This document shows positions 1-64,000 of a stretch of DNA of 64,000 nt, one piece after another. This DNA comes from Streptomyces sp. 2114.4 (GTDB lineage: Bacteria; Actinomycetota; Actinomycetes; Streptomycetales; Streptomycetaceae). The position numbers were made by a program, and so were the translations under genes. The stretch covers positions 5,704,001-5,768,000 of the forward strand of contig NZ_FYEY01000001.1 in NCBI RefSeq assembly GCF_900187385.1, given 5' to 3'. Position 1 is the first letter of the stretch. Each line of letters begins with the position of its first letter. The notes beneath the pieces were generated by a model. It had not been told where the DNA came from and ran no database searches. It saw only the letters and a program-made list of their open reading frames with translations.

Positions 1-1119
1 CCGCAGACCGCCCCGGTCCCGCAGGCCAAGGACAAGGGCGCGGACTACACCAAGTCCGTGCTGTCCACCGGCTCGTACAAGTTCGAGAGCTACCAGGAGG
101 GCAAGAAGCTCACCCTGGTCCGCAACCCGCAGTGGTCCGCGAAGACGGACCCGCTGCGCAAGCAGCTGCCGGACAAGATCGTCCTGAACCTGAAGGTCGC
201 CCAGTCGACCATCGACAAGGACCTCCAGTCCGGAAACACCCTGGTGGACCTGGCCGGCCGCGGTGTCGACGGGCAGACACAGGCCCAGCTCCTGACGGAC
301 CCCAAGGAGAAGGGCAACACCGACAACACCCTGGGGCAGCGCCTCGTCTACACGGCGCTGAACACCAAGGTGAAGCCGTTCGACAACATCGAGTGCCGCA
401 AGGCCGTCGAGTACGCCATCGACAAGAAGGCCGTACAGACCTCCCTCGGCGGCCCGATCCGCGGTGAGCTGGCCTCCACGGTCCTGCCGACCGACATCGA
501 CGGCTACCAGAAGTACGACCTGTACCCGCAGAAGTACGACGGCGACAAGCTGGACCTGGCCGAGGCCAAGAAGCACTGGGCGAAGTGCGGCGCCGGCAAG
601 ACCACGACCACGATCCTGGCCCGCAACGACCGCCAGGACGAGGTCGACGCGGCCACCTCGGTCATCGACTCGCTGAAGAAGATCGGCGTCACCGCCAAGA
701 TCCAGTCGTACCCGACCAGCAAGTACTTCTCGGACTACGCCGGTGTGCCGAAGTTCAACAAGAAGAACAACGTCGGCCTGATCATGATGCAGTGGGGCTC
801 GGACTTCCCGACCGGCTACGGCTACCTGCAGCAGATCCTGAACGGCAAGGCGATCAGCCAGTCCGGTAACACCAACCTCTCGGAGCTGGACGACCCGGAG
901 ATCAACAAGCTGCTCGACTCCGCCATCGCCAACACCGACAAGGCGGCCCGCGAGAAGGCGTACGCCGAGATCGACAAGAAGACGATGGAGCAGGCGGCGA
1001 TCGTTCCGCTCACCTACTTCAAGGTCCTGATGTACCGCTCGCCCAAGGCCACCAACCTGGTGTCCACCTCGGCCTTCAGCGGTCAGTACGACTACCTCAA
1101 CGTCGGCGTCAAGAAGTAG
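1..1119 (+). CDS. Oligopeptide ABC transporter substrate-binding protein (5' end outside window)
   Basis: The reading frame is open from the first base and ends at TAG 1117-1119, giving 372 visible residues, so the signal peptide and N-terminal lobe are missing. The sequence reads like the C-terminal part of a family 5 extracellular solute-binding protein (DppA/OppA type), including the stretch KFESYQEGKKLTLVRNPQW typical of that fold. Such lipoproteins capture peptides outside the membrane and deliver them to an ABC permease. A permease and two ATPase genes follow in the same direction, so it belongs to one uptake operon. The peptide specificity cannot be read from the sequence. Confidence 0.93.
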   Translation, partial: PQTAPVPQAKDKGADYTKSVLSTGSYKFESYQEGKKLTLVRNPQWSAKTDPLRKQLPDKIVLNLKVAQSTIDKDLQSGNTLVDLAGRGVDGQTQAQLLTDPKEKGNTDNTLGQRLVYTALNTKVKPFDNIECRKAVEYAIDKKAVQTSLGGPIRGELASTVLPTDIDGYQKYDLYPQKYDGDKLDLAEAKKHWAKCGAGKTTTTILARNDRQDEVDAATSVIDSLKKIGVTAKIQSYPTSKYFSDYAGVPKFNKKNNVGLIMMQWGSDFPTGYGYLQQILNGKAISQSGNTNLSELDDPEINKLLDSAIANTDKAAREKAYAEIDKKTMEQAAIVPLTYFKVLMYRSPKATNLVSTSAFSGQYDYLNVGVKK

Positions 1120-1198
1120 CAGCCCTGGAAGGCAGGTGAAGGCATTGGTGTCCGCGGGCCGGTGGTGAACCGGCCCGCGGCGCCGACGCCGCATCCCC

Positions 1199-2209
1199 GT
1201 GTTCTCGTACATCATCCGCAGGTTGATCAGCGCAGTGGTCCTGCTGCTGATCGTCAGCGCGGTCACTTTCGGCATCTTCTTCCTGCTGCCGAAACTGGCC
1301 GGGCAGAGCACCGACCAGCTTGCCCAGCAGTACATCGGAAAGGCCCCCACGCCCGCGGACATCGCCGCGGTCAAGAAGAATCTCGGCCTGGACAAGCCCG
1401 TGTACGAGCAGTACTGGGACTTCCTCAAGGGCATTTTCGTCGGCGTCGACTACAAATTCGGTCCGGAAGCGGCCAAGTGCCATGTGCCGTGCTTCGGTTA
1501 CTCCTTCAAAACCCATATCGAGGTCTGGCCGGAGATCCAGAACCGGCTTCCGGTGACGCTCTCGCTGGCCGCCGGCGCGGCCGTGCTGTGGGTCGTCTCC
1601 GGCGTCGCCACCGGTGTGCTCTCCGCGCTGCGCCCCGGCTCGGTCTTCGACCGGATGGCCATGGGCGTCGCGCTGGCCGGCGTCTCCCTCCCGATGTTCT
1701 TCACGGGAGCCCTGGCCCTGGCCCTGTTCACCTACCAGTGGCCGATCTTCGAGCGCAGCGACTACATCTATCTCACGGACGATCCGTTCGGATGGGCCCG
1801 GACCCTGGTTCTGCCCTGGGTCACCCTGGCCTTCCTCTACTCCGCGCTCTACGCCCGGCTCACCCGGGCGGGCATGCTGGAGACGCTGAGCGAGGACTAC
1901 ATCCGTACGGCCCGCGCCAAGGGCCTGCGCGAGCGCAAGGTGGTCGTCCGGCACGGCCTGCGGGCCGCGCTCACCCCGATCATCACGGTCTTCGGCATGG
2001 ACCTGGGCCTGCTGCTCGGCGGTGCGCTGATCACCGAACAGGTCTTCTCGCTCAAGGGGGTCGGCGCCTTCGCCGTCGAGGCGATCAACGCCAACGACCT
2101 CCCGAACATCCTCGGCGTCACCCTGCTCGCCGCGTTCTTCATTGTCATGTGCAACCTGGTGGTGGACGTTCTGTACGCCGCCGTCGACCCGCGGGTGAGG
2201 CTCTCGTGA
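1199..2209 (+). CDS. ABC transporter permease, DppB/OppB type
   Basis: This 336-residue integral membrane protein starts at GTG with MFSYIIRRLISAVV, the usual N-terminal helix of DppB-type permeases. It has several hydrophobic segments and a C-terminal binding-protein-dependent transport domain with the EAA-loop signature region (ARAKGLRERKVVVRHGLR, about residues 237-254) that contacts the ATPases. It follows the binding protein by about 80 nt, and its stop overlaps the next start by 4 nt (GTGA), indicating translational coupling. Dipeptide and oligopeptide systems normally have two permeases. Only one is in the window, so the second probably lies upstream of the binding-protein gene, as I recall for the S. 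coelicolor cluster. Confidence 0.93.
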   Translation: MFSYIIRRLISAVVLLLIVSAVTFGIFFLLPKLAGQSTDQLAQQYIGKAPTPADIAAVKKNLGLDKPVYEQYWDFLKGIFVGVDYKFGPEAAKCHVPCFGYSFKTHIEVWPEIQNRLPVTLSLAAGAAVLWVVSGVATGVLSALRPGSVFDRMAMGVALAGVSLPMFFTGALALALFTYQWPIFERSDYIYLTDDPFGWARTLVLPWVTLAFLYSALYARLTRAGMLETLSEDYIRTARAKGLRERKVVVRHGLRAALTPIITVFGMDLGLLLGGALITEQVFSLKGVGAFAVEAINANDLPNILGVTLLAAFFIVMCNLVVDVLYAAVDPRVRLS

Positions 2210-3312
2210 CCGACTCCTCCGAGGACAAGACCGAGGCCGCCGTGGGCGAACCCACCGCGGCAGGCGTCCGGCCCCCCTCCGCCTTCCTCGAAGTGCGGGA
2301 CCTGAAGGTGCACTTCAACACCGACGACGGGATCGTGAAGTCGGTCGACGGCCTGAACTTCACCCTGGAGAAGGGCAAGACGCTCGGCATCGTCGGCGAG
2401 TCCGGCTCCGGCAAGTCCGTGACCTCCCTCGCCGTGATGGGCCTGCACCGCGCCTCGCGCCAGCAGCGCAGCAAGCTGAACATGTCCGGCGAGATCTGGC
2501 TGGACGGCAAGGAGCTGGTCTCCGCCGAGCCGGACGAGGTGCGCCGCCTGCGCGGCCGCGAGATGGCGATGATCTTCCAGGACCCGCTGTCCGCGCTGCA
2601 TCCCTTCTACTCGGTCGGCAGCCAGATCGTGGAGGCCTACCGCGTCCACAACGACGTGGACAAGAAGACCGCGCGCAAGCGGGCGATCGAGATGCTCGAC
2701 CGGGTCGGCATCCCGCAGCCCGACAAGCGGGTGGACGACCATCCGCACCAGTTCTCCGGCGGTATGCGCCAGCGCGCCATGATCGCGATGGCGCTGGTCA
2801 ACAACCCGGAGCTGCTGATCGCGGACGAGCCCACCACCGCCCTGGACGTCACCGTCCAGGCGCAGATCCTGGACCTGATCCGCGATCTGCAGAAGGAGTT
2901 CGGCTCGGCGGTCATCATCATCACCCACGACCTCGGGGTGGTCGCCGAACTCGCCGACGACCTCCTGGTGATGTACGGCGGACGGTGCGTCGAGCGCGGC
3001 CCGGCCGAGAAGGTCTTCTACGAGCCCCAGCACCCCTACACCTGGGGGCTGCTCGGCTCCATGCCGCGCATCGACCGTGACCAGACGGACCGGCTGATCC
3101 CGGTGAAGGGCTCCCCGCCCAGCCTGATCAACGTCCCGTCCGGCTGCGCCTTCAACCCCCGTTGCCCGTACGCGGACGTGCCCAAGGACAACCTCACCCG
3201 CACGGTCCGCCCCGAACTGCGCGAGGCCGGCGGCGGGCACTTCTCCGCCTGCCACATGTCGCAGGAGGAGCGGGAGCGTATCTGGACCGAAGAGATTGCG
3301 CCGAAGCTGTGA
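2206..3312 (+). CDS. Oligopeptide ABC transporter ATP-binding protein, DppD/OppD type
   Basis: This 368-residue cytoplasmic ATPase starts at GTG, overlapping the permease stop by 4 nt. It has Walker A (GESGSGKS), the ABC signature (FSGGMRQR), Walker B ([12 protein letters not shown]) and the switch histidine (IIITHDLG). The C-terminal part has the oligopeptide-type Cys-rich region ([13 protein letters not shown]), which is characteristic of the OppD/DppD family. It should pair with the next gene product to form the heterodimeric motor of the importer. The N-terminal 25 residues are acidic and poorly conserved, so the start is supported mainly by the overlap and by the absence of a better site. 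Confidence 0.95.
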
Positions 3313-4457
3313 CCGAGACGACTGACGACCAGAACAAGAAGATTCCGCTCCAGAAGACGGCGGACACCCCCGCGGAGCCTGCCGCGGAGACCGCCTCCGA
3401 CGACGGGCCGCTGCTGCGGGTCCGGGGTCTGGTCCGGCACTTCCCGATCACCAAGGGCCTGCTCAAACGGCAGGTCGGGGCGGTGCAGGCGGTCGACGGC
3501 ATCGACTTCGACGTCCGTCCCGGGGAGACCCTGGGCGTCGTCGGCGAGTCCGGCTGCGGCAAGTCGACGATGGGCCGGCTGATCACCCGGCTCGACGAGC
3601 CGACCGGCGGCTCCATCGAGTTCCAGGGCCAGGACATCACCCACCTGTCCCCGGGCCGGCTGCGGCCGATGCGCCGGGACGTCCAGATGATCTTCCAGGA
3701 CCCGTACGGTTCGCTGAACCCGCGGCACACCATCGGCGGGATCGTCTCCACCCCCTTCCGCCTCCAGGGCGTCGAGCCCGAGGGCGGGGTGAAGAAGGAG
3801 GTGCAGCGGCTGCTGGAGCTGGTGGGCCTGAGCCCGGAGCACTACAACCGCTATCCGCACGAGTTCTCCGGCGGCCAGCGGCAGCGCATCGGCATCGCCC
3901 GCGCGCTGGCGCTCAAGCCCAAGCTGGTGGTCGCCGACGAGCCGGTCTCCGCGCTCGATGTCTCGATCCAGGCGCAGGTCGTCAACCTCATGGACGACCT
4001 GCAGGAGGAGCTGGGCCTGACCTACGTCATCATCGCCCACGACCTCTCGGTCATCCGGCACGTGTCGGACCGGATCGCGGTGATGTACCTCGGCAAGATC
4101 GTGGAGCTGGCGGACCGCAAGGGGCTCTACGAGTCGCCGATGCACCCGTACACCAAGGCCCTGCTGTCCGCGGTACCGGTGCCCGACCCCAAGCGGCGCA
4201 CCCAGCGCGACCGCATCCTGCTCAAGGGTGATGTGCCCTCGCCGATCAACCCGCCCTCCGGCTGCCGGTTCCGCACCCGCTGCTGGAAGGCGACCGAGGT
4301 GTGCGCCACCACCGAGCCGCCGCTGGTCGCGCTGCGCACGGGGCACCAGGTGGCCTGCCACCACCCGGAGAACGCCGAGAACGCTGAGAACGCCGAGGAC
4401 ACAGCGGTCGCAGCGGACACAGCAGGCTCAAAGGACACCGGACCGGCGGGCGGTTAG
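3309..4457 (+). CDS. Oligopeptide ABC transporter ATP-binding protein, DppF/OppF type
   Basis: This 382-residue second ATPase of the importer starts at GTG, overlapping the previous stop by 4 nt. Walker A is GESGCGKS, the signature is FSGGQRQRIGIARAL, Walker B is LVVADEPVSALD and the switch is IIAHDLS. The FQDPYGSLNPR segment and the C-terminal oligopeptide domain with two close Cys residues (PSGCRFRTRCW) mark the OppF/DppF branch. About 35 residues before the ATPase core and the last 35 residues are low complexity; the tail has an AEN tripeptide repeat. It is the last gene of the operon, with no strong hairpin before the next gene. Confidence 0.95.
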   Translation: MTETTDDQNKKIPLQKTADTPAEPAAETASDDGPLLRVRGLVRHFPITKGLLKRQVGAVQAVDGIDFDVRPGETLGVVGESGCGKSTMGRLITRLDEPTGGSIEFQGQDITHLSPGRLRPMRRDVQMIFQDPYGSLNPRHTIGGIVSTPFRLQGVEPEGGVKKEVQRLLELVGLSPEHYNRYPHEFSGGQRQRIGIARALALKPKLVVADEPVSALDVSIQAQVVNLMDDLQEELGLTYVIIAHDLSVIRHVSDRIAVMYLGKIVELADRKGLYESPMHPYTKALLSAVPVPDPKRRTQRDRILLKGDVPSPINPPSGCRFRTRCWKATEVCATTEPPLVALRTGHQVACHHPENAENAENAEDTAVAADTAGSKDTGPAGG

Positions 4458-4584
4458 GCCGCAACCGGCAAGTAACACTTGGGACTTGGCAAAGTCCTGG
4501 GCGCAAAGCGGCGGGAGAGTGCAGAGTCAGCACGGTTGTTCGATCTTGAGGCGAACTTCATCCGTGTGTCCGAAGGGATGGCTC

Positions 4585-5994
4585 ATGGCACTCTCCCGTT
4601 CCGCACGTCGCACCTCCCGCTGGCTCGCACTGGCCACCGCGGTGGCCTCGGCCGCCACCATCGCCGCCGCACCCGCCGCGTCCCCCGGTGCCCCCGGCAT
4701 CGGTGACCCGTACTTCCCCCAGCTGGGCAACGGCGGCTTCGACGCCCTGCACTACGACCTCGGCGTCAGCTACCACCCCGGCAGCGGCCGCCTCGACGGC
4801 CGCACCACGCTCACCGCGAGGGCCACCCAGAACCTCTCCGCCTTCGACCTGGACCTGCAGAAGCTGACGGTCGATTCGGTCCGGGTGAACGGCCGGCGGG
4901 CGCACTTCACCAGATCCGGCGACGAGATATCCGTACGCCCCGACTTCCCGCTGCGCCGCGGCAAGAAGTTCACCGTCACCCTCGCCTACCACGGCGTCCC
5001 CCAGGCGCTGAGCGGTCCGATCGTCTTCGGCTCCGACTACGGCTGGATGAAGACCAAGGACGGCGTCTTCGTCGCCTGTGAGCCGAACGCCGCCTCGACG
5101 TGGTTCCCCTCCAGCGACCACCCCGACGACAAGGCGACCTACGACATCCGCATCGACGCCCCCAAGGGCCTGACCGGTGTCTCCAACGGGCGTCTGATCA
5201 GCTCCGGCCAGGCGCACGGCCGCTCGTACGCCCACTGGCGCGAGAGCCGCCCGATGGCGACGTACCTGGCCACCGCCACCATCGGCAAGTTCGACGTCCG
5301 TACCGGCACCACCCCCGGCGGCACGCCCGTCTACGTCGCCATCGACCCGACCCTGCCCACCGGCACCATCGATGTCTACAAGGTCACCGCCGAGGTCACC
5401 GACTACTGGTCGAAGGTCTTCGGCCCCTACCCCTTCGAGGAGACCGGGGCGATCGTCGACGACATGCCGCAGGCCGGCTTCTCGCTGGAAGTGCAGTCCA
5501 AGCCCGCCTACTCGGCCGTGCGCAGCGAGGGGACCATCGTCCACGAGGTGGCGCACCAGTGGTTCGGTGACTCGGTCTCCGTCAAGCAGTGGAAGGACAT
5601 CTGGCTCAACGAGGGCTTCGCCAGCTATGCGCAGTGGCTGTGGACCGAGCACCGCGGCACTTTGAGTGCCCATGACGCCTTCCGCAAGGCGTACGACGCC
5701 CGGCCGGCGAGCGATGCCTTCTGGAAGGTGAAGGTCGCCGATCCGCAGCGGGACACCATGTTCGCCCAGGCGGTCTACTCCCGGGGAGCGATGACGCTGC
5801 AGGCGCTGCGCGAGCGGATCGGGGACCGGGCGTTCTTCAAGCTGCTGCCGGCCTGGACCTCCGCGCACCGCTACGGCAACGCCAACACCGCCCAGTTCAT
5901 CGCGCTCGCCGAGAAGATCTCCGGGCAGCAGCTCGACGACCTCTTCACCACCTGGCTGAAGACGGACAGCAAGCCGGCGCCGCCGGCGAACTGA
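4585..5994 (+). CDS. Secreted M1 family zinc metallopeptidase
   Basis: The protein has 469 residues. ATG 4585 is preceded by AAGGGA at 4573-4578, and the product begins with a signal peptide (MALSRSARRTSRWLALATAV followed by an Ala-rich stretch ending near residue 36). The zinc site is HEVAH at residues 320-324, with the third ligand in NEGFA (Glu343), and VYSRGAM supplies the conserved catalytic Tyr. This is the gluzincin aminopeptidase arrangement. The family's usual G-A-M-E-N substrate motif is not present; the equivalent region reads DMPQAGFSLEVQSKP. The C-terminal ERAP-like domain is absent, so this is a short, exported version probably acting on peptides outside the cell, which fits its place beside a peptide importer. 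Confidence 0.9.
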   Translation: MALSRSARRTSRWLALATAVASAATIAAAPAASPGAPGIGDPYFPQLGNGGFDALHYDLGVSYHPGSGRLDGRTTLTARATQNLSAFDLDLQKLTVDSVRVNGRRAHFTRSGDEISVRPDFPLRRGKKFTVTLAYHGVPQALSGPIVFGSDYGWMKTKDGVFVACEPNAASTWFPSSDHPDDKATYDIRIDAPKGLTGVSNGRLISSGQAHGRSYAHWRESRPMATYLATATIGKFDVRTGTTPGGTPVYVAIDPTLPTGTIDVYKVTAEVTDYWSKVFGPYPFEETGAIVDDMPQAGFSLEVQSKPAYSAVRSEGTIVHEVAHQWFGDSVSVKQWKDIWLNEGFASYAQWLWTEHRGTLSAHDAFRKAYDARPASDAFWKVKVADPQRDTMFAQAVYSRGAMTLQALRERIGDRAFFKLLPAWTSAHRYGNANTAQFIALAEKISGQQLDDLFTTWLKTDSKPAPPAN

Positions 5995-6045
5995 GCACCG
6001 GCCGCCGCGGTCAGCCGGCGAACTGAGCACCGGCCACCGCGGTCA
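5982..6045. repeat. Tandem 32-bp duplication across two converging stop codons
   Basis: Two adjacent 32-bp copies (5982-6013 and 6014-6045) differ at one base. The first copy contains the stop of the metallopeptidase gene and the second ends at the stop of the opposing TRIC-type gene. Confidence 0.9.
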
Positions 6046-6690
6046 GCCGGAGTGCTGCTGCCCGCGCCGGTCGCGTAGCTGCTGTGGCCGCGGCAGGTGC
6101 AGTCCGAGGTAGACCGCGCCCATCCGCAGCGCGAACACCACCCCCGCCGAGATCGCCGCGGCGGGGGTGGCCCCGGTGCCGAGGCGGTACAGCAGGAGGT
6201 AGCAGCAGGCGCCGGCCAGCGCGGCGATCGCATAGACGTCCTCCCGCAGCAGCAGCGGCGGGAACTCCCCGCACAGCACATCGCGGATGACCTCGCCGGC
6301 GACCCCGGTCAGGACCGCCAGGATGATCACGGCGAGCGGGGTGGCGCCCGCATCGATCGCGGCACGGGCCCCGATCACCGTGACCACGGACAGCCCGATC
6401 GCGTCGACCACCAGCAGTGATTTGTGCGGCAGCTGCCAGAACCGCAGATAGATCATGGTGCCGACGCCGACACAGATGATCACGGTCAGCAGCACCCAGT
6501 CGTGCGTCCAGTACAGCGGCCGCCGGTCGAGGATGACATCGCGCAGCGTGCCGCCGGAGATCGACGCGGCGAAGGCGAGCACCAGACCGCCGAAGGGGTC
6601 CATATTGGCGCGATAGGCGGCCAGCACCCCGCTCGCGGCGAAGGCGGCCACACCGACCAGGTAGAGGACGTGAAGCATGGCGCTCATCAT
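6043..6690 (-). CDS. TRIC-type (UPF0126) cation channel family membrane protein
   Basis: This 215-residue, very hydrophobic protein has about seven membrane segments arranged as two similar halves. Each half has a glycine-rich GGxxRDV segment (SGGTLRDVILDRRP near residue 45 and AGEVIRDVLCGEFPPLL near residue 130), the hallmark of the UPF0126/TRIC family. Bacterial members form trimeric cation channels. The most upstream Met is at 6690; a second at 6687 and MLHVLYLVG at 6678 are alternatives, and none has a clear ribosome-binding site. It converges on the metallopeptidase gene and is divergent from the thioesterase. Confidence 0.88.
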   Translation of the reverse strand: MMSAMLHVLYLVGVAAFAASGVLAAYRANMDPFGGLVLAFAASISGGTLRDVILDRRPLYWTHDWVLLTVIICVGVGTMIYLRFWQLPHKSLLVVDAIGLSVVTVIGARAAIDAGATPLAVIILAVLTGVAGEVIRDVLCGEFPPLLLREDVYAIAALAGACCYLLLYRLGTGATPAAAISAGVVFALRMGAVYLGLHLPRPQQLRDRRGQQHSG

Positions 6691-6761
6691 CGCAGGCGCG
6701 GAAGGAATGCTTCCGTTCGAGGCCGTTAAAACTGACACTACCGGTCGGTAACCATCCGGTG

Positions 6762-6767
6762 TAGCGT
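6762..6767 (+). promoter_or_regulatory. Candidate -10 box for the thioesterase gene
   Basis: TAGCGT lies 7 nt before ATG 6775, which would put the transcription start at or next to the start codon (leaderless mRNA). No convincing -35 box is visible. Confidence 0.5.
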
Positions 6768-6774
6768 GCAACCC

Positions 6775-7623
6775 ATGGCTCTGGTGAACCGAGGCAACAG
6801 CGAGTTCGACCGCGATACGGCGGTCACCCGCCGCGCCCCCGGCGTCTATGACGCCCACCTCTCCGCCGGCTGGACGATCATCCAGGCGGTCAACGGCGGC
6901 TACCTCCTCGCCCTCATGGGCCGCGCCCTGGGCGACGCCCTCCCGCACCCCGACCCGCTCTCCGTCACCGCGCACTACCTGACGGCCTCGGTCCCCGGCC
7001 CCGCCGTGATCCGTACCGAGGTGGTCCGCAGCGGCCGCACGATGTCGACCGGCACCGCCAGCCTCGTGCAGTTCGCGGAGGACGGCAGCGAGGTCGAGCG
7101 GCTGCGGGTACTCGCCGCGTACGGCGACCTCGACGCGCTGCCCGACGACGTCCGCACCACCGCCAAGCCGCCGGCCATCCCGCCGTACGAGCACTGCCTG
7201 GGGGCCGACAGTGCCCCCGGGGGCCGCCCCGTCATCTCCGGCAGCACCGCCATCACCGAACGGCTCGCGCTCCGCCTGGACCCGGCGACCGCGGGCTGGG
7301 CCGTCGGTGCCCCCTCCGGCAAGGGCGAGATGCGCGCCTGGTTCGGCCTCGCCGACGGCCGCGAGCCCGACCCGCTCTCCCTCCTGCTGACCGTCGACGC
7401 CCTGCCGCCCACCGCCTTCGAGATGGGGCTGTCCGGCTGGGTGCCCACCGTCGAGCTGACCGCCCACATCCGCCGGCGCCCGGCGCCCGGTCCGCTGCGG
7501 GTCGCCATCACCACCCGCAATCTGGCGGGCGGTTTCCTGGAGGAGGACGCGGAGGTCTGGGACTTCGAGGACCGACTGGTCGCCCAGTCACGGCAGTTGG
7601 CGCGGGCGGTGCTGCAGGAGTAG
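6775..7623 (+). CDS. Acyl-CoA thioesterase-like protein (double hotdog)
   Basis: The protein has 282 residues from ATG 6775; a GTG at 6766 would add three residues. The sequence fits the TesB-like double-hotdog thioesterase group. The N-terminal half has AGWTIIQAVNGGYLLALMGR followed by a region like VTAHYLTASVPG, which resembles the substrate-binding strand of hotdog folds. The second half repeats the fold (VPTVELTAHIRRRPAPGP). It probably hydrolyses acyl-CoA thioesters, but the natural acyl chain is unknown. It is divergent from the TRIC-type gene and followed by a small GC-rich hairpin. Confidence 0.82.
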   Translation: MALVNRGNSEFDRDTAVTRRAPGVYDAHLSAGWTIIQAVNGGYLLALMGRALGDALPHPDPLSVTAHYLTASVPGPAVIRTEVVRSGRTMSTGTASLVQFAEDGSEVERLRVLAAYGDLDALPDDVRTTAKPPAIPPYEHCLGADSAPGGRPVISGSTAITERLALRLDPATAGWAVGAPSGKGEMRAWFGLADGREPDPLSLLLTVDALPPTAFEMGLSGWVPTVELTAHIRRRPAPGPLRVAITTRNLAGGFLEEDAEVWDFEDRLVAQSRQLARAVLQE

Positions 7624-7630
7624 CGGCGTG

Positions 7631-7649
7631 GGCGGGCCTGCCGCCCGCC
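7631..7649 (+). terminator. Short GC-rich hairpin after the thioesterase gene
   Basis: GGCGGGC and GCCCGCC pair around a 5-nt loop, 8 nt after the stop codon and without a T tract. It may be a weak terminator. Confidence 0.45.
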
Positions 7650-7656
7650 GGGAGAC

Positions 7657-7713
7657 GGGGCCGCGGCAAACGGCGCCGGTAAACGGGGGCCGCGGCAAAC
7701 GGCGCCGGCAAAC
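7657..7713. repeat. Two copies of a 28-bp GC-rich tandem repeat
   Basis: Copies at 7657-7684 and 7685-7713 are nearly identical and contain GGCAAACGGCGCCGG. They lie in the intergenic region before the cysteine desulfurase gene, and no function is apparent. Confidence 0.8.
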
Positions 7714-7834
7714 GGGAGCCACCGGCCCCGCGCACCGCTCGCGCCAGGCCGGTACCGGACGTCCGGCGGCATCCCGGCGCCCCGCCGCTCCCGCGCGCTG
7801 CGCATGCGCCCCCGGAGCCCGCCGGGACGGCTCG

Positions 7835-7840
7835 TAGAAT
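7835..7840 (+). promoter_or_regulatory. Candidate -10 box for the cysteine desulfurase gene
   Basis: TAGAAT ends 10 nt before ATG 7851, consistent with a leaderless or nearly leaderless transcript. No Shine-Dalgarno sequence precedes the start. Confidence 0.55.
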
Positions 7841-7850
7841 CGTGCGCACC

Positions 7851-9020
7851 ATGGTTTACCTCGACCACGCCGCCACCACCCCGATGCTTCCCGAGGCGGT
7901 GCAGGCGATGACCGCCCAGCTGACCGTCACCGGCAATGCGTCCTCGCTGCACGCCGACGGCCGGCGGGCCCGGCGTACCGTCGAGGAGGCGCGCGAGTCC
8001 CTTGCCGTCTCGCTCGGCGCGCGCCCCAGCGAGATCGTCTTCACCGCCGGCGGCACCGAGGCCGACAACCTCGCGGTCAAGGGCCTGTACTGGGCGCGCC
8101 GGGCCGCCGATCCGGCCCGTACGCGCGTCCTCGCCAGCCCCGTCGAGCACCATGCGGTCCTCGACGCCGTGGAATGGCTCGCCGAGCACGAAGGCGCCCG
8201 CGTCGAATGGCTGCCGGTCGACACCTACGGGCGGGTGCACGCCGGGGCGCTGCGCGAGGCCATCGCCCGCAACCCCGCAGACGTCGCGCTCGCCACGGTC
8301 ATGTGGGCCAACAACGAGATCGGCACCGTCCAGCCGGTCCGCGAACTGGCCGAGACCGCCGCGGAGTTCGAGATCCCGCTGCATGCGGACGCGGTGCAGG
8401 CGTTCGGCCAGCTGGAGGTCGACTTCGCCGCCTCCGGGCTCGCCGCGATGACGGTCTCCGGCCACAAGATCGGCGGACCGTACGGCATCGGCGCGCTGCT
8501 GCTCGGCCGTGAGTACGCCCCGGTGCCGGTGCTGCACGGCGGCGGCCAGGAGCGGCACGTACGCTCCGGCACCCTCGACACCCCCGCCATCGCCGCCTTC
8601 GCCGCGGCCGGCCGGTACGCCGTCGCGCACCGCGAGGACTTCGCCCGCGACATCGGGGCGCTGCGCGACGACCTGATCAAGGCCGTACGCGCCGCCGCCC
8701 CCGATGCCGTCCTCGGCGGCGACCCGGACCCCGCGGGCCGCCTCCCGGCCAATGCCCACTTCTCCTTCCCCGGCTGCGAGGGCGACTCCCTGCTGCTCCT
8801 CCTGGACGCCCAGGGCATCGCCTGCTCCACGGGCTCCGCCTGCACCGCCGGCGTCGCCCAGCCCAGCCACGTCCTGCTGGCCACCGGCATGTCCCCGGAG
8901 CTCGCCCGCGGCACCCTGCGGTTCTCGCTCGGCCACACCTCCACCGCTCAGGACGTGGCGGCGCTGGCGCAGGCCATCGGCCCGGTGGTGGAACGGGCGC
9001 GGAGCGCGGGGCTGAGTTAG
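7851..9020 (+). CDS. Cysteine desulfurase (IscS/NifS family)
   Basis: This 389-residue PLP enzyme begins MVYLDHAATTPMLPEA, the standard N-terminus. The PLP lysine is Lys206 in SGHKIGGP, the ATVMWANNEIGT segment is conserved, and the catalytic cysteine is Cys331 in GSACTAG, with an extra Cys at 325. It takes sulfur from L-cysteine as a persulfide for Fe-S clusters and tRNA thiolation. MnmA, 0.8 kb downstream and separated only by an opposing amidase gene, is the obvious sulfur acceptor, so this copy probably serves tRNA 2-thiouridine synthesis. Its stop overlaps the converging amidase stop (9017-9020). GTG 7842 is an alternative start. Confidence 0.95.
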   Translation: MVYLDHAATTPMLPEAVQAMTAQLTVTGNASSLHADGRRARRTVEEARESLAVSLGARPSEIVFTAGGTEADNLAVKGLYWARRAADPARTRVLASPVEHHAVLDAVEWLAEHEGARVEWLPVDTYGRVHAGALREAIARNPADVALATVMWANNEIGTVQPVRELAETAAEFEIPLHADAVQAFGQLEVDFAASGLAAMTVSGHKIGGPYGIGALLLGREYAPVPVLHGGGQERHVRSGTLDTPAIAAFAAAGRYAVAHREDFARDIGALRDDLIKAVRAAAPDAVLGGDPDPAGRLPANAHFSFPGCEGDSLLLLLDAQGIACSTGSACTAGVAQPSHVLLATGMSPELARGTLRFSLGHTSTAQDVAALAQAIGPVVERARSAGLS

Positions 9021-9811
9021 GGGGTCTGTGCGGGCGGGGCCGGGCCAGGGGCCTGCGCGGGCGGGGCTGAGCCGGCGGGCTTGAGACGAGGGCGCAGCTC
9101 GGCCCGTACGAGCCCCAGATACCGGTCCCAGTCCCAGTGCTTCCCCGGATCCGTGTGATCCGTCCCCGGTACCTCCCCGTGCCCCACGATGTGCTCCCGG
9201 TCGGCCGGGAAGCCGTAGCGCCGGCATATCCCGGCCGTCAGCCGCGCCGACGACGCGTACATGGCAGCCGTGAACGACTCCGGCCGGTCCACGTACCCCT
9301 CGTGCTCGATCCCGACGCTCCGCTCGTTGTAGCCGCGGTTCCCCGCATGGAACGCCACATCCAGCTCGCGGACCGTCTGCGCGACATGCCCGTCCTTCCG
9401 GATCACGTAATGGGCGGCGGCCTCGTGAAACGGGTTCCGGAAGACATCCAGCGCGGTCGCATAGCTGCCCTGGACGACATGGATGACCACCCGGTCGATC
9501 CCGTAGTCCGCCGGCCGGTCGGCCCGCCGGTAGTTCTCCGGGGACGCCGCGACCCACTGCGCGCCCCGGAAGTCCACCGCGCCCGCCGTGCGCGGCTTCT
9601 CGTTCCACGGCAGCCGCCACCACCAGCGCGCCGGCTCACCGCCCGCCACGAGCGCCGCGACCCCGGCGGCCACCGCACCGCCGCCCCCGATCCACAACGC
9701 CCGTCGCCGGGTGAGGCCGGGCCCGGCCTTCAGGCCTTCGCGCTGCTCACCGCCGCTTTCGCCGGTGCTTTCCGCGCCGCTGTCCCCGTCCCTTTTCCCC
9801 ATGCGCTCCAT
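9017..9811 (-). CDS. Exported N-acetylmuramoyl-L-alanine amidase (Amidase_2/PGRP type)
   Basis: The 264-residue product has a twin-arginine signal ([20 protein letters not shown], about residues 34-53), followed by an Amidase_2 domain. Visible motifs are [10 protein letters not shown] (first zinc His), [17 protein letters not shown] and the final zinc-ligand region [15 protein letters not shown]. It should cleave the bond between muramic acid and the peptide stem outside the cytoplasm, in wall turnover. It ends in a Pro/Ala-rich tail. The start could also be 9802. Its stop overlaps the cysteine desulfurase stop, and it is divergent from mnmA with only about 45 nt between the starts. Confidence 0.9.
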
Positions 9812-9841
9812 AACGCTTTCGGGCCGGTCGGCGGTTCCGTC

Positions 9842-9847
9842 TACCCT
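9842..9847 (+). promoter_or_regulatory. Candidate -10 box for mnmA
   Basis: TACCCT ends 9 nt before ATG 9857, and no ribosome-binding site is visible, suggesting a leaderless mRNA. Confidence 0.5.
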
Positions 9848-9856
9848 GGACACGCT

Positions 9857-10987
9857 ATGACTGATGACGCACCCCGCCGCCTCCGCGTACTCGCCGCCAT
9901 GTCCGGCGGTGTCGACTCCGCCGTTGCCGCGGCCCGCGCCGCCGAGGCAGGCCATGACGTGACGGGCGTGCATCTCGCGCTCTCCGAGAACCCGAAGTCG
10001 TTCCGCACCGGCGCCCGGGGCTGCTGCACGATCGAGGATTCGCACGATGCCCGCCGCGCCGCCGACGTCATCGGCATCCCCTTCTACGTCTGGGACCTCG
10101 CCGAACGCTTCCGTGCGGACGTCGTCGACGACTTCATCGCCGAGTACGAGGCCGGGCGCACCCCGAACCCCTGCCTGCGCTGCAACGAGAAGATCAAGTT
10201 CGCCGCGCTCCTGGACAAGGCCCTGGCGCTGGGCTTCGACGCCGTCTGCACCGGCCACTACGCCACGGTCGTCCTGCGCGAGGACGGCACCCGCGAGCTG
10301 CACCGCGCCTCCGACATGGCCAAGGACCAGTCCTACGTCCTCGGCGTCCTCGACGACCGTCAGCTGGCGCACGCCATGTTCCCGCTCGGCGACACCCTCA
10401 CCACCAAGGCCGAGATCCGTGAAGAGGCCGCCCGCCGCGGCCTGTTCGTCGCCAAGAAGCCGGACAGCCACGACATCTGCTTCATCGCCGACGGCGACAC
10501 CCAGGGCTTCCTCGCCAAGCGGCTCGGCACGGCTCCCGGCGACATCGTCGACGAGGCCGGTGCGGTCCTGGGCACCCACGAGGGCGCGTACGGCTTCACG
10601 ATCGGCCAGCGCAAGGGCCTGCGCATCGGCCACCCGGCCCCCGACGGCAAGCCGCGCTACGTCCTCGACATCTCCCCGGTCGACAACACCGTCACGGTCG
10701 GCCCGGCCGACTCCCTCGACGTCACGGCCCTGACCGCGATCCGCCCCCGCTGGTGCGGCCGCCCGCCGACGGCCGGCCCCGCCCCGTACACCGCCCAGCT
10801 CCGTGCCCACGGCGGCGAGAGTGAGGTCACGGCGGAGGTGGTGGACGGCACCGAGCTCCGGGTGACCTTCACGGAGCCCGTCCGCGGCGTGGCGCCCGGC
10901 CAAGCGATCGTCCTCTACGACGGCAGCAGGGTGGTCGGCTCGGCCACCATCGCCACTACGGAGCGACGGGTGCGGACGGGGGCCTGA
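9857..10987 (+). CDS. mnmA: tRNA-specific 2-thiouridylase MnmA
   Basis: This 376-residue enzyme thiolates U34 of the Lys, Glu and Gln tRNAs in the cytoplasm. The PP-loop ATP site is SGGVDS at residues 16-21. The catalytic cysteines are Cys106 in NPCLRCN and Cys208 in DSHDICFI, and the C-terminal beta-barrel part begins around [15 protein letters not shown]. Length and motif order match the family. The nearby cysteine desulfurase (7851-9020) is the likely sulfur donor. A strong hairpin follows the stop. Confidence 0.96.
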
Positions 10988-11031
10988 GGGCTCTCCTGTC
11001 ATCCCCGGCGGCACATCCCGGCGGCGATGCG

Positions 11032-11077
11032 GAAAGTCCGCTGTCCGGGTGGAGTTGCACCGGGGCAGCGGACTTTC
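11032..11077 (+). terminator. Hairpin terminator after mnmA
   Basis: GAAAGTCCGCTG (11032-11043) pairs perfectly with CAGCGGACTTTC (11066-11077). No T tract follows, as is common in Streptomyces, and the position suits mnmA and possibly the opposing lipoprotein gene. Confidence 0.8.
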
Positions 11078-11139
11078 TCGGCTCTGTGCCGGCCGGGGGC
11101 CTCGCCGGGCGGAGAGCGGTCAGAGGCGGTGCCGGGTGG

Positions 11140-11928
11140 TCAGCCGATGGGGTTGACGAAGGTGCCCGGGTGGGTGGCGCTCCGCTGGTCGACGAGGGTG
11201 CCCCAGGGCCACTTCACGGTCAGCGAGGTGGTCTCGTTGGGCGGGGTGACGTCGGCGAAGGCGGGCTGGTAGAAGCCGGTCTCTTCCTTGGTCATGGCGA
11301 GGTTGAGCGTGAAGTCGGTGCTGTCCCCGGGCTGCAGGGTGATCGAGCTGAACTTCTTCGACGAGCGGGCCAGCGACCAGCGCTCGCCGCCGTTCTCGGA
11401 CTTGAGGTCCACGCCGGGGAAGCCGCCGATCTTGCAGGCGCTGCTGCCCTTGTTGGTCAGGACGATGCTGGTGGTCGTCCCGCCGCTCGCTTTCGGGTCC
11501 GGGGCCGCGTCTTCGCCCGTGGCGAATGCCGCCTTCAGGCCGGAAGTGTGGCAGCGCTGGACGCCCGAGGCCGCCCCGCCACCGCCCCCGGCGTGCGCGC
11601 CGCCCGACTTCTTGGCCGCGGCGTCCGCCTTGGTGCCGGAGCCGGCCTTGGTGCCGGAGCCCGCCTGGGCGCCCGAGCCCTGAGCACCGGAGCCCTGGGC
11701 ACCGGAGCCCTGGGCACCGGAGTCCTGGGCACCGGAGTCCTGCGCTCCGGTGGAGCCCGCGCCGCCGGTGACGGCGGCGCCCGCGTCGGTGCGGCCGGCG
11801 GGCTTCGCGGCGGTGGCGTCCGCGCCGGAGCAGGCGGTCAGGGTGAGGCCGGCGGCCGCGGTCAGGGCCGCGGCGGCAAGGCGCAGGGTGCGGCGGCGAG
11901 CGGTGCGGACGGTGGCGCTGGAGCTCAT
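11140..11928 (-). CDS. DUF4232-like lipoprotein with low-complexity linker
   Basis: The protein has 262 residues. ATG 11928 is preceded by GGGGGA at good spacing. It has an N-terminal Arg cluster, a hydrophobic helix and the lipobox LTACSG (about residues 32-37), so it should be anchored outside the membrane. Residues about 55-110 are a low-complexity Ser-Gly-Ala-Gln/Lys linker encoded by tandem 15-bp repeats. The C-terminal 150 residues (RCHTSGLKAAF, VLTNKGSSACKIGGFPGVDL, KWPWGTLVDQR) look like the DUF4232 domain common in Streptomyces exported proteins. The domain's function is unknown. Confidence 0.88.
   Translation of the reverse strand: MSSSATVRTARRRTLRLAAAALTAAAGLTLTACSGADATAAKPAGRTDAGAAVTGGAGSTGAQDSGAQDSGAQGSGAQGSGAQGSGAQAGSGTKAGSGTKADAAAKKSGGAHAGGGGGAASGVQRCHTSGLKAAFATGEDAAPDPKASGGTTTSIVLTNKGSSACKIGGFPGVDLKSENGGERWSLARSSKKFSSITLQPGDSTDFTLNLAMTKEETGFYQPAFADVTPPNETTSLTVKWPWGTLVDQRSATHPGTFVNPIG
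11678..11752. repeat. Five tandem 15-bp units inside the lipoprotein gene
   Basis: Units of 15 bp such as CCCTGGGCACCGGAG run from 11678 to 11752, with the last unit diverged. They keep the frame and encode the Ser-Gly-Ala-Gln linker. Two 18-bp units coding for GSGTKA lie next to them. Confidence 0.9.
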
Positions 11929-12221
11929 GACGGGTCCCCCAGGACGGTCGGTGTCGTTGTTTCCTCGGTACGTCACCCACTCTGCTCGGGGCCGCTATTG
12001 CCGGCCTGCCGCGGCGCTAACGTCCGGCTAACACCGGTGTGCGCAGCGGACGGACGCTCAGAAGCATCCGAAGAGCCAGGCGTGGCCGGCTGGTTCGCCG
12101 CCCACAACTGACAAATGTCATGGGGAAGTGAGGACAGTCGAAACTGTTGCGGTGCCCGGCCCTGCCCGAAGCTGAAGACGTCGAAGGAAGTCGCCGTTCA
12201 GAGAGCAATGTGGGGGAGTCC

Positions 12222-13055
12222 GTGCACCGGAGCCAGAGCGAGAGCGAGAGCCGGCGCCCGAGCCGGGACCAGGCCCGGGAGCAGACCAGGGAGCAGGGGC
12301 AGGGGCAGGTCGCGGACGGTGTGACGCCGAATCCGCTCGTGCAGAGCCTGCTGCCGCTGGTCCTGGATGTGGGGATTCCGCTGGCGTCGTACTACGTCCT
12401 GCGCAACGGTTTCGGGCTCGGTGAGGTCGCGGCGCTGGGCTGGAGCAGCGTGGTGCCGGCGTTGCGTACGGTCTGGGGCCTGATGCGGGGCACGGGCGTC
12501 AACGGCCTTGCGCTGCTGATCCTTGTCGTCAACGCCGTGGGCCTGGCGCTGAGCACGATGACCGGTGATCCGCGGCTGATGCTTGCCAAGGACGGCGGAG
12601 TGAGCAGCGTCATCGGCATAGCGATGATCGTCTCCGTGTTCACGGGGAAGCCCCTGATGACCGCCGGCCTCAAGCCGTTCGTGACGAAGGGGAGCGCGGC
12701 GAAGAACGCGGCCTGGGACCGGCTGTTGGCCGGGTCCGCGCGCTTCCGGCGGGCGGAGCGAAGGTTCTCGCTGATATGGGGGACCACGCTGCTGACCGAG
12801 TGTGTGGCGCGGGTGATCGGCGCCTACACCGTCCCGGTGCACACGATGGTCTGGCTGGGGACGGTGCTGACGGTGGTCGCCATCCTGCTGGCGATGGTCG
12901 TCGCGGGCGGCAGCTGCGCCGAGCCGATGGAGAAGATGGTCCGGGCCGAGGCGGAGCGCGTCGGTGGCCGCCAGGACGGTCGAGCGCCGGCGGACGGGGC
13001 GGGCGCGGCTGCCGCTGTGCCGGTCGTCACCGTGCCGGCCGGCACCGGAAGCTGA
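12222..13055 (+). CDS. Membrane protein, VC0807/DUF3159-like
   Basis: The frame encodes a polar N-terminal stretch rich in Ser, Arg, Gln and Glu, then about five to six membrane helices beginning at TPNPLVQSLLPLVLDVGIP. The loop segments GDPRLMLAKDGGVSS and FTGKPLMTAGLKPF resemble the VC0807-type septation-associated/DUF3159 membrane proteins. The start is uncertain: GTG 12222 has GGGGGAG just upstream but rather close, GTG 12210 and 12147 are in frame, and ATG 12208 is out of frame. No function is known. It stands alone between the divergent lipoprotein gene and a long gene-free region. Confidence 0.72.
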   Translation: MHRSQSESESRRPSRDQAREQTREQGQGQVADGVTPNPLVQSLLPLVLDVGIPLASYYVLRNGFGLGEVAALGWSSVVPALRTVWGLMRGTGVNGLALLILVVNAVGLALSTMTGDPRLMLAKDGGVSSVIGIAMIVSVFTGKPLMTAGLKPFVTKGSAAKNAAWDRLLAGSARFRRAERRFSLIWGTTLLTECVARVIGAYTVPVHTMVWLGTVLTVVAILLAMVVAGGSCAEPMEKMVRAEAERVGGRQDGRAPADGAGAAAAVPVVTVPAGTGS

Positions 13056-15118
<2,063 letters not shown>

Positions 15119-15124
15119 CGGGAG

Positions 15125-15179
15125 GGCACGGGCGGCGGGGCGGCCTGCACCAGCACCGCCCCGCCGCCCGGCCCGTGCC
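15125..15179 (+). terminator. Strong GC-rich hairpin after gdhA
   Basis: Two arms of about 19 nt (15125-15143 and 15156-15179) pair almost perfectly around a 12-nt loop, 6 nt after the stop. Confidence 0.85.
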
Positions 15180-15234
15180 TACCGGGCCGCCCGCCCTGGC
15201 CGACCGGCCCGGTAACGCCCCGCGGCCCCGCTCG

Positions 15235-15240
15235 TAAGGT
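15235..15240 (+). promoter_or_regulatory. Candidate -10 box for the LOG-family gene
   Basis: TAAGGT lies 6 nt before ATG 15247, consistent with leaderless transcription. Confidence 0.5.
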
Positions 15241-15246
15241 GACCGC

Positions 15247-15789
15247 ATGAATATCTGCGTCTTCTGCTCCGCCGCCGACCTCGACGACCGTTATGTCACC
15301 CCGTCCCGCCAGTTCGCCGAGCTGATCGGCAAGGGCGGGCATGCGCTGGTCTGGGGCGGTTCGGACACCGGCCTGATGAAGGTCATGGCCGACGGGGTGC
15401 AGGACGCCGGGGGCAAGCTGATCGGCGTCTCCGTGGAGTTCCTGGCGCACAAGGCCCGCGAGGGCGCCGATGAGATGGTCGTCACCAAGGACCTCGCCGA
15501 GCGCAAGGCACAGATGCTGGCGCGCGCCGACGCCGTCGTCGTGATGGTCGGCGGCACGGGCACGCTGGACGAGGCCACCGAGATCCTGGAGCTGCGCAAG
15601 CACGGGATGCACACCAAGCCGGTGGTGCTGCTGAACACCGCCGGTTTCTACGACGGGTTGAAGGAACAGTTCCAGCGGATGGAGGCGGAGGGGTTCCTGC
15701 CGATCCCGCTCACCGACCTCGTCTTCTTCGCGGCGGACGGCGTCGGCGCGCTGGCCTACCTGGAGGAGAAGGCGGGCATGGTCGCCTGA
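15247..15789 (+). CDS. LOG family protein (TIGR00730 Rossmann fold)
   Basis: This 180-residue cytoplasmic protein is related to the LOG (cytokinin riboside 5'-monophosphate phosphoribohydrolase) family, often misnamed lysine decarboxylase. The phosphate-binding signature reads MVGGTGTLDEATEI (about residues 99-112), close to the family PGGxGTxxE pattern but with Val-Gly in place of Pro-Gly. An Arg/Lys-rich helix (LAERKAQMLARADAV) precedes it. The likely reaction is hydrolysis of a nucleoside monophosphate N-glycosidic bond; the substrate is unknown. A divergent TANNNT box and the lack of a ribosome-binding site suggest a leaderless mRNA. Confidence 0.85.
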   Translation: MNICVFCSAADLDDRYVTPSRQFAELIGKGGHALVWGGSDTGLMKVMADGVQDAGGKLIGVSVEFLAHKAREGADEMVVTKDLAERKAQMLARADAVVVMVGGTGTLDEATEILELRKHGMHTKPVVLLNTAGFYDGLKEQFQRMEAEGFLPIPLTDLVFFAADGVGALAYLEEKAGMVA

Positions 15790-15821
15790 CCGGCGCGCTC
15801 CGCGTCCCCGTCGCCGCTCGT

Positions 15822-15827
15822 TAGGAT
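15822..15827 (+). promoter_or_regulatory. Candidate -10 box for the SDR gene
   Basis: TAGGAT lies 7 nt before ATG 15835, consistent with leaderless transcription. Confidence 0.5.
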
Positions 15828-15834
15828 CGGCCCC

Positions 15835-16524
15835 ATGGGTACGCACTTGATCACGGGCGCAGGGTCGGGCATCGGAGCGGCGGTCGCACGGCGGCTCGCA
15901 GCGCGCGGGGAGGACCTGTGGCTGCTGGCGCGCAACGCGGTGCGGGCCAAGGAGCTGGCCGCGCAGTTCCCCGGCGCCCGCACGCTCGTCGGTGACCTCG
16001 CCCTGCCCGAGAAGCTGTCCTGGGCGTTCGGACAGCAGCCGCTGCCGGACCGGATCGACTCCCTGGTGCACAGCGCGGGCGTCATCGAGCTGGGCGCGGT
16101 CGGCGATCTGCCGGCCAAGGCCTGGCAGCGGCAGCTCGCCGCCAACCTGGTCGCGCCCGCCGAGCTCACCCGGCTGCTGCTGCCGCTGGTACGGGTCGCC
16201 CAGGGGCATGTCGTCTTCGTCAACTCCGGCGCCGGACTCCATGCGAACCCCCAGTGGGGCGCGTACGCGGCGAGCAAGCACGGCCTGAAGGCGCTGGCGG
16301 ACTCGCTGCGGGCGGAGGAGCACGGCAACGGCGTCCGGGTGACCTCGGTCTACCCGGGGCGGACGGCCACGCCGATGCAGGAGAGCACCCACCAGCAGGA
16401 GGGCAAGGAGTACGACGCGTCCCGCTGGATCGACCCGGAGTCGGTCGCCACGGCCATCCTCACGGCCGTCGATCTGCCGCGGGACGCGGAGATCAACGAT
16501 GTGTCGGTGCGGCCCGGCCGGTAA
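15835..16524 (+). CDS. Short-chain dehydrogenase/reductase
   Basis: This 229-residue classical SDR has an NAD(P)-binding motif GAGSGIGAAVARRL near the N-terminus and LVHSAGVIELG in place of the usual NNAG. The catalytic pair is in YAASKHGLKAL (Tyr and Lys), with the Ser in VFVNSGAG upstream. It should be a cytoplasmic oxidoreductase. The substrate cannot be inferred from the neighbours, which are a LOG protein and a methionine synthase. A TAGGAT box lies just upstream of the ATG. Confidence 0.92.
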   Translation: MGTHLITGAGSGIGAAVARRLAARGEDLWLLARNAVRAKELAAQFPGARTLVGDLALPEKLSWAFGQQPLPDRIDSLVHSAGVIELGAVGDLPAKAWQRQLAANLVAPAELTRLLLPLVRVAQGHVVFVNSGAGLHANPQWGAYAASKHGLKALADSLRAEEHGNGVRVTSVYPGRTATPMQESTHQQEGKEYDASRWIDPESVATAILTAVDLPRDAEINDVSVRPGR

Positions 16525-16644
16525 CAGCGTGCGCGCAGGCTTCGCCCGGCCGTCCGCCGCGCGGGAGCCGGGCCGCGTGGCGCCCGGTCCCGTACCGCCG
16601 TCCGCCGCGCACACCTGGCGCACCCCGCCCGCCGGGCCGCCGCA

Positions 16645-16650
16645 TACCCT
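16645..16650 (+). promoter_or_regulatory. Candidate -10 box for the methionine synthase gene
   Basis: TACCCT lies 6 nt before GTG 16657, consistent with leaderless transcription. Confidence 0.5.
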
Positions 16651-16656
16651 GCCTGG

Positions 16657-19918
<3,262 letters not shown>

Positions 19919-20074
19919 GGTGTCACCCCATCGGCGCATACCAGATTGATCCGCGACGCCGGGTCGCATTCGGGCAACCGTCGTCGATCGCTGCCCGTGG
20001 CGGCCTTCCGCGGCCTACTGTTGAGGAGTGCGCCTGCCGTGGCGCGGGCACAGCCGGCTGTGAGAGGGATCGGA

Positions 20075-22183
20075 ATGAAACCGACCGACAGCGCCGCTCC
20101 GGCGTCGCGGCTCCGGCGGCTCGTCGTGCCCGCGCTGCCCGCGACCATCGTCCTCGTGGCGGGCCTCGCGCTCGCCACGGGCGTCCTCGTCACCCTCGGC
20201 AAAGGTGACGCGCTGTTCCCCGGCGCCTCCATAGGCTGGTCGCTGGCGATCCTCACCGGCGTCATCGTCGGCCATCTGGTCGCCCTCGGCCGGGACCGCT
20301 GGTGGGGCGGCACGGGCTCCGGCGCCGCCCTGTCCCTGGCCGTCCTGCTGCTCTACGGCTGGGTGCCCGCCACCCTCGTCAGCCTCTCCGTCGTCGTCCT
20401 GGTCGGCGCCGCCCGGCGTAATCGCTGGCGACAGGCCGTGGTGCACGGTGCCGTGGACATCCTCGGCATCGGCGCCGCGGCGCTCGGCCTCGCCGCGTTC
20501 GGCGTGGTCTCCAGCGTCCGCCACCCCTGGGCCCCGCCGGCCTGGAACCTCGCCGTCCTCCCCGAAGTCGTCGTCACCGCCGCCGGCTACCTCTTCGTCA
20601 GCCGCGGACTCCTGTGGGTCAGCCTCGCCCCGCGCACCGGCCAGCTGCCCGCCATCCCCCGAACGGCCGTACTGCGCCAGGCGCTCGTCGGCATCGCCCT
20701 GCTCGGCATCTCCCCGCTGATCGCCGTCTGCGCCCTCCACGCCCCTCTGCTGCTGCCGCTGTTCGCGGTCCCGCTCATCGCGCTGGACTCCACCCTCTGG
20801 ATAGCCCGCGCCCGCGCCGAGGAGCAGTTGCGCGACCCGCTCACCGGCCTGCCCAACCGCCAGTGGCTGCTGGAGCGCACCTGGACCGCGCTGGACGACG
20901 CCGAGCGCGTCGGCTCCCGCTCGGCGCTGGTCCTCATCGACCTGGACCGCTTCCGCTCCGTCAACGACACCCTCGGCCACCTGGCGGGCGACCGCCTGCT
21001 GCTGCAGATCGCCGACCGCCTGCGGCACGCCCTGCCGCGCGGCGCCGAGGCGGCCCGGCTCGGCGGCGACGAGTTCGCCGTCCTGCTGCCCACCACCGAC
21101 TCCCTCACCAGCTCCCAGCGGGTGGCCCGCTCACTCGTCGCCGCCCTCGGTTCCCCGCTGGACCTCGACGGCCTGACCCTCGTGCTCGAAGCCAGCGCGG
21201 GGGTCGCCGTCTTCCCCGACCACGCCCTCGACGCCGAAGGGCTGCTGCGCCGCGCCGACGTGGCCATGTACCAGGCCAAGCGCGACCGCAGCGGGGTCGA
21301 GCTCTACGAGGCCAAGCGGGACGGCAACACCCCCGACCGCCTCGGCCTGTTGGGCGATCTGCGCCGCGCCCTGGACGCCGGCGACGTCGAGCTGCACTAC
21401 CAGCCCAAGGTCGGCTTCGACGGACACGTCGCCGGGCTGGAGGCACTGGTCCGCTGGGTGCATCCGGACCGCGGCCGGGTGCCACCCGACGAATTCATCG
21501 CCATCGCCGAGTCCTCCGGGCTGATGCCCCGGCTGACGGAGTACGTCCTCGAAACGGCGCTCGCCCAGGTGGCGCGCTGGCGCGCGATGGGCCTGGAGGT
21601 TCCGGTCGCCGTCAATGTCTCCCCGCGCGATGTGCACTCCCCGGGCTTCGCCGGAGCGGTCGCCGCCCGGCTCGCCCGGCATCGCGTCCCACCCGGCGCC
21701 CTCCAACTGGAGATCACCGAACACGTCCTGCTGGAGGACCCGCAGCGGGCCGCCGACACCCTCGCCGGGCTCACCGCGCACGGCGTGAAGATGTCGCTCG
21801 ACGACTTCGGCACCGGCTACTCCTCCCTCGTCCATCTGCGGCGGCTCCCGGTGAGCGAGCTGAAGATCGACCGCTCCTTCGTGGCCCGGCTCGCCGTCGA
21901 CACCGAGGACGCCGAGATCGTCCGCTGCACCCTCGATCTCGCCCACTCCCTCGGCCTCCTGGTCGTCGCCGAGGGCGTCGAGGACGACGAGACCTGGGAG
22001 CGGCTGCGCGACCTCGGCTGTGATGCCGTACAGGGCTGGCTGGTGGCCGCCGCGATGCCACCGGACGAGACCACGGCATGGCTGAGAGCCCGCGGCGAGC
22101 GCGGCTGGCAGCGTGCATCGGAGAAGGCCGCCCTGGCGGCGGAGAAGGCCGCCGAGCGCCCTTCGGGACAGGTCTTGAACTGA
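20075..22183 (+). CDS. rmdB: Membrane GGDEF-EAL protein, RmdB-type c-di-GMP phosphodiesterase
   Basis: The protein has 702 residues from ATG 20075, with AGAGGG at 20063-20068. About six membrane helices fill residues 15-230. A GGDEF domain follows with the intact motif GGDEF at residues 330-334, then an EAL domain with Glu456-Ala-Leu in AGLEALVRW. Other catalytic signatures are also present: NVSPRDV, EITEHVLL, DDFGTGYSS, LKIDRSFV and AEGVEDDE. The position just after ligA matches S. coelicolor RmdB (SCO5495), which has been described as a c-di-GMP phosphodiesterase affecting development. From the motifs, both domains could be active here. Confidence 0.92.
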   Translation: MKPTDSAAPASRLRRLVVPALPATIVLVAGLALATGVLVTLGKGDALFPGASIGWSLAILTGVIVGHLVALGRDRWWGGTGSGAALSLAVLLLYGWVPATLVSLSVVVLVGAARRNRWRQAVVHGAVDILGIGAAALGLAAFGVVSSVRHPWAPPAWNLAVLPEVVVTAAGYLFVSRGLLWVSLAPRTGQLPAIPRTAVLRQALVGIALLGISPLIAVCALHAPLLLPLFAVPLIALDSTLWIARARAEEQLRDPLTGLPNRQWLLERTWTALDDAERVGSRSALVLIDLDRFRSVNDTLGHLAGDRLLLQIADRLRHALPRGAEAARLGGDEFAVLLPTTDSLTSSQRVARSLVAALGSPLDLDGLTLVLEASAGVAVFPDHALDAEGLLRRADVAMYQAKRDRSGVELYEAKRDGNTPDRLGLLGDLRRALDAGDVELHYQPKVGFDGHVAGLEALVRWVHPDRGRVPPDEFIAIAESSGLMPRLTEYVLETALAQVARWRAMGLEVPVAVNVSPRDVHSPGFAGAVAARLARHRVPPGALQLEITEHVLLEDPQRAADTLAGLTAHGVKMSLDDFGTGYSSLVHLRRLPVSELKIDRSFVARLAVDTEDAEIVRCTLDLAHSLGLLVVAEGVEDDETWERLRDLGCDAVQGWLVAAAMPPDETTAWLRARGERGWQRASEKAALAAEKAAERPSGQVLN

Positions 22184-22654
22184 CCCGGCCACCGGCCGTC
22201 CCGTGTCCCCGTTCCGAAGAACCTGCACAGACACCCTCAGCAGTGGTCCGGCCCGATGAACCGGGGCCGTCGGACAGCGGAGAGGCCGGCGTGTCCGGCG
22301 TGTCCGGCCACAGCGATGCGGCGGGCCGCGGCGAGGTGTCCGCCGGCAGTGATGCGCCGGGCGACGGCGAGGTATCCGCCGGCAGTGATGCGCCCGGCGA
22401 CGGCGAGGCGGCCGTCGGCAGTGATGCGTCAGGCACGAGTGACGCATCCGGTCAACACCTTCCCCTTCCCCCTGATGAGGCCGAGGCGGCGGAGGAGGCG
22501 GACGAGCCGTCCGGGCCGTAGCCTACCCAGGCGTCCCAGGCGTCCCAGGCGTCCCAGGTGCCTCTGGCGCCCCCGGCGGTGGTCCCCGCGCTGGTCCCCG
22601 CGCGAGAGCGACAACTCCCCTCGCACCGCGGTTCGGTCATGGCATGATCGGCGT
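22184..22654. repeat. Gene-free region with 36-bp and 9-bp tandem repeats
   Basis: This 471-bp gap between rmdB and the methyltransferase gene holds three direct 36-bp units (22330-22365, 22366-22401 and 22402-22437, the third diverged) and about 3.6 copies of the 9-bp unit CCCAGGCGT (22526-22558). The 36-bp units leave open frames that would encode a Gly-Ser-Ala-Asp repeat, but there is no supporting start signal or conserved domain, so no gene is called. Confidence 0.8.
22643..22648 (+). promoter_or_regulatory. Candidate -10 box for the methyltransferase gene
   Basis: CATGAT lies 6 nt before ATG 22655. It deviates from TANNNT at the first base, and leaderless transcription is possible. Confidence 0.35.
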
Positions 22655-23464
22655 ATGGGCCAGGGCAACGAGTACCTTCTGGACAACCGGCAGGCCGAGG
22701 CGGGCACCCGCTTCGACGCGCTGGCCGCGCTCTTCGACGCCTCGACGTTCCGGCACTTCGAGAAGGCCGGGATCGACGAGGGGTGGCGGTGCTGGGAGGT
22801 GGGTGCCGGCGGGCCGACCGTCGCCGCGTGGCTCGCCGAGCGCACCGGGCCCCGCGGGCGCGTGCTCGCCACCGACATCGACGTGTCCTGGGCCGGAACG
22901 GCCGCCGCTGACGGAGTCGAAGTGCTCCGCCACGACATCGCCCGCGACGAGCCCCCGGCCGGTTCCTTCGACCTGATCCACGCCCGCCTCGTCCTGGTCC
23001 ACGTGACCGACCGCGATGCCGCGCTGCGCACCATGGTCCGGGCGCTGCGCCCCGGCGGCCGGCTGCTGATCGAGGACGCCGACCCCGGCCTGCAGCCGCT
23101 GGCCTGCCCCGACGAGTACGGCCCCGAGCAGGAGCTCGCCAACCGGCTGCGCAGCGGCTTCCGTCAGCTGCTGCAGCAGCGCGGCGCCGATCTCGCCTAC
23201 GGGCGCAAGCTGCCGCGGCTGCTGCGCGAGGCCGGTCTCACCGACGTCGAGGCCGACGCCTACTTCCCGCTCGCCTCGCCCGCGTGCGATGCCCTCGAAG
23301 CGGCCACGGTCCGCCAGGTGCGCGACAAGCTCACCGCGGCGGGCCTCGCCACGGACGACGAGATCGAGCAGCACCTAGCCAACATCGCGGCCGGACGCCT
23401 CGACCTCGCCACCTCACCGATGATCTCGGCCTGGGGCCGCCGGCCCGTGGAAGACACCCCCTAG
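22655..23464 (+). CDS. SAM-dependent methyltransferase
   Basis: This 269-residue class I methyltransferase has the SAM-binding motif I as [15 protein letters not shown] (about residues 43-57), the acidic residue ending strand 2 in RVLATDID, and motifs like [13 protein letters not shown] and [12 protein letters not shown]. It fits the Methyltransf_25 group acting on small molecules. The N-terminal segment [19 protein letters not shown] is common to Streptomyces members. The substrate is unknown. It stands alone between a repeat region and gatC. Confidence 0.9.
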
Positions 23465-23723
23465 CCACACCGCGCCGGCCCCTCCTCCCGGCCCCCTGCC
23501 CGGGTGGGGCGTCCCGGCGCGCCCAGGGCCGCGTCGCCCTCCGCGGAGGGTGAAACCGCCCCCGGTCCGGCGCTCACCGCCGCTCCCGGCGAAACGGTTT
23601 CGCGGCAGCTCTTGCGTACGCCATAGGATTGGGCCGGAAAAGTTCACAGGAGCATTCGACGAGAAGACTCCGCCTGGACTCTCCGCCCGGAACACTCCGC
23701 CCAGAACACCAGAGGATCGCTGC

Positions 23724-24020
23724 ATGCCTGGCATCACGCGCGAGGAGGTCGCCCACCTCGCCCGGCTGGCACGTCTGGAGCTGAAGGCAGAAGAGCTCGA
23801 CCACTTCGCCACGCAGCTCGACGACATCATCGGCGCGGTCGCCCGCGTCTCCGAGGTCGCCGACCAAGACGTACCGCCGACCTCCCACCCGCTGCCCCTG
23901 ACCAACGTCATGCGGCCGGACGAGGTCCGTCCGTCGCTGACCCCCGAGCAGGCGCTCTCCGGCGCCCCGGCCCAGGAGCAGCAGCGTTTCAAGGTGCCGC
24001 AGATCCTGGGGGAGGAGTGA
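23724..24020 (+). CDS. gatC: Asp-tRNA(Asn)/Glu-tRNA(Gln) amidotransferase subunit C
   Basis: This 98-residue protein is the small stabilising subunit of the GatCAB complex, which converts Glu-tRNA(Gln), and Asp-tRNA(Asn) where needed, to the amidated forms. It begins [20 protein letters not shown] and ends in [18 protein letters not shown], both standard for GatC. ATG 23724 has AGAGGA at 23711-23716. The leader of about 90 nt contains three CTCCGCC-type short repeats and a TAGGAT box at 23624-23629. gatA, a small gene and gatB follow. Confidence 0.95.
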
Positions 24021-24118
24021 CCGTGAGTGACGCGCGCGCGGCCGCCGGGCCGCACCCGACCGCGAAAGCCGCACCTCTGCGCCGCGCGGGCGGAGAAGCG
24101 AACGAAGAAGCAAGGGCC

Positions 24119-25612
24119 ATGGCAGACCTGATCAAGCTCACCGCCGCCGAGATCGCGGCGAAGATCGCCGCCGGCGAGGTCACCGCCGTCGAGGTGACCG
24201 AGGCCCACCTGGCGCGCATCGAGGCCGTTGACGAGAAGGTGCATGCCTTCCTGCACGTCGACCGCGAGGGCGCGCTCGCCCAGGCCCGTGCCGTCGACGA
24301 GAAGCGCGCCCGCGGCGAAAAGCTCGGTCCGCTGGCCGGCGTCCCGCTCGCGCTCAAGGACATCTTCACGACGGAGGGGGTCCCCACCACCGTCGGCTCG
24401 AAGATCCTCGAAGGCTGGCTCCCGCCGTACGACGCGACGCTGACCAAGAAGCTCAAGGCCGCCGACGTCGTCATCCTCGGCAAGACCAACATGGACGAGT
24501 TCGCCATGGGGTCCTCCACCGAGAACAGCGCCTACGGCCCGACCGGCAACCCCTGGGACCTCACCAAGATCCCCGGCGGCTCCGGCGGCGGCTCCAGCGC
24601 CGCCCTCGCCTCCTACGAGGCCCCGCTCGCCATCGGCACGGACACCGGCGGCTCCATCCGCCAGCCCGCCTCCGTCACCGGCACGGTCGGCGTCAAGCCC
24701 ACCTACGGCGGCGTCTCCCGCTACGGCATGGTGGCCTTCTCCAGCTCCCTGGACCAGGGCGGCCCCTGCGCCCGTACGGTCCTGGACGCGGCGCTGCTCC
24801 ACGAGGTGATCGCCGGCCACGACCCGCTGGACTCCACCTCCATCGACGCGCCGGTCCCGCCGGTCGTCGAGGCCGCCCGCAACGGCAGCGTCGAGGGCAT
24901 GCGCGTCGGCGTCGTCAAGCAGTTCCGCGGCGAGGGCTACCAGGCCGGTGTCATCCAGCGCTTCGACGAGTCCGTCGAGCTGCTGAAGGAGCTGGGCGCC
25001 GAGATCGTCGAGCTGGACTGCCCGTCCTTCGACCTGGCGCTGTCCGCGTACTACCTGATCGCGCCGTCGGAGTGCTCCTCCAACCTGGCCCGCTTCGACG
25101 CCATGCGCTACGGCCTGCGGGTCGGCGACGACGGCACCAAGTCCGCCGAGGACGTCACGGCCCTGACCCGCGAGGCCGGCTTCGGCCCCGAGGTCAAGCG
25201 CCGGATCATGCTCGGCACGTACGCGCTCAGCTCCGGCTACTACGACGCGTACTACGGCTCCGCCCAGAAGGTGCGGACGCTGATCACCCGCGACTTCGAG
25301 AAGGCCTTCGAACAGGTCGACGTGATCGTTTCGCCGACCACGCCGACCACCGCCTTCCCGATCGGCGAGCGCGCCGACGACCCGATGGCGATGTACCTCG
25401 CCGACCTGTGCACGATCCCCACCAACCTGGCAGGCAACGCGGCGATGTCGCTGCCCTGCGGCCTGGCGCCCGAGGACGGGATGCCGGTGGGCCTGCAGAT
25501 CATCGCTCCTGCCATGGCCGACGACCGGCTCTACAAGGTCGGTGCCGCGGTCGAGACCGCGTTCACCGCCAAGTGGGGTCACCCGCTGCTCGAGGAGGCA
25601 CCTGCACTGTGA
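24119..25612 (+). CDS. gatA: Glutamyl-tRNA(Gln) amidotransferase subunit A
   Basis: This 497-residue amidase-signature subunit of GatCAB releases ammonia from glutamine. The catalytic triad is visible as Lys80 in LALKDIF, the cis-Ser at about 155 in GGSGGGSS, and the nucleophile Ser179 in [15 protein letters not shown] 24119 is chosen because it is preceded by AAGGG and starts the conserved [18 protein letters not shown] 24017, overlapping the gatC stop, or GTG 24023 would add about 33 poorly conserved residues. Its stop overlaps the next start by 4 nt. Confidence 0.96.
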
Positions 25613-25851
25613 GCGCCATGACCAAGAAGGCCAAGAACTTCAAGAAGTCCAAGGGCGGCCTGTACCTGTCGATCGGCAGCACCGCGTTCGGCGCCCTCAG
25701 CGTCGCGAAGCAGGCCAAGCTGGCCCGTCAGGAGAACGACACGCTCCGCCTGATCGACGCCGCCGTCTCGGCCGCGGCGATCGTCACCGGCCTGGCGATC
25801 CTCTACCGCGAACTGAAGCGCCTGGGCGACGACGACGTCCTGCTGGGCTGA
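25609..25851 (+). CDS. Small conserved membrane-associated protein between gatA and gatB
   Basis: The protein has 80 residues. GTG 25609 overlaps the gatA stop and has GAGGAGG 10 nt upstream; ATG 25618 would give 77 residues but a poor spacing. The N-terminus is very basic ([14 protein letters not shown]), the middle has a Lys/Arg-rich stretch, and residues about 50-66 form one hydrophobic helix ([16 protein letters not shown]). I recall an uncharacterised gene at this place (SCO5500) in S. coelicolor. Coupling to gatA and the 16-nt gap to gatB suggest co-expression with the amidotransferase. No function is known. Confidence 0.82.
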
Positions 25852-25867
25852 GAGGGAAAGTTTCACC

Positions 25868-27376
25868 GTGACTGTCACTGACCTGGTGTCGTACGAGGAC
25901 GCCCTCGCGGCGTACGACCCCGTCATGGGCCTGGAGGTCCATGTCGAGCTCGGCACCAAGACCAAGATGTTCTGCGGGTGTTCCACCACCCTGGGCGCGG
26001 ACGCCAATGCGCAGACCTGCCCCACCTGCCTCGGCCTGCCCGGCTCGCTGCCGGTCGTCAACGCGATCGGCGTCGAGTCCGCGATCAAGATCGGCCTGGC
26101 GCTGAACTGCTCCATCGCCGAATGGTGCCGTTTCGCCCGGAAGAACTACTTCTATCCGGACATGCCGAAGAACTTCCAGACCTCCCAGTACGACGAGCCG
26201 ATCGCCTTCGACGGCTACCTCGACGTACAGCTGGCGGACGGGGAGATCTTCCGGGTGCACATCGAGCGTGCCCACATGGAGGAGGACACCGGCAAGTCCA
26301 CCCACATCGGCGGTGCCACCGGCCGTATCCACGGCGCCCGGCACTCCCTCCTGGACTACAACCGCGCCGGTATCCCGCTCATCGAGATCGTCACCAAGCC
26401 CATCGAGGGCGCGGGCGAGCGGGCCCCCGAGGTCGCCAAGGCGTACGTCGCCGAGCTGCGCGAGCTCATCAAGGCGCTGGGCGTCTCCGAGGCCCGGATG
26501 GAGCAGGGCCAGATGCGCTGCGACGTGAACCTGTCGCTGCGTCCCCAGGGCACCGAGACGTTCGGTACCCGGTCGGAGACCAAGAACGTCAACTCCCTGC
26601 GCTCCGTCGAGCGCGCGGCCCGGTTCGAGATCCAGCGGCACGCCGCGGTGCTCTCCTCCGGCGGCACGGTCGTCCAGGAGACCCGGCACTTCCACGAGGA
26701 GGACGGCTCGACCACGGCCGGCCGCATCAAGGACAACGCCGAGGACTACCGCTACTTCCCCGAGCCGGACCTGGTGCCGGTGGCCCCCTCCCGCGAGTGG
26801 GTCGAGGAACTGCGGGCTGCCCTGCCCGAGCTGCCGCGGGTGCGCCGCAACCGGCTGCGCGAGGAGTGGGGCATCTCCGAGCACGACATGCAGTCGATCC
26901 TCAACGCGGGCGCGGTCGACCTGATCACCGCCACCGTCGACGCCGGTGCGGACTCCGCCTCGGCCCGTAAGTGGTGGATGGGCGAGCTGGCCCGCCGCGC
27001 CAACGAGGACGGCGTGGACCTGGCCGTCCTGCCGATCACCCCCGAGCAGGTCGCCCGGGTCACCGCGCTGGTGGCCGACGGCTCGCTCAACGACAAGCTG
27101 GCCCGCCAGACCATCGAGGGCGTGCTGGCCGGCGAGGGCGACCCGGACACCGTCGTCGAGAAGCGCGGCCTGAAGGTCGTCTCCGACGAGGGCGCCCTCG
27201 GCACCGCCGTCGACGAGGCCATCGCCGGCAACGCCGCCATCGCCGACAAGATCCGCGGCGGCAAGGTGGCCGCGGCCGGCGCCCTGGTCGGCGCGGTCAT
27301 GAAGGCCACCCGGGGCCAGGCGGACGCGGCCCGCGTCCGTGAGCTGATCCTGGAGAAGCTGGGCGTCGAGGGCTGA
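25868..27376 (+). CDS. gatB: Asp-tRNA(Asn)/Glu-tRNA(Gln) amidotransferase subunit B
   Basis: This 502-residue subunit of GatCAB binds the misacylated tRNA and phosphorylates the acyl group. It has [17 protein letters not shown], the zinc-binding cysteines in FCGCSTTLG and CPTCLGLPG, the kinase-active region ([19 protein letters not shown]) and the C-terminal tRNA-binding YqeY-like tail ending [13 protein letters not shown] 25868 follows AGAGGGA. An unusually long perfect hairpin lies 24 nt after the stop and should end the gatCA-gatB operon. Confidence 0.96.
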
Positions 27377-27400
27377 CGTCCCCCCGTCCGGCAGCGCTGA

Positions 27401-27442
27401 GCGGCCGTCCTCCCGAGAGCGACTTCTCGGGAGGACGGCCGC
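27401..27442 (+). terminator. Perfect 18-bp hairpin after gatB
   Basis: Arms at 27401-27418 and 27425-27442 pair over 18 bp without mismatch around the loop GCGACT. No T tract follows. Confidence 0.88.
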
Positions 27443-27640
27443 TTCGTCGTACGGCCCGGCCGATGGGCCCCCTGATCGGCCCAGCCGATGGGCCCACCCG
27501 GCTGACCCGCCCGTTCGGCCCGGCCGCCCGGCCCGGGAATGCCGGAGCCTGCCGCCATGCTGTGATCAAGGAGAGGCCCCTCCGCCGTCCGAGGAAGAGG
27601 ACGAGGACGGGGCATCACCCTTGGACCAGTTGGAGGAACG

Positions 27641-28543
27641 GTGCAGCACGAATCCCTCGCCGCGCGGATCGGCCGGGTCGGCGTCTGGCACGGCGGGCTC
27701 GGCGGGGTGCCGGCCGCCGCCGCGCGCCGGGCGGCGACCGAGATCGAGCAACTGGGGTACGGCGCCCTGTGGTTCGGCGAGACGCCGGCGACCGAGTCGA
27801 TGAGCCTGGCCGGTCTGCTGCTGGCCGCCACCGAACGGATCACGGTCGCCACCGGCATCGCCAACATCTGGGTCAGGGACGCGTCCGCCGCGCACGCCGC
27901 CGCCCAGACCCTGGCCGAGGCGTACGACGGACGGTTCGTCCTCGGCCTGGGCGCGAGCCACGCCCCGCTGGTGGATGCGCGCGGCCACAGCTACGCCAAG
28001 CCGCTCGCGGCGATGCGGGCCTACCTCGACGCGATGGACGGGGCCCCGTACGACGGCCCGACGGCCGATACGGCACCGGGCCGGGTACTGGCGGCGCTCG
28101 GCCCCAAGATGCTGGAGCTGGCACGCGACCGGACGGACGGCGCCCACCCGTACTTCGTCACCCCCGAACACACCGCCCGCGCCCGCGAAGTCCTCGGCAC
28201 CGGCCCGCTGCTCGCACCGGAACAGGCCGTGCTGCTGGAATCCGACCCCACGACGGCCCGCGCCCTGGCCCGTGAACACCACACGCGTTTCTATCTCCAG
28301 CTGCCGAACTACACCGGCAATCTGCGACGGCTCGGCTTCGGGGACGAGGACTTCCTCGGCGGCGGCAGCGACCGGCTGGTGGACGCGATCGTGGCATGGG
28401 GCGACGCGGACACCATCCGCCGGCGGATCGCCGAACACCACGAGGCCGGAGCGGACCATGTCGCCCTCCAGCCCGTGGCGGCGGACCGGGGGCTGGGGAT
28501 CGACCAACTACGGGAACTGGCGCCGGCGTTGACCGAATCCTGA
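27641..28543 (+). CDS. LLM-class F420-dependent oxidoreductase
   Basis: This 300-residue protein of the luciferase-like monooxygenase superfamily has a TIM barrel with ALWFGETPATESMSLAGLLL, ERITVATGIANIWVRDA and FVLGLGASHAP, typical of the TIGR03620-type F420-dependent group. GTG 27641 follows GGAGGA closely. Such enzymes use F420 or FMN to oxidise or reduce small organic molecules; the substrate is unknown. It is followed, on the other strand, by the COG4705 membrane gene. Confidence 0.9.
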   Translation: MQHESLAARIGRVGVWHGGLGGVPAAAARRAATEIEQLGYGALWFGETPATESMSLAGLLLAATERITVATGIANIWVRDASAAHAAAQTLAEAYDGRFVLGLGASHAPLVDARGHSYAKPLAAMRAYLDAMDGAPYDGPTADTAPGRVLAALGPKMLELARDRTDGAHPYFVTPEHTARAREVLGTGPLLAPEQAVLLESDPTTARALAREHHTRFYLQLPNYTGNLRRLGFGDEDFLGGGSDRLVDAIVAWGDADTIRRRIAEHHEAGADHVALQPVAADRGLGIDQLRELAPALTES

Positions 28544-28582
28544 CGCCGCTGCGACGCGCGGTGAGTGGGGGCTTCCTCCTCC

Positions 28583-29428
28583 TCAGGTGGTGGCACCCGT
28601 GGCCGGCTGCTGGGGTGGGGTGTCCTTGTGGCTGATCGCCAGGTAGGCCACGAGGAGCACGATGGGCACGATGAGTGCCAGCGTGACCGGACCCGTCCCC
28701 CAGCCGAGGCCGCCGCGAGCGGTGGAGACGCCCATCCAGTCGGCGAAGGAGGCCCCTAGCGGGCGGGTCAGCACGTACGCCCACCAGAAGGCGGCGACGG
28801 CATTGAGGCCGAGGAAGCGACCGGACAGTGCGGGGACCGCGATGAGGGCGGTGAACAGGAGGCCGGACGGGAGATATCCCCAGTGCAGGGTGCCCGCCGT
28901 GAGGTCGCCGACCGCCGTACCGAGGGCGAACGTGGCGAGCACCGTCGCCCAGTAGAAGGACTCTCGGCGACGGGTACGGACACTGTGGATGGACAGCGTC
29001 CCCTCGGACACGTACCAGGCGGTCAGGAGCGCGGCCAGGCCGAGGGAGAAGGCGATGACCGAGACCGTGTAGGGGATGCCGGCCATGACGTGCACGACAT
29101 CGGCGGCCATCGTGCCGAAGACGCTGACCATCACGATGGCGGACCAGTAGACCCAGGGCCGGTAGCGGGTGGCCCGGAACTGGAGGACCAGCAGGGCCAC
29201 CAGCCCGGCCAGTCCGAGGCTGCCGGCCGGTATCGGGCCGAGCGTCCGGGCGAGGTAGTCCGAGGCCGTCTCGCCCATGCCCGTGGTGAGTACCTTCACT
29301 CCCCAGAACAGGGCTGTGACCTGCGGGACCTTGCTCCAGCCCGGTCCGTGTCCACCCTCGGGCGCGGGAGCGCGGGACCAGTCCCCGCCCACGGGCCGTG
29401 CCGGCGCCTCGTTGCTCGGCTGTGCCAT
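28583..29428 (-). CDS. COG4705-type membrane protein
   Basis: The protein has 281 residues with about eight membrane helices in tandem pairs. The segments LFWGVKVLTTGMGETASDYL, YWATVLATFALGTAVGDLTA and FWWAYVLTRPLGASFADWMG are repeats of one motif that ends in Gly-Asp or Ala-Asp, the hallmark of the uncharacterised COG4705 family. The N-terminal 45 residues are polar and the C-terminus is short and polar. The molecular function is unknown. A strong palindrome lies about 100 nt upstream in the divergent promoter region. Confidence 0.88.
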   Translation of the reverse strand: MAQPSNEAPARPVGGDWSRAPAPEGGHGPGWSKVPQVTALFWGVKVLTTGMGETASDYLARTLGPIPAGSLGLAGLVALLVLQFRATRYRPWVYWSAIVMVSVFGTMAADVVHVMAGIPYTVSVIAFSLGLAALLTAWYVSEGTLSIHSVRTRRRESFYWATVLATFALGTAVGDLTAGTLHWGYLPSGLLFTALIAVPALSGRFLGLNAVAAFWWAYVLTRPLGASFADWMGVSTARGGLGWGTGPVTLALIVPIVLLVAYLAISHKDTPPQQPATGATT

Positions 29429-29530
29429 CGTCCTGTCCGCCCTCCCGGCGCGGTTGCGCCGTGTCGGCAACCATGTGCATGCCGGGCATCGTTCAGCCGA
29501 CCACGCATGGTCGGTGGTCCTGCCCGGCTT

Positions 29531-29552
29531 TCGTCTACAAGACTGTAGACGA
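29531..29552. promoter_or_regulatory. 22-bp palindrome resembling a BlaI/CopY-type operator
   Basis: TCGTCTACA and TGTAGACGA form a perfect 9-bp inverted repeat around AGAC. The TACA-N4-TGTA core resembles operators of BlaI/MecI/CopY-family repressors. It lies between the divergent COG4705 gene and the gene at 29715. Confidence 0.6.
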
Positions 29553-29714
29553 TCGTGTGAAGCGGGGCGGGGCGGGGTGGGTGAGCCGTGGCCGCCTCCG
29601 GTCCGTGGCACGGCGCCGTACCCGCATTGGGCCTCCCGGGGTCGTCCGGTGGCGCGGGTCGGCGGATGATCGTCCCGACGGCTCGACGGGAAGGGGGCGC
29701 ACGGGAGCGAAGCG

Positions 29715-31433
29715 ATGGGTGACGACCTCCAGCACGGTGAGCAGCGCCGGCACGGTGAGCAGTGCCAGGGCGGCGCGGAATGCGGCGAGGCGGGTGGCCC
29801 CGAGGCGGGTGGCCCCGAGGCGGGTGGCCCCGAGGGCGCCGGCAGCCCCGGCGCCCCCGGCGGCCTCGCGCGCAGGCGGTTCCTCGGGGTCGCCGCCATG
29901 GGGGCCGCCGGTCTCGCCACGGGGGTGGTCGCCGGCTGTGACGCCACGTCCGGCAACAGCCCCCGGGCCGGCGGCGACCAGCCGGACCTGGCCGCGGAGC
30001 GGGACCGGCCGGGGCACCCCGACTGGCGGCTCCGCTCGGCCGGTCCGCCCGATGCCGTCCAGGGCTACACCGACAAGGTGAGCGTCCTGCCCGGCGAGGA
30101 GTTCGGACTGTACGTCTCGACCACCGCACCCGGCTTCCGTGTCTCCGCCTACCGGGTGGGCTGGTACCGCGGGGCCCGGGCCCGGCGGGTCTGGCACTCC
30201 GGCCGGGTGGCCGGACGGCGTCAGCGCCACCCGCGGCTGCTGCCCGGGACCCGCAGCGTACGGGCGGACTGGGAGCGCAGCCTCCGGGTCCGTACGGACG
30301 GCTGGCCGCCGGGCGCCTACCTGCTCCGGCTGGACGCGGAGCACGGGCACCAGCGATACGTCCCGATGATCGTCCGCTCGGCCCGCACCACCGGCCGGAC
30401 GGTGCTGATGCACGCGGTGACGACCTGGCAGGCGTACAACGCGTGGGGCGGCTACAGCCTCTACCGGGGCCCGGACGGCGGGTACGCGTCGCGCTCACTG
30501 GCCGTCAGCTTCGACCGGCCCCACGACGGCAACGGCGCGGGGAAGTTCCTGGTCTACGAGTGGGCACTGGTGGTCCTCGCGGAGCGGCTCGGCCTTCCGC
30601 TGGCCTACACCACCGGGGTGGACGTCCACCGCGACCCATCGGCGCTGCGGGGTGCCACGGCGGTGCTCTCGCTCGGCCACGACGAGTACTGGACCCCGCA
30701 GCAGCGGGAGCACGTCACCCGGGCCCGCGACGCCGGTACCAATCTGGCCTTCCTCGGGGCCAATGCCTGCTTCCGCCGGGTCAGGCTGGAATCGGGACCG
30801 GGGCCGGGGGCGGGGCCGGGGTCAGGGCAGGGGCCGGCGTCGTCCGGTGCCCTGCGCACGGTGGTCTGCTACAAGACCTCCTACCGGGACGATCCGCACT
30901 TCGCCGGTCAGCACCGGGCCCTGCCGACCCACGACTTCCGCAGGCCGCCCGCCGCCGACCCGGAGTCCGCCCTGACCGGCGTCTTCTACGAGGGTTACCC
31001 GACGGATGCGCCCTATGTCGTACACAGCGCGGATCACTGGCTCTTCGCGGGTACGGGCGCGAAGCGGGGCGATGCCTTCGACCACCTGGTCGGGGTGGAG
31101 TACGACCGGGTGACCCCACAGGCGCCCACGCCCAAGCGGCTGGAGATCCTTGCCCACTCACCGCTGGTCTGCAACGGCCGGCGCAGCCACGCGGACTCCG
31201 CCTACTACACCGTGCCGAGCGGTGCCGGCGTCTTCTCGTCCGGAACGATGCGGTGGGTGGAGGCCCTGATGGCGGGAACGCGCGACGACGGCCGTGACCA
31301 CGGCATGGACGACCGTACGCGAGCCTTCGTCACCCGCACCACAGAGAACCTGCTCCGCGCTTTCGCCGTGGCGCCCGCGGCGAAGATCCGGCCGGTCCCG
31401 CGGAGCAACGTCCTTGCTGTGTACGGGACTTAG
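29715..31433 (+). CDS. Tat-exported lipoprotein with N,N-dimethylformamidase beta-like domain
   Basis: The protein has 572 residues. The N-terminal 45 residues are low complexity, including an EAGGP repeat encoded by three perfect 15-bp units (29787-29831). A twin-arginine signal follows (LARRRFLGVAAMGAAGLATG) with a lipobox-like VVAGC. The rest matches the large-subunit C-terminal domain of N,N-dimethylformamidase found in many actinobacterial exported proteins: VSAYRVGWYRGARARRVW, HAVTTWQAYNAWGGYSLY, VLSLGHDEYWTPQQREHV and HWLFAGTG. The true substrate is unknown and is unlikely to be dimethylformamide. A Gly-Pro-Gly insertion sits near residue 365. Confidence 0.82.
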   Translation: MGDDLQHGEQRRHGEQCQGGAECGEAGGPEAGGPEAGGPEGAGSPGAPGGLARRRFLGVAAMGAAGLATGVVAGCDATSGNSPRAGGDQPDLAAERDRPGHPDWRLRSAGPPDAVQGYTDKVSVLPGEEFGLYVSTTAPGFRVSAYRVGWYRGARARRVWHSGRVAGRRQRHPRLLPGTRSVRADWERSLRVRTDGWPPGAYLLRLDAEHGHQRYVPMIVRSARTTGRTVLMHAVTTWQAYNAWGGYSLYRGPDGGYASRSLAVSFDRPHDGNGAGKFLVYEWALVVLAERLGLPLAYTTGVDVHRDPSALRGATAVLSLGHDEYWTPQQREHVTRARDAGTNLAFLGANACFRRVRLESGPGPGAGPGSGQGPASSGALRTVVCYKTSYRDDPHFAGQHRALPTHDFRRPPAADPESALTGVFYEGYPTDAPYVVHSADHWLFAGTGAKRGDAFDHLVGVEYDRVTPQAPTPKRLEILAHSPLVCNGRRSHADSAYYTVPSGAGVFSSGTMRWVEALMAGTRDDGRDHGMDDRTRAFVTRTTENLLRAFAVAPAAKIRPVPRSNVLAVYGT

Positions 31434-31445
31434 GCAGACCCGTAC
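31421..31445 (+). terminator. Hairpin spanning the stop codon of the dimethylformamidase-like gene
   Basis: GTACGGG and CCCGTAC pair across the TAG at 31431-31433. The stem is 7 bp and there is no T tract. Confidence 0.4.
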
Positions 31446-31596
31446 CTGCTCCGGCCGACGGCCGGGAACAGGCGTGGGCTGATCTGTCGGAGGGGTGTTC
31501 CCCGTATTTCGGTGCAGGTTGCTGGAGTTGCCCCCACCGAGATCGGGGGGACAGCCGCAGTGAGTACCGGCGTCGGCGTGTCTAGCGTCTGACGGT

Positions 31597-31830
31597 GTGA
31601 AATGTTTACTGAACAGAGCGAAGAAAACACCGGCCGGTGAACGGCGGCCCGCGGAGTGGCGGACGGGACACCAGCCGCCCGGTACGCCGAGGCCCGGCTG
31701 CGGATCGGCTGCGGATCGGCAGCGTCACCAAGACCTCTACCACGGGCTGTTCGGCGATAAGCCGGTGTCTGCGCGCCGGCTTGCCGAGAGGGAACGCCCC
31801 GGCCGTCACCAGCTCAAGGGGTCCGCGTGA
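31597..31830 (+). CDS. Possible 77-residue upstream ORF coupled to the S33 peptidase gene
   Basis: GTG 31597 lies 8 nt after a TAGCGT box (31583-31588), as in the leaderless genes of this window, and the ORF's TGA overlaps the peptidase GTG at 31827. It contains a TTA codon near the start (31606-31608). The product is basic with no recognisable domain, and its third-position GC looks lower than the neighbours'. It could equally be 5' untranslated leader, so it is reported only as a candidate. The remainder of the gap 31434-31596 holds short GC-rich hairpins. Confidence 0.25.
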   Translation: MKCLLNRAKKTPAGERRPAEWRTGHQPPGTPRPGCGSAADRQRHQDLYHGLFGDKPVSARRLAERERPGRHQLKGSA

Positions 31831-33482
31831 TCACCCTCGGCCCGGCCCTGCGCCGCGCCTCCGCGGCGGGCCTCGCCCTCGCCGCCTGCCTGGCTGCTTC
31901 CCCCGTGGGGGCCGTGGCCACCACGCCCCCCGCCGCGGACCGCAACCGCGCCGCGGACCACGACCGCGCGGCGACAACCGCCGTAGACGTCTCCGGCCCC
32001 GGCCCCGTAGACGGCTCCGTAGACGGCACCGGGACCGGGCTCGACCGCTACTACCGGCAGCACCTCGCCTGGGGCAGCTGTATCAAGGGCCCCGACGACG
32101 CGATGGGCCGTGGCCTGGAGAAGGCCGGTGTGCGGTGCGCGGACGTGACCGTGCCACTGGATTACGCCGACCCCCGGGGCCGCACGATCACCGTCGCGAT
32201 ATCCCGGCTCAAGGCCACCGACACCCGCCACCGCATCGGCTCGATGCTCCTCAACAACGGCGGCCCGGGCGGCCCCGCCCTCCAGTCCCCGCCGGACGTC
32301 CGCAAAGCGATGAAAGCGGTCGGCCCGCGCTACGACATCATCGGCTTCGACCCGCGCTTCGTCGGACGCAGCACCCCGCTGGACTGCCGTTGGCCCGTCG
32401 GCACCAGCGTCCTCTCGGCCGGTCTCAGCCGCGCGAGCTTCGAGCGGCAGGTCACCTTCCAGAAGGGCCTGGCCGACAAGTGCCGGGCCGCCAACGCGTC
32501 GGTGCTGCCGCACATCAGCACCCGCAACACGGCTCGCGACATGGACGTCATCCGCGGTGCGCTCGGCGAGCGGAAAATCTCCTACCTGGGCTACTCCTAC
32601 GGAACCTACCTGGGCACGGTGTACACCCAGCTGTTCCCCGGCCGCTTCGACCGGACCGTACTGGACGGGGCGCTCGCCCCGGACGGCTACGGCCCCCGGT
32701 TGCTTCAGGGCGCCGAACCCGAGAACGAGCGGGCGCTCTCCGACTGGGGCGCCTGGGCGGCGCGCCGCAACGCCGCCTACGGCCTCGGCCGCACCCGTGC
32801 CGACGTGCTCGCCACGGTCCGCAGCGTCGTCGCGGCGTCCGCGCGCGGTCTGACGGTCGGCACCGCCCCCGAGGTCTTCCGCCTCGACGACACCCAGGTG
32901 CCGTCCCTGATCACTGCCGAAATCGCGGATGACAGCGACGCGCAGCGGGCTGCCCTCGGCGAGCACCTGGCCGTACTGGCCAAGGCCGCAGGCGGGCAGC
33001 CGACCCGGCTGTCTCCGCAGTTCGCCGCAGCGCTGCGGACCATGCTGAACGGCGAGGACGCGAAATCCGCCGGGGCGCAGTCCGCGATCATCTGCGGGGA
33101 CAAGCCGGCCCCGCGCGACCCCGAGCGCTACTGGCGGGACATCGAGCGCAGCCGCGCCGAGCACGCGCTCTTCGGCCCGCTGACCAACAACATCGGACCG
33201 TGCGCCTTCTGGGACCGGCCGCGCGAGAAGCCCACGCAGGTGCGTCACGACGCTCCGGCGCTGATCGTGGCCGCCACCGGTGACCCGCGCGCCACGTACA
33301 AGAACAGTCTCGCTCTGCACGGCCTGTTGCCGAGCTCCCGGCTGATCACCCTCAAGGGCGCCAACCGCCACGGGCTCTACGGCGAGTACGGCAACGCCTG
33401 CGTGGACGGCAAGGTCAACCGGTACCTGGCCACCGGCAAGCTGCCGGAAGACGACCAGACCTGCGTCAAGCGGGACGGCTAG
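31827..33482 (+). CDS. Secreted S33-family tripeptidyl aminopeptidase-like hydrolase
   Basis: The protein has 551 residues. GTG 31827 is preceded by AAGGGG at 5-nt spacing. A Sec-type signal peptide covers about residues 1-32. The alpha/beta-hydrolase fold shows the oxyanion region LLNNGGPGGPAL, the nucleophile elbow YLGYSYGTYLG and a C-terminal TAP-like domain (ALIVAATGDPRATYKNS) ending with the catalytic His in NRHGLYG. This is the arrangement of the Streptomyces Tap and SlpD/SlpE extracellular mycelium-associated peptidases. It probably removes short peptides from protein N-termini outside the cell. Confidence 0.92.
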   Translation: MITLGPALRRASAAGLALAACLAASPVGAVATTPPAADRNRAADHDRAATTAVDVSGPGPVDGSVDGTGTGLDRYYRQHLAWGSCIKGPDDAMGRGLEKAGVRCADVTVPLDYADPRGRTITVAISRLKATDTRHRIGSMLLNNGGPGGPALQSPPDVRKAMKAVGPRYDIIGFDPRFVGRSTPLDCRWPVGTSVLSAGLSRASFERQVTFQKGLADKCRAANASVLPHISTRNTARDMDVIRGALGERKISYLGYSYGTYLGTVYTQLFPGRFDRTVLDGALAPDGYGPRLLQGAEPENERALSDWGAWAARRNAAYGLGRTRADVLATVRSVVAASARGLTVGTAPEVFRLDDTQVPSLITAEIADDSDAQRAALGEHLAVLAKAAGGQPTRLSPQFAAALRTMLNGEDAKSAGAQSAIICGDKPAPRDPERYWRDIERSRAEHALFGPLTNNIGPCAFWDRPREKPTQVRHDAPALIVAATGDPRATYKNSLALHGLLPSSRLITLKGANRHGLYGEYGNACVDGKVNRYLATGKLPEDDQTCVKRDG

Positions 33483-33526
33483 CGGCGGTGACGGGCGCGG
33501 CCGGGTCCGCCCGGCCGCTTCCCGGT

Positions 33527-34531
33527 TCAGTGGCCCAGTCGCTCCAGGGCGGCGAGCGGGTAGCGTTCCCCGGCCACCGCGCCGTCGGGCACGGCCGCCC
33601 GCAGCCGGGCCGTCTGCTCCGGGGTCAGCGCGATACCGGCCGCCGCGGCGTTCTCGTCCAGATACGTCCGGCGTTTGGTGCCGGGGATCGGGACGATGTC
33701 CTCGCCCTGGGCGAGCAGCCAGGCGAGGACGGCCTGCGCCGGGGTGCAGCCGAGGGATCCGGCGGCCGCGCGAACGGCCTGGACCAGGCGCAGATTGCGG
33801 TCGATGTTCGCCTCGGAGAACCGCGGCCAACGGCGCCGGGCATCCTCGGCGGTGAGGTCGTCGCGGGACGCCAGTGCACCCGTCAGCATGCCGCGCCCGA
33901 GCGGAGAGTAGGCGACGACGCCGATGCCGAGCTCCCGGCAGGTCGCCAGCATCTCGCCCTCCACGACCTCGCGAGTGAAGAGGGAGTACTCCAGTTGTAC
34001 GGCGCTGATGGGGTGGACGGCGTGCGCCCGGCGCAGCGTCTGCGGACTCACCTCGCTGAGGCCGAGATACCGCACGGTGCCGGCGGCGACCAGCTCGGCC
34101 AGGGCACCCACCGTCTCCTCGATGGGGACGGCCGGGTCGCGGCGGTGGAGGTAGTAGAGGTCGATGCGGTCCGTGCCGAGGCGGCGCAGCGAGGCGTGAC
34201 AGGCCTCGCGCACCCAGGCGGCGGAGGAGTCGACCTCGTTCACCCGCCCGGTCGCGGCGTCGTGCCGCAGCCCGAACTTGGTCGCGACGACCAGCCCGTC
34301 CCGCTCCGTCGCCGTGCGGCCGCGCAGCCAGCGGCCGAGGAATTCCTCGTTGGCGCCCCGCCCGTAGGCGTCCGCCGTGTCGAGCAGGGTGACGCCGAGC
34401 TCGACCGCCCGGTCAAGGGTCCGCACGGACTCCGCGTCGTCGGGGACGCCGTACGAGGTCGACATCCCCATGCAGCCGAGGCCGAGCGCGGATACGGTCG
34501 GGCCGTGGGTGCCGAGCTGCCGGTGCTTCAT
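33527..34531 (-). CDS. Aldo/keto reductase
   Basis: This 334-residue NADPH-dependent oxidoreductase has an AKR12/AKR13-like barrel. It shows [15 protein letters not shown], the catalytic Asp in LLDTADAYG with the Tyr, the Lys in VVATKFG, the His in YYLHRRDP, and the cofactor-binding [18 protein letters not shown] 34537 (two codons earlier) is an alternative start. The substrate is unknown. It overlaps nothing and is transcribed in the same direction as the DUF397 gene, 17 nt downstream of it. Confidence 0.93.
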
Positions 34532-34548
34532 CGTCACGCTGGGGCCGC

Positions 34549-34812
34549 TCAGTTGGTGACGTCGGCAAGGAAGGCTGCCCAGGCGGTGGCGCTCAGGGTG
34601 AGCACCGGCCCGGTGGGGTTTTTGGAGTCGCGGATGTGTATGGCGTGGGGGCAGGTGGCGACTTCGAGGCAGTCGCCGCCTGCGCTGCCGCTGTGGCTGG
34701 ACTTGTGCCAGTCGTAGGCGACTTCGATGCAGTTACCGCCTTCGCTGGCGCTGTAGCTGGACTTGAACCAGCTAAGACCGTGAGAGAAGTGCTGGGCTGC
34801 TGTGCTGGTCAT
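34549..34812 (-). CDS. DUF397 protein, partner of the adjacent XRE regulator
   Basis: This 87-residue protein has two copies of the DUF397 core: [18 protein letters not shown] (about residues 15-32) and [18 protein letters not shown] (about 35-52), followed by the family ending [23 protein letters not shown]397 proteins are small partners encoded beside WhiJ-type XRE regulators in Streptomyces, and some pairs have been described as toxin-antitoxin-like regulatory pairs. The start overlaps the stop of the XRE gene by 4 nt (ATGA), so translation is coupled. Confidence 0.93.
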
Positions 34813-35633
34813 GGCTCTCCTAGCAAGTCGTCCAGCAGGCTCTTCGTCTCCTCAGGGGTGAGGGCCTGCGACCGCAGCATCCCATATTTCTGTTGGTAAC
34901 CACTGACCTCGTCCGGATCATCGACGAGGAAGCTGATCCGTTGCGCTTCGATGTAGGCAAGATGCTCGTGTTCGGGTGTCTCCAGCAGGACCAAAGGACC
35001 GTCCAAGGAAGCATGGGGACATCGGGCCGTCGGCATGATCTGAAGTCCCAGGAAGGGGAGTTCGGCGCACGACCGGAGATGGCGGAGCTGGGCACTCAGG
35101 GTCTTGGGGCCGCCGATCGGCCGGTGGAGTGCGACCTCTTCCAGGATGAAGTTGAGCATGGGACGAGGATTCTCGCGCTCCAGCAGCTTCTGTCGGCTGA
35201 TGCGTCCGGAGACCCATTCCTCGGTCTGGTCGTTCTCCAGGGGCGGGTAGAGGGAGTCGAATGTTGCCCGTGCGTACGGCTCGGTCTGCAACAGGCCGGG
35301 CACCACCTGGTTTTCGTACGACAGCAGCGTCAGCGCCTCCTCCTCGTGCTCCACCAGGTCCTGCACGAACGCGGGCAGCTTCTCCCGCTCCGGGACCTTC
35401 GCCACCGCGACCGCTAACGCCCCCTTGGTGCCGAGGACTTCGTCCATCGTCTCGGCCAGGTCGAGCTTCAGCGGTCTGCGGCCCTGCTCGACCGAGCCGA
35501 TGGTGTCCTCGTGCACTCCCACCCGCTCGGCCAGCATGGGCTGGGTCATGCGGGCGGCCTTCCGGAAGTGACTCAGCTGGGCGCCGATCACATGCCAGGA
35601 AGTGATCCTCTTCGGTTTGTTCGCCTGGTGCAT
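34809..35633 (-). CDS. WhiJ-like XRE-family regulator (HTH plus DUF5753)
   Basis: The protein has 274 residues. ATG 35633 is preceded by GGGGAAGG at 8-nt spacing. The N-terminal helix-turn-helix spans about residues 15-70 (GAQLSHFRKAARMTQPMLAE, VHEDTIGSVEQGRRPLK). The DUF5753 ligand or effector domain follows (FVQDLVEHEEEALTLLSYEN, VVPGLLQTEPYARA). WhiJ-type proteins repress developmental genes until released, with DUF397 partners modulating them. It is divergent from an anti-sigma-like ATPase, completing the usual three-gene arrangement. Confidence 0.93.
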   Translation of the reverse strand: MHQANKPKRITSWHVIGAQLSHFRKAARMTQPMLAERVGVHEDTIGSVEQGRRPLKLDLAETMDEVLGTKGALAVAVAKVPEREKLPAFVQDLVEHEEEALTLLSYENQVVPGLLQTEPYARATFDSLYPPLENDQTEEWVSGRISRQKLLERENPRPMLNFILEEVALHRPIGGPKTLSAQLRHLRSCAELPFLGLQIMPTARCPHASLDGPLVLLETPEHEHLAYIEAQRISFLVDDPDEVSGYQQKYGMLRSQALTPEETKSLLDDLLGEP

Positions 35634-35721
35634 GCGCTCTGCCTTCCCCTCCCCGCGAGGGCATGACACCGCCAGAAGTCGTACATCGCATCCGTACGAC
35701 CTGACGCTGTGGACCAGCATA

Positions 35722-35736
35722 GTCACGCACTGTGAC
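35722..35736. promoter_or_regulatory. Inverted repeat at the divergent XRE/ATPase promoter
   Basis: GTCAC-N5-GTGAC overlaps the GTG 35732 start of the ATPase gene and lies about 90 nt upstream of the XRE gene. It may be the regulator's operator. Confidence 0.4.
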
Positions 35737-36226
35737 AGTGGCGGTTATGCACAAGGAGATCCGGGCGCTCTGCGCCCGTACGGCGTTCTACCGGCGCGAG
35801 CGCCGATCCGTCCTGCGGGCGCGGGAGTTCGCGCGTACCGCCCTCACCGACTGGGGCCTGGACCACCTCGCGGACGACGTCCTGTTGTGCGTGAGCGAGC
35901 TGGCCACGAACGCCCTGCTGCACGGCGTTCCGCCCGGCCGTGGGTACCGGTTGTGCCTGTCGCTGGACGAGAGCGGGCTGCTGCGTGTCGAGGTGCACGA
36001 CAGCGGTGCCGGGGAGCCGCGGCTGCCCGTGTCGCTGCCGTGCGACGGTGGCGAGGGCGAGTGCGAGTCCGGGCGGGGGCTGTTGCTGGTGTCCGCGCTC
36101 GCCGACGCGTGGGGCATCGGCGAGCGCGTGCCGGGGAAGATCGTGTGGTGCGAGTTCCGCTGCTACGGCAAGGGCTACGGCAAGGGTTGCAGCGAGGGCT
36201 GTGGCACGAACTACGGCAAGTCGTGA
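35732..36226 (+). CDS. Anti-sigma-like ATP-binding protein (HATPase_c, RsbW/AbaA type)
   Basis: The protein has 164 residues from GTG 35732, or 159 from ATG 35747. It has the histidine-kinase-like ATPase fold used by RsbW/SpoIIAB anti-sigma factors: the N box is LLCVSELATNALLHG (about residues 51-65), then LRVEVHDSGAG and a glycine-rich lid GRGLLLVSALADAWG. There is no phospho-acceptor domain. The last 25 residues are an unusual Gly-Lys-Tyr-Cys repeat (CYGKGYGKGCSEGCG). It is divergent from the whiJ-like regulator, and its 3' end overlaps the converging chitinase gene by 16 nt. Confidence 0.9.
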   Translation: MTVAVMHKEIRALCARTAFYRRERRSVLRAREFARTALTDWGLDHLADDVLLCVSELATNALLHGVPPGRGYRLCLSLDESGLLRVEVHDSGAGEPRLPVSLPCDGGEGECESGRGLLLVSALADAWGIGERVPGKIVWCEFRCYGKGYGKGCSEGCGTNYGKS

Positions 36227-37950
36227 ACGTGCGGGCCGACCGCGTTCGACCAGGCGTTGCCGTTTGCCGCGTCCCAGTTGGTCGACCAGGTCATGGCGCC
36301 CCGGATTCCTGGGTAGGTCCTGGCAGGTTTGAAGGAGCCGCAGCTGGTGCCCCGGGCGAGGCAGTCCAGGGCGGCGTTGACGACGGACGGGGCGACATAG
36401 CCGCTGCCCGCGCCGCGGGTGGAGGCGGGCAGGCCCAGGCCCACCTGGGAGGGGTCGAGGCCGCCTTCGAGCTGGATGCAGGCCAGGGCGGTGAGGAAGT
36501 CGACGGTGCCCTGGGAGTAGACCTTGCCGTCGCAGCCGAGCATGGAACCGCTGTTGTAGTACTGCATGTTCACGACGGTGAGGATGTCCTTGACGTTCAG
36601 CGCCGTTTGGAAGTAGCCGCCCGAGGTGGACTGCATGTCGAGGGTCTGGGGAGCCATGGTGAGGACGAGCCTGCCGCCCGCCTTCTGGGAGAGCGAGCGC
36701 AGTGCCTGGCTCATGTAGGTGGGGTTGAGGCCGTTTTCGAGGTCGATGTCGACGCCGTCGAAGCCGTACTGCTGCATGAGGGTGTGGAGGCTGGTGGCGA
36801 AGTTGGCGGCCGAGGCGGCGTCGTTGACGGAGACGGTGCCCCGTTCGCCGCCGACGGAGAGGATCACCGACTTCCCGGCCGCCTGCTTGGCCTTGATGTC
36901 GGCCTTGAACTGGTCGACGGTGTAGCCGCCCAGGCCGGCCGAGTCGAGGGTGAAGGTGACGGCACCGGGCGTGGTGGTGGCGTCGGCGAAGGCGACCGCG
37001 ATGATGTCGTACTGGCCGGGCACGTCACTGAGTTTCTGGACGGTGGCGCCGTTGTTGAAGTTCTGCCAGTAGCCGGTGACCGCGTGTTTGGGGACCGTGG
37101 GGGTGCCGCCGCTGCCGGAGGGGGCGGTGGTGGCCGTGATCTCGGCCGAGCGGGCCGATTCGCCGGCCGCGTTGGTGGCCGTGACCTGGAAGCGGTAGGC
37201 GGTGGCGGGGGCCAGGCCCGTGACGGTCGCCGAAGTTCCGGTCGCCGTCCCGTACTTGGTGCCGTCGCGGTAGACGGTGTAGCCGGTGGCGCCGGAGACC
37301 TGGTTCCAGGACAGGGTTACGGAGGACGAGGTCACCGCGTGAGCGGTGAGTCCGCCGGGGGTGGCCGGGGCCTGTGGCCCGGGGTCGGTGCCGCCCCCGC
37401 CGTCGGGGCCGAGGACGCTGAAGTCGTCGGCGAGGTAAGCGGGTTGGCCGTACCAGCCGTGGGTGTAGACGGTGACGGAGGTCGTCGTGGGGCCCGTGGT
37501 GAAGGAGGTGCTGAGCTGCTGCCAGTCGGTGGCGGACGGGGTCCAGGTGGAGACGTCCGTGGTGCCGGTGCCGGAGGCGCCCAGGTAGACGTAGGAGCCC
37601 TGGACGTACGCGCTGAGCCGGTAGGCCGAGCCGGGCTTGACGGCGACGGTCTGGGAGCAGGTGGCGTTGTCGGAGGGGGTGGGGGTCGCCTTGAGGGCGC
37701 CGGTGCCGCTGTGGACGGGGGAGCCGATGGTGCTGCCGCTGCCTGCCGAACAGGTCCAGTTGCTCAGGCCGGACTCGAAGCCGGCGTTCCTGGCGGCGTT
37801 GACATCGGCCGCGGCGGCCGGGGTGGAGCCGGAGAGGGTGGCCGCCACGGCGGCGAGGGCCGTCAGTGCCGCGGCGAGGAGGCGTCTGTGGCGGGCGGGG
37901 CGAGTAGGGCGGGTGCGGCCGGTGGGGCGAGTATGTGCGGTACGAGGCAT
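36211..37950 (-). CDS. Secreted GH18 chitinase with N-terminal carbohydrate-binding and FnIII domains
   Basis: The protein has 579 residues; ATG 37950 has GGAG at 6-nt spacing. A signal peptide with an Arg-rich start ends near residue 47. The mature protein has a carbohydrate-binding module (NAGFESGLSNWTCSAGSGST to about residue 185), a fibronectin type III domain (about 195-285) and a GH18 catalytic domain with the active-site motif DGVDIDLE intact. It should hydrolyse chitin to N-acetylglucosamine oligomers outside the cell. A DasR-like site and degenerate 12-bp direct repeats lie upstream, as in known Streptomyces chitinase promoters. Confidence 0.95.
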   Translation of the reverse strand: MPRTAHTRPTGRTRPTRPARHRRLLAAALTALAAVAATLSGSTPAAAADVNAARNAGFESGLSNWTCSAGSGSTIGSPVHSGTGALKATPTPSDNATCSQTVAVKPGSAYRLSAYVQGSYVYLGASGTGTTDVSTWTPSATDWQQLSTSFTTGPTTTSVTVYTHGWYGQPAYLADDFSVLGPDGGGGTDPGPQAPATPGGLTAHAVTSSSVTLSWNQVSGATGYTVYRDGTKYGTATGTSATVTGLAPATAYRFQVTATNAAGESARSAEITATTAPSGSGGTPTVPKHAVTGYWQNFNNGATVQKLSDVPGQYDIIAVAFADATTTPGAVTFTLDSAGLGGYTVDQFKADIKAKQAAGKSVILSVGGERGTVSVNDAASAANFATSLHTLMQQYGFDGVDIDLENGLNPTYMSQALRSLSQKAGGRLVLTMAPQTLDMQSTSGGYFQTALNVKDILTVVNMQYYNSGSMLGCDGKVYSQGTVDFLTALACIQLEGGLDPSQVGLGLPASTRGAGSGYVAPSVVNAALDCLARGTSCGSFKPARTYPGIRGAMTWSTNWDAANGNAWSNAVGPHVHDLP

Positions 37951-38022
37951 GACTGTCTCCGGTGTCGAGGGGGGAACACGGGGAGAACTGCAGCAAGACG
38001 GTGGCCACCGCTTCTGGGCTCA

Positions 38023-38054
38023 GAATGGTTCAGACCAATAGGACGGTCAAGAGG
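38023..38054 (-). promoter_or_regulatory. DasR-like site and degenerate chitinase-type direct repeats
   Basis: AATGGTTCAGACCAAT (38023-38038) matches 12 of 16 positions of the DasR consensus that I recall. It also contains TGGTTCAGACCA, which matches 9 of 12 positions of the known TGGTCTAGACCT chitinase repeat. A weaker second copy (8 of 12) lies at 38043-38054. Both are about 75-105 nt before the chitinase start. Confidence 0.6.
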
Positions 38055-38105
38055 TCTGGCGTGGTGGGGACTTGGGAAACGTTCGTGGCGGACAGGGGTA
38101 CCCGG

Positions 38106-39122
38106 TCACAGGGGCGGTGTCCCCTGCGCCGCCGCGCCCGCCGGTTGCGAGGCCGGGGTGGCCTCCGGGGACCCGCCCTCCGGACGCTCCGGCCCGCCCT
38201 CCGCCGTGGCCGCCGGTGCCGCCGCCTGCCGGCCCCAGGCCGTACCGACGAGGATCAGGACCGCCCCGGCCGCGCCGAGCGGGCCGGGCCGGTCCCCGCC
38301 GGCGACGACGCCGATCACGGCCGCCCAGAGCGGTTCGGTGCCCAGCAGCAGGCTCACGCGGGAGGGCGAGGTGCGGCGCACCGCCCACATCTGCACGAAG
38401 AAGGCGAAGAGGGTGCACATCAGCGCCAGGTGGAGGAGCGCGGCCCACTGCTGCGGGGAGTAGGCGGCCGCGACCTCCGCCGGTGAGACGCCGGCGAAGG
38501 GCGACGCGAGCGCGAAGACGGCGATGGCGCCGGTGAACTGGACCACCGTCAGCGCCCCGGAGTCGGTCGAACGGACCGTCTTCATACGGCCCGTGGCCAT
38601 CACGTACACGGTGCGGGCGACGGCCGCGAGCAGCATCAGGAGATCGCCGGACGACGGCGTGGTGAACCCCGGCCCCTGGGTCAGCAGGGCCACACCGGTC
38701 ACGGACAGTGCCGCCGCGCCGAGGAACGCCCCGGTGGGGCGGGTGCGGGTCGCCACGGCCTCCGCGAGCGGGGTGAAGATCATGGTCAGGCTGATGATGA
38801 GGCCCGCGTTGGTCGCCGAGGTGTGCACCACCCCGAACGTCTCCAGCAGCAGGACGCCGGACAGGAGCATGCCGAGAAGCACGCCCGCGCAGGTCTCCCG
38901 GGCGCTGAGCCGGCCGATCGCGCGGCCCGCGACCACCGCCATCACCGGCGCGGCCACCACGAACCGCAGCAGGAGCAGGGCGATGACGGTGGCTGTGGTG
39001 GCCAGTTCCTTGGCGGCCAGGTAGCTGGAGCCCCAGACGACGGCTACCAGGACGACCGGCAGATCGATGAGCCAGAGGGGCCGGTTGCCGGGGCGGGCGG
39101 TGCCGGAGGTCAGGGGGGTCAT
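38106..39122 (-). CDS. EamA/DMT-family drug-metabolite transporter
   Basis: This 338-residue membrane protein has ten predicted helices in two EamA repeats (LIDLPVVLVAVVWGSSYLAA begins the first; GDLLMLLAAVARTVYVMATG begins the second). The FTPLAEAVATRTRPTGAFLG and LGTEPLWAAVIGVV segments are typical. The C-terminal 35 residues are a Pro/Ala/Gly-rich cytoplasmic tail. It probably exports or exchanges small metabolites; the substrate is unknown. ATG 39122 starts the conserved part; the frame extends further upstream without conservation. Confidence 0.9.
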   Translation of the reverse strand: MTPLTSGTARPGNRPLWLIDLPVVLVAVVWGSSYLAAKELATTATVIALLLLRFVVAAPVMAVVAGRAIGRLSARETCAGVLLGMLLSGVLLLETFGVVHTSATNAGLIISLTMIFTPLAEAVATRTRPTGAFLGAAALSVTGVALLTQGPGFTTPSSGDLLMLLAAVARTVYVMATGRMKTVRSTDSGALTVVQFTGAIAVFALASPFAGVSPAEVAAAYSPQQWAALLHLALMCTLFAFFVQMWAVRRTSPSRVSLLLGTEPLWAAVIGVVAGGDRPGPLGAAGAVLILVGTAWGRQAAAPAATAEGGPERPEGGSPEATPASQPAGAAAQGTPPL

Positions 39123-39282
39123 GGTGCGCGGGGTCCTTGTCCGATCTTTGTCCGATGAGTGCGGCCGTACGGCGGGGGAGGCCGTCGGGTCGTGAAGGCC
39201 AGCATGATCTTCCCAGGGCGGTGCGCCCACTGGGTAGCCCCAATTGCGGATAATTAACGCAAAACTTGGTGACTATAGCCTC

Positions 39283-39393
39283 ATGCGCAATAATTACGTC
39301 ACTCACTGTGTGCATTTATTGAGATCCGGCGGAGTGGATATCCCGCCGGGTGCAAGAGGAATGCTCGTTCTCAAAAAAATGCTGAATGATTAG
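39283..39393 (+). CDS. Candidate 36-residue ORF with a TTA codon in a low-GC segment
   Basis: ATG 39283 to TAG 39391-39393 encodes a 36-residue peptide (MRNNYVTHCVHLLRSGG and ending LVLKKMLND). The twelfth codon is TTA (39316-39318), which in Streptomyces needs the bldA tRNA. A TATAGC-like box at 39274-39279 lies just before the ATG, so a leaderless transcript is possible. The surrounding DNA has markedly lower GC than the rest of the window (24 of 60 bases at 39241-39300). It is in the same frame as the next ORF, separated only by this stop. No family is recognised. Confidence 0.4.
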   Translation: MRNNYVTHCVHLLRSGGVDIPPGARGMLVLKKMLND

Positions 39394-39402
39394 GGGGGCG
39401 TG

Positions 39403-39762
39403 GTGCGCGCAGAAGAAGTGAATCCTGATGAAATCCTTGCCGAGATCATCTTGAGTAAAAAGGTTGGGACAGCCCATGTGCGGCTGATTGGGGACCTGAT
39501 CTCAGTCGATGCGCAACTCAGTATCGCCGCGCTGCAAAGCGGCGGTCTGCCGCTGGAACAGATGGCTGATATCGCTGAGGCCGTGTTGCCGTTGGAGGGG
39601 GCCTATATCCAGGCGTGGGACGAGGTTAATTCTGAACCCGGCTTCGAAGAATCGATGCCCAAGCTGCAGGAATTGGAACGCGCGTTGAGGAATGCAGTAG
39701 AGGGGATTATTGAAATCGCGCAGAGGTATCAGCTTTCGGTGAGTCGGACGTACCTCGACTGA
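39403..39762 (+). CDS. Unknown protein of about 119 residues in a low-GC segment
   Basis: GTG 39403 is used as the start (GTG 39400 is adjacent), with a GGGGGG tract at 39393-39398 as a possible ribosome-binding site. The protein is acidic and mostly helical in appearance (VNPDEILAEIILSKKVGTAH, LPLEQMADIAEAVLPLEGAY, LQELERALRNAVEGIIEIAQ) with no signal peptide or membrane segment. Codon use is unlike the neighbours, with many A- or T-ending codons, and GC is about half, which suggests recent transfer. No family is recognised. The upstream 36-residue ORF is in the same frame, so the two may be one gene interrupted by an amber codon. Confidence 0.7.
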   Translation: MRAEEVNPDEILAEIILSKKVGTAHVRLIGDLISVDAQLSIAALQSGGLPLEQMADIAEAVLPLEGAYIQAWDEVNSEPGFEESMPKLQELERALRNAVEGIIEIAQRYQLSVSRTYLD

Positions 39763-39801
39763 GTCTCACACCGCGGTGGCTCGGCCCGTGGGAACTGCCT
39801 C

Positions 39802-39897
39802 CCGGTGATCGCCCAGCTGATGCAGGCCAGCGAGGACACCGTCGCCGGTGAGGTGAGCAAGATCCGGAGCGAGGTGCAGGTGCCCGTCGCCGGGTGA
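39802..39897 (+). pseudogene. Possible remnant of an IS630-type transposase helix-turn-helix
   Basis: The frame CCG 39802 to TGA 39897 encodes VIAQLMQASEDTVAGEVSKI, which resembles the winged-helix segment of IS630-family transposases (typically AxLxxxSxDTVRxVIxRF). No other part of a transposase and no terminal repeats are seen. The rest of the gap 39763-40165 holds no recognisable gene. Confidence 0.4.
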
Positions 39898-40165
39898 TCG
39901 GCAGCGGGGCCACCGGGAAGGGTGGATGGCTGGAAAGAGCGGATGGCTGGGAAAGAGTGGGCGAGTTCCCCGGTGGCGTCTCTTGTGGGGAAGTCCACAA
40001 AGAGGTCAAAGGATCTTTTTCGGGTGTCACTCTGCTCTGATGAGGGCCCCGGTGCCGCCCGCCTGACCGGTTGGTGGCGGGGCGCTCCGTCCCCGTACAT
40101 CCGCGCTCGGCACCACCCGCTACCGGGAGATATCGACGCACAACCCCGGGAAGCAGACGAGGTCC

Positions 40166-42421
40166 GTGACCGCTCTGGCTCGGTGGTGTCTCAGGCGCCG
40201 CATCGTGGTGATCGTGCTCTGGCTGGCCGCGTTCGCGGGGGTCGCGGCCGCCGCGGCGGCGGTGGGGTCCGCGTACTCGAACAACTACGAGGTGCCCGGC
40301 ACCGAATCCGGGCGGGCCTCGGCCCTGCTGGAGCGGGCCTTCCCGGGGCAGTCCGGGGACAGCGACACCCTCGTGTGGCACACGGACTCCACCACGGTGC
40401 GGGCCGCCGCGGTCCGCACGACGATGACGCACACCCTGGAGAAGGTCGCCGGGCTGCCCGGCGTCGCCGAGGTGCACGGCCCCTACGGCGGGACCGGCGC
40501 GGGCCCGTCCGGTGGCCAGGGCGCGCAGCAGATCAGCAAGGACGGGCACACCGCCTACGCCTCCGTGGTCTTCGACCGCGCCACCGACGACCTGGACCCC
40601 GCCCAGGTCCGCGAGGTCGTCGACACCGCGCGGGCCGCGTCCGGCAATGGCCTCCAGGCCGAGCTGGGCGGTGCGGGGATCGCGCTGACCGAGGCGCCGC
40701 GGGCCCAGCTCGCGGAGTTCATCGGGCTCGGCGCCGCGGCCGTGGTGCTCTTCCTCGCCTTCGGGTCGCTCGCCGCGACCTTCCTGCCGATCGTCACCGC
40801 GCTGGCCGCCGTCGGCACCGCCTCGGCCGGCATCACCCTGCTCAGCCATGCGATGACCGTCGCCGACTTCGCCCCGATGCTCGGCATGCTGATCGGCCTC
40901 GGCGTCGGGATCGACTACGCGCTCTTCATCGTCACCCGGCACCGCAAGGGCCTGCGCGCGGGCCTGCCGGTCGGCGAGGCCGCCGTCCGCGCCGTCTCGG
41001 TGTCGGGGCGCGCGGTCGTCTTCGCCGGGGCCACGGTCTGTATCGCGCTGCTGGGCATGCTGATCCTGCGGCTGAGCTTCCTCAACGGGGTCGCCCTCGC
41101 CGCCTCGCTCACCGTCGTCCTGACCGTGGCCGCGTCCGTCACCCTGCTGCCGGCGCTGCTCGGACTGATCGGGATGCGGGCGCTCAGCCGCGGCGAGCGC
41201 CGACGGCTGGCCGAGCGGGGGCCCACGCCCGAGCGGCCCGCCGGTGTCGCGGCGCGCTGGTCCGGGTTCGTCGAGCGGCACCCCAAGCTGCTGGGGGTGG
41301 CCGCGGCGGCCCTCATGGCCGTCCTCGCCCTGCCGACCCTCGGACTGCATCTGGGCACCTCCGACCAGGGCAACAACCCGGCCACCTCGACCACCCGCAA
41401 GGCCTACGACCTGCTGGCGGGCGGCGGGTCCGGCGACGCCCGCGGGAGCGGCTTCGGGCCCGGATTCAACGGGCCGCTGACGCTCGTCGGCACCCTGGAC
41501 GGCGCGGGGGACCGGGTCGCCTTCGACAAGCTGCCGCAGCGGCTGCGGGAGACACCCGGTATCGCCCAGGTCAGCGCTCCCGAGTTCGACGGCAGCCACA
41601 GCACCGGAGTGATCACCGTCGTCCCCACCACCTCACCGCAGTCCCGGCAGACCTCCGACCTGGTGGAACACCTGCGCAGCGAGGTGCTGCCCGCGGCCGA
41701 GGGCGCGAGCACGCTGCGGGTGCGGGTCGGCGGCATCACCGCGAGCTACGACGACTTCGCCGCCGTCATCGTCGGCAAGCTGCCGCTCTTCATCGGCGTG
41801 GTCATCGCGCTCGGCTCACTCCTGCTGCTGCTCGCCTTCCGCAGCATCGGTATCCCGCTCAAGGCCGCGCTGATGAATCTCGCGGCCGTCGCCTCGTCCT
41901 TCGGGATCGTCGTCGCGGTCTTCCAGTGGGGCTGGGGCAGCGAGCTGCTGGGACTGGGCAGCGCCGGCCCGATAGAACCGTTCCTGCCGGTCATCATGGT
42001 GTCGGTGCTCTTCGGCCTGTCCATGGACTACCAGGTGTTCCTGGTCTCCCGGATGTACGAGGAGTGGCAGCTGACCCGGAACAACTGCCGGGCGGTACGG
42101 GTCGGCCTCGCCGAGACCAGCCGGGTGATCAACTCGGCGGCGGTCATCATGATCGCGGTGTTCGCGGCCTTCATCCTCAGCGGGGACCGGACCATCGCGA
42201 TGTTCGGGATCGGCCTGGCCTGCGCCGTCGCGCTGGACGCCTTTGTGCTCCGTACGCTGCTGGTGCCCGCCCTGATGCACCTGCTGGGTGGCGCCAACTG
42301 GTGGCTGCCGTCCTGGCTGGACCGGTGGCTGCCCCGGATCAGCATCGAACCACCGCCGGAGCCGGGCGCGGCGGGGCTTCCCGGGCCGCAGGGCGGGGAG
42401 AAGCCGCTGGTGGGGGTGTAG
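40166..42421 (+). CDS. MMPL/RND-family membrane transporter
   Basis: The protein has 751 residues from GTG 40166, with ACGAGG at 40157-40162. It has about 11-12 helices and two large extracytoplasmic loops: one after helix 1 (NNYEVPGTESGRASALLERA) and one after helix 7. The GVGIDYALFIVTRHRKGLRAG and FGLSMDYQVFLVSRMYEEW segments are the paired helix-4/helix-10 signatures with the conserved Asp-Tyr proton relay. Such proteins export lipids or drugs using the proton gradient; the substrate is unknown. A short perfect hairpin follows the stop. Confidence 0.94.
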   Translation: MTALARWCLRRRIVVIVLWLAAFAGVAAAAAAVGSAYSNNYEVPGTESGRASALLERAFPGQSGDSDTLVWHTDSTTVRAAAVRTTMTHTLEKVAGLPGVAEVHGPYGGTGAGPSGGQGAQQISKDGHTAYASVVFDRATDDLDPAQVREVVDTARAASGNGLQAELGGAGIALTEAPRAQLAEFIGLGAAAVVLFLAFGSLAATFLPIVTALAAVGTASAGITLLSHAMTVADFAPMLGMLIGLGVGIDYALFIVTRHRKGLRAGLPVGEAAVRAVSVSGRAVVFAGATVCIALLGMLILRLSFLNGVALAASLTVVLTVAASVTLLPALLGLIGMRALSRGERRRLAERGPTPERPAGVAARWSGFVERHPKLLGVAAAALMAVLALPTLGLHLGTSDQGNNPATSTTRKAYDLLAGGGSGDARGSGFGPGFNGPLTLVGTLDGAGDRVAFDKLPQRLRETPGIAQVSAPEFDGSHSTGVITVVPTTSPQSRQTSDLVEHLRSEVLPAAEGASTLRVRVGGITASYDDFAAVIVGKLPLFIGVVIALGSLLLLLAFRSIGIPLKAALMNLAAVASSFGIVVAVFQWGWGSELLGLGSAGPIEPFLPVIMVSVLFGLSMDYQVFLVSRMYEEWQLTRNNCRAVRVGLAETSRVINSAAVIMIAVFAAFILSGDRTIAMFGIGLACAVALDAFVLRTLLVPALMHLLGGANWWLPSWLDRWLPRISIEPPPEPGAAGLPGPQGGEKPLVGV

Positions 42422-42454
42422 GGACCGGCGCCGGACGCCCCTTCGCAGCGCCCC

Positions 42455-42477
42455 GCGGACGGCGTGTCGCCGTCCGC
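42455..42477 (+). terminator. Hairpin after the MMPL gene
   Basis: GCGGACGGCG and CGCCGTCCGC form a perfect 10-bp stem with a 3-nt loop, 33 nt after the stop. Confidence 0.75.
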
Positions 42478-42524
42478 CGCCCGCCGGCCGTCGCCATTCT
42501 CATCTCACTCTCAGACACGGCACC

Positions 42525-42530
42525 TACGGT
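42525..42530 (+). promoter_or_regulatory. Candidate -10 box for the gene at 42538
   Basis: TACGGT lies 7 nt before ATG 42538, and no ribosome-binding site is seen, so a leaderless mRNA is likely. Confidence 0.5.
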
Positions 42531-42537
42531 CGCGCCC

Positions 42538-43197
42538 ATGGGAACGACCAGGACGACCGAGAACCGAACCGACGACGAGAAGACCGTGCCGGCGCAGGGG
42601 GCCAAGGAGACTGCTGCGATCCCGGAGACCACCGAGGCGGAGGCGGCCGGAAAGGCCGCCGCCAAGGCCGATGAGCAGGTCGACGACAACGCCGCCCTCG
42701 CCGCGCAGGACGAGGCCGGTGACCTCGAAGCGGACGACGCCCTCGACGCCCCCGACAGCGACCCGCACACCGCCGGGTCCACCACCTCGATCGCCGCCGG
42801 CGCCGGTGCCGTCGTCGCCGCGGGGCTGGGCCTCGCGTCCGTCACCGGCACCTGGCTCGGCACCACGCTGGCCGAGCGCGCGAACCTGGTGGGCCAGATC
42901 AAGGTCCAGTCGGGCAAGGCCCAGGCCGCCGACCAGATCTCCGCCGTCTACGGCGCCTCCTGGCACACCAACGCCCTGGTCAACGGCTTCTTCGCGCTGC
43001 TCGCCGTGATCGCCGCGACGGTCGTGGTGACCACCACCCGAAACCGCCCCACCTGGGTGCGGGCCGTCGCCTGGGGCGGGCTTGCGCTCGGCGTGCTGGG
43101 GATCCTGATCTCCGCGGGCATGTACCTCGACCTGTTCGGGAACATGCCGGCCGTTCCCAAGGCCCCCGCGGGCGGCGCCGGGCCCGCGGCTCCGTAA
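42538..43197 (+). CDS. Uncharacterised membrane protein with acidic N-terminal half
   Basis: The protein has 219 residues. Residues 1-85 are highly acidic and Ala-rich (TEAEAAGKAAAKADEQVDDN and more). There follow about three membrane helices: SIAAGAGAVVAAGLGLASV, FFALLAVIAATVVVTTT and WGGLALGVLGILISAGMYL. Between the first and second is GQIKVQSGKAQAADQISAVY, an exposed loop. The C-terminus is Pro/Ala-rich. No family is recognised. ATG 42538 follows a TACGGT box. Confidence 0.72.
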   Translation: MGTTRTTENRTDDEKTVPAQGAKETAAIPETTEAEAAGKAAAKADEQVDDNAALAAQDEAGDLEADDALDAPDSDPHTAGSTTSIAAGAGAVVAAGLGLASVTGTWLGTTLAERANLVGQIKVQSGKAQAADQISAVYGASWHTNALVNGFFALLAVIAATVVVTTTRNRPTWVRAVAWGGLALGVLGILISAGMYLDLFGNMPAVPKAPAGGAGPAAP

Positions 43198-43331
43198 GCC
43201 CGCGACTCGGCAACCCCTGACTCCATAAGGACATCCGGGCCGCTTTCTGAGCACCGTACGGGTGCCGCGGGCGGTGCCTAAGGAGCCCCCGGGCGACACC
43301 GCGGGTTTCTGAGCACCGCCCGGGGCCGAAG

Positions 43332-43349
43332 ATCGGGAACTCTCCCGAT
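43332..43349. promoter_or_regulatory. Inverted repeat upstream of a small gene
   Basis: ATCGGGA and TCCCGAT (7-bp arms, 4-nt spacer) lie about 85 nt before ATG 43435. It contains GGGAACT, which resembles an ECF sigma -35 box. The gap 43198-43434 also has two copies of TTTCTGAGCACCG. Confidence 0.35.
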
Positions 43350-43434
43350 GTGGCGGACCCCCCTCGGCGACGAGGCTGGAGCACATCGACAAGCCGTCGA
43401 GTGACCACCTCACCGCCGTCAGGGGAGACACACC

Positions 43435-43650
43435 ATGTACCACTCCGAGCTGGAGCTCCGGATCCGTCAGGAAGAACTGCGCCGCGCGGCCGGCCGGCGG
43501 CGTCTGGTGCGCGAGGCGACCGAGGCGGCTGAGTCGGCCGAGGCCCCGCAGCACGGGCCCCGTGGCTCCGCCCGTTCCGGGACGGACGAACCCGGAGGGC
43601 GGGTGCGTACACGGGGCAGGTGGCTGCGGCTCCGCCGCGCCGCCGTCTGA
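43435..43650 (+). CDS. Small basic protein of 71 residues
   Basis: ATG 43435 follows AGGGGAGA at workable spacing. The product is rich in Arg and Glu, with a helical N-terminus (MYHSELELRIRQEELRRAAG) and an Arg-rich end (RGRWLRLRRAAV). There is no membrane helix, signal peptide or recognised domain. Similar short Arg-rich proteins are common in Streptomyces. The ORF could be real or a leader for the downstream LuxR gene. Confidence 0.5.
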   Translation: MYHSELELRIRQEELRRAAGRRRLVREATEAAESAEAPQHGPRGSARSGTDEPGGRVRTRGRWLRLRRAAV

Positions 43651-43846
43651 CCGCGCCGTTCACATGACGCCTCAGGTGCCGGCCCCGCCGCCCGGCCCGC
43701 ATCCGTCCGCCCGACAGCCGCCCGGCCCGCAGCCGTCCGGCCCGCAGTCCACCGCCCGGCCCCAGGTGCTCACCGCACCGGGCCGGGCGTCTGGCGTACC
43801 GGAGCCCCCTGCCGGAATGTCAGACCCCTGTGCGATGCTCACCGGC

Positions 43847-46800
43847 GTGGAGACCAGGTCCGTCAGTCCCGTGTTCATCGGCCGTGCGGCCGAACTCGCC
43901 GCGCTGGGCGACGCGCTCGCCCGCAGCACGGCGTCCGGCGAGCCCCAGGCCCTGCTGATCGGCGGTGAGGCCGGGGTCGGCAAGACCCGGCTCATCGAGG
44001 AGTTCTGCGAGTCGGCCCGCGCCGCCGGCGCGCTCGTCGCCTGCGGCGGCTGCATCGAGATCGGCTCCGAAGGCCTGCCCTTCGCGCCCTTCTCCTCGAT
44101 CCTGCACACCCTCCACTGGCATCTGCGCGACGAGCTGGCCGCCGCCGTTGCCGGCCAGGAGGGCGAACTCTCCCGCATCCTGCCCGAATTGGGGGAGACC
44201 CCGGTCGAGGCGCACGACGAGGAGATCGGCCGCGCCCGCCTCTTCGAGCTGACCGCCCGCCTCCTGGAGCGGCTTGCCGCGCACCGCACCCTGGTCATCG
44301 TCGTCGAGGACCTGCACTGGGCCGACCGCTCCACCCGCGAACTGCTCGCCTACCTCCTGCGCTCCCTGCACGACGCGCGCGTCCTCCTGCTGGCGACGTA
44401 CCGCTCGGACGACATCCACCGCCGCCACCCCTTGCGCCCCTTCCTCGCCGAGATCGACCGGATGCGCACGGTCCGCCGCGTCGAACTCGCCCGCTTCAAC
44501 CGCGAGGAGGTGCGCTCCCAGATCGCCGGGATCCACGGCAGCGCTCCCGAAGAGGACACCGTCGACCGGGTCTTCAAGCGCTCCGAGGGCAACGCCTTCT
44601 TCGTCGAGGAGCTGGCCCGCTCCCTCGCCGACGGCGCGCTGCACGGCCTCAGCGACCCCCTGCGCGATCTGCTGCTGGTGCGCGTCGAGGCGCTTCCCGA
44701 GGACGCCCAGCGGGTGGTGCGCACGGCAGCGGAGGGCGGCTCCACGGTCGAACACGAACTCCTCTCCGCCGTCTGCCGGATGCCCGAGGACGACCTCATC
44801 GAGGCGCTGCGGTCCGCCGTCGGCAGCAACACCCTCGTGCCCACCCGGGACGGCACGGGCTACCGCTTCCGGCACGCCCTCGTCCGCGAGGCCGTGGTGG
44901 ACGATCTGCTGCCCGGCGAGCGCACCCGCCTCAACCGCCGCTACGCCGAAGCACTGGAAGCCAACCCCTCGCTGGTCCGTGCCGATGTCTGCGCCGCCCG
45001 GCTGGCCAGCTACTGGTACAAGTCCCACGACGCCGCCAAAGCGCTGCCCGCCGTCCTCGCCGCCTCCGTCCAGGCCCGCCGCCGCCATGCCTACGCCGAA
45101 CAACTGCGGCTGCTGGACCGCGCCCTGGAACTCTGGGACGACGCGCCCACCGAGGTCCGCCAGGGGGTGCGCCCGGCCGACTACGCCGAGGCGTACCCGG
45201 CCTGCGGCTGCCACGACGGCGACGCCCTGAGCTTCCTCGACCTGCTCGCCGAGATCGCGGTGGCCGCCCGGCTCTCCGGTGACAACGAACGCGCGTTCAC
45301 GATCGTCAAGCGCGCCCTGCGGTCGCTGCGCGGCGAGAGCGACCCCCTTCGTACGGCGTGGTTCCTGGTACAGCGTTCCCGGCTCTGTCAGGGCACCGGC
45401 CGCGGCAACGGCTGGGAGGACCTGGGCGCCGCTCAGGAGCTGATGCGCGGCCTGCCGCCGTCCTCCGTGCACGCCGAGGTGCTTGCCGCCGTCGCCAGCT
45501 GGGCGATCCTGCACGAACCGGGTCCCGGCAGCTTCGCGACGGCCGAACGTGCCGTGGAACTGGCCCAGTTGGTCGGTGACGAAGAGGCCGAGCTCAACTC
45601 CCGGCTGACCCTGGCGGGGCTGCGGGTCGACTCCGGGGAGGTCGACGCGGGCCTCGACGACTTCCGTACCAGCCTCGCGCTCGCCGTCGACCGCGGCTAC
45701 TTCGCCGTCATCGCCCGCGGCCACATCAACTTCCCGTCCGCCCTGGAAGGAGTCGGCCGCTCCCGCGAAGCCGTCGAGGTCAGCGAGCAGGGCGTCGAAC
45801 TCACCACCCGCTACGGCCTCAAGGACAGCACCAGCTGGGTCCTGGGCAACCGCGCCGAATCCCTGCAGTCGCTGGGCCGCTGGGCGGAAGCCCGCCGGGC
45901 CGCCGCCGAGGCCCGCCGCCTCGCCCAGAACCCCCGGACCGTCGCGCTGGCCGCCGGCCGCCACACCGATCTCGCGCTGGACGAGGGAGACTTCGCCGCC
46001 GCCGCACGCGAACTGGCCGTCGCCCAGGAGCACTACGGCACCCACGACCCGCAGCCGCAGAACGTCCTGGTCATGGCGCGGCACGCGCTGCGGATCGCCG
46101 CCCACCAGGGCCGCGTCCTCGATGCCCGCAGCATTCTCCAGCAGGCCCTGGACGCCGGCTTCCCGCCCGGCACTCAGCGCTACGCCTGGCCGTTGCTCTG
46201 GTCGGCCACCACCGCCGAAGCGGACGCCCGCGGGCTTCCCGCCGCCGAGCCGGGACGGGCCGCGGTCCTCGCCCGCATCCGGGAGGCCGCGAAGCATCTG
46301 CCCCGGCTCTGCCCGGTCTGGGCGGCCCACGGCCTCGCGCTGGACGCCGAACTCCGCCGCGCCGAAGGCCGCGAAACCCCCGACGCCTGGGCGGAGGCGG
46401 TCGCCGCCTTCGAACCCCTGGAGCGCCCGTACGAGCTCGCCCGGACCTGCTACCGCTGGGCGGAAGCCCTCCTCCACGGCAGCGAGCGGGCCACCCTCGG
46501 ACTGCACGGCCGCACCCCGCGCGAGGCCGCCGTACTCCTGCTCACCCGGGCGTACACCGCCGCCGTGACGATGGGCGCCCGCCCGCTCGCCGAAGAACTC
46601 GCCCTCCTCGCCCAGCGGGCCCGCGTCCCGCTGCCCGGCCTGCAGGCCGGGGCCGCGACGGAGCCGGCCTCCCAAGCCGTCCCCGCGGCGGCCGCCGGCC
46701 CGTCACCCGCCGGCGCCGTCCCCGCCGAATCCCTCGGCCTGACCCCGCGCGAACGCGACGTACTGCGCCTGGTCGCCGACGGGCGCAGCAACCGCCAGAT

Positions 46801-46963
46801 AGCCGACGCCCTGTTCATCTCCCCGAAGACCGCCAGCGTCCATGTCTCGAACATCCTCGCCAAGCTGGGCGTCTCCGGGCGCGGAGAGGCCGGCGCGGTG
46901 GCGCACCGCCTGCGCCTGTTCGGGGAGCCGATATCCGGTCAGGGGCCGGCCGTGGCCCCCTGA
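43847..46963 (+). CDS. Large ATP-binding LuxR-family transcriptional regulator (LAL type)
   Basis: The protein has 1038 residues from GTG 43847; ATG 43835, 43817 and 43664 are alternatives. It is a LAL-type STAND regulator: an N-terminal AAA/NTPase with Walker A GGEAGVGKTRL (about residues 37-47) and Walker B LVIVVEDLHWAD, a long helical TPR-like middle region, and a C-terminal LuxR helix-turn-helix beginning LTPRERDVLRLVADGRSNRQ with FISPKTASVHVSNILAKLGV. LAL proteins activate specific metabolite or catabolic operons upon ligand binding. The target is unknown; no biosynthetic cluster is adjacent. Confidence 0.92.
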   Translation: METRSVSPVFIGRAAELAALGDALARSTASGEPQALLIGGEAGVGKTRLIEEFCESARAAGALVACGGCIEIGSEGLPFAPFSSILHTLHWHLRDELAAAVAGQEGELSRILPELGETPVEAHDEEIGRARLFELTARLLERLAAHRTLVIVVEDLHWADRSTRELLAYLLRSLHDARVLLLATYRSDDIHRRHPLRPFLAEIDRMRTVRRVELARFNREEVRSQIAGIHGSAPEEDTVDRVFKRSEGNAFFVEELARSLADGALHGLSDPLRDLLLVRVEALPEDAQRVVRTAAEGGSTVEHELLSAVCRMPEDDLIEALRSAVGSNTLVPTRDGTGYRFRHALVREAVVDDLLPGERTRLNRRYAEALEANPSLVRADVCAARLASYWYKSHDAAKALPAVLAASVQARRRHAYAEQLRLLDRALELWDDAPTEVRQGVRPADYAEAYPACGCHDGDALSFLDLLAEIAVAARLSGDNERAFTIVKRALRSLRGESDPLRTAWFLVQRSRLCQGTGRGNGWEDLGAAQELMRGLPPSSVHAEVLAAVASWAILHEPGPGSFATAERAVELAQLVGDEEAELNSRLTLAGLRVDSGEVDAGLDDFRTSLALAVDRGYFAVIARGHINFPSALEGVGRSREAVEVSEQGVELTTRYGLKDSTSWVLGNRAESLQSLGRWAEARRAAAEARRLAQNPRTVALAAGRHTDLALDEGDFAAAARELAVAQEHYGTHDPQPQNVLVMARHALRIAAHQGRVLDARSILQQALDAGFPPGTQRYAWPLLWSATTAEADARGLPAAEPGRAAVLARIREAAKHLPRLCPVWAAHGLALDAELRRAEGRETPDAWAEAVAAFEPLERPYELARTCYRWAEALLHGSERATLGLHGRTPREAAVLLLTRAYTAAVTMGARPLAEELALLAQRARVPLPGLQAGAATEPASQAVPAAAAGPSPAGAVPAESLGLTPRERDVLRLVADGRSNRQIADALFISPKTASVHVSNILAKLGVSGRGEAGAVAHRLRLFGEPISGQGPAVAP

Positions 46964-46993
46964 CGGACACGGCAGGCCCCGGGCGCGTCACAC

Positions 46994-47215
46994 CTACGAC
47001 TGTCCCCGGTCCTGCTCGCCGCCCCGTTCCCGGCCGCGGTCCGCCTCCTGCCGCTGCCGGGGTGCCCTGACGACGACGGTCCCCGAGGAGAGATCGATCG
47101 GGCCCTTGCCGGGGTCACCGTCACCCACGTCATCGACGACGAGCGACATCTTCCGCCGCTCCTCGTCGGTGTGCTTGCGGCCCGGTGCGAACAGTTCCTC
47201 CGCGATGTTGAACAT
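46994..47215 (-). CDS. DUF6191-like small protein
   Basis: The protein has 73 residues; ATG 47215 follows GGGGACAGGG. It begins MFNIAEELFAPGRKHTDEER and contains DGDPGKGPIDLSSGTVVVR, a layout I associate with the DUF6191 family of Streptomyces small proteins. It has no signal peptide. The function is unknown. It converges on the LuxR gene and is followed, in the same direction, by nothing obviously related. Confidence 0.8.
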   Translation of the reverse strand: MFNIAEELFAPGRKHTDEERRKMSLVVDDVGDGDPGKGPIDLSSGTVVVRAPRQRQEADRGRERGGEQDRGQS

Positions 47216-47302
47216 GGTGCCCTGTCCCCTCGTCGGTCGACACGCACCCGTCCCCCCTGCCCATGAGTGTAGGCAGGCCGCCCGAAAAGGGGATCAGCCC
47301 GA

Positions 47303-48478
47303 TCAGCTCACCTTGAGGCGGAGAATCCGGTCATCGCCCTTGTGCGGTGTGCCCCGTCCGTCCGTGTTGCTGGTGACCAGCCACAACGCCCCGTCATCGG
47401 CCGCCACGACGGTCCGCAGGCGCCCGTAGGTGCCCTTCAGGAAGGCCTGCGGCGCCGCCACCGGCTTCGTCCCGTTCAGCGGGATCCGCCACAGCCGTTC
47501 ACCGCGCAGCGACGCCATCCAGACCGAGCCCTTGGCGTAGGCGATACCGCTGGGTGAGGCGTCCGCGGTCCTCCACTCCTCGACGGGGTCCGTGAACACG
47601 CTGCCCGCGGTCTTGCCCTTGGCCTTGCCCTCGACCTCGGGCCAGCCGTAGTTCCGGCCCGGCTCGATCAGATTGAGCTCGTCCCAGGTGTTCTGGCCGA
47701 ACTCCGAGGCCCACAGGCGCTTGTCGTCGTCCCAGGCCAGGCCCTGCACATTGCGGTGGCCGTAGTCGTACACCACCGAATCCGCTTCCGGGTTGCCGTG
47801 CGCCGGCTGCCCGTCCGGCGTCATCCGGAGGATCTTGCCGCCCAGGGACTGCTTGTCCTGCGCCAGCCCGGTGTCGCCGGTCTCACCGGTGCCGGCGTAG
47901 AGCATCTTGTCCGGGCCGAACGCGATCCGCCCGCCGTTGTGGATCTGGCCCTTGGGGATCCCCTTGAGGACGGTGTCGGGCGCGCCCAGCTGATTGCCCG
48001 GGGCGCGCTTCTCGTCGTAGATCATGCGGGCGATGCGGTTGTCGGACGCGGTGGTGAAGTACGCGTACACCTGGTGGTCCGTACCGAACGTCGAGGACAC
48101 CGCGATCCCCAGCAGCCCGCCCTCACCCCCGGGATCCACCCCCGGCACCGATCCCAGCTCGGTGATCTTCCCGCCGTGCGCCGCGACCCGGAAGATCTTC
48201 CCGGTGTCCCGGGAGGAGACCAGCAGATCCCCGCCCGGCAGCACCGCCACCCCCCACGGCGACTTCAGCCCCGTGGCCAGGGTGCCGGTCACCTGCACCG
48301 AACCCTTGGCGGGCGGCGCGGCCGACGACGCGGCGACGCCCGGCGAGGCGGCTCCGCCACGGTTCTCCGCCGGGCCGGCGCTCCCCCCGCCCCGGGGCTG
48401 CGCGCCGCCGGACGTGCAGCCCGCTGCCAGGAGCAGCGAAGCGGCGGCCAAAGCAGCGGTCTGGAAACGGCGTTGCAC
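47303..48478 (-). CDS. Lipoprotein PQQ-dependent sugar dehydrogenase-like (glucose/sorbosone type)
   Basis: The protein has 391 residues; GTG 48478 follows GAGGA at 8-nt spacing. The N-terminus has a lipobox in LLLAAGCTSGG, so it should be an exported lipoprotein. The beta-propeller has LKSPWGVAVLPGGDLLVSSR, VPGVDPGGEGGLLGIAVS and GHRNVQGLAWDDDKRLWASE, typical of the glucose/sorbosone dehydrogenase (GSDH) family. It probably oxidises aldose sugars outside the cell with a PQQ cofactor, although PQQ dependence is assumed from the family. Confidence 0.92.
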   Translation of the reverse strand: MQRRFQTAALAAASLLLAAGCTSGGAQPRGGGSAGPAENRGGAASPGVAASSAAPPAKGSVQVTGTLATGLKSPWGVAVLPGGDLLVSSRDTGKIFRVAAHGGKITELGSVPGVDPGGEGGLLGIAVSSTFGTDHQVYAYFTTASDNRIARMIYDEKRAPGNQLGAPDTVLKGIPKGQIHNGGRIAFGPDKMLYAGTGETGDTGLAQDKQSLGGKILRMTPDGQPAHGNPEADSVVYDYGHRNVQGLAWDDDKRLWASEFGQNTWDELNLIEPGRNYGWPEVEGKAKGKTAGSVFTDPVEEWRTADASPSGIAYAKGSVWMASLRGERLWRIPLNGTKPVAAPQAFLKGTYGRLRTVVAADDGALWLVTSNTDGRGTPHKGDDRILRLKVS

Positions 48479-48666
48479 GGCAGGGGTCCTCTCGTCGGCA
48501 GGACGTGGAGTGGACCAGAACACCACACCGCGCCCTCGCCGTGCCGCGCGTTGTCCGTTCCCGCACCACTCCCGCCTGCCATGATCCGGCCGGGGCGGCC
48601 GCGCCGCGAGCGGGACACGCGGGGCCTTCCGCGCCGCGCCGCCCTCCCGCCCCAGGGAGGTCCCGT

Positions 48667-49707
48667 TCAGTACCAGGACCCGCGCGCCGGTGGCAGCGCG
48701 GCGATCTCCGCCAGGTCCTCGCGGGTCAGTGTCAGCTGTGCGGCCTTGGCGTTCTGCGCGGCCCAGCGTTCCTTCTTCGTGCCCGGCACCGGCACCACAT
48801 GCCGGCCCTGCGCCAGCACCCACGCCAGCGCCACCTGCCCCGGCGTGGCGCCGTACCGGGCGCCGACCCGCCGCAGCCCCGCCACCACCGGCTGGTTCGC
48901 CGCCATCATCTCGGCGGTGAACCGGGGGTGGCGGGCCCGTATGTCCTCCCGTTCGAAGCCCTGCCCCGGGGTGAGGGTGCCGGTCAGATAGCCGTTCCCC
49001 AGCGGCATCGCGGCGAGGAAGCCGACCCCCCGCGACTCACACCATGGCAGCAGCTCCTCCAGCGCCTCCGGCGACCACACCGACAGCTCCGCCTGCACGC
49101 TGCTGACGGGGAACACCTGCTGGATACGCTCGAGTTGGGCCAGCGTGCCGTCGTGCATCCGGGAGCGGGGCCGCGCCCCGCCGCCCACCGGGCGCCGCTC
49201 CGTACGGGCCGCGCGGGACGGCCGTACCGCCTGCGCGCCCACCGCACACAGCCCCAGCGACCGCACCTTCCCCGCCGCCACCAGCTCCGCCATCGCTCCC
49301 CAGGTCTCCTCGACGGGCACCTCGGGATCGGCCCGGTGCAGCTGGTAGAGATCGATACGGTCGGTCTGCAGCCGCCGCAGCGAGGCGTCGCAGGCGCGCT
49401 TGACGTAGCCGGGCCGCCCGTTGGCGACGATGTGCTGCTCACCCACCAGCAGCCCGCACTTCGTCGAGACGAACGCCTCCGCCCGCCGCTCCCTGAGCAC
49501 CCGCCCCACCAGCAGCTCGTTGGTGAACGGGCCGTACATATCCGCGGTGTCCAGCAGGCTGCACCCCCGGTCCAGCGCGGTGTGCACGGCCCGCAGCGAG
49601 CTGTCCAAGCTGCGCTGCGACTCGGTGTACCCCCAGCTCATCGGCATACAGCCGAGCCCGATGGCGCCCACGTCGAGAGCCGCCGCACCGATTGTCCTGC
49701 GCTCCAC
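48667..49707 (-). CDS. Aldo/keto reductase with an Arg-rich insertion
   Basis: This 346-residue aldo/keto reductase starts at GTG 49707. It has the AKR features VGAIGLGCMPMSWGY, LLDTADMYGPF (Asp and Tyr), VSTKCGLL (Lys), YQLHRADP (His) and the cofactor loop PVPGTKKERWAAQN. Between about residues 155 and 182 it carries an extra Arg-rich stretch (AVRPSRAARTERRPVGGG) absent from the other copy at 33527-34531. The function of the insertion is unknown. It is divergent from the hydroxyacid dehydrogenase gene. Confidence 0.92.
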   Translation of the reverse strand: MERRTIGAAALDVGAIGLGCMPMSWGYTESQRSLDSSLRAVHTALDRGCSLLDTADMYGPFTNELLVGRVLRERRAEAFVSTKCGLLVGEQHIVANGRPGYVKRACDASLRRLQTDRIDLYQLHRADPEVPVEETWGAMAELVAAGKVRSLGLCAVGAQAVRPSRAARTERRPVGGGARPRSRMHDGTLAQLERIQQVFPVSSVQAELSVWSPEALEELLPWCESRGVGFLAAMPLGNGYLTGTLTPGQGFEREDIRARHPRFTAEMMAANQPVVAGLRRVGARYGATPGQVALAWVLAQGRHVVPVPGTKKERWAAQNAKAAQLTLTREDLAEIAALPPARGSWY

Positions 49708-49783
49708 CTGGCTCTGCCTCCGTCCCCTCGCCCCCGATCAAGGGCCAGACCAAACTAACGTCTGAACGGAACGCCTCTTCGCA

Positions 49784-49789
49784 TAGCCT
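49784..49789 (+). promoter_or_regulatory. Candidate -10 box for the hydroxyacid dehydrogenase gene
   Basis: TAGCCT lies 6 nt before ATG 49796, consistent with leaderless transcription. Confidence 0.55.
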
Positions 49790-49795
49790 GCGGCC

Positions 49796-50758
49796 ATGGC
49801 AACCGCAGACCAGCGCACCGAAGCGCATGACGTATGGCTCCCGATCCCGCCCGACGAGATCGACGGCCTCCCCGGCGGTCTCAGCTACGTCCACTGGGAC
49901 GCCGGCCCCGACTACCCGGCCGACCCGGCCCGCTGCGCCTTCTACGCCGTCCCCTACATGAAGGACACGGAGACCAGCCTGCGCCCGCTGTCCCGGATGA
50001 GCCGTGTGAGGGTGGTGCAGACGCTCACCGCCGGTGTCGACAGCATGCTCCCGGGGCTGGCGCGGATGCCGTCCGGAGCCCAACTGTGCAACGCGCGGGG
50101 GCTGCACGACGCCAGCACCGCCGAGCTGGCGCTCACCCTGATCCTCGCCGCGCTGCGCGACGTCCCGGGCTTCGTACGGGGCCAGGACGCGGGGGAGTGG
50201 CGGCACGGCTTCCGGCCGGCGCTCGCCGACAAGTCGGTCCTCATTGTGGGCTATGGTTCGATCGGCAGTGCCATCGAAGACCGGCTCACGCCCTTTGAAT
50301 GTGCGCGGGTGACGCGCGTCGCGCGCACCGCGCGTGACACTGTGCGCGGCCTCGTGCATCCACTCTCCGAACTGTCCGCCCTCCTGCCCGATGCGGACGT
50401 GGTCGTGCTGGCGACTCCGCTCACCGATACGACGCGTGGCCTGGTCGGACCCGATTTCCTGGCGCGGATGAAGGACGGCGCACTGCTCGTGAACATCGCG
50501 CGCGGCCAGATCGTCGACACCGGGGCGCTGCTCGCCGAACTGGAATCCGGACGGCTGCGCGCCGCACTCGATGTCACCGATCCGGAACCCCTGCCCCCCG
50601 GGCATCCGCTGTGGCACGCTCCGGGCGTACTCATCACTCCACACGTCGGTGGCCCCAGCTCTGCCTTCCTGCCCCGTGCGAAGCGGCTGCTGCGCGATCA
50701 GTTGACGCTTTTCGCGGTCGGCGAGCCCCTGCGGAACGTGGTCGCCACCGCCGACTGA
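49796..50758 (+). CDS. D-isomer-specific 2-hydroxyacid dehydrogenase
   Basis: This 320-residue NAD(P)-dependent oxidoreductase has a Rossmann motif VLIVGYGSIGSAIEDRL (about residues 147-163), the catalytic Arg in VNIARGQIVDT, the Asp-Pro-Glu in VTDPEPLPPGHPLW, and the catalytic His in ITPHVGGPSS. The N-terminal catalytic domain is short and diverged, and no ACT domain is present, so it is not a classical SerA. The substrate is unknown. A hairpin follows the stop. Confidence 0.92.
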   Translation: MATADQRTEAHDVWLPIPPDEIDGLPGGLSYVHWDAGPDYPADPARCAFYAVPYMKDTETSLRPLSRMSRVRVVQTLTAGVDSMLPGLARMPSGAQLCNARGLHDASTAELALTLILAALRDVPGFVRGQDAGEWRHGFRPALADKSVLIVGYGSIGSAIEDRLTPFECARVTRVARTARDTVRGLVHPLSELSALLPDADVVVLATPLTDTTRGLVGPDFLARMKDGALLVNIARGQIVDTGALLAELESGRLRAALDVTDPEPLPPGHPLWHAPGVLITPHVGGPSSAFLPRAKRLLRDQLTLFAVGEPLRNVVATAD

Positions 50759-50771
50759 CCGCTTGCGCGTA

Positions 50772-50794
50772 GCAGTACGAGGCCGTACGACTGC
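50772..50794 (+). terminator. Hairpin after the hydroxyacid dehydrogenase gene
   Basis: GCAGTACG and CGTACGACTGC pair around AGGC with one bulged base, 14 nt after the stop. Confidence 0.65.
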
Positions 50795-50907
50795 AAAGCG
50801 TGTTCGCCATTCGCTGACAGTCACGCTCCGTAGAGACGCTATGTCCCTGAGTGACGGAACTGGTGTATCGTCCCGAGCGGGGACGACGCCGGGAAGGACG
50901 CGGCGCG

Positions 50908-53900
50908 ATGCGAAAGATCCGGAACTCGAGGGGGGCGACGGGCGATGTACAGCCGATGGATGATTCGCGAAAAGCGCGATCCACGACCGCCCACGGGGAT
51001 ACTGCGAGGTCCGCAGGCGCACCGCTCGCGATGCCCGGTACGGACGACGCGGCGCCCGGTGCGGACGAGGGGAAGAGTCCGGTGAGCGCCCCCGGGGCGA
51101 TGCTCTCGCGGCCACCGGCACCGGCCGGCAACCCACCGGGTGTGGCGCCGCAGATCGTCCTCGCCGTGCTCTGCGGCGGCTATGCCGTCGGTGCCGCCTT
51201 CGGCTGGGGATCGCCCGAAGTCGCCGCGTTCATGGGGGACTTCGGCCTCAGCTTCGCGGCGTTCCTGGCGGCCTTCTCCTGCGGTCTGTACGCCCGCAAG
51301 CGCCGCACCCGGTTCCGCCCGGCATGGATGCTGTTCGCCGCCTCGTCCGGCATGGCCGGTCTCGGCAACGGCGTCTGGGGCTGGTACGAGGTCATCCAGG
51401 GCACCACGGTCCCCAGCCCCTGCCTGGCCGATTTCTGCTTCCTGCTGTTCGCGCCACCCGCCATCGTCGGTCTGCTGGTGCTCGCCAAGAGGCCGGTGAC
51501 CAGGGCCGGCTGGGTCTGCCTGGGCCTCGACTCCTGGCTGATCGCGGGATCGCTGGTCACCCTCTCGTGGAGCCTCGCGCTCGCCCACACCGCCCACTTC
51601 CAGGGCCGCAGCGTGGCGCAGAGCGCGCTGTCGCTGGCCTACCCGCTGCTGGACATCGTGCTGGTGAGCATGGTGCTCGCGCTGCACTTCCGGCGCTCCT
51701 CGGTGCACCGCTCGGCCATCAACACCGCCGTCGCGGCGCTGGCGCTGACGGTGCTGTGCGACGCCCTGTTCAGCTCGCCGCTGCTGCGCGAGCACTACCG
51801 CTCCGGACAGATCCTGGACGCCGGCTGGTTCGCCGGCTCGATGCTGCTCGCGTACGCACCCTGGGTCGCCCGCCGTGCGGGCGAGGAGTGCCCCGAGGAG
51901 GACGTCAAGCCCGCCCGCCGGGTCCCGCCGCACGGCAGCCGCCCCATTGCGGGCTCGCTCGCCGCGCTCACCCCGTATCTCGCCGCCGCCGTCTGCACGC
52001 TCGGCATCCTCACCAACGTCCTCGACGGGCGCCGCATCGACCGCGTGGTGCTCTTCACCGGCTGCACGGTCGTGCTGGCGCTGGTCGTCCGCCAGGGCAT
52101 CATGCTGCTCGACAACATCACCCTCACCCAGGAGCTGGCGCAGAAGGAGAACCACTTCCGCTCCCTGGTGCAGGGCTCCAGCGACGTCATCATGATCGCC
52201 GCCCCGACCGGTGTGCTGCGCTACGTCAGCCCGGCCGCCGCCGGGGTCTACGGCCGCGACGCCGAGGAACTGGTCGGCTCCGAACTGGCCTCGCTGATCC
52301 ACCCCGAAGACCTGGGCCGGGTGGTCCACGAGGTCCGCAGATTCCTCGCCGCCGCCCCGAGGACGAACCCACCACCCGTATCGAATGCCGCTTCCGCGCG
52401 GGCGAACAGCGCTCCGGCGGCGACGGCTGGCTGAACGTCGAATCCACGGTCAACCGCCACCACGGCGGCCTGATCTTCAACTCCCGCGATGTCACCGAAC
52501 GCGTCCGGCTGCAGGCTCAGCTCCAGCACAACGCCTCCCACGACGCGCTCACCGACCTGCCCAACCGCGCGCTGTTCACCGATCGCGTGACCCAGGCCGT
52601 CACCGGCCGCCGGGCCAGCGACCACGACACCGCCGTGCTCTACATCGACCTCGACGGCTTCAAGCAGGTCAACGACACCATCGGCCATCAGGCCGGCGAC
52701 GAACTGCTGGTGCAGGCCGCCCGCCGGCTCGGTGACTCGGTGCGCTCCGGGGACATAGCGGCGCGCCTGGGCGGCGACGAGTTCGCCGCGCTGATCACCG
52801 GCGACGGCACCCGCGACCGCGCCGCCCGCGAATTCCGGATCCACGAGATCGCTGACCGGCTGCGTATCAAGCTCTCCGAGCCCTACCGCATCGACGGCCG
52901 GGACGTCCGGGTGGCGGCCAGCATCGGCGTCGCCTTCGCCGACCCCGGAGTGAGCCCCGCGGGCCTGCTGCGCAACGCCGACCTGGCGATGTACCGCGCC
53001 AAGCAGGCCGGCAAGGGCCGGGTGGAGCTGTACGCACCCCAGATGCAGAGCGAGGTGGCACACCGTGCCGAGCTCGCCACCAAGCTGCGTACGGCCCTGC
53101 ACGACGGGGCGTTCACGCTGCTGCACCAGCCGGTGGTGGAGCTGGCCGGGGGCCGGGTCACCGCGGTCGCGGCCCACGCCCGCTGGCGCTCCGCCCAGGG
53201 CATCCTGTTCACCCCCGCCGAATTCCTGCGGGTCGGCGACCGCGGCCGGTTCACCGACGACGGCGAGCGCACCGCGGAGCTGGACCGGTGGCAGCTGGAG
53301 GCGGCCGTCGAGCAGGCCGCGGCGCGCCACCGCGCGGGCTACCCGGTCCCGGTCGCGGTCCGGCTCTCCGCCCGCCGGCTGCTGGACCACGCACTGTCCC
53401 CCAAGGGCGTCGAGTCGCTGCTCACCCGGCACGGCCTGCCCTCGCGGGCGCTGGTCCTGGAGCTGTCCGACAGCGACTCCCGCATCCCGCTCGACGACCT
53501 GGAGCGCCGGCTGGTCGCGCTGCGCCGCCTCGGCGTACGGATCGCCCTGGACGGCTTCGGCAGCGGATACGCCGCCATCAGCGCGCTGCGCCGGCTTCCG
53601 GTCGACGTCCTGCGGCTGGACCGCGGTCTGGTCGACGGCGTGGTGGAGTCCGCCCGGCTGCACAAGATCACCGCGGGGCTGCTGCGGATCGCCGGAGACC
53701 TGGGCATGCAGTCCGTCGCCGACGGCGTCGATCTGCCCGAGCAGGTCCTCGCGCTGCGCTCCATGGGCTGCACGCACGGCATGGGCACGGCCTTCTCGGG
53801 GCCGCTCGACGAGCACCGGCTGCGGCGGTCCCTGGCGCACGCCCACTACCCGGTGCCGGACCTGCCGGGCCAGAGCCGGGCGGTGGTGCTCACCGGTAGC

Positions 53901-53996
53901 GGGCTGCCCGTCCGGCACGGCGGACCGGCCGGTCCGGATTCGCTCATGCATCCGCCATTGCGCTCAAATAGTGAGACCTCCGTCCCACCCACTTGA
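50908..53996 (+). pseudogene. Membrane PAS-GGDEF-EAL gene broken by a one-base frameshift
   Basis: A start at ATG 50908 (GGAAGGA at 50892-50898) opens a frame with about nine membrane helices and a PAS domain that runs to 52434. The continuation (rest of PAS, GGDEF and EAL) is in the next frame, to 53996. Adding one C in the CCCC run at 52355-52358 rejoins them smoothly into AAAPEDEPTTRIECRFRAGE. The GGDEF motif is intact (52770-52784). The EAL domain is degenerate: the EAL-RW site reads AAHARW, the DDFGTGY site reads DGFGSGY, the catalytic Lys region reads LRLDRGLV and the last Glu is Asp (VADGVD). It corresponds in position to the second GGDEF/EAL gene before ilvB in S. coelicolor. It may be a real mutation or a sequencing error. 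Confidence 0.88.
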
Positions 53997-54029
53997 CACT
54001 CGGTGCACGGCGGGGGGAGGGTCTGTGCC

Positions 54030-54071
54030 ATGCGCACCCGAATTCTCGTACTTGGAAAGCGCGTCGGCTGA
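54030..54071 (+). CDS. ilvB leader peptide (13 residues, Ile-Leu-Val-Leu)
   Basis: ATG 54030 to TGA 54071 encodes MRTRILVLGKRVG. It has a strong ribosome-binding site (GGGGGGAGG at 54012-54020) and four consecutive branched-chain codons, Ile-Leu-Val-Leu, at 54042-54053. A terminator-like hairpin follows about 40 nt later and ilvB about 130 nt later. This is the classical layout of attenuation by ribosome stalling, which has been predicted for ilvB genes of actinobacteria. Confidence 0.9.
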   Translation: MRTRILVLGKRVG

Positions 54072-54147
54072 AGCCGGGTCACTGACGAAACCCGACTCGC
54101 ACACCGACGCGCTCCCCTCGCTTGCCACCTGGCACGAGGGGTTTTTT
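54058..54147 (+). promoter_or_regulatory. ilvB transcription attenuator (alternative stem plus terminator)
   Basis: AGCGCGTCGG (54058-54067) pairs perfectly with CCGACGCGCT (54104-54113). Immediately after, CCCCTCG (54114-54120) and CGAGGGG (54135-54141), with an inner TGCCA/TGGCA stem, form a terminator followed by TTTTTT (54142-54147). A ribosome stalled on the Ile-Leu-Val-Leu codons would cover the first arm and should change which stem forms. Confidence 0.85.
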
Positions 54148-54203
54148 GTTGCACAGCAACCTCACATATCCGTCAAAACCCTCAGCTTCGAGAAGAGACG
54201 CAG

Positions 54204-56063
54204 ATGACCGAGCAGGCCTCCGGGGCCCACCATCCGCAGCCGCGGGCCCGTCACTCCGGCGGACCGCAGCAGCCCGCCGCCGTCGAGCACGTCACGGGTG
54301 CGCAGTCGCTGATCCGTTCGCTCGAGGAGGTCGGGGCCGACACCGTGTTCGGCATTCCCGGCGGTGCGATCCTTCCTGCGTACGACCCGATGATGGACTC
54401 CTCGAAGGTCCGGCACGTCCTGGTGCGCCACGAGCAGGGCGCCGGCCACGCGGCCACCGGCTACGCCCAGGCCACCGGCAAGGTCGGCGTCTGCATGGCG
54501 ACCTCGGGCCCCGGCGCCACCAACCTCGTCACCCCGATCGCCGACGCCCATATGGACTCCGTCCCGATGGTGGCGATCACCGGTCAGGTCGCGTCCAAGG
54601 CGATCGGCACGGACGCCTTCCAGGAGGCGGACATCTGCGGCATCACGATGCCGATCACCAAGCACAACTTCCTGGTCACCGACCCCGCCGAGATCCCCCG
54701 GACGATCGCCGAGGCGTTCCACATCGCGGCCACCGGCCGCCCGGGCCCGGTCCTGGTCGACATCGCCAAGGACGCCCTCCAGGCCCGGACCACCTTCGTC
54801 TGGCCGCCGCACACCGAGCTGCCCGGCTACCGCCCGGTGACCAAGCCGCACGCCAAGCAGATCCGCGAGGCCGCACGGCTGATCGCCGAGTCCAAGCGCC
54901 CGGTGCTCTACGTCGGCGGCGGTGTGATCAAGGCCGGCGCCACCGCCGAGCTGAAGGTGCTCGCCGAGCTGACCGGCGCCCCCGTCACCACCACCCTGAT
55001 GGCCCTGGGTGCCTTCCCCGACAGCCACCCGCAGCACGTCGGCATGCCCGGGATGCACGGGGCGGTCACCGCCGTCACCGCGCTGCAGAAGTCGGACCTG
55101 CTGATCACCCTCGGCGCCCGCTTCGACGACCGCGTCACCGGCAAGCTGGACTCCTTCGCGCCGTACGCCAAGGTCGTCCATGCGGACATCGACCCCGCGG
55201 AGATCGGCAAGAACCGTGCCGCGGACGTGCCGATCGTCGGCGACGCCCGCGAGGTCATCGCCGACCTGATCGTCGCCGTCCAGGCCGAGCACGACGCCGG
55301 CCACAAGGGTGACTACACCGCCTGGTGGAAGGACCTCAACCGCTGGCGGGAGACCTACCCGCTCGGCTACGACCTGCCCGAGGACGGCAGCCTCTCCCCG
55401 CAGCAGGTCATCGAGCGGATCGGGCAGCTCGCCCCCGCCGACACCATCTACGCCGCGGGCGTCGGCCAGCACCAGATGTGGGCCGCCCACTTCATCGGCT
55501 ACGAACAGCCCTCGACGTGGCTGAACTCCGGCGGCGCCGGGACGATGGGCTACGCCGTCCCCGCCGCGATGGGCGCCAAGGCCGGCCGGCCGGACCGTAC
55601 GGTCTGGGCGATCGACGGCGACGGCTGCTTCCAGATGACCAACCAGGAGCTGGTCACCTGCGCGCTGAACAACATCCCGGTCAAGGTCGCGATCATCAAC
55701 AACGGAGCGCTGGGCATGGTCCGCCAGTGGCAGACCCTCTTCTACAACCAGCGCTACTCCAACACCGTGCTCCACTCCGGCCCCGAGGCCGACGGCAAGC
55801 AGCCGAGTGCAGGCACCCGGATCCCGGACTTCGTGAAGCTGGCCGAGGCGATGGGGTGCGTGGCGATGCGCTGTGAGGACCCGGCCGAGCTGGACGCGGT
55901 CATCGCCAAGGCCAATGCCATCAACGACCGCCCGGTCGTGATCGACTTCATCGTGCACGAGGACGCCCAGGTGTGGCCGATGGTCGCCGCCGGCACCTCC
56001 AACGACGAGGTCATGGCCGCCCGGGGCGTGCGTCCCGACTTCGGCGACAACGAAGACGACTGA
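54204..56063 (+). CDS. ilvB: Acetolactate synthase large subunit
   Basis: This 619-residue ThDP enzyme makes acetolactate and acetohydroxybutyrate, the first committed step of Val, Leu and Ile synthesis. ATG 54204 follows AGAAGAGACG. The ThDP-activating Glu77 is in [16 protein letters not shown], the domain linker has [15 protein letters not shown], and the ThDP/Mg motif is [20 protein letters not shown] ending in a conserved Asn pair. The N-terminal 30 residues are a poorly conserved extension. It is the first structural gene after the attenuator and is followed by ilvN after 40 nt. Confidence 0.97.
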
Positions 56064-56103
56064 GCCCAGGACGTTACGGACGCACGGAAGAAGAGAGAAG
56101 ACC

Positions 56104-57727
<1,624 letters not shown>

Positions 57728-57734
57728 GCCGAAT

Positions 57735-57773
57735 GGACAGGGGGTCGCGAAACTGCTCGCGGCCCCCTCGTCC
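57735..57773 (+). terminator. Hairpin after ilvC
   Basis: GGGGGTCGCGA (57740-57750) pairs with TCGCGGCCCCC (57757-57767), with one G-U pair, extended by GGAC/GTCC outside. Confidence 0.85.
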
Positions 57774-58028
57774 GTGCGCCCGGCCGGCTGCCGGAGCGCC
57801 TTGTCCACCGCGTCGAACCACGCACGGGTGATCCTTACGCACCGGCACAGGACGCGCCCCCCATCGCCACTACACTTGCCCATCACAAGCGCGTCAGGCT
57901 CACAGCGTCGTGCGTCTTCCACGCGGCTTTCCCCCTTCACCGCCTTCGGCCGTCGGGACGGCCGCCCTCCCCCCACAGCCTTGAGGGCGTGGGAGGTACC
58001 CCCAGGACTAGTGAGGACTGAAGAGCAC
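57774..58028 (+). promoter_or_regulatory. serA upstream region with a candidate promoter
   Basis: The gap between ilvC and serA is 301 nt. A TACACT -10 box at 57871-57876 is the best promoter candidate and gives a leader of about 150 nt. No riboswitch or leader peptide is recognised. Confidence 0.35.
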
Positions 58029-59621
58029 GTGAGCCCGAAACCAGTCGTACTGATCGCTGAAGAGCTGTCGCCCGCCACCGTCGACGCCCTCGGTCCGGAC
58101 TTCGAGATCCGGCACTGCAACGGCGCGGACCGCGCCGAGCTGCTGCCCGCCATCGCCGACGTCGACGCCGTCCTCGTGCGCAGCGCGACGAAGATCGACG
58201 CCGAGGCCATCGCCGCCGCCGGGAAGCTCAGGGTCGTCGCCCGCGCGGGCGTGGGCCTGGACAACGTCGACGTCTCCGCCGCCACCAAGGCCGGCGTGAT
58301 GGTCGTCAACGCCCCGACCTCCAACATCGTCACCGCCGCCGAGCTCGCCTGCGGTCTGCTGGTGGCCACGGCTCGCAACATCCCGCAGGCCAACACCGCC
58401 CTGAAGAACGGCGAGTGGAAGCGCAGCAAGTACACCGGTGTCGAGCTCAGCGAGAAGACCCTCGGCGTGGTCGGCCTCGGCCGGATCGGCGTCCTGGTCG
58501 CGCAGCGGATGTCGGCGTTCGGCATGAAGGTCGTCGCCTACGACCCCTACGTCCAGCCGGCCCGTGCCGCGCAGATGGGCGTCAAGCTGCTGAGCCTGGA
58601 CGAGCTGCTGGAGGTCGCGGACTTCATCACCGTCCACCTCCCCAAGACGCCCGAGACCGTCGGCCTGATCGGCGACGAGGCGCTGCACAAGGTCAAGCCG
58701 TCCGTCCGGATCGTCAACGCCGCCCGTGGCGGGATCGTCGACGAGGTGGCGCTGGCCACCGCGCTGAAGGAGGGCCGGGTGGCCGGCGCGGGCCTCGACG
58801 TCTACGCGACCGAGCCGTGCACCGACTCGCCGCTCTTCGAGTTCGACCAGGTCGTCGCCACCCCGCACCTCGGTGCCTCGACGGGTGAGGCGCAGGAGAA
58901 GGCCGGTATCTCGGTCGCCAAGTCGGTGCGGCTCGCGCTGGCCGGCGAGCTGGTGCCGGACGCGGTCAACGTCCAGGGCGGCGTGATCGCCGAGGACGTC
59001 AAGCCGGGCCTGCCGCTGGCCGAGCGGCTGGGCCGGATCTTCACCGCCCTGGCCGGCGAGGTCGCCATGCGCCTCGATGTCGAGGTGTACGGCGAGATCA
59101 CCCAGCACGACGTCAAGGTGCTCGAACTCTCCGCGCTCAAGGGCGTGTTCGAGGACGTCGTGGACGAGACGGTGTCCTACGTCAACGCCCCGCTGTTCGC
59201 GCAGGAGCGCGGGGTGGAGGTGCGGCTGACGACCAGCAGCGAGTCGCCCGAGCACCGCAATGTGGTGACCGTGCGCGGCACCCTGGCGGGCGGCGACGAG
59301 GTGTCGATCTCCGGCACGCTGTCGGGCCACAAGAACACCCAGAAGATCGTCGCGGTCGGCGAGCACTCCATCGACCTGTCGCTCGCGGACCACATGGCCT
59401 TCATGCGCTACAGCGACCGCCCCGGTGTCGTCGGCACCGTCGGCCGGATCCTGGGCGAGGCGGGCATCAACATCGGCGGGATGCAGGTCTCCCGGGCCGA
59501 TGTCGGCGGCGAGGCGCTGGTCGCGCTGACCGTCGACGACACGATTCCCCCGAACGTGCTCACCGAGATCGCCGAGGAGATCGGCGCGACCTCCGTGCGC
59601 GCGGTGAACCTCGGCGACTGA
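58029..59621 (+). CDS. serA: D-3-phosphoglycerate dehydrogenase, long ACT-containing form
   Basis: The protein has 530 residues from GTG 58029. It oxidises 3-phosphoglycerate, the first step of serine synthesis. Features are the N-terminal nucleotide fold with VARAGVGLDNVDV, the Rossmann motif TLGVVGLGRIGVLVAQRM, the catalytic Arg and Glu in VNAARGGIVDEVAL and YATEP, the catalytic His in TPHLGASTGEAQ, the allosteric ASB domain and a C-terminal ACT domain (FMRYSDRPGVVGTVGRILGE). This is the type I actinobacterial form sensitive to serine. It is followed by a strong terminator. Confidence 0.97.
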   Translation: MSPKPVVLIAEELSPATVDALGPDFEIRHCNGADRAELLPAIADVDAVLVRSATKIDAEAIAAAGKLRVVARAGVGLDNVDVSAATKAGVMVVNAPTSNIVTAAELACGLLVATARNIPQANTALKNGEWKRSKYTGVELSEKTLGVVGLGRIGVLVAQRMSAFGMKVVAYDPYVQPARAAQMGVKLLSLDELLEVADFITVHLPKTPETVGLIGDEALHKVKPSVRIVNAARGGIVDEVALATALKEGRVAGAGLDVYATEPCTDSPLFEFDQVVATPHLGASTGEAQEKAGISVAKSVRLALAGELVPDAVNVQGGVIAEDVKPGLPLAERLGRIFTALAGEVAMRLDVEVYGEITQHDVKVLELSALKGVFEDVVDETVSYVNAPLFAQERGVEVRLTTSSESPEHRNVVTVRGTLAGGDEVSISGTLSGHKNTQKIVAVGEHSIDLSLADHMAFMRYSDRPGVVGTVGRILGEAGINIGGMQVSRADVGGEALVALTVDDTIPPNVLTEIAEEIGATSVRAVNLGD

Positions 59622-59643
59622 TTCGCAGGTTTTCGCAGGCCAA

Positions 59644-59679
59644 CGGGCCCGGACCCCGCTTCGGCGGAGTCCGGGCCCG
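59644..59679 (+). terminator. Hairpin after serA
   Basis: Arms of 16 nt (59644-59659 and 59664-59679) with one mismatch close a TTCG tetraloop, 22 nt after the stop. Confidence 0.88.
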
Positions 59680-59756
59680 GTTGCGTCCGCGGGGGCGGCG
59701 TCGCGCAATGGAAAGTGTGCGTGCCCCCGCCGGTGCGTGCGGAAGGAGGGAACGCC

Positions 59757-60194
59757 ATGGAGGCACCCCTGGACGGCGCCCCCGGGAGCCTGACCGGGCT
59801 GCATGTCGTCGATGCGGACGGCGCCAAGGTGGGCAAGGTCCAGCAGGTCTACCGGGACGACGCCACCAACGACCCCGAGTGGATCACGGTGCGCACCGGG
59901 CTGTTCGGGATGAAGGAGACCTTCATCCCGCTCGCCGGGGTCCGTCGGAGCGGCGACGATCTGCACGTTCCGCACGCCAAGGAGACCATCAAGGCCGCGC
60001 CGCGGATCGACGCCGACGGCCATCTCGACCCCTCGGAAGAGGACGAGCTCTACCGCCACTACGGGATGGCCCGGCCGGGTACGGCGCGCCCCGGCGACCC
60101 GTCGGGCCCCGGGGGGACGGCGGATCCCGGCTCAGGGCGTGCACCGGATCCCGGCTCCGGAACCCCGCACCCCGACGACACACCGGGCGGCTAG
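59757..60194 (+). CDS. PRC-barrel domain protein
   Basis: The protein has 145 residues. ATG 59757 has a perfect ribosome-binding site (GGAAGGAGGG at 59741-59750, 6-nt spacing). The PRC barrel spans about residues 10-85 (LTGLHVVDADGAKVGKVQQV, PEWITVRTGLFGMKETFIPL), followed by a helix (EEDELYRHYGM) and a Gly/Pro/Asp-rich tail. Such proteins are common in Streptomyces and are of unknown role. The strong start and stand-alone position suggest high expression. Confidence 0.88.
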   Translation: MEAPLDGAPGSLTGLHVVDADGAKVGKVQQVYRDDATNDPEWITVRTGLFGMKETFIPLAGVRRSGDDLHVPHAKETIKAAPRIDADGHLDPSEEDELYRHYGMARPGTARPGDPSGPGGTADPGSGRAPDPGSGTPHPDDTPGG

Positions 60195-60309
60195 CCGCAG
60201 GGCGTCGGAAGCGGCCGGCGGCCGGGAGAGCGCCGTCCGTGGCACCTCCCCAGCGGGAAGGTATACGCGTGTCTTATACGGACGTCTGGTACGAGCGTAT
60301 GTCCGGCGA

Positions 60310-60315
60310 TAGGCT
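60310..60315 (+). promoter_or_regulatory. Candidate -10 box for the TetR gene
   Basis: TAGGCT lies 6 nt before ATG 60322, consistent with leaderless transcription. ATACGGAC (60277-60284) and GTCCG (60301-60305) nearby could be part of an autoregulatory site. Confidence 0.5.
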
Positions 60316-60321
60316 GGCTCC

Positions 60322-60921
60322 ATGGGACACCGTGAAGACCTTCTGGAGGGCGCCAAACGCTGCCTCCTGGAGAAGGGGTACGCGCGCACCACCGCCCGCG
60401 ACATCGTGGCCGCCTCCGGCGCCAACCTCGCCTCCATCGGATACCACTACGGTTCCAAGGACGCCCTGATGCGCCAGGCGATCATCGCCTCCACCGAGGA
60501 GTGGGCTGCCGGTGTGACCCGGGCGCCGGCCGCCGGCGACGGGACGGAGAAGGGGGACGCGGATCCGCTGGAGCGGTTTGCCGTGGTCTGGGACGCGGTC
60601 CTGCAACGGATCGCCACGGAACGGGAGTTCATCGCCGCGCAGGTCGAGGTGCTGGGGCTGCTGCCGCGCGACGCGGCGCTGCGCGAGGCGGTCGGCGAGG
60701 TGCTTCCGGAAGGGGGCGAGGGGCTTGTCGCGGTCTTCGAGGGGGTGCCGGACACCGAGGTCGACCCGGAGGCGGCACGTATCGTCGGCTCCTTCTACCA
60801 GGCCCTGCTCACCGGCCTGATGGTCCAGTCACTGCTCACACCGGACGCCATGCCCTCCGGCCAGGACCTGGCGAGGGCCCTGCGCCGGGTCACCGCGGGC
60901 GAGGTGCTGAGGCGGAAGTGA
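60322..60921 (+). CDS. TetR-family transcriptional regulator
   Basis: The protein has 199 residues. The N-terminal helix-turn-helix is GAKRCLLEKGYARTTARDIV with the recognition helix in ASGANLASIGYHYGSKDALM, standard for TetR. The C-terminal domain has TetR_C-type helices (REFIAAQVEVLGLLPRDAAL). It lies next to, and converges on, the PucR-type regulator of proline genes, and probably controls a nearby unit or itself. The ligand is unknown. Confidence 0.92.
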   Translation: MGHREDLLEGAKRCLLEKGYARTTARDIVAASGANLASIGYHYGSKDALMRQAIIASTEEWAAGVTRAPAAGDGTEKGDADPLERFAVVWDAVLQRIATEREFIAAQVEVLGLLPRDAALREAVGEVLPEGGEGLVAVFEGVPDTEVDPEAARIVGSFYQALLTGLMVQSLLTPDAMPSGQDLARALRRVTAGEVLRRK

Positions 60922-60967
60922 CGCGCCCGGCGGGGGCCGTTGCCGTCGTCCGGCCGGCCCGTACGCC

Positions 60968-62332
60968 TCACAGCCGCGCCGCCTTCAGCCCCATGTGCAG
61001 CAGCAGCCGGTGCTCGCCGTCGTCCAGGTCGAGGCCGGTCAGTTTCTCCACCCGGCCCAGGCGGTAGTAGAGCGTCTGACGGTGGATGCCCAGGGCCTGG
61101 GCGGTGCGGCTCGCCTGGCCCGCGCAGTCGAGGAACACCTCGGCGGTGCGCGCGAGTTCGGCGTGCGCGGGGGCCAGCAGCGGGCCGATGGCCGGGTCGG
61201 GGGCGGAGTCCGGCAGCGCGGTCAGCATGCGGTACGGGCCGAGGGCGTCCCACTGGGTGACCGGGCCCAGCCGGGGCTCGGCGCGGGCCGCGCGGGCCGC
61301 GTCCAGCGCTTCTCGCCAGGTGGCCGGGAGGTCGGTCAACTCCTGTGTCCCGGCGCCGATTCCGGCGGCGCCCGGCCGGAGCGGGGGGTGCCCGGCGGGG
61401 CCGCCGCTGCGCGCGCCGCCGCGGGCCGCCCGCCCCTCGGCCGGTACGGCGCCGGCGCGCGGGGAGCGCAGCAGATGCTCGGCCACCGCATGGGCGGGGG
61501 CGAGCGCACCGGCCGAGCGCAGGCGTACCAGCGCGGCCAGGGCGGGTGCGGCGGCCGCGGGCTGCGGACGGGCCCCCGTCCCGGCGCGGCCGGCGGGCCC
61601 GCTGCCGGGTGGCGCGGCGGCATCCGCCTCGTCCGACCGGGCGGCCGGGAGGACCGGCCCGCCCGCGGGCAGCGCACACGCCGCCAGCAGGCCCGGCAGG
61701 CTGGGCAGCGGCGCCACATCGGTGTCCGAGGTGTCCCAGGGCAGCACCGCGACCAGGGTGAGCGGGATGCCCGAGGTGGAGCGCAGGCTGTCCCGCAGCG
61801 CATCGCTCAGCGCGGCCGCCGCGGCCGGCCGGCCGGAAGGCGGTGCGGCCAGCAACTCCCGCAGCAGATCGCCGAGTTCGGAACCGGCGCGAGCCTCGTC
61901 GGCCAGCAGCGCACCGATCCGGGCGGCGGTCTCCATCGCCTGGGCGATCCGCGGGTCGGGCGGTGCGCCACGGCTGCCCAGTTCGAGATCGGTCAGATGC
62001 CCGTCGTCCAGCAGCCAGACGTAGCCGTGCACGACGCCCCGATGGCGTACGGGCAGACAGATGCGGCCCTTGAAGACCCCGGCCGCCGGGTCCGGGGGGA
62101 TGCGCAGCGCCGTCCGGGCGCGGGCGATCCCGAACGCCTCGAACCAGGCCCGTACCGCCGCCGACGAGCGGCGCTGCAGGATCGAGCGGGTCCGCACGGG
62201 GTCCATGACCTCGTCGTCGTCGCCCTCGTGCGCGCCGAACGCAATCAGTCCGAAATCCCGGTCCTCCAGCGTCGCCGGGGCGCCGAGCGCCGCCGAGATC
62301 TCGTCCACGAGCTGCTGGTAATCGCCCCGCAT
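60968..62332 (-). CDS. PucR/CdaR-family transcriptional regulator, probably of proline utilisation
   Basis: The protein has 454 residues from ATG 62332; the frame extends upstream without conservation. It has an N-terminal PucR/CdaR-type sensor ([40 protein letters not shown]) and a C-terminal HTH_30 domain ([20 protein letters not shown] followed by [18 protein letters not shown]). It is divergent from proline dehydrogenase with a 337-nt gap, a typical arrangement for a regulator of the put genes. The middle region is Ala/Gly/Pro-rich and poorly conserved. Confidence 0.9.
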
Positions 62333-62669
62333 CCGCCGCCCGGCTCCTCTCCTGTCGTCGCACCACCGGCCGCTACCGGTCGCCTGCCTTCGCACCACCG
62401 GTCGCCTGCCGTCACCCCACCGGCTCCCTGCCACCGCACCACTGGCATCACCAGTACCTCGGACACCTTTCACACCACCGGCACCACTGACCCGGTCCTC
62501 ACTCCTCCATTCTCATACATCTGTCTGAGATCCCGACCACGAAGGCGTGACAGCTGTCGATGGCCGGGAAGTGGCGGGATCCTTAAGTTTCAGGTGGCTC
62601 AATCTTGCCGACGCGTTCGCCCCGTCCGGCGTCCGCCGGTACTTGTCACCCTGAATCGTGGAGGTGCCC
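62333..62669. promoter_or_regulatory. Divergent promoter region between the PucR-type regulator and proline dehydrogenase genes
   Basis: No gene is seen in this 337-nt gap. It holds repeated CACCACCGG-type units (about 62355-62430) and an inverted repeat ACTGG-N5-CCAGT (62441-62455) that could be an operator. Confidence 0.4.
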
Positions 62670-63596
62670 ATGCTGGGTCCCGTGCTCCTCGCCGCAGCGC
62701 GCAGCAACAGCATCCGCCGTATCGTTGCGGCCGCCCCGGTCACCCGCCCCGTGGTGGACCGGTTCGTCGCCGGCGAGCGCCTGGACGAGTCCATGGCGGC
62801 CGTGCGGTCGCTGGCCGCGCGTGGCCTGGAGGTCACCCTCGACCACCTGGGCGAGGACATCACCGACCCGGCCGAGGCACTGCGCAACCGCGATGCCTAC
62901 CTGCACCTGGCCGCGGCCCTCAAGGAGCAGGGACTCGGCGTCAAGGCCGAGATGTCGGTCAAGCTGTCCGCTTTCGGGCAGGCGCTGGCCGGCGGCCACG
63001 AGCTGGCGCTGAAGAACGTCACTCCGGTGGTCGAGGCCGCCGCCGAGGCCGGTACGACGGTGACCCTCGACATGGAGGACCACACCACCGTCGACTCCAC
63101 CCTCGCGATCCTCGCCGACCTGCGGGAGCGCTTTCCCCAGACGGGCGCGGTGCTGCAGTCCTACCTCTTCCGTACCGAGGACGACTGCCGTGCGCTCGCC
63201 GGGGAAGGCTCCCGGGTACGGCTGGTCAAGGGCGCGTACAAAGAGCCCGCGACCGTCGCCTTCCAGGACAAGCGGGAGGTCGACAAGGCCTATGTGCGCT
63301 GCCTGAAGATCCTGATGGCCGGGGAGGGCTACCCCATGATCGGGTCGCACGACCCGCGGATGGTGGCCATCGGCCAGGACCTGGCCCGCCGCAACGGGCG
63401 CAAGCCGGCCGACTACGAATTCCAGATGCTGTACGGCATCCGCGAGGGCGAGCAGCAGCGACTGGTCGCCGACGGGCACCGTATGCGGGTGTACATCCCC
63501 TATGGCACCGACTGGTACGGATACTTCATGCGCAGGCTCGCCGAGCGCCCCGCGAACCTCGGATTCTTCTTGAGGTCGCTGGCGACCCGCGGCTGA
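62670..63596 (+). CDS. Proline dehydrogenase (monofunctional)
   Basis: The protein has 308 residues. ATG 62670 has GGAGG at 62660-62664; GTG 62658 is an alternative. This flavoenzyme oxidises proline to pyrroline-5-carboxylate. The barrel shows VKAEMSVKLSAFGQAL, TLDMEDHTTVDSTLAIL, QSYLFRTEDDC, RLVKGAYKEP (FAD-binding Lys) and IGSHDPRMV, ending with the substrate helix YGYFMRRLAERPANLGF. It is the short single-function form, paired with the next gene for the second step. Confidence 0.95.
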   Translation: MLGPVLLAAARSNSIRRIVAAAPVTRPVVDRFVAGERLDESMAAVRSLAARGLEVTLDHLGEDITDPAEALRNRDAYLHLAAALKEQGLGVKAEMSVKLSAFGQALAGGHELALKNVTPVVEAAAEAGTTVTLDMEDHTTVDSTLAILADLRERFPQTGAVLQSYLFRTEDDCRALAGEGSRVRLVKGAYKEPATVAFQDKREVDKAYVRCLKILMAGEGYPMIGSHDPRMVAIGQDLARRNGRKPADYEFQMLYGIREGEQQRLVADGHRMRVYIPYGTDWYGYFMRRLAERPANLGFFLRSLATRG

Positions 63597-63745
63597 TCCG
63601 CCCCGTGCGGGCGGGCGCGGGTGGATGCTGGAAGCCCGGGGTGCCTCCCGGACGGCGCCGCCCGCAGCCGCCCACCCGAAGCGGCCGCGGCCGCACCACC
63701 GACGTACGACAACCGACGAGCGAAATCGAAGGAGACACGGCCGCT

Positions 63746-64000
63746 ATGGACGCTGTGACCCAGGTCCCCGTGCCGGTGAACGAGCCGGTCCACACCTACG
63801 CCCCCGGCAGCCCGGAGCGTTCCCGTCTGGAGGCCAAGCTCAAGGAGCTGGCCGACAACCCGATCGAGCTGCCGATGACCATCGGCGGCGAGCGCCGGAT
63901 GGGCGGCGGCGAGCGTTTCGACGTCGTACAGCCGCACAACCACGCCTCCCGGCTCGGTACGTACGCCAACGCCACCGTCAAGGACGGCCAGGACGCGGTC
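63746..64000 (+). CDS. pruA: L-glutamate gamma-semialdehyde (P5C) dehydrogenase, 3' end outside window
   Basis: The first 85 residues are visible from ATG 63746, with AAGGAGA upstream. They read MDAVTQVPVPVNEPVHTYAP then an aldehyde-dehydrogenase N-terminus (IELPMTIGGERRMGGGERFD, VVQPHNHASRLGTYANATV). This matches the start of 1-pyrroline-5-carboxylate dehydrogenases, which oxidise the product of the preceding gene to glutamate. The catalytic Cys and Glu are outside the window. Confidence 0.9.
   Translation, partial: MDAVTQVPVPVNEPVHTYAPGSPERSRLEAKLKELADNPIELPMTIGGERRMGGGERFDVVQPHNHASRLGTYANATVKDGQDAV

Follow-up and report, generated by a model that had tools for sequence, protein, structure and literature searches.

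The window analyzed here, the whole 64,000-nt stretch of DNA from Streptomyces sp. 2114.4, carries on its plus strand ilvB followed by ORFs of 174 and 383 aa, a row that fits ilvB-ilvN-ilvC; we take the latter two to be ilvN and ilvC. The ORF next to ilvB and upstream of the promoter (51324-53996) has a GGDEF motif (AARLGGDEFAAL) and presumably encodes a cyclic-di-GMP-type protein. Table 1 lists the parts of the ilvB leader region. A preliminary description, made from the sequence, had placed a leader peptide, a 10-bp stem, and a terminator with six T upstream of ilvB, and all three are where it put them, the two arms of the stem pairing perfectly. Its view of the whole as an attenuator of ilvB that carries a branched-chain leader peptide is supported, and such an attenuator has already been published for Streptomyces. 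Two features of the class to which the S. lividans ilvL attenuator belongs are present, namely an ORF with Ile, Leu, and Val codons (ILVL) upstream of ilvB and, by folding, an intrinsic terminator between leader and ilvB. The element is a known attenuator, the ortholog of S. lividans ilvL, and the kind of switch has been described before; it probably raises the synthesis of valine, leucine, and isoleucine upon shortage in Streptomyces.

Table 1 Features of the ilvB leader region of Streptomyces sp. 2114.4 (coordinates in the window)
Feature	Coordinates	Strand	Basis
-35 box TTGACA	53993..53998	+	conserved TTGAC spacing before the leader start
-10-like hexamer GAGGGT (nAnnnT), overlapping the GGGGAG once read as a ribosome-binding site (54014-54019)	54017..54022	+	conserved A and T positions
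Leader ORF ilvL, MRTRILVLGKRVG and stop codon; transcription predicted to start at its own ATG	54030..54071	+	sequence; S. lividans ilvL peptide
In-frame GTA valine codon, proposed main sensing codon	54048..54050	+	present in 176/176 scored leaders
Stem 1 left arm AGCGCGTCGG, within the leader ORF	54058..54067	+	sequence, covariation
Hairpin inside the stem 1 loop (CGGGT 54075-54079 / ACCCG 54090-54094), its sequence variable among species	54075..54094	+	upstream comparison, folding
Stem 1 right arm CCGACGCGCT	54104..54113	+	sequence, covariation
Intrinsic terminator, 0 nt behind stem 1; arms CCCCTCG 54114-54120 / CGAGGGG 54135-54141, upper stem 54123-54126 / 54131-54134, T6 54142-54147	54114..54147	+	folding, conservation
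ilvB, acetolactate synthase large subunit, 619 aa, taken as the regulated gene	54204..56063	+	ORF; homologues 82-100% identical

A simple consensus scan listed neither promoters nor terminators here. The promoter was missed because GAGGGT is far from TATAAT, and the terminator because its 7-bp stem encloses a second stem, which is beyond the loop limit of the scan. The promoter call rests on conservation and on the S. lividans report, and the terminator call on folding and conservation. Right behind the T run, GTTGCAC (54148-54154) is kept in 93 of the 104 Streptomyces loci, though it lies past the termination point.

Leader peptides upstream of ilvB have been predicted in Corynebacterium, Mycobacterium, and Streptomyces (PMC1262725); the preliminary description, too, names predicted attenuators of actinobacterial ilvB. 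Those predictions are like the present element in their runs of Ile, Val, and Leu codons before a terminator; the sections of PMC1262725 dealing with them leave the mode of regulation open and mention no constant GTA, fixed spacing, or leaderless start for the element. Closer still is ilvL of S. lividans TK24 (SLIV_10947), which lies upstream of ilvBHC and is reported to be transcribed leaderless (PMC8079986); that study counts 0-3 nt as leaderless and gives the motifs TAnnnT and, for leaderless genes, TTGACn. In S. lividans the peptide is identical, the operon is of the same type, and hairpins and a U-rich stretch again lie downstream; the account of ilvL in PMC8079986 reveals no difference from its ortholog here.

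The purine run GGGGAG had been read as a strong ribosome-binding site of the leader. It sits instead in the promoter spacer and -10 region (TTGACA, 18-nt spacer, GAGGGT), so that the Shine-Dalgarno-led start seen in trp-type leaders is absent. In 100 of the 104 Streptomyces loci TTGAC starts 37 nt ahead of the ATG, in the other four 36 nt ahead of it, and A at -12 and T at -8 are each kept in 98% of these loci. Among other genera, with the leader start chosen blind to the promoter for this count, TTGAC occurs 34-38 nt before the start in 59 of the 72 scored loci (about 0.6 expected); these 59 loci have A at -11 in 47 cases and T at -7 in 54. Words resembling a Shine-Dalgarno sequence were seen in 17 of the 72 leaders of other genera. 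Taken with the S. lividans report, this layout suggests that the element is most likely leaderless in Streptomyces sp. 2114.4 too. When the window was scanned for TTGAC plus A...T at leaderless spacing before ATG or GTG, a single start was returned, that of ilvL at 54030. The preliminary description had further let GGGGAG pair with CTCCCC (54112-54117); the letters are complementary, but by homology GGGGAG lies outside the transcript and should be absent from the RNA, because the identical S. lividans leader is reported to be leaderless. The pairing was therefore rejected, the run being untranscribed if the leader is leaderless, and a role of the initiation site in the switch is not supported.

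The leader is present upstream of ilvB in all 104 Streptomyces loci, and IlvB itself turned up in every one of the 61 Streptomyces genomes sampled (best match 82-100% identical) as well as in further genomes. The 42-nt ORF is identical in 60 of the 104 loci, with a one-base variant (AAG to CAG) in 25 more, and conservation is about as strict at its synonymous sites as at the rest. In a named collection at least 120 stretches hold this ORF letter for letter, either A or C being allowed at the variable position, and the 80 matches listed for it come from Streptomyces, Streptantibioticus, or Actinacidiphila. A second ilvB copy (L116, G053:C9:50047-50547), 72% identical to IlvB of Streptomyces sp. 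2114.4, has its own leader MRTRILVLGQRVG and lies in a genome that also has the usual copy. For other genera, loci came from 64 of the 88 non-Streptomyces class-sample genomes with an IlvB match and from 14 of 15 other order-sample genomes (one used twice). Seventy-two of these 79 loci were scored, and seven had no ORF under our rules (L080, L081, L148, L149, L151, L172, and L178); L080, L081, L149, and L151 have a leader-like ORF with an in-frame GTA and no run of five T, and later inspection found no leader-like GTA ORF in L148, L172, and L178. Leader starts were chosen with a preference for a -35 box in the Streptomyces counts and in the spacing and coverage measurements; for other genera the choice was repeated without that preference for the promoter and GTA counts.

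An in-frame GTA is present in 72 of 72 scored leaders of other genera and in 104 of 104 Streptomyces leaders; the ORFs of other genera had been picked by a run of Ile, Leu, and Val codons and a downstream T run, and GTA was not used in the choice. GTA is rare in ilvB (12 of 3911 Val codons), as are ATT (20 of 2588 Ile codons) and CTT (14 of 2751 Leu codons), counted over the part of the gene between an inner motif and the stop codon, in L002-L085 apart from L075, where that motif was not found. The codon preceding GTA varies (CTC 47, GTA 10, GTC 9, CTT 3, ATC 2, and GTT 1), and so does the other flank. A 5'-end hairpin, AUGCG/CGUAC, that appears in some folds was considered as the cause of the constant GTA; the variable codons before it suit a constraint on the codon better than one on an RNA motif, although this is not proof. 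The stop codon follows GTA by only 9 nt in 11 of the 72 leaders of other genera (L072, L077, L082, L150, L156, L158, L167, L179, L181, L182, and L183), where it lies at the edge of stem 1, and stem 1 still begins 9-11 nt after GTA; in several of the loci L188-L207 the stop codon likewise comes soon after GTA. The RVG/RAG tail of other leaders is dispensable, since the hairpin holds its place relative to GTA in these short ones. Earlier work noted the importance of GUA in close C. glutamicum relatives, and in M. tuberculosis the codon marked as the regulatory one is GUA (PMC13236596); no paper reporting a class-wide constant GUA was found in the open-licence literature.

The distance from this codon to stem 1 is set almost as strictly. 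Counted from the first base of GTA, stem 1 starts after 10 nt in all 104 Streptomyces leaders and after 9-11 nt in 68 of 72 others (172/176), and the gap between stem 1 and the terminator is 0 nt in 102 of the 104 Streptomyces leaders, 1 nt in the other two, and 0-2 nt in 70 of the 72 others (174/176). Between the end of the stop codon and the terminator there are 35-56 nt in Streptomyces and 17-44 nt elsewhere. As far as our searches go, a constant GTA, a set distance, and abutting helices, together and at such breadth, are undescribed. A control set for hairpins abutting unrelated terminators comprised 17 sites, five with an abutting helix of at least 8 bp, but was unusable, several of the sites being leaders that had escaped the filter and others looking like A-runs of the opposite strand.

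The 118-nt transcript (54030-54147) has a folding energy of -47.7 kcal/mol (z = -3.17), which 1 of 200 shuffles matched. In an alignment of 68 leaders from other genera, the six counted pairs of stem 1 are paired in 96.3% of the cells, and four of the six have changes on both sides. Taking stem 1 and the terminator helix together, none of 500 shuffles attained the observed values for share of pairs, both-side-changed cells, or covariation score; the number of pairs with both-side changes was attained by 46 of the 500, however, and that of pair types by 91, and the sequences are related. An ungapped count gave 88.3% paired vs. 50.4% in shuffles, with stems located by folding, which favors pairing, and RNAalifold on a MAFFT alignment returned stem 1 only. 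These alignments indicate that stem 1 covaries across genera; within Streptomyces, for which the preliminary description proposed a covariation check, stem 1 hardly varies and so offers no covariation to score.

We built a covariance model (R3) from 68 aligned leaders of other genera, none from Streptomyces, leaving out leaders with a stem-loop longer than 50 nt and, of the 70 listed, the near-copies L125 and L144. In the 8.07-Mb genome the leader site is its only strong match (E = 5e-15; next match 0.6). R3 matches 237 of 296 class-sample genomes and 102 of 114 genera, in a sample that includes Streptomyces and the training genomes and with matches counted regardless of ilvB position, and 41 of 198 phylum-sample genomes, 15 within the class and 26 outside it. 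Twenty loci from 19 of the 26 genomes outside the class were read, and IlvB is encoded downstream in 16 of them; an in-frame GTA ORF was found by script in 11 of the 16, GTA was seen by eye at the same place in L188, L197, L198, and L201, and no GTA was found in L206. R3 contains the GTA, so that its matches are not an independent test of that codon. Rfam 15 gave no match at gathering score in 50000-60000, and the best subthreshold match on 53950-54210 was a Rhizobiales sRNA (E = 0.12).

The leading edge of the ribosome was assumed at A-site+12, as known from toeprint work. With this footprint, a ribosome on Ile, Leu, and Val (codons 5-7) of the Streptomyces sp. 2114.4 leader covers 0, 0, and 21% of the left arm of stem 1, one on the last Leu (CTT 54051-54053) covers 43%, and one on the stop codon covers 100%. 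Median left-arm coverage with GUA in the A site is 0.25 in Streptomyces and 0.20 in the others, and with the stop codon it is 1.0 in both; the stop-codon ribosome covers the whole arm in 103 of 104 Streptomyces leaders and 67 of 72 others. The contrast weakens with a longer footprint, the GUA medians rising to 0.50 and 0.45 (Streptomyces and others, respectively) at A-site+15 and to 0.75 and 0.67 at A-site+18. In the preliminary description, stalling on ILVL was taken to open stem 1 and the open stem to prevent termination. The partial coverage by a ribosome on the last Leu, and the generally greater reach of a longer footprint, speak for such a mechanism, but coverage at A-site+12 points the opposite way: with a ribosome on any of codons 5-7, 79-100% of the arm stays free, the stop-codon ribosome is the one that covers all of it, and the terminator left arm has no upstream partner when the ribosome is stalled. 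We regard opening of stem 1 by the stalled ribosome as improbable. That description misread one part of the element, the ribosome-binding site, and probably reversed one step of its logic.

Its remark that an antiterminator is not obvious holds, none being found by base pairing in the stalled state: equilibrium folding of the 176 leaders yielded no antiterminator of the trp type, that is, one sharing bases with the terminator. The terminator left arm is paired upstream in the stalled state with a mean probability of 0.06 in Streptomyces and 0.03 in the others, and above 0.5 in 0 of 176 leaders; such pairing was rejected as a general mechanism. When the stretch from GUA+13 to the terminator was shuffled, the same measure rose to 0.49 (Streptomyces) and 0.42 (others), so it is the pairing of stem 1 with itself that keeps the real values low. 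A ribosome on the stop codon raises upstream pairing of the left arm to 0.23 and 0.20 (above 0.5 in 5 of 104 Streptomyces leaders and 2 of 72 others), higher than in the stalled state, which is the opposite of a classical antiterminator. The stem 1 right arm in other genera is paired upstream with a mean probability of 0.59 with the ribosome on GUA and 0.16 with it on the stop codon; in Streptomyces this measure fails to separate the states (0.62 with GUA vs. 0.61 with the stop codon occupied), because the freed arm finds other partners. The terminator has a mean equilibrium probability of 0.99 in Streptomyces and 0.93-0.94 in the others in each ribosome state, exceeding 0.9 in 101-104 of 104 and 45-47 of 72 leaders, respectively, depending on the state. 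Since it forms in every state and has no bases in common with stem 1, strand exchange is not visible in the stalled state.

Strand exchange might still take place in ribosome-free RNA before the terminator right arm is made, if stem 1 were extended by pairing CGA (54039-54041) and GG (54054-54055) with UCG and CC of the terminator left arm. The left-arm mean probability in Streptomyces is then 0.60 (single pairs 0.71-0.79), the extension would help explain the frozen CGA and GG, and an antiterminator and terminator overlapping by 3 nt have been reported for C. glutamicum. The partners, however, lie under a ribosome on GUA, with the probability then falling to 0.06; other genera reach 0.29 even ribosome-free, and an unbroken extension of stem 1 into the terminator is possible in only 2 of 176 leaders. 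Classical exchange of this kind seems to us very unlikely.

We favor a leaderless, ribosome-controlled ilvB attenuator in which the stalled ribosome leaves stem 1 mostly uncovered and the stem then impedes the terminator that abuts it, and give this reading a probability of roughly 0.55. Transcription would start at the ATG, and a ribosome would load directly onto the leader ORF without a ribosome-binding site. When branched-chain aminoacyl-tRNA is short, the ribosome would wait on the Ile, Leu, and Val codons, above all on GUA, where it would stand just behind stem 1 and leave it mostly folded; when the tRNAs are charged, it would reach the stop codon and bury the left arm, so that stem 1 could not form. 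Least certain is the last step, in which a folded stem 1, 0-2 nt away, may hinder the terminator from closing at RNA polymerase and so permit readthrough into ilvB, without competing for terminator bases. Abutment is what remains conserved once strand exchange is not seen, and from this we infer the step. The parts that sequence comparison supports are the leaderless promoter layout, the branched-chain codon run with its constant GUA, the spacing from GUA to stem 1, and the terminator right behind it.

In favor of this mechanism are the reports on the S. lividans and C. glutamicum starts, the promoter spacing, the constant GTA, its set distance to stem 1 even in leaders with an early stop codon, the abutment, the covariation of stem 1, the contrast in coverage, and, in other genera, the contrast in right-arm pairing; in C. 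glutamicum, moreover, mutations at the base of the terminator are reported to have raised ilvB expression. Against it, equilibrium base pairing gives no sign of stem 1 opposing the terminator, and the size of the GUA-versus-stop contrast varies with the footprint chosen. For C. glutamicum, older work is cited in which deleting part of the terminator hairpin had no marked effect. In E. coli, repression is reported for terminators that follow a gene by only a few bp, with efficiency rising with distance; given the 35-56 nt (Streptomyces) or 17-44 nt (others) from stop codon to terminator, a ribosome at the leader stop codon may not be neutral. Our searches found no direct precedent for abutment; nearest in kind is a manganese riboswitch, in which a helix adjoining the paused polymerase is reported to enforce readthrough.

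Stem 1 could alternatively be only a pause hairpin that lets the ribosome catch up with RNA polymerase, with the antiterminator elsewhere and yet to be found. The leader of Streptomyces sp. 2114.4 does have a U-G step 10-11 nt past stem 1, at the distance where a hairpin pause usually occurs. Pausing alone, however, offers no on-off choice, and the stalled state contains no alternative structure, which makes a mere pausing role rather unlikely.

A different objection concerns sensing itself. Changes to the leader codons of S. coelicolor ilvB are reported to have had no effect on regulation (Seliverstov et al. 2005, citing Craster et al. 1999), which counts against our mechanism and would fit a Streptomyces leader that is not a sensor of branched-chain amino acids, a DNA-binding regulator such as NdgR doing the sensing and the terminator only setting the level; binding of NdgR upstream of S. 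coelicolor ilvB has been published. Yet the leader is frozen in 104 of 104 Streptomyces loci and GTA is kept in every scored leader, a codon change (LVVI to AAAA) is reported to have abolished induction in M. tuberculosis (PMC13236596), in line with ribosome control, and the NdgR study itself calls NdgR not essential for branched-chain amino acid synthesis in its conditions. Sensing by such a regulator is therefore unlikely in our view.

Comparison with other attenuators separates what is shared from what is particular. E. coli trp-type attenuators, in which the position of the ribosome likewise sets the fate of the terminator, have a Shine-Dalgarno start and an overlapping antiterminator; the Streptomyces ilvB leader differs in its probable leaderless start and its abutting helices. 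The Corynebacterium ilvBNC attenuator (PMC11857589, with a three-hairpin model) and the ilvB-II motif (PMC10272879) resemble it in the start, transcription in C. glutamicum being reported to begin one nucleotide from the leader start codon. The Corynebacterium hairpins, however, are said to have a 3-nt GCC in common, whereas stem 1 and the terminator of Streptomyces have none. Among published ideas for ilvB, the closest is the C. glutamicum model, where the antiterminator and the terminator adjoin through this 3-nt overlap and interchange at little energetic cost. The M. tuberculosis ilvB1 attenuator (PMC13236596) is alike in its branched-chain uORF and intrinsic terminator; it is proposed there that stalling on the branched-chain codons allows an antiterminator and that a ribosome at the stop codon prevents it, with mutually exclusive hairpins. 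No paper on transcription attenuation by a leaderless uORF in Actinobacteria was found in the open-licence literature. Extended to Actinomycetota at large, our reading would be that no base-paired antiterminator is needed, that the rare GUA halts the ribosome at a set distance, and that the intact abutting hairpin prevents termination through where it stands at RNA polymerase, with no bases shared; we hold this wider form only tentatively, as possible rather than probable.

The Streptomyces leader poses a contradiction, since it looks like an attenuator while codon changes are reported to be without effect, and a codon change in M. tuberculosis is reported to be effective. What evolution has kept is a probable leaderless start, one exact valine codon, the distance from codon to hairpin, and a hairpin directly against the terminator, and each of these can be altered by a few bases in a reporter, which makes an old puzzle testable. 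An overlapping antiterminator is the usual mark by which attenuators are recognized; if the abutment model is true, attenuators can work without one, and the tRNA decoding GUA would be indicated as a sensor for the whole branched-chain pathway.
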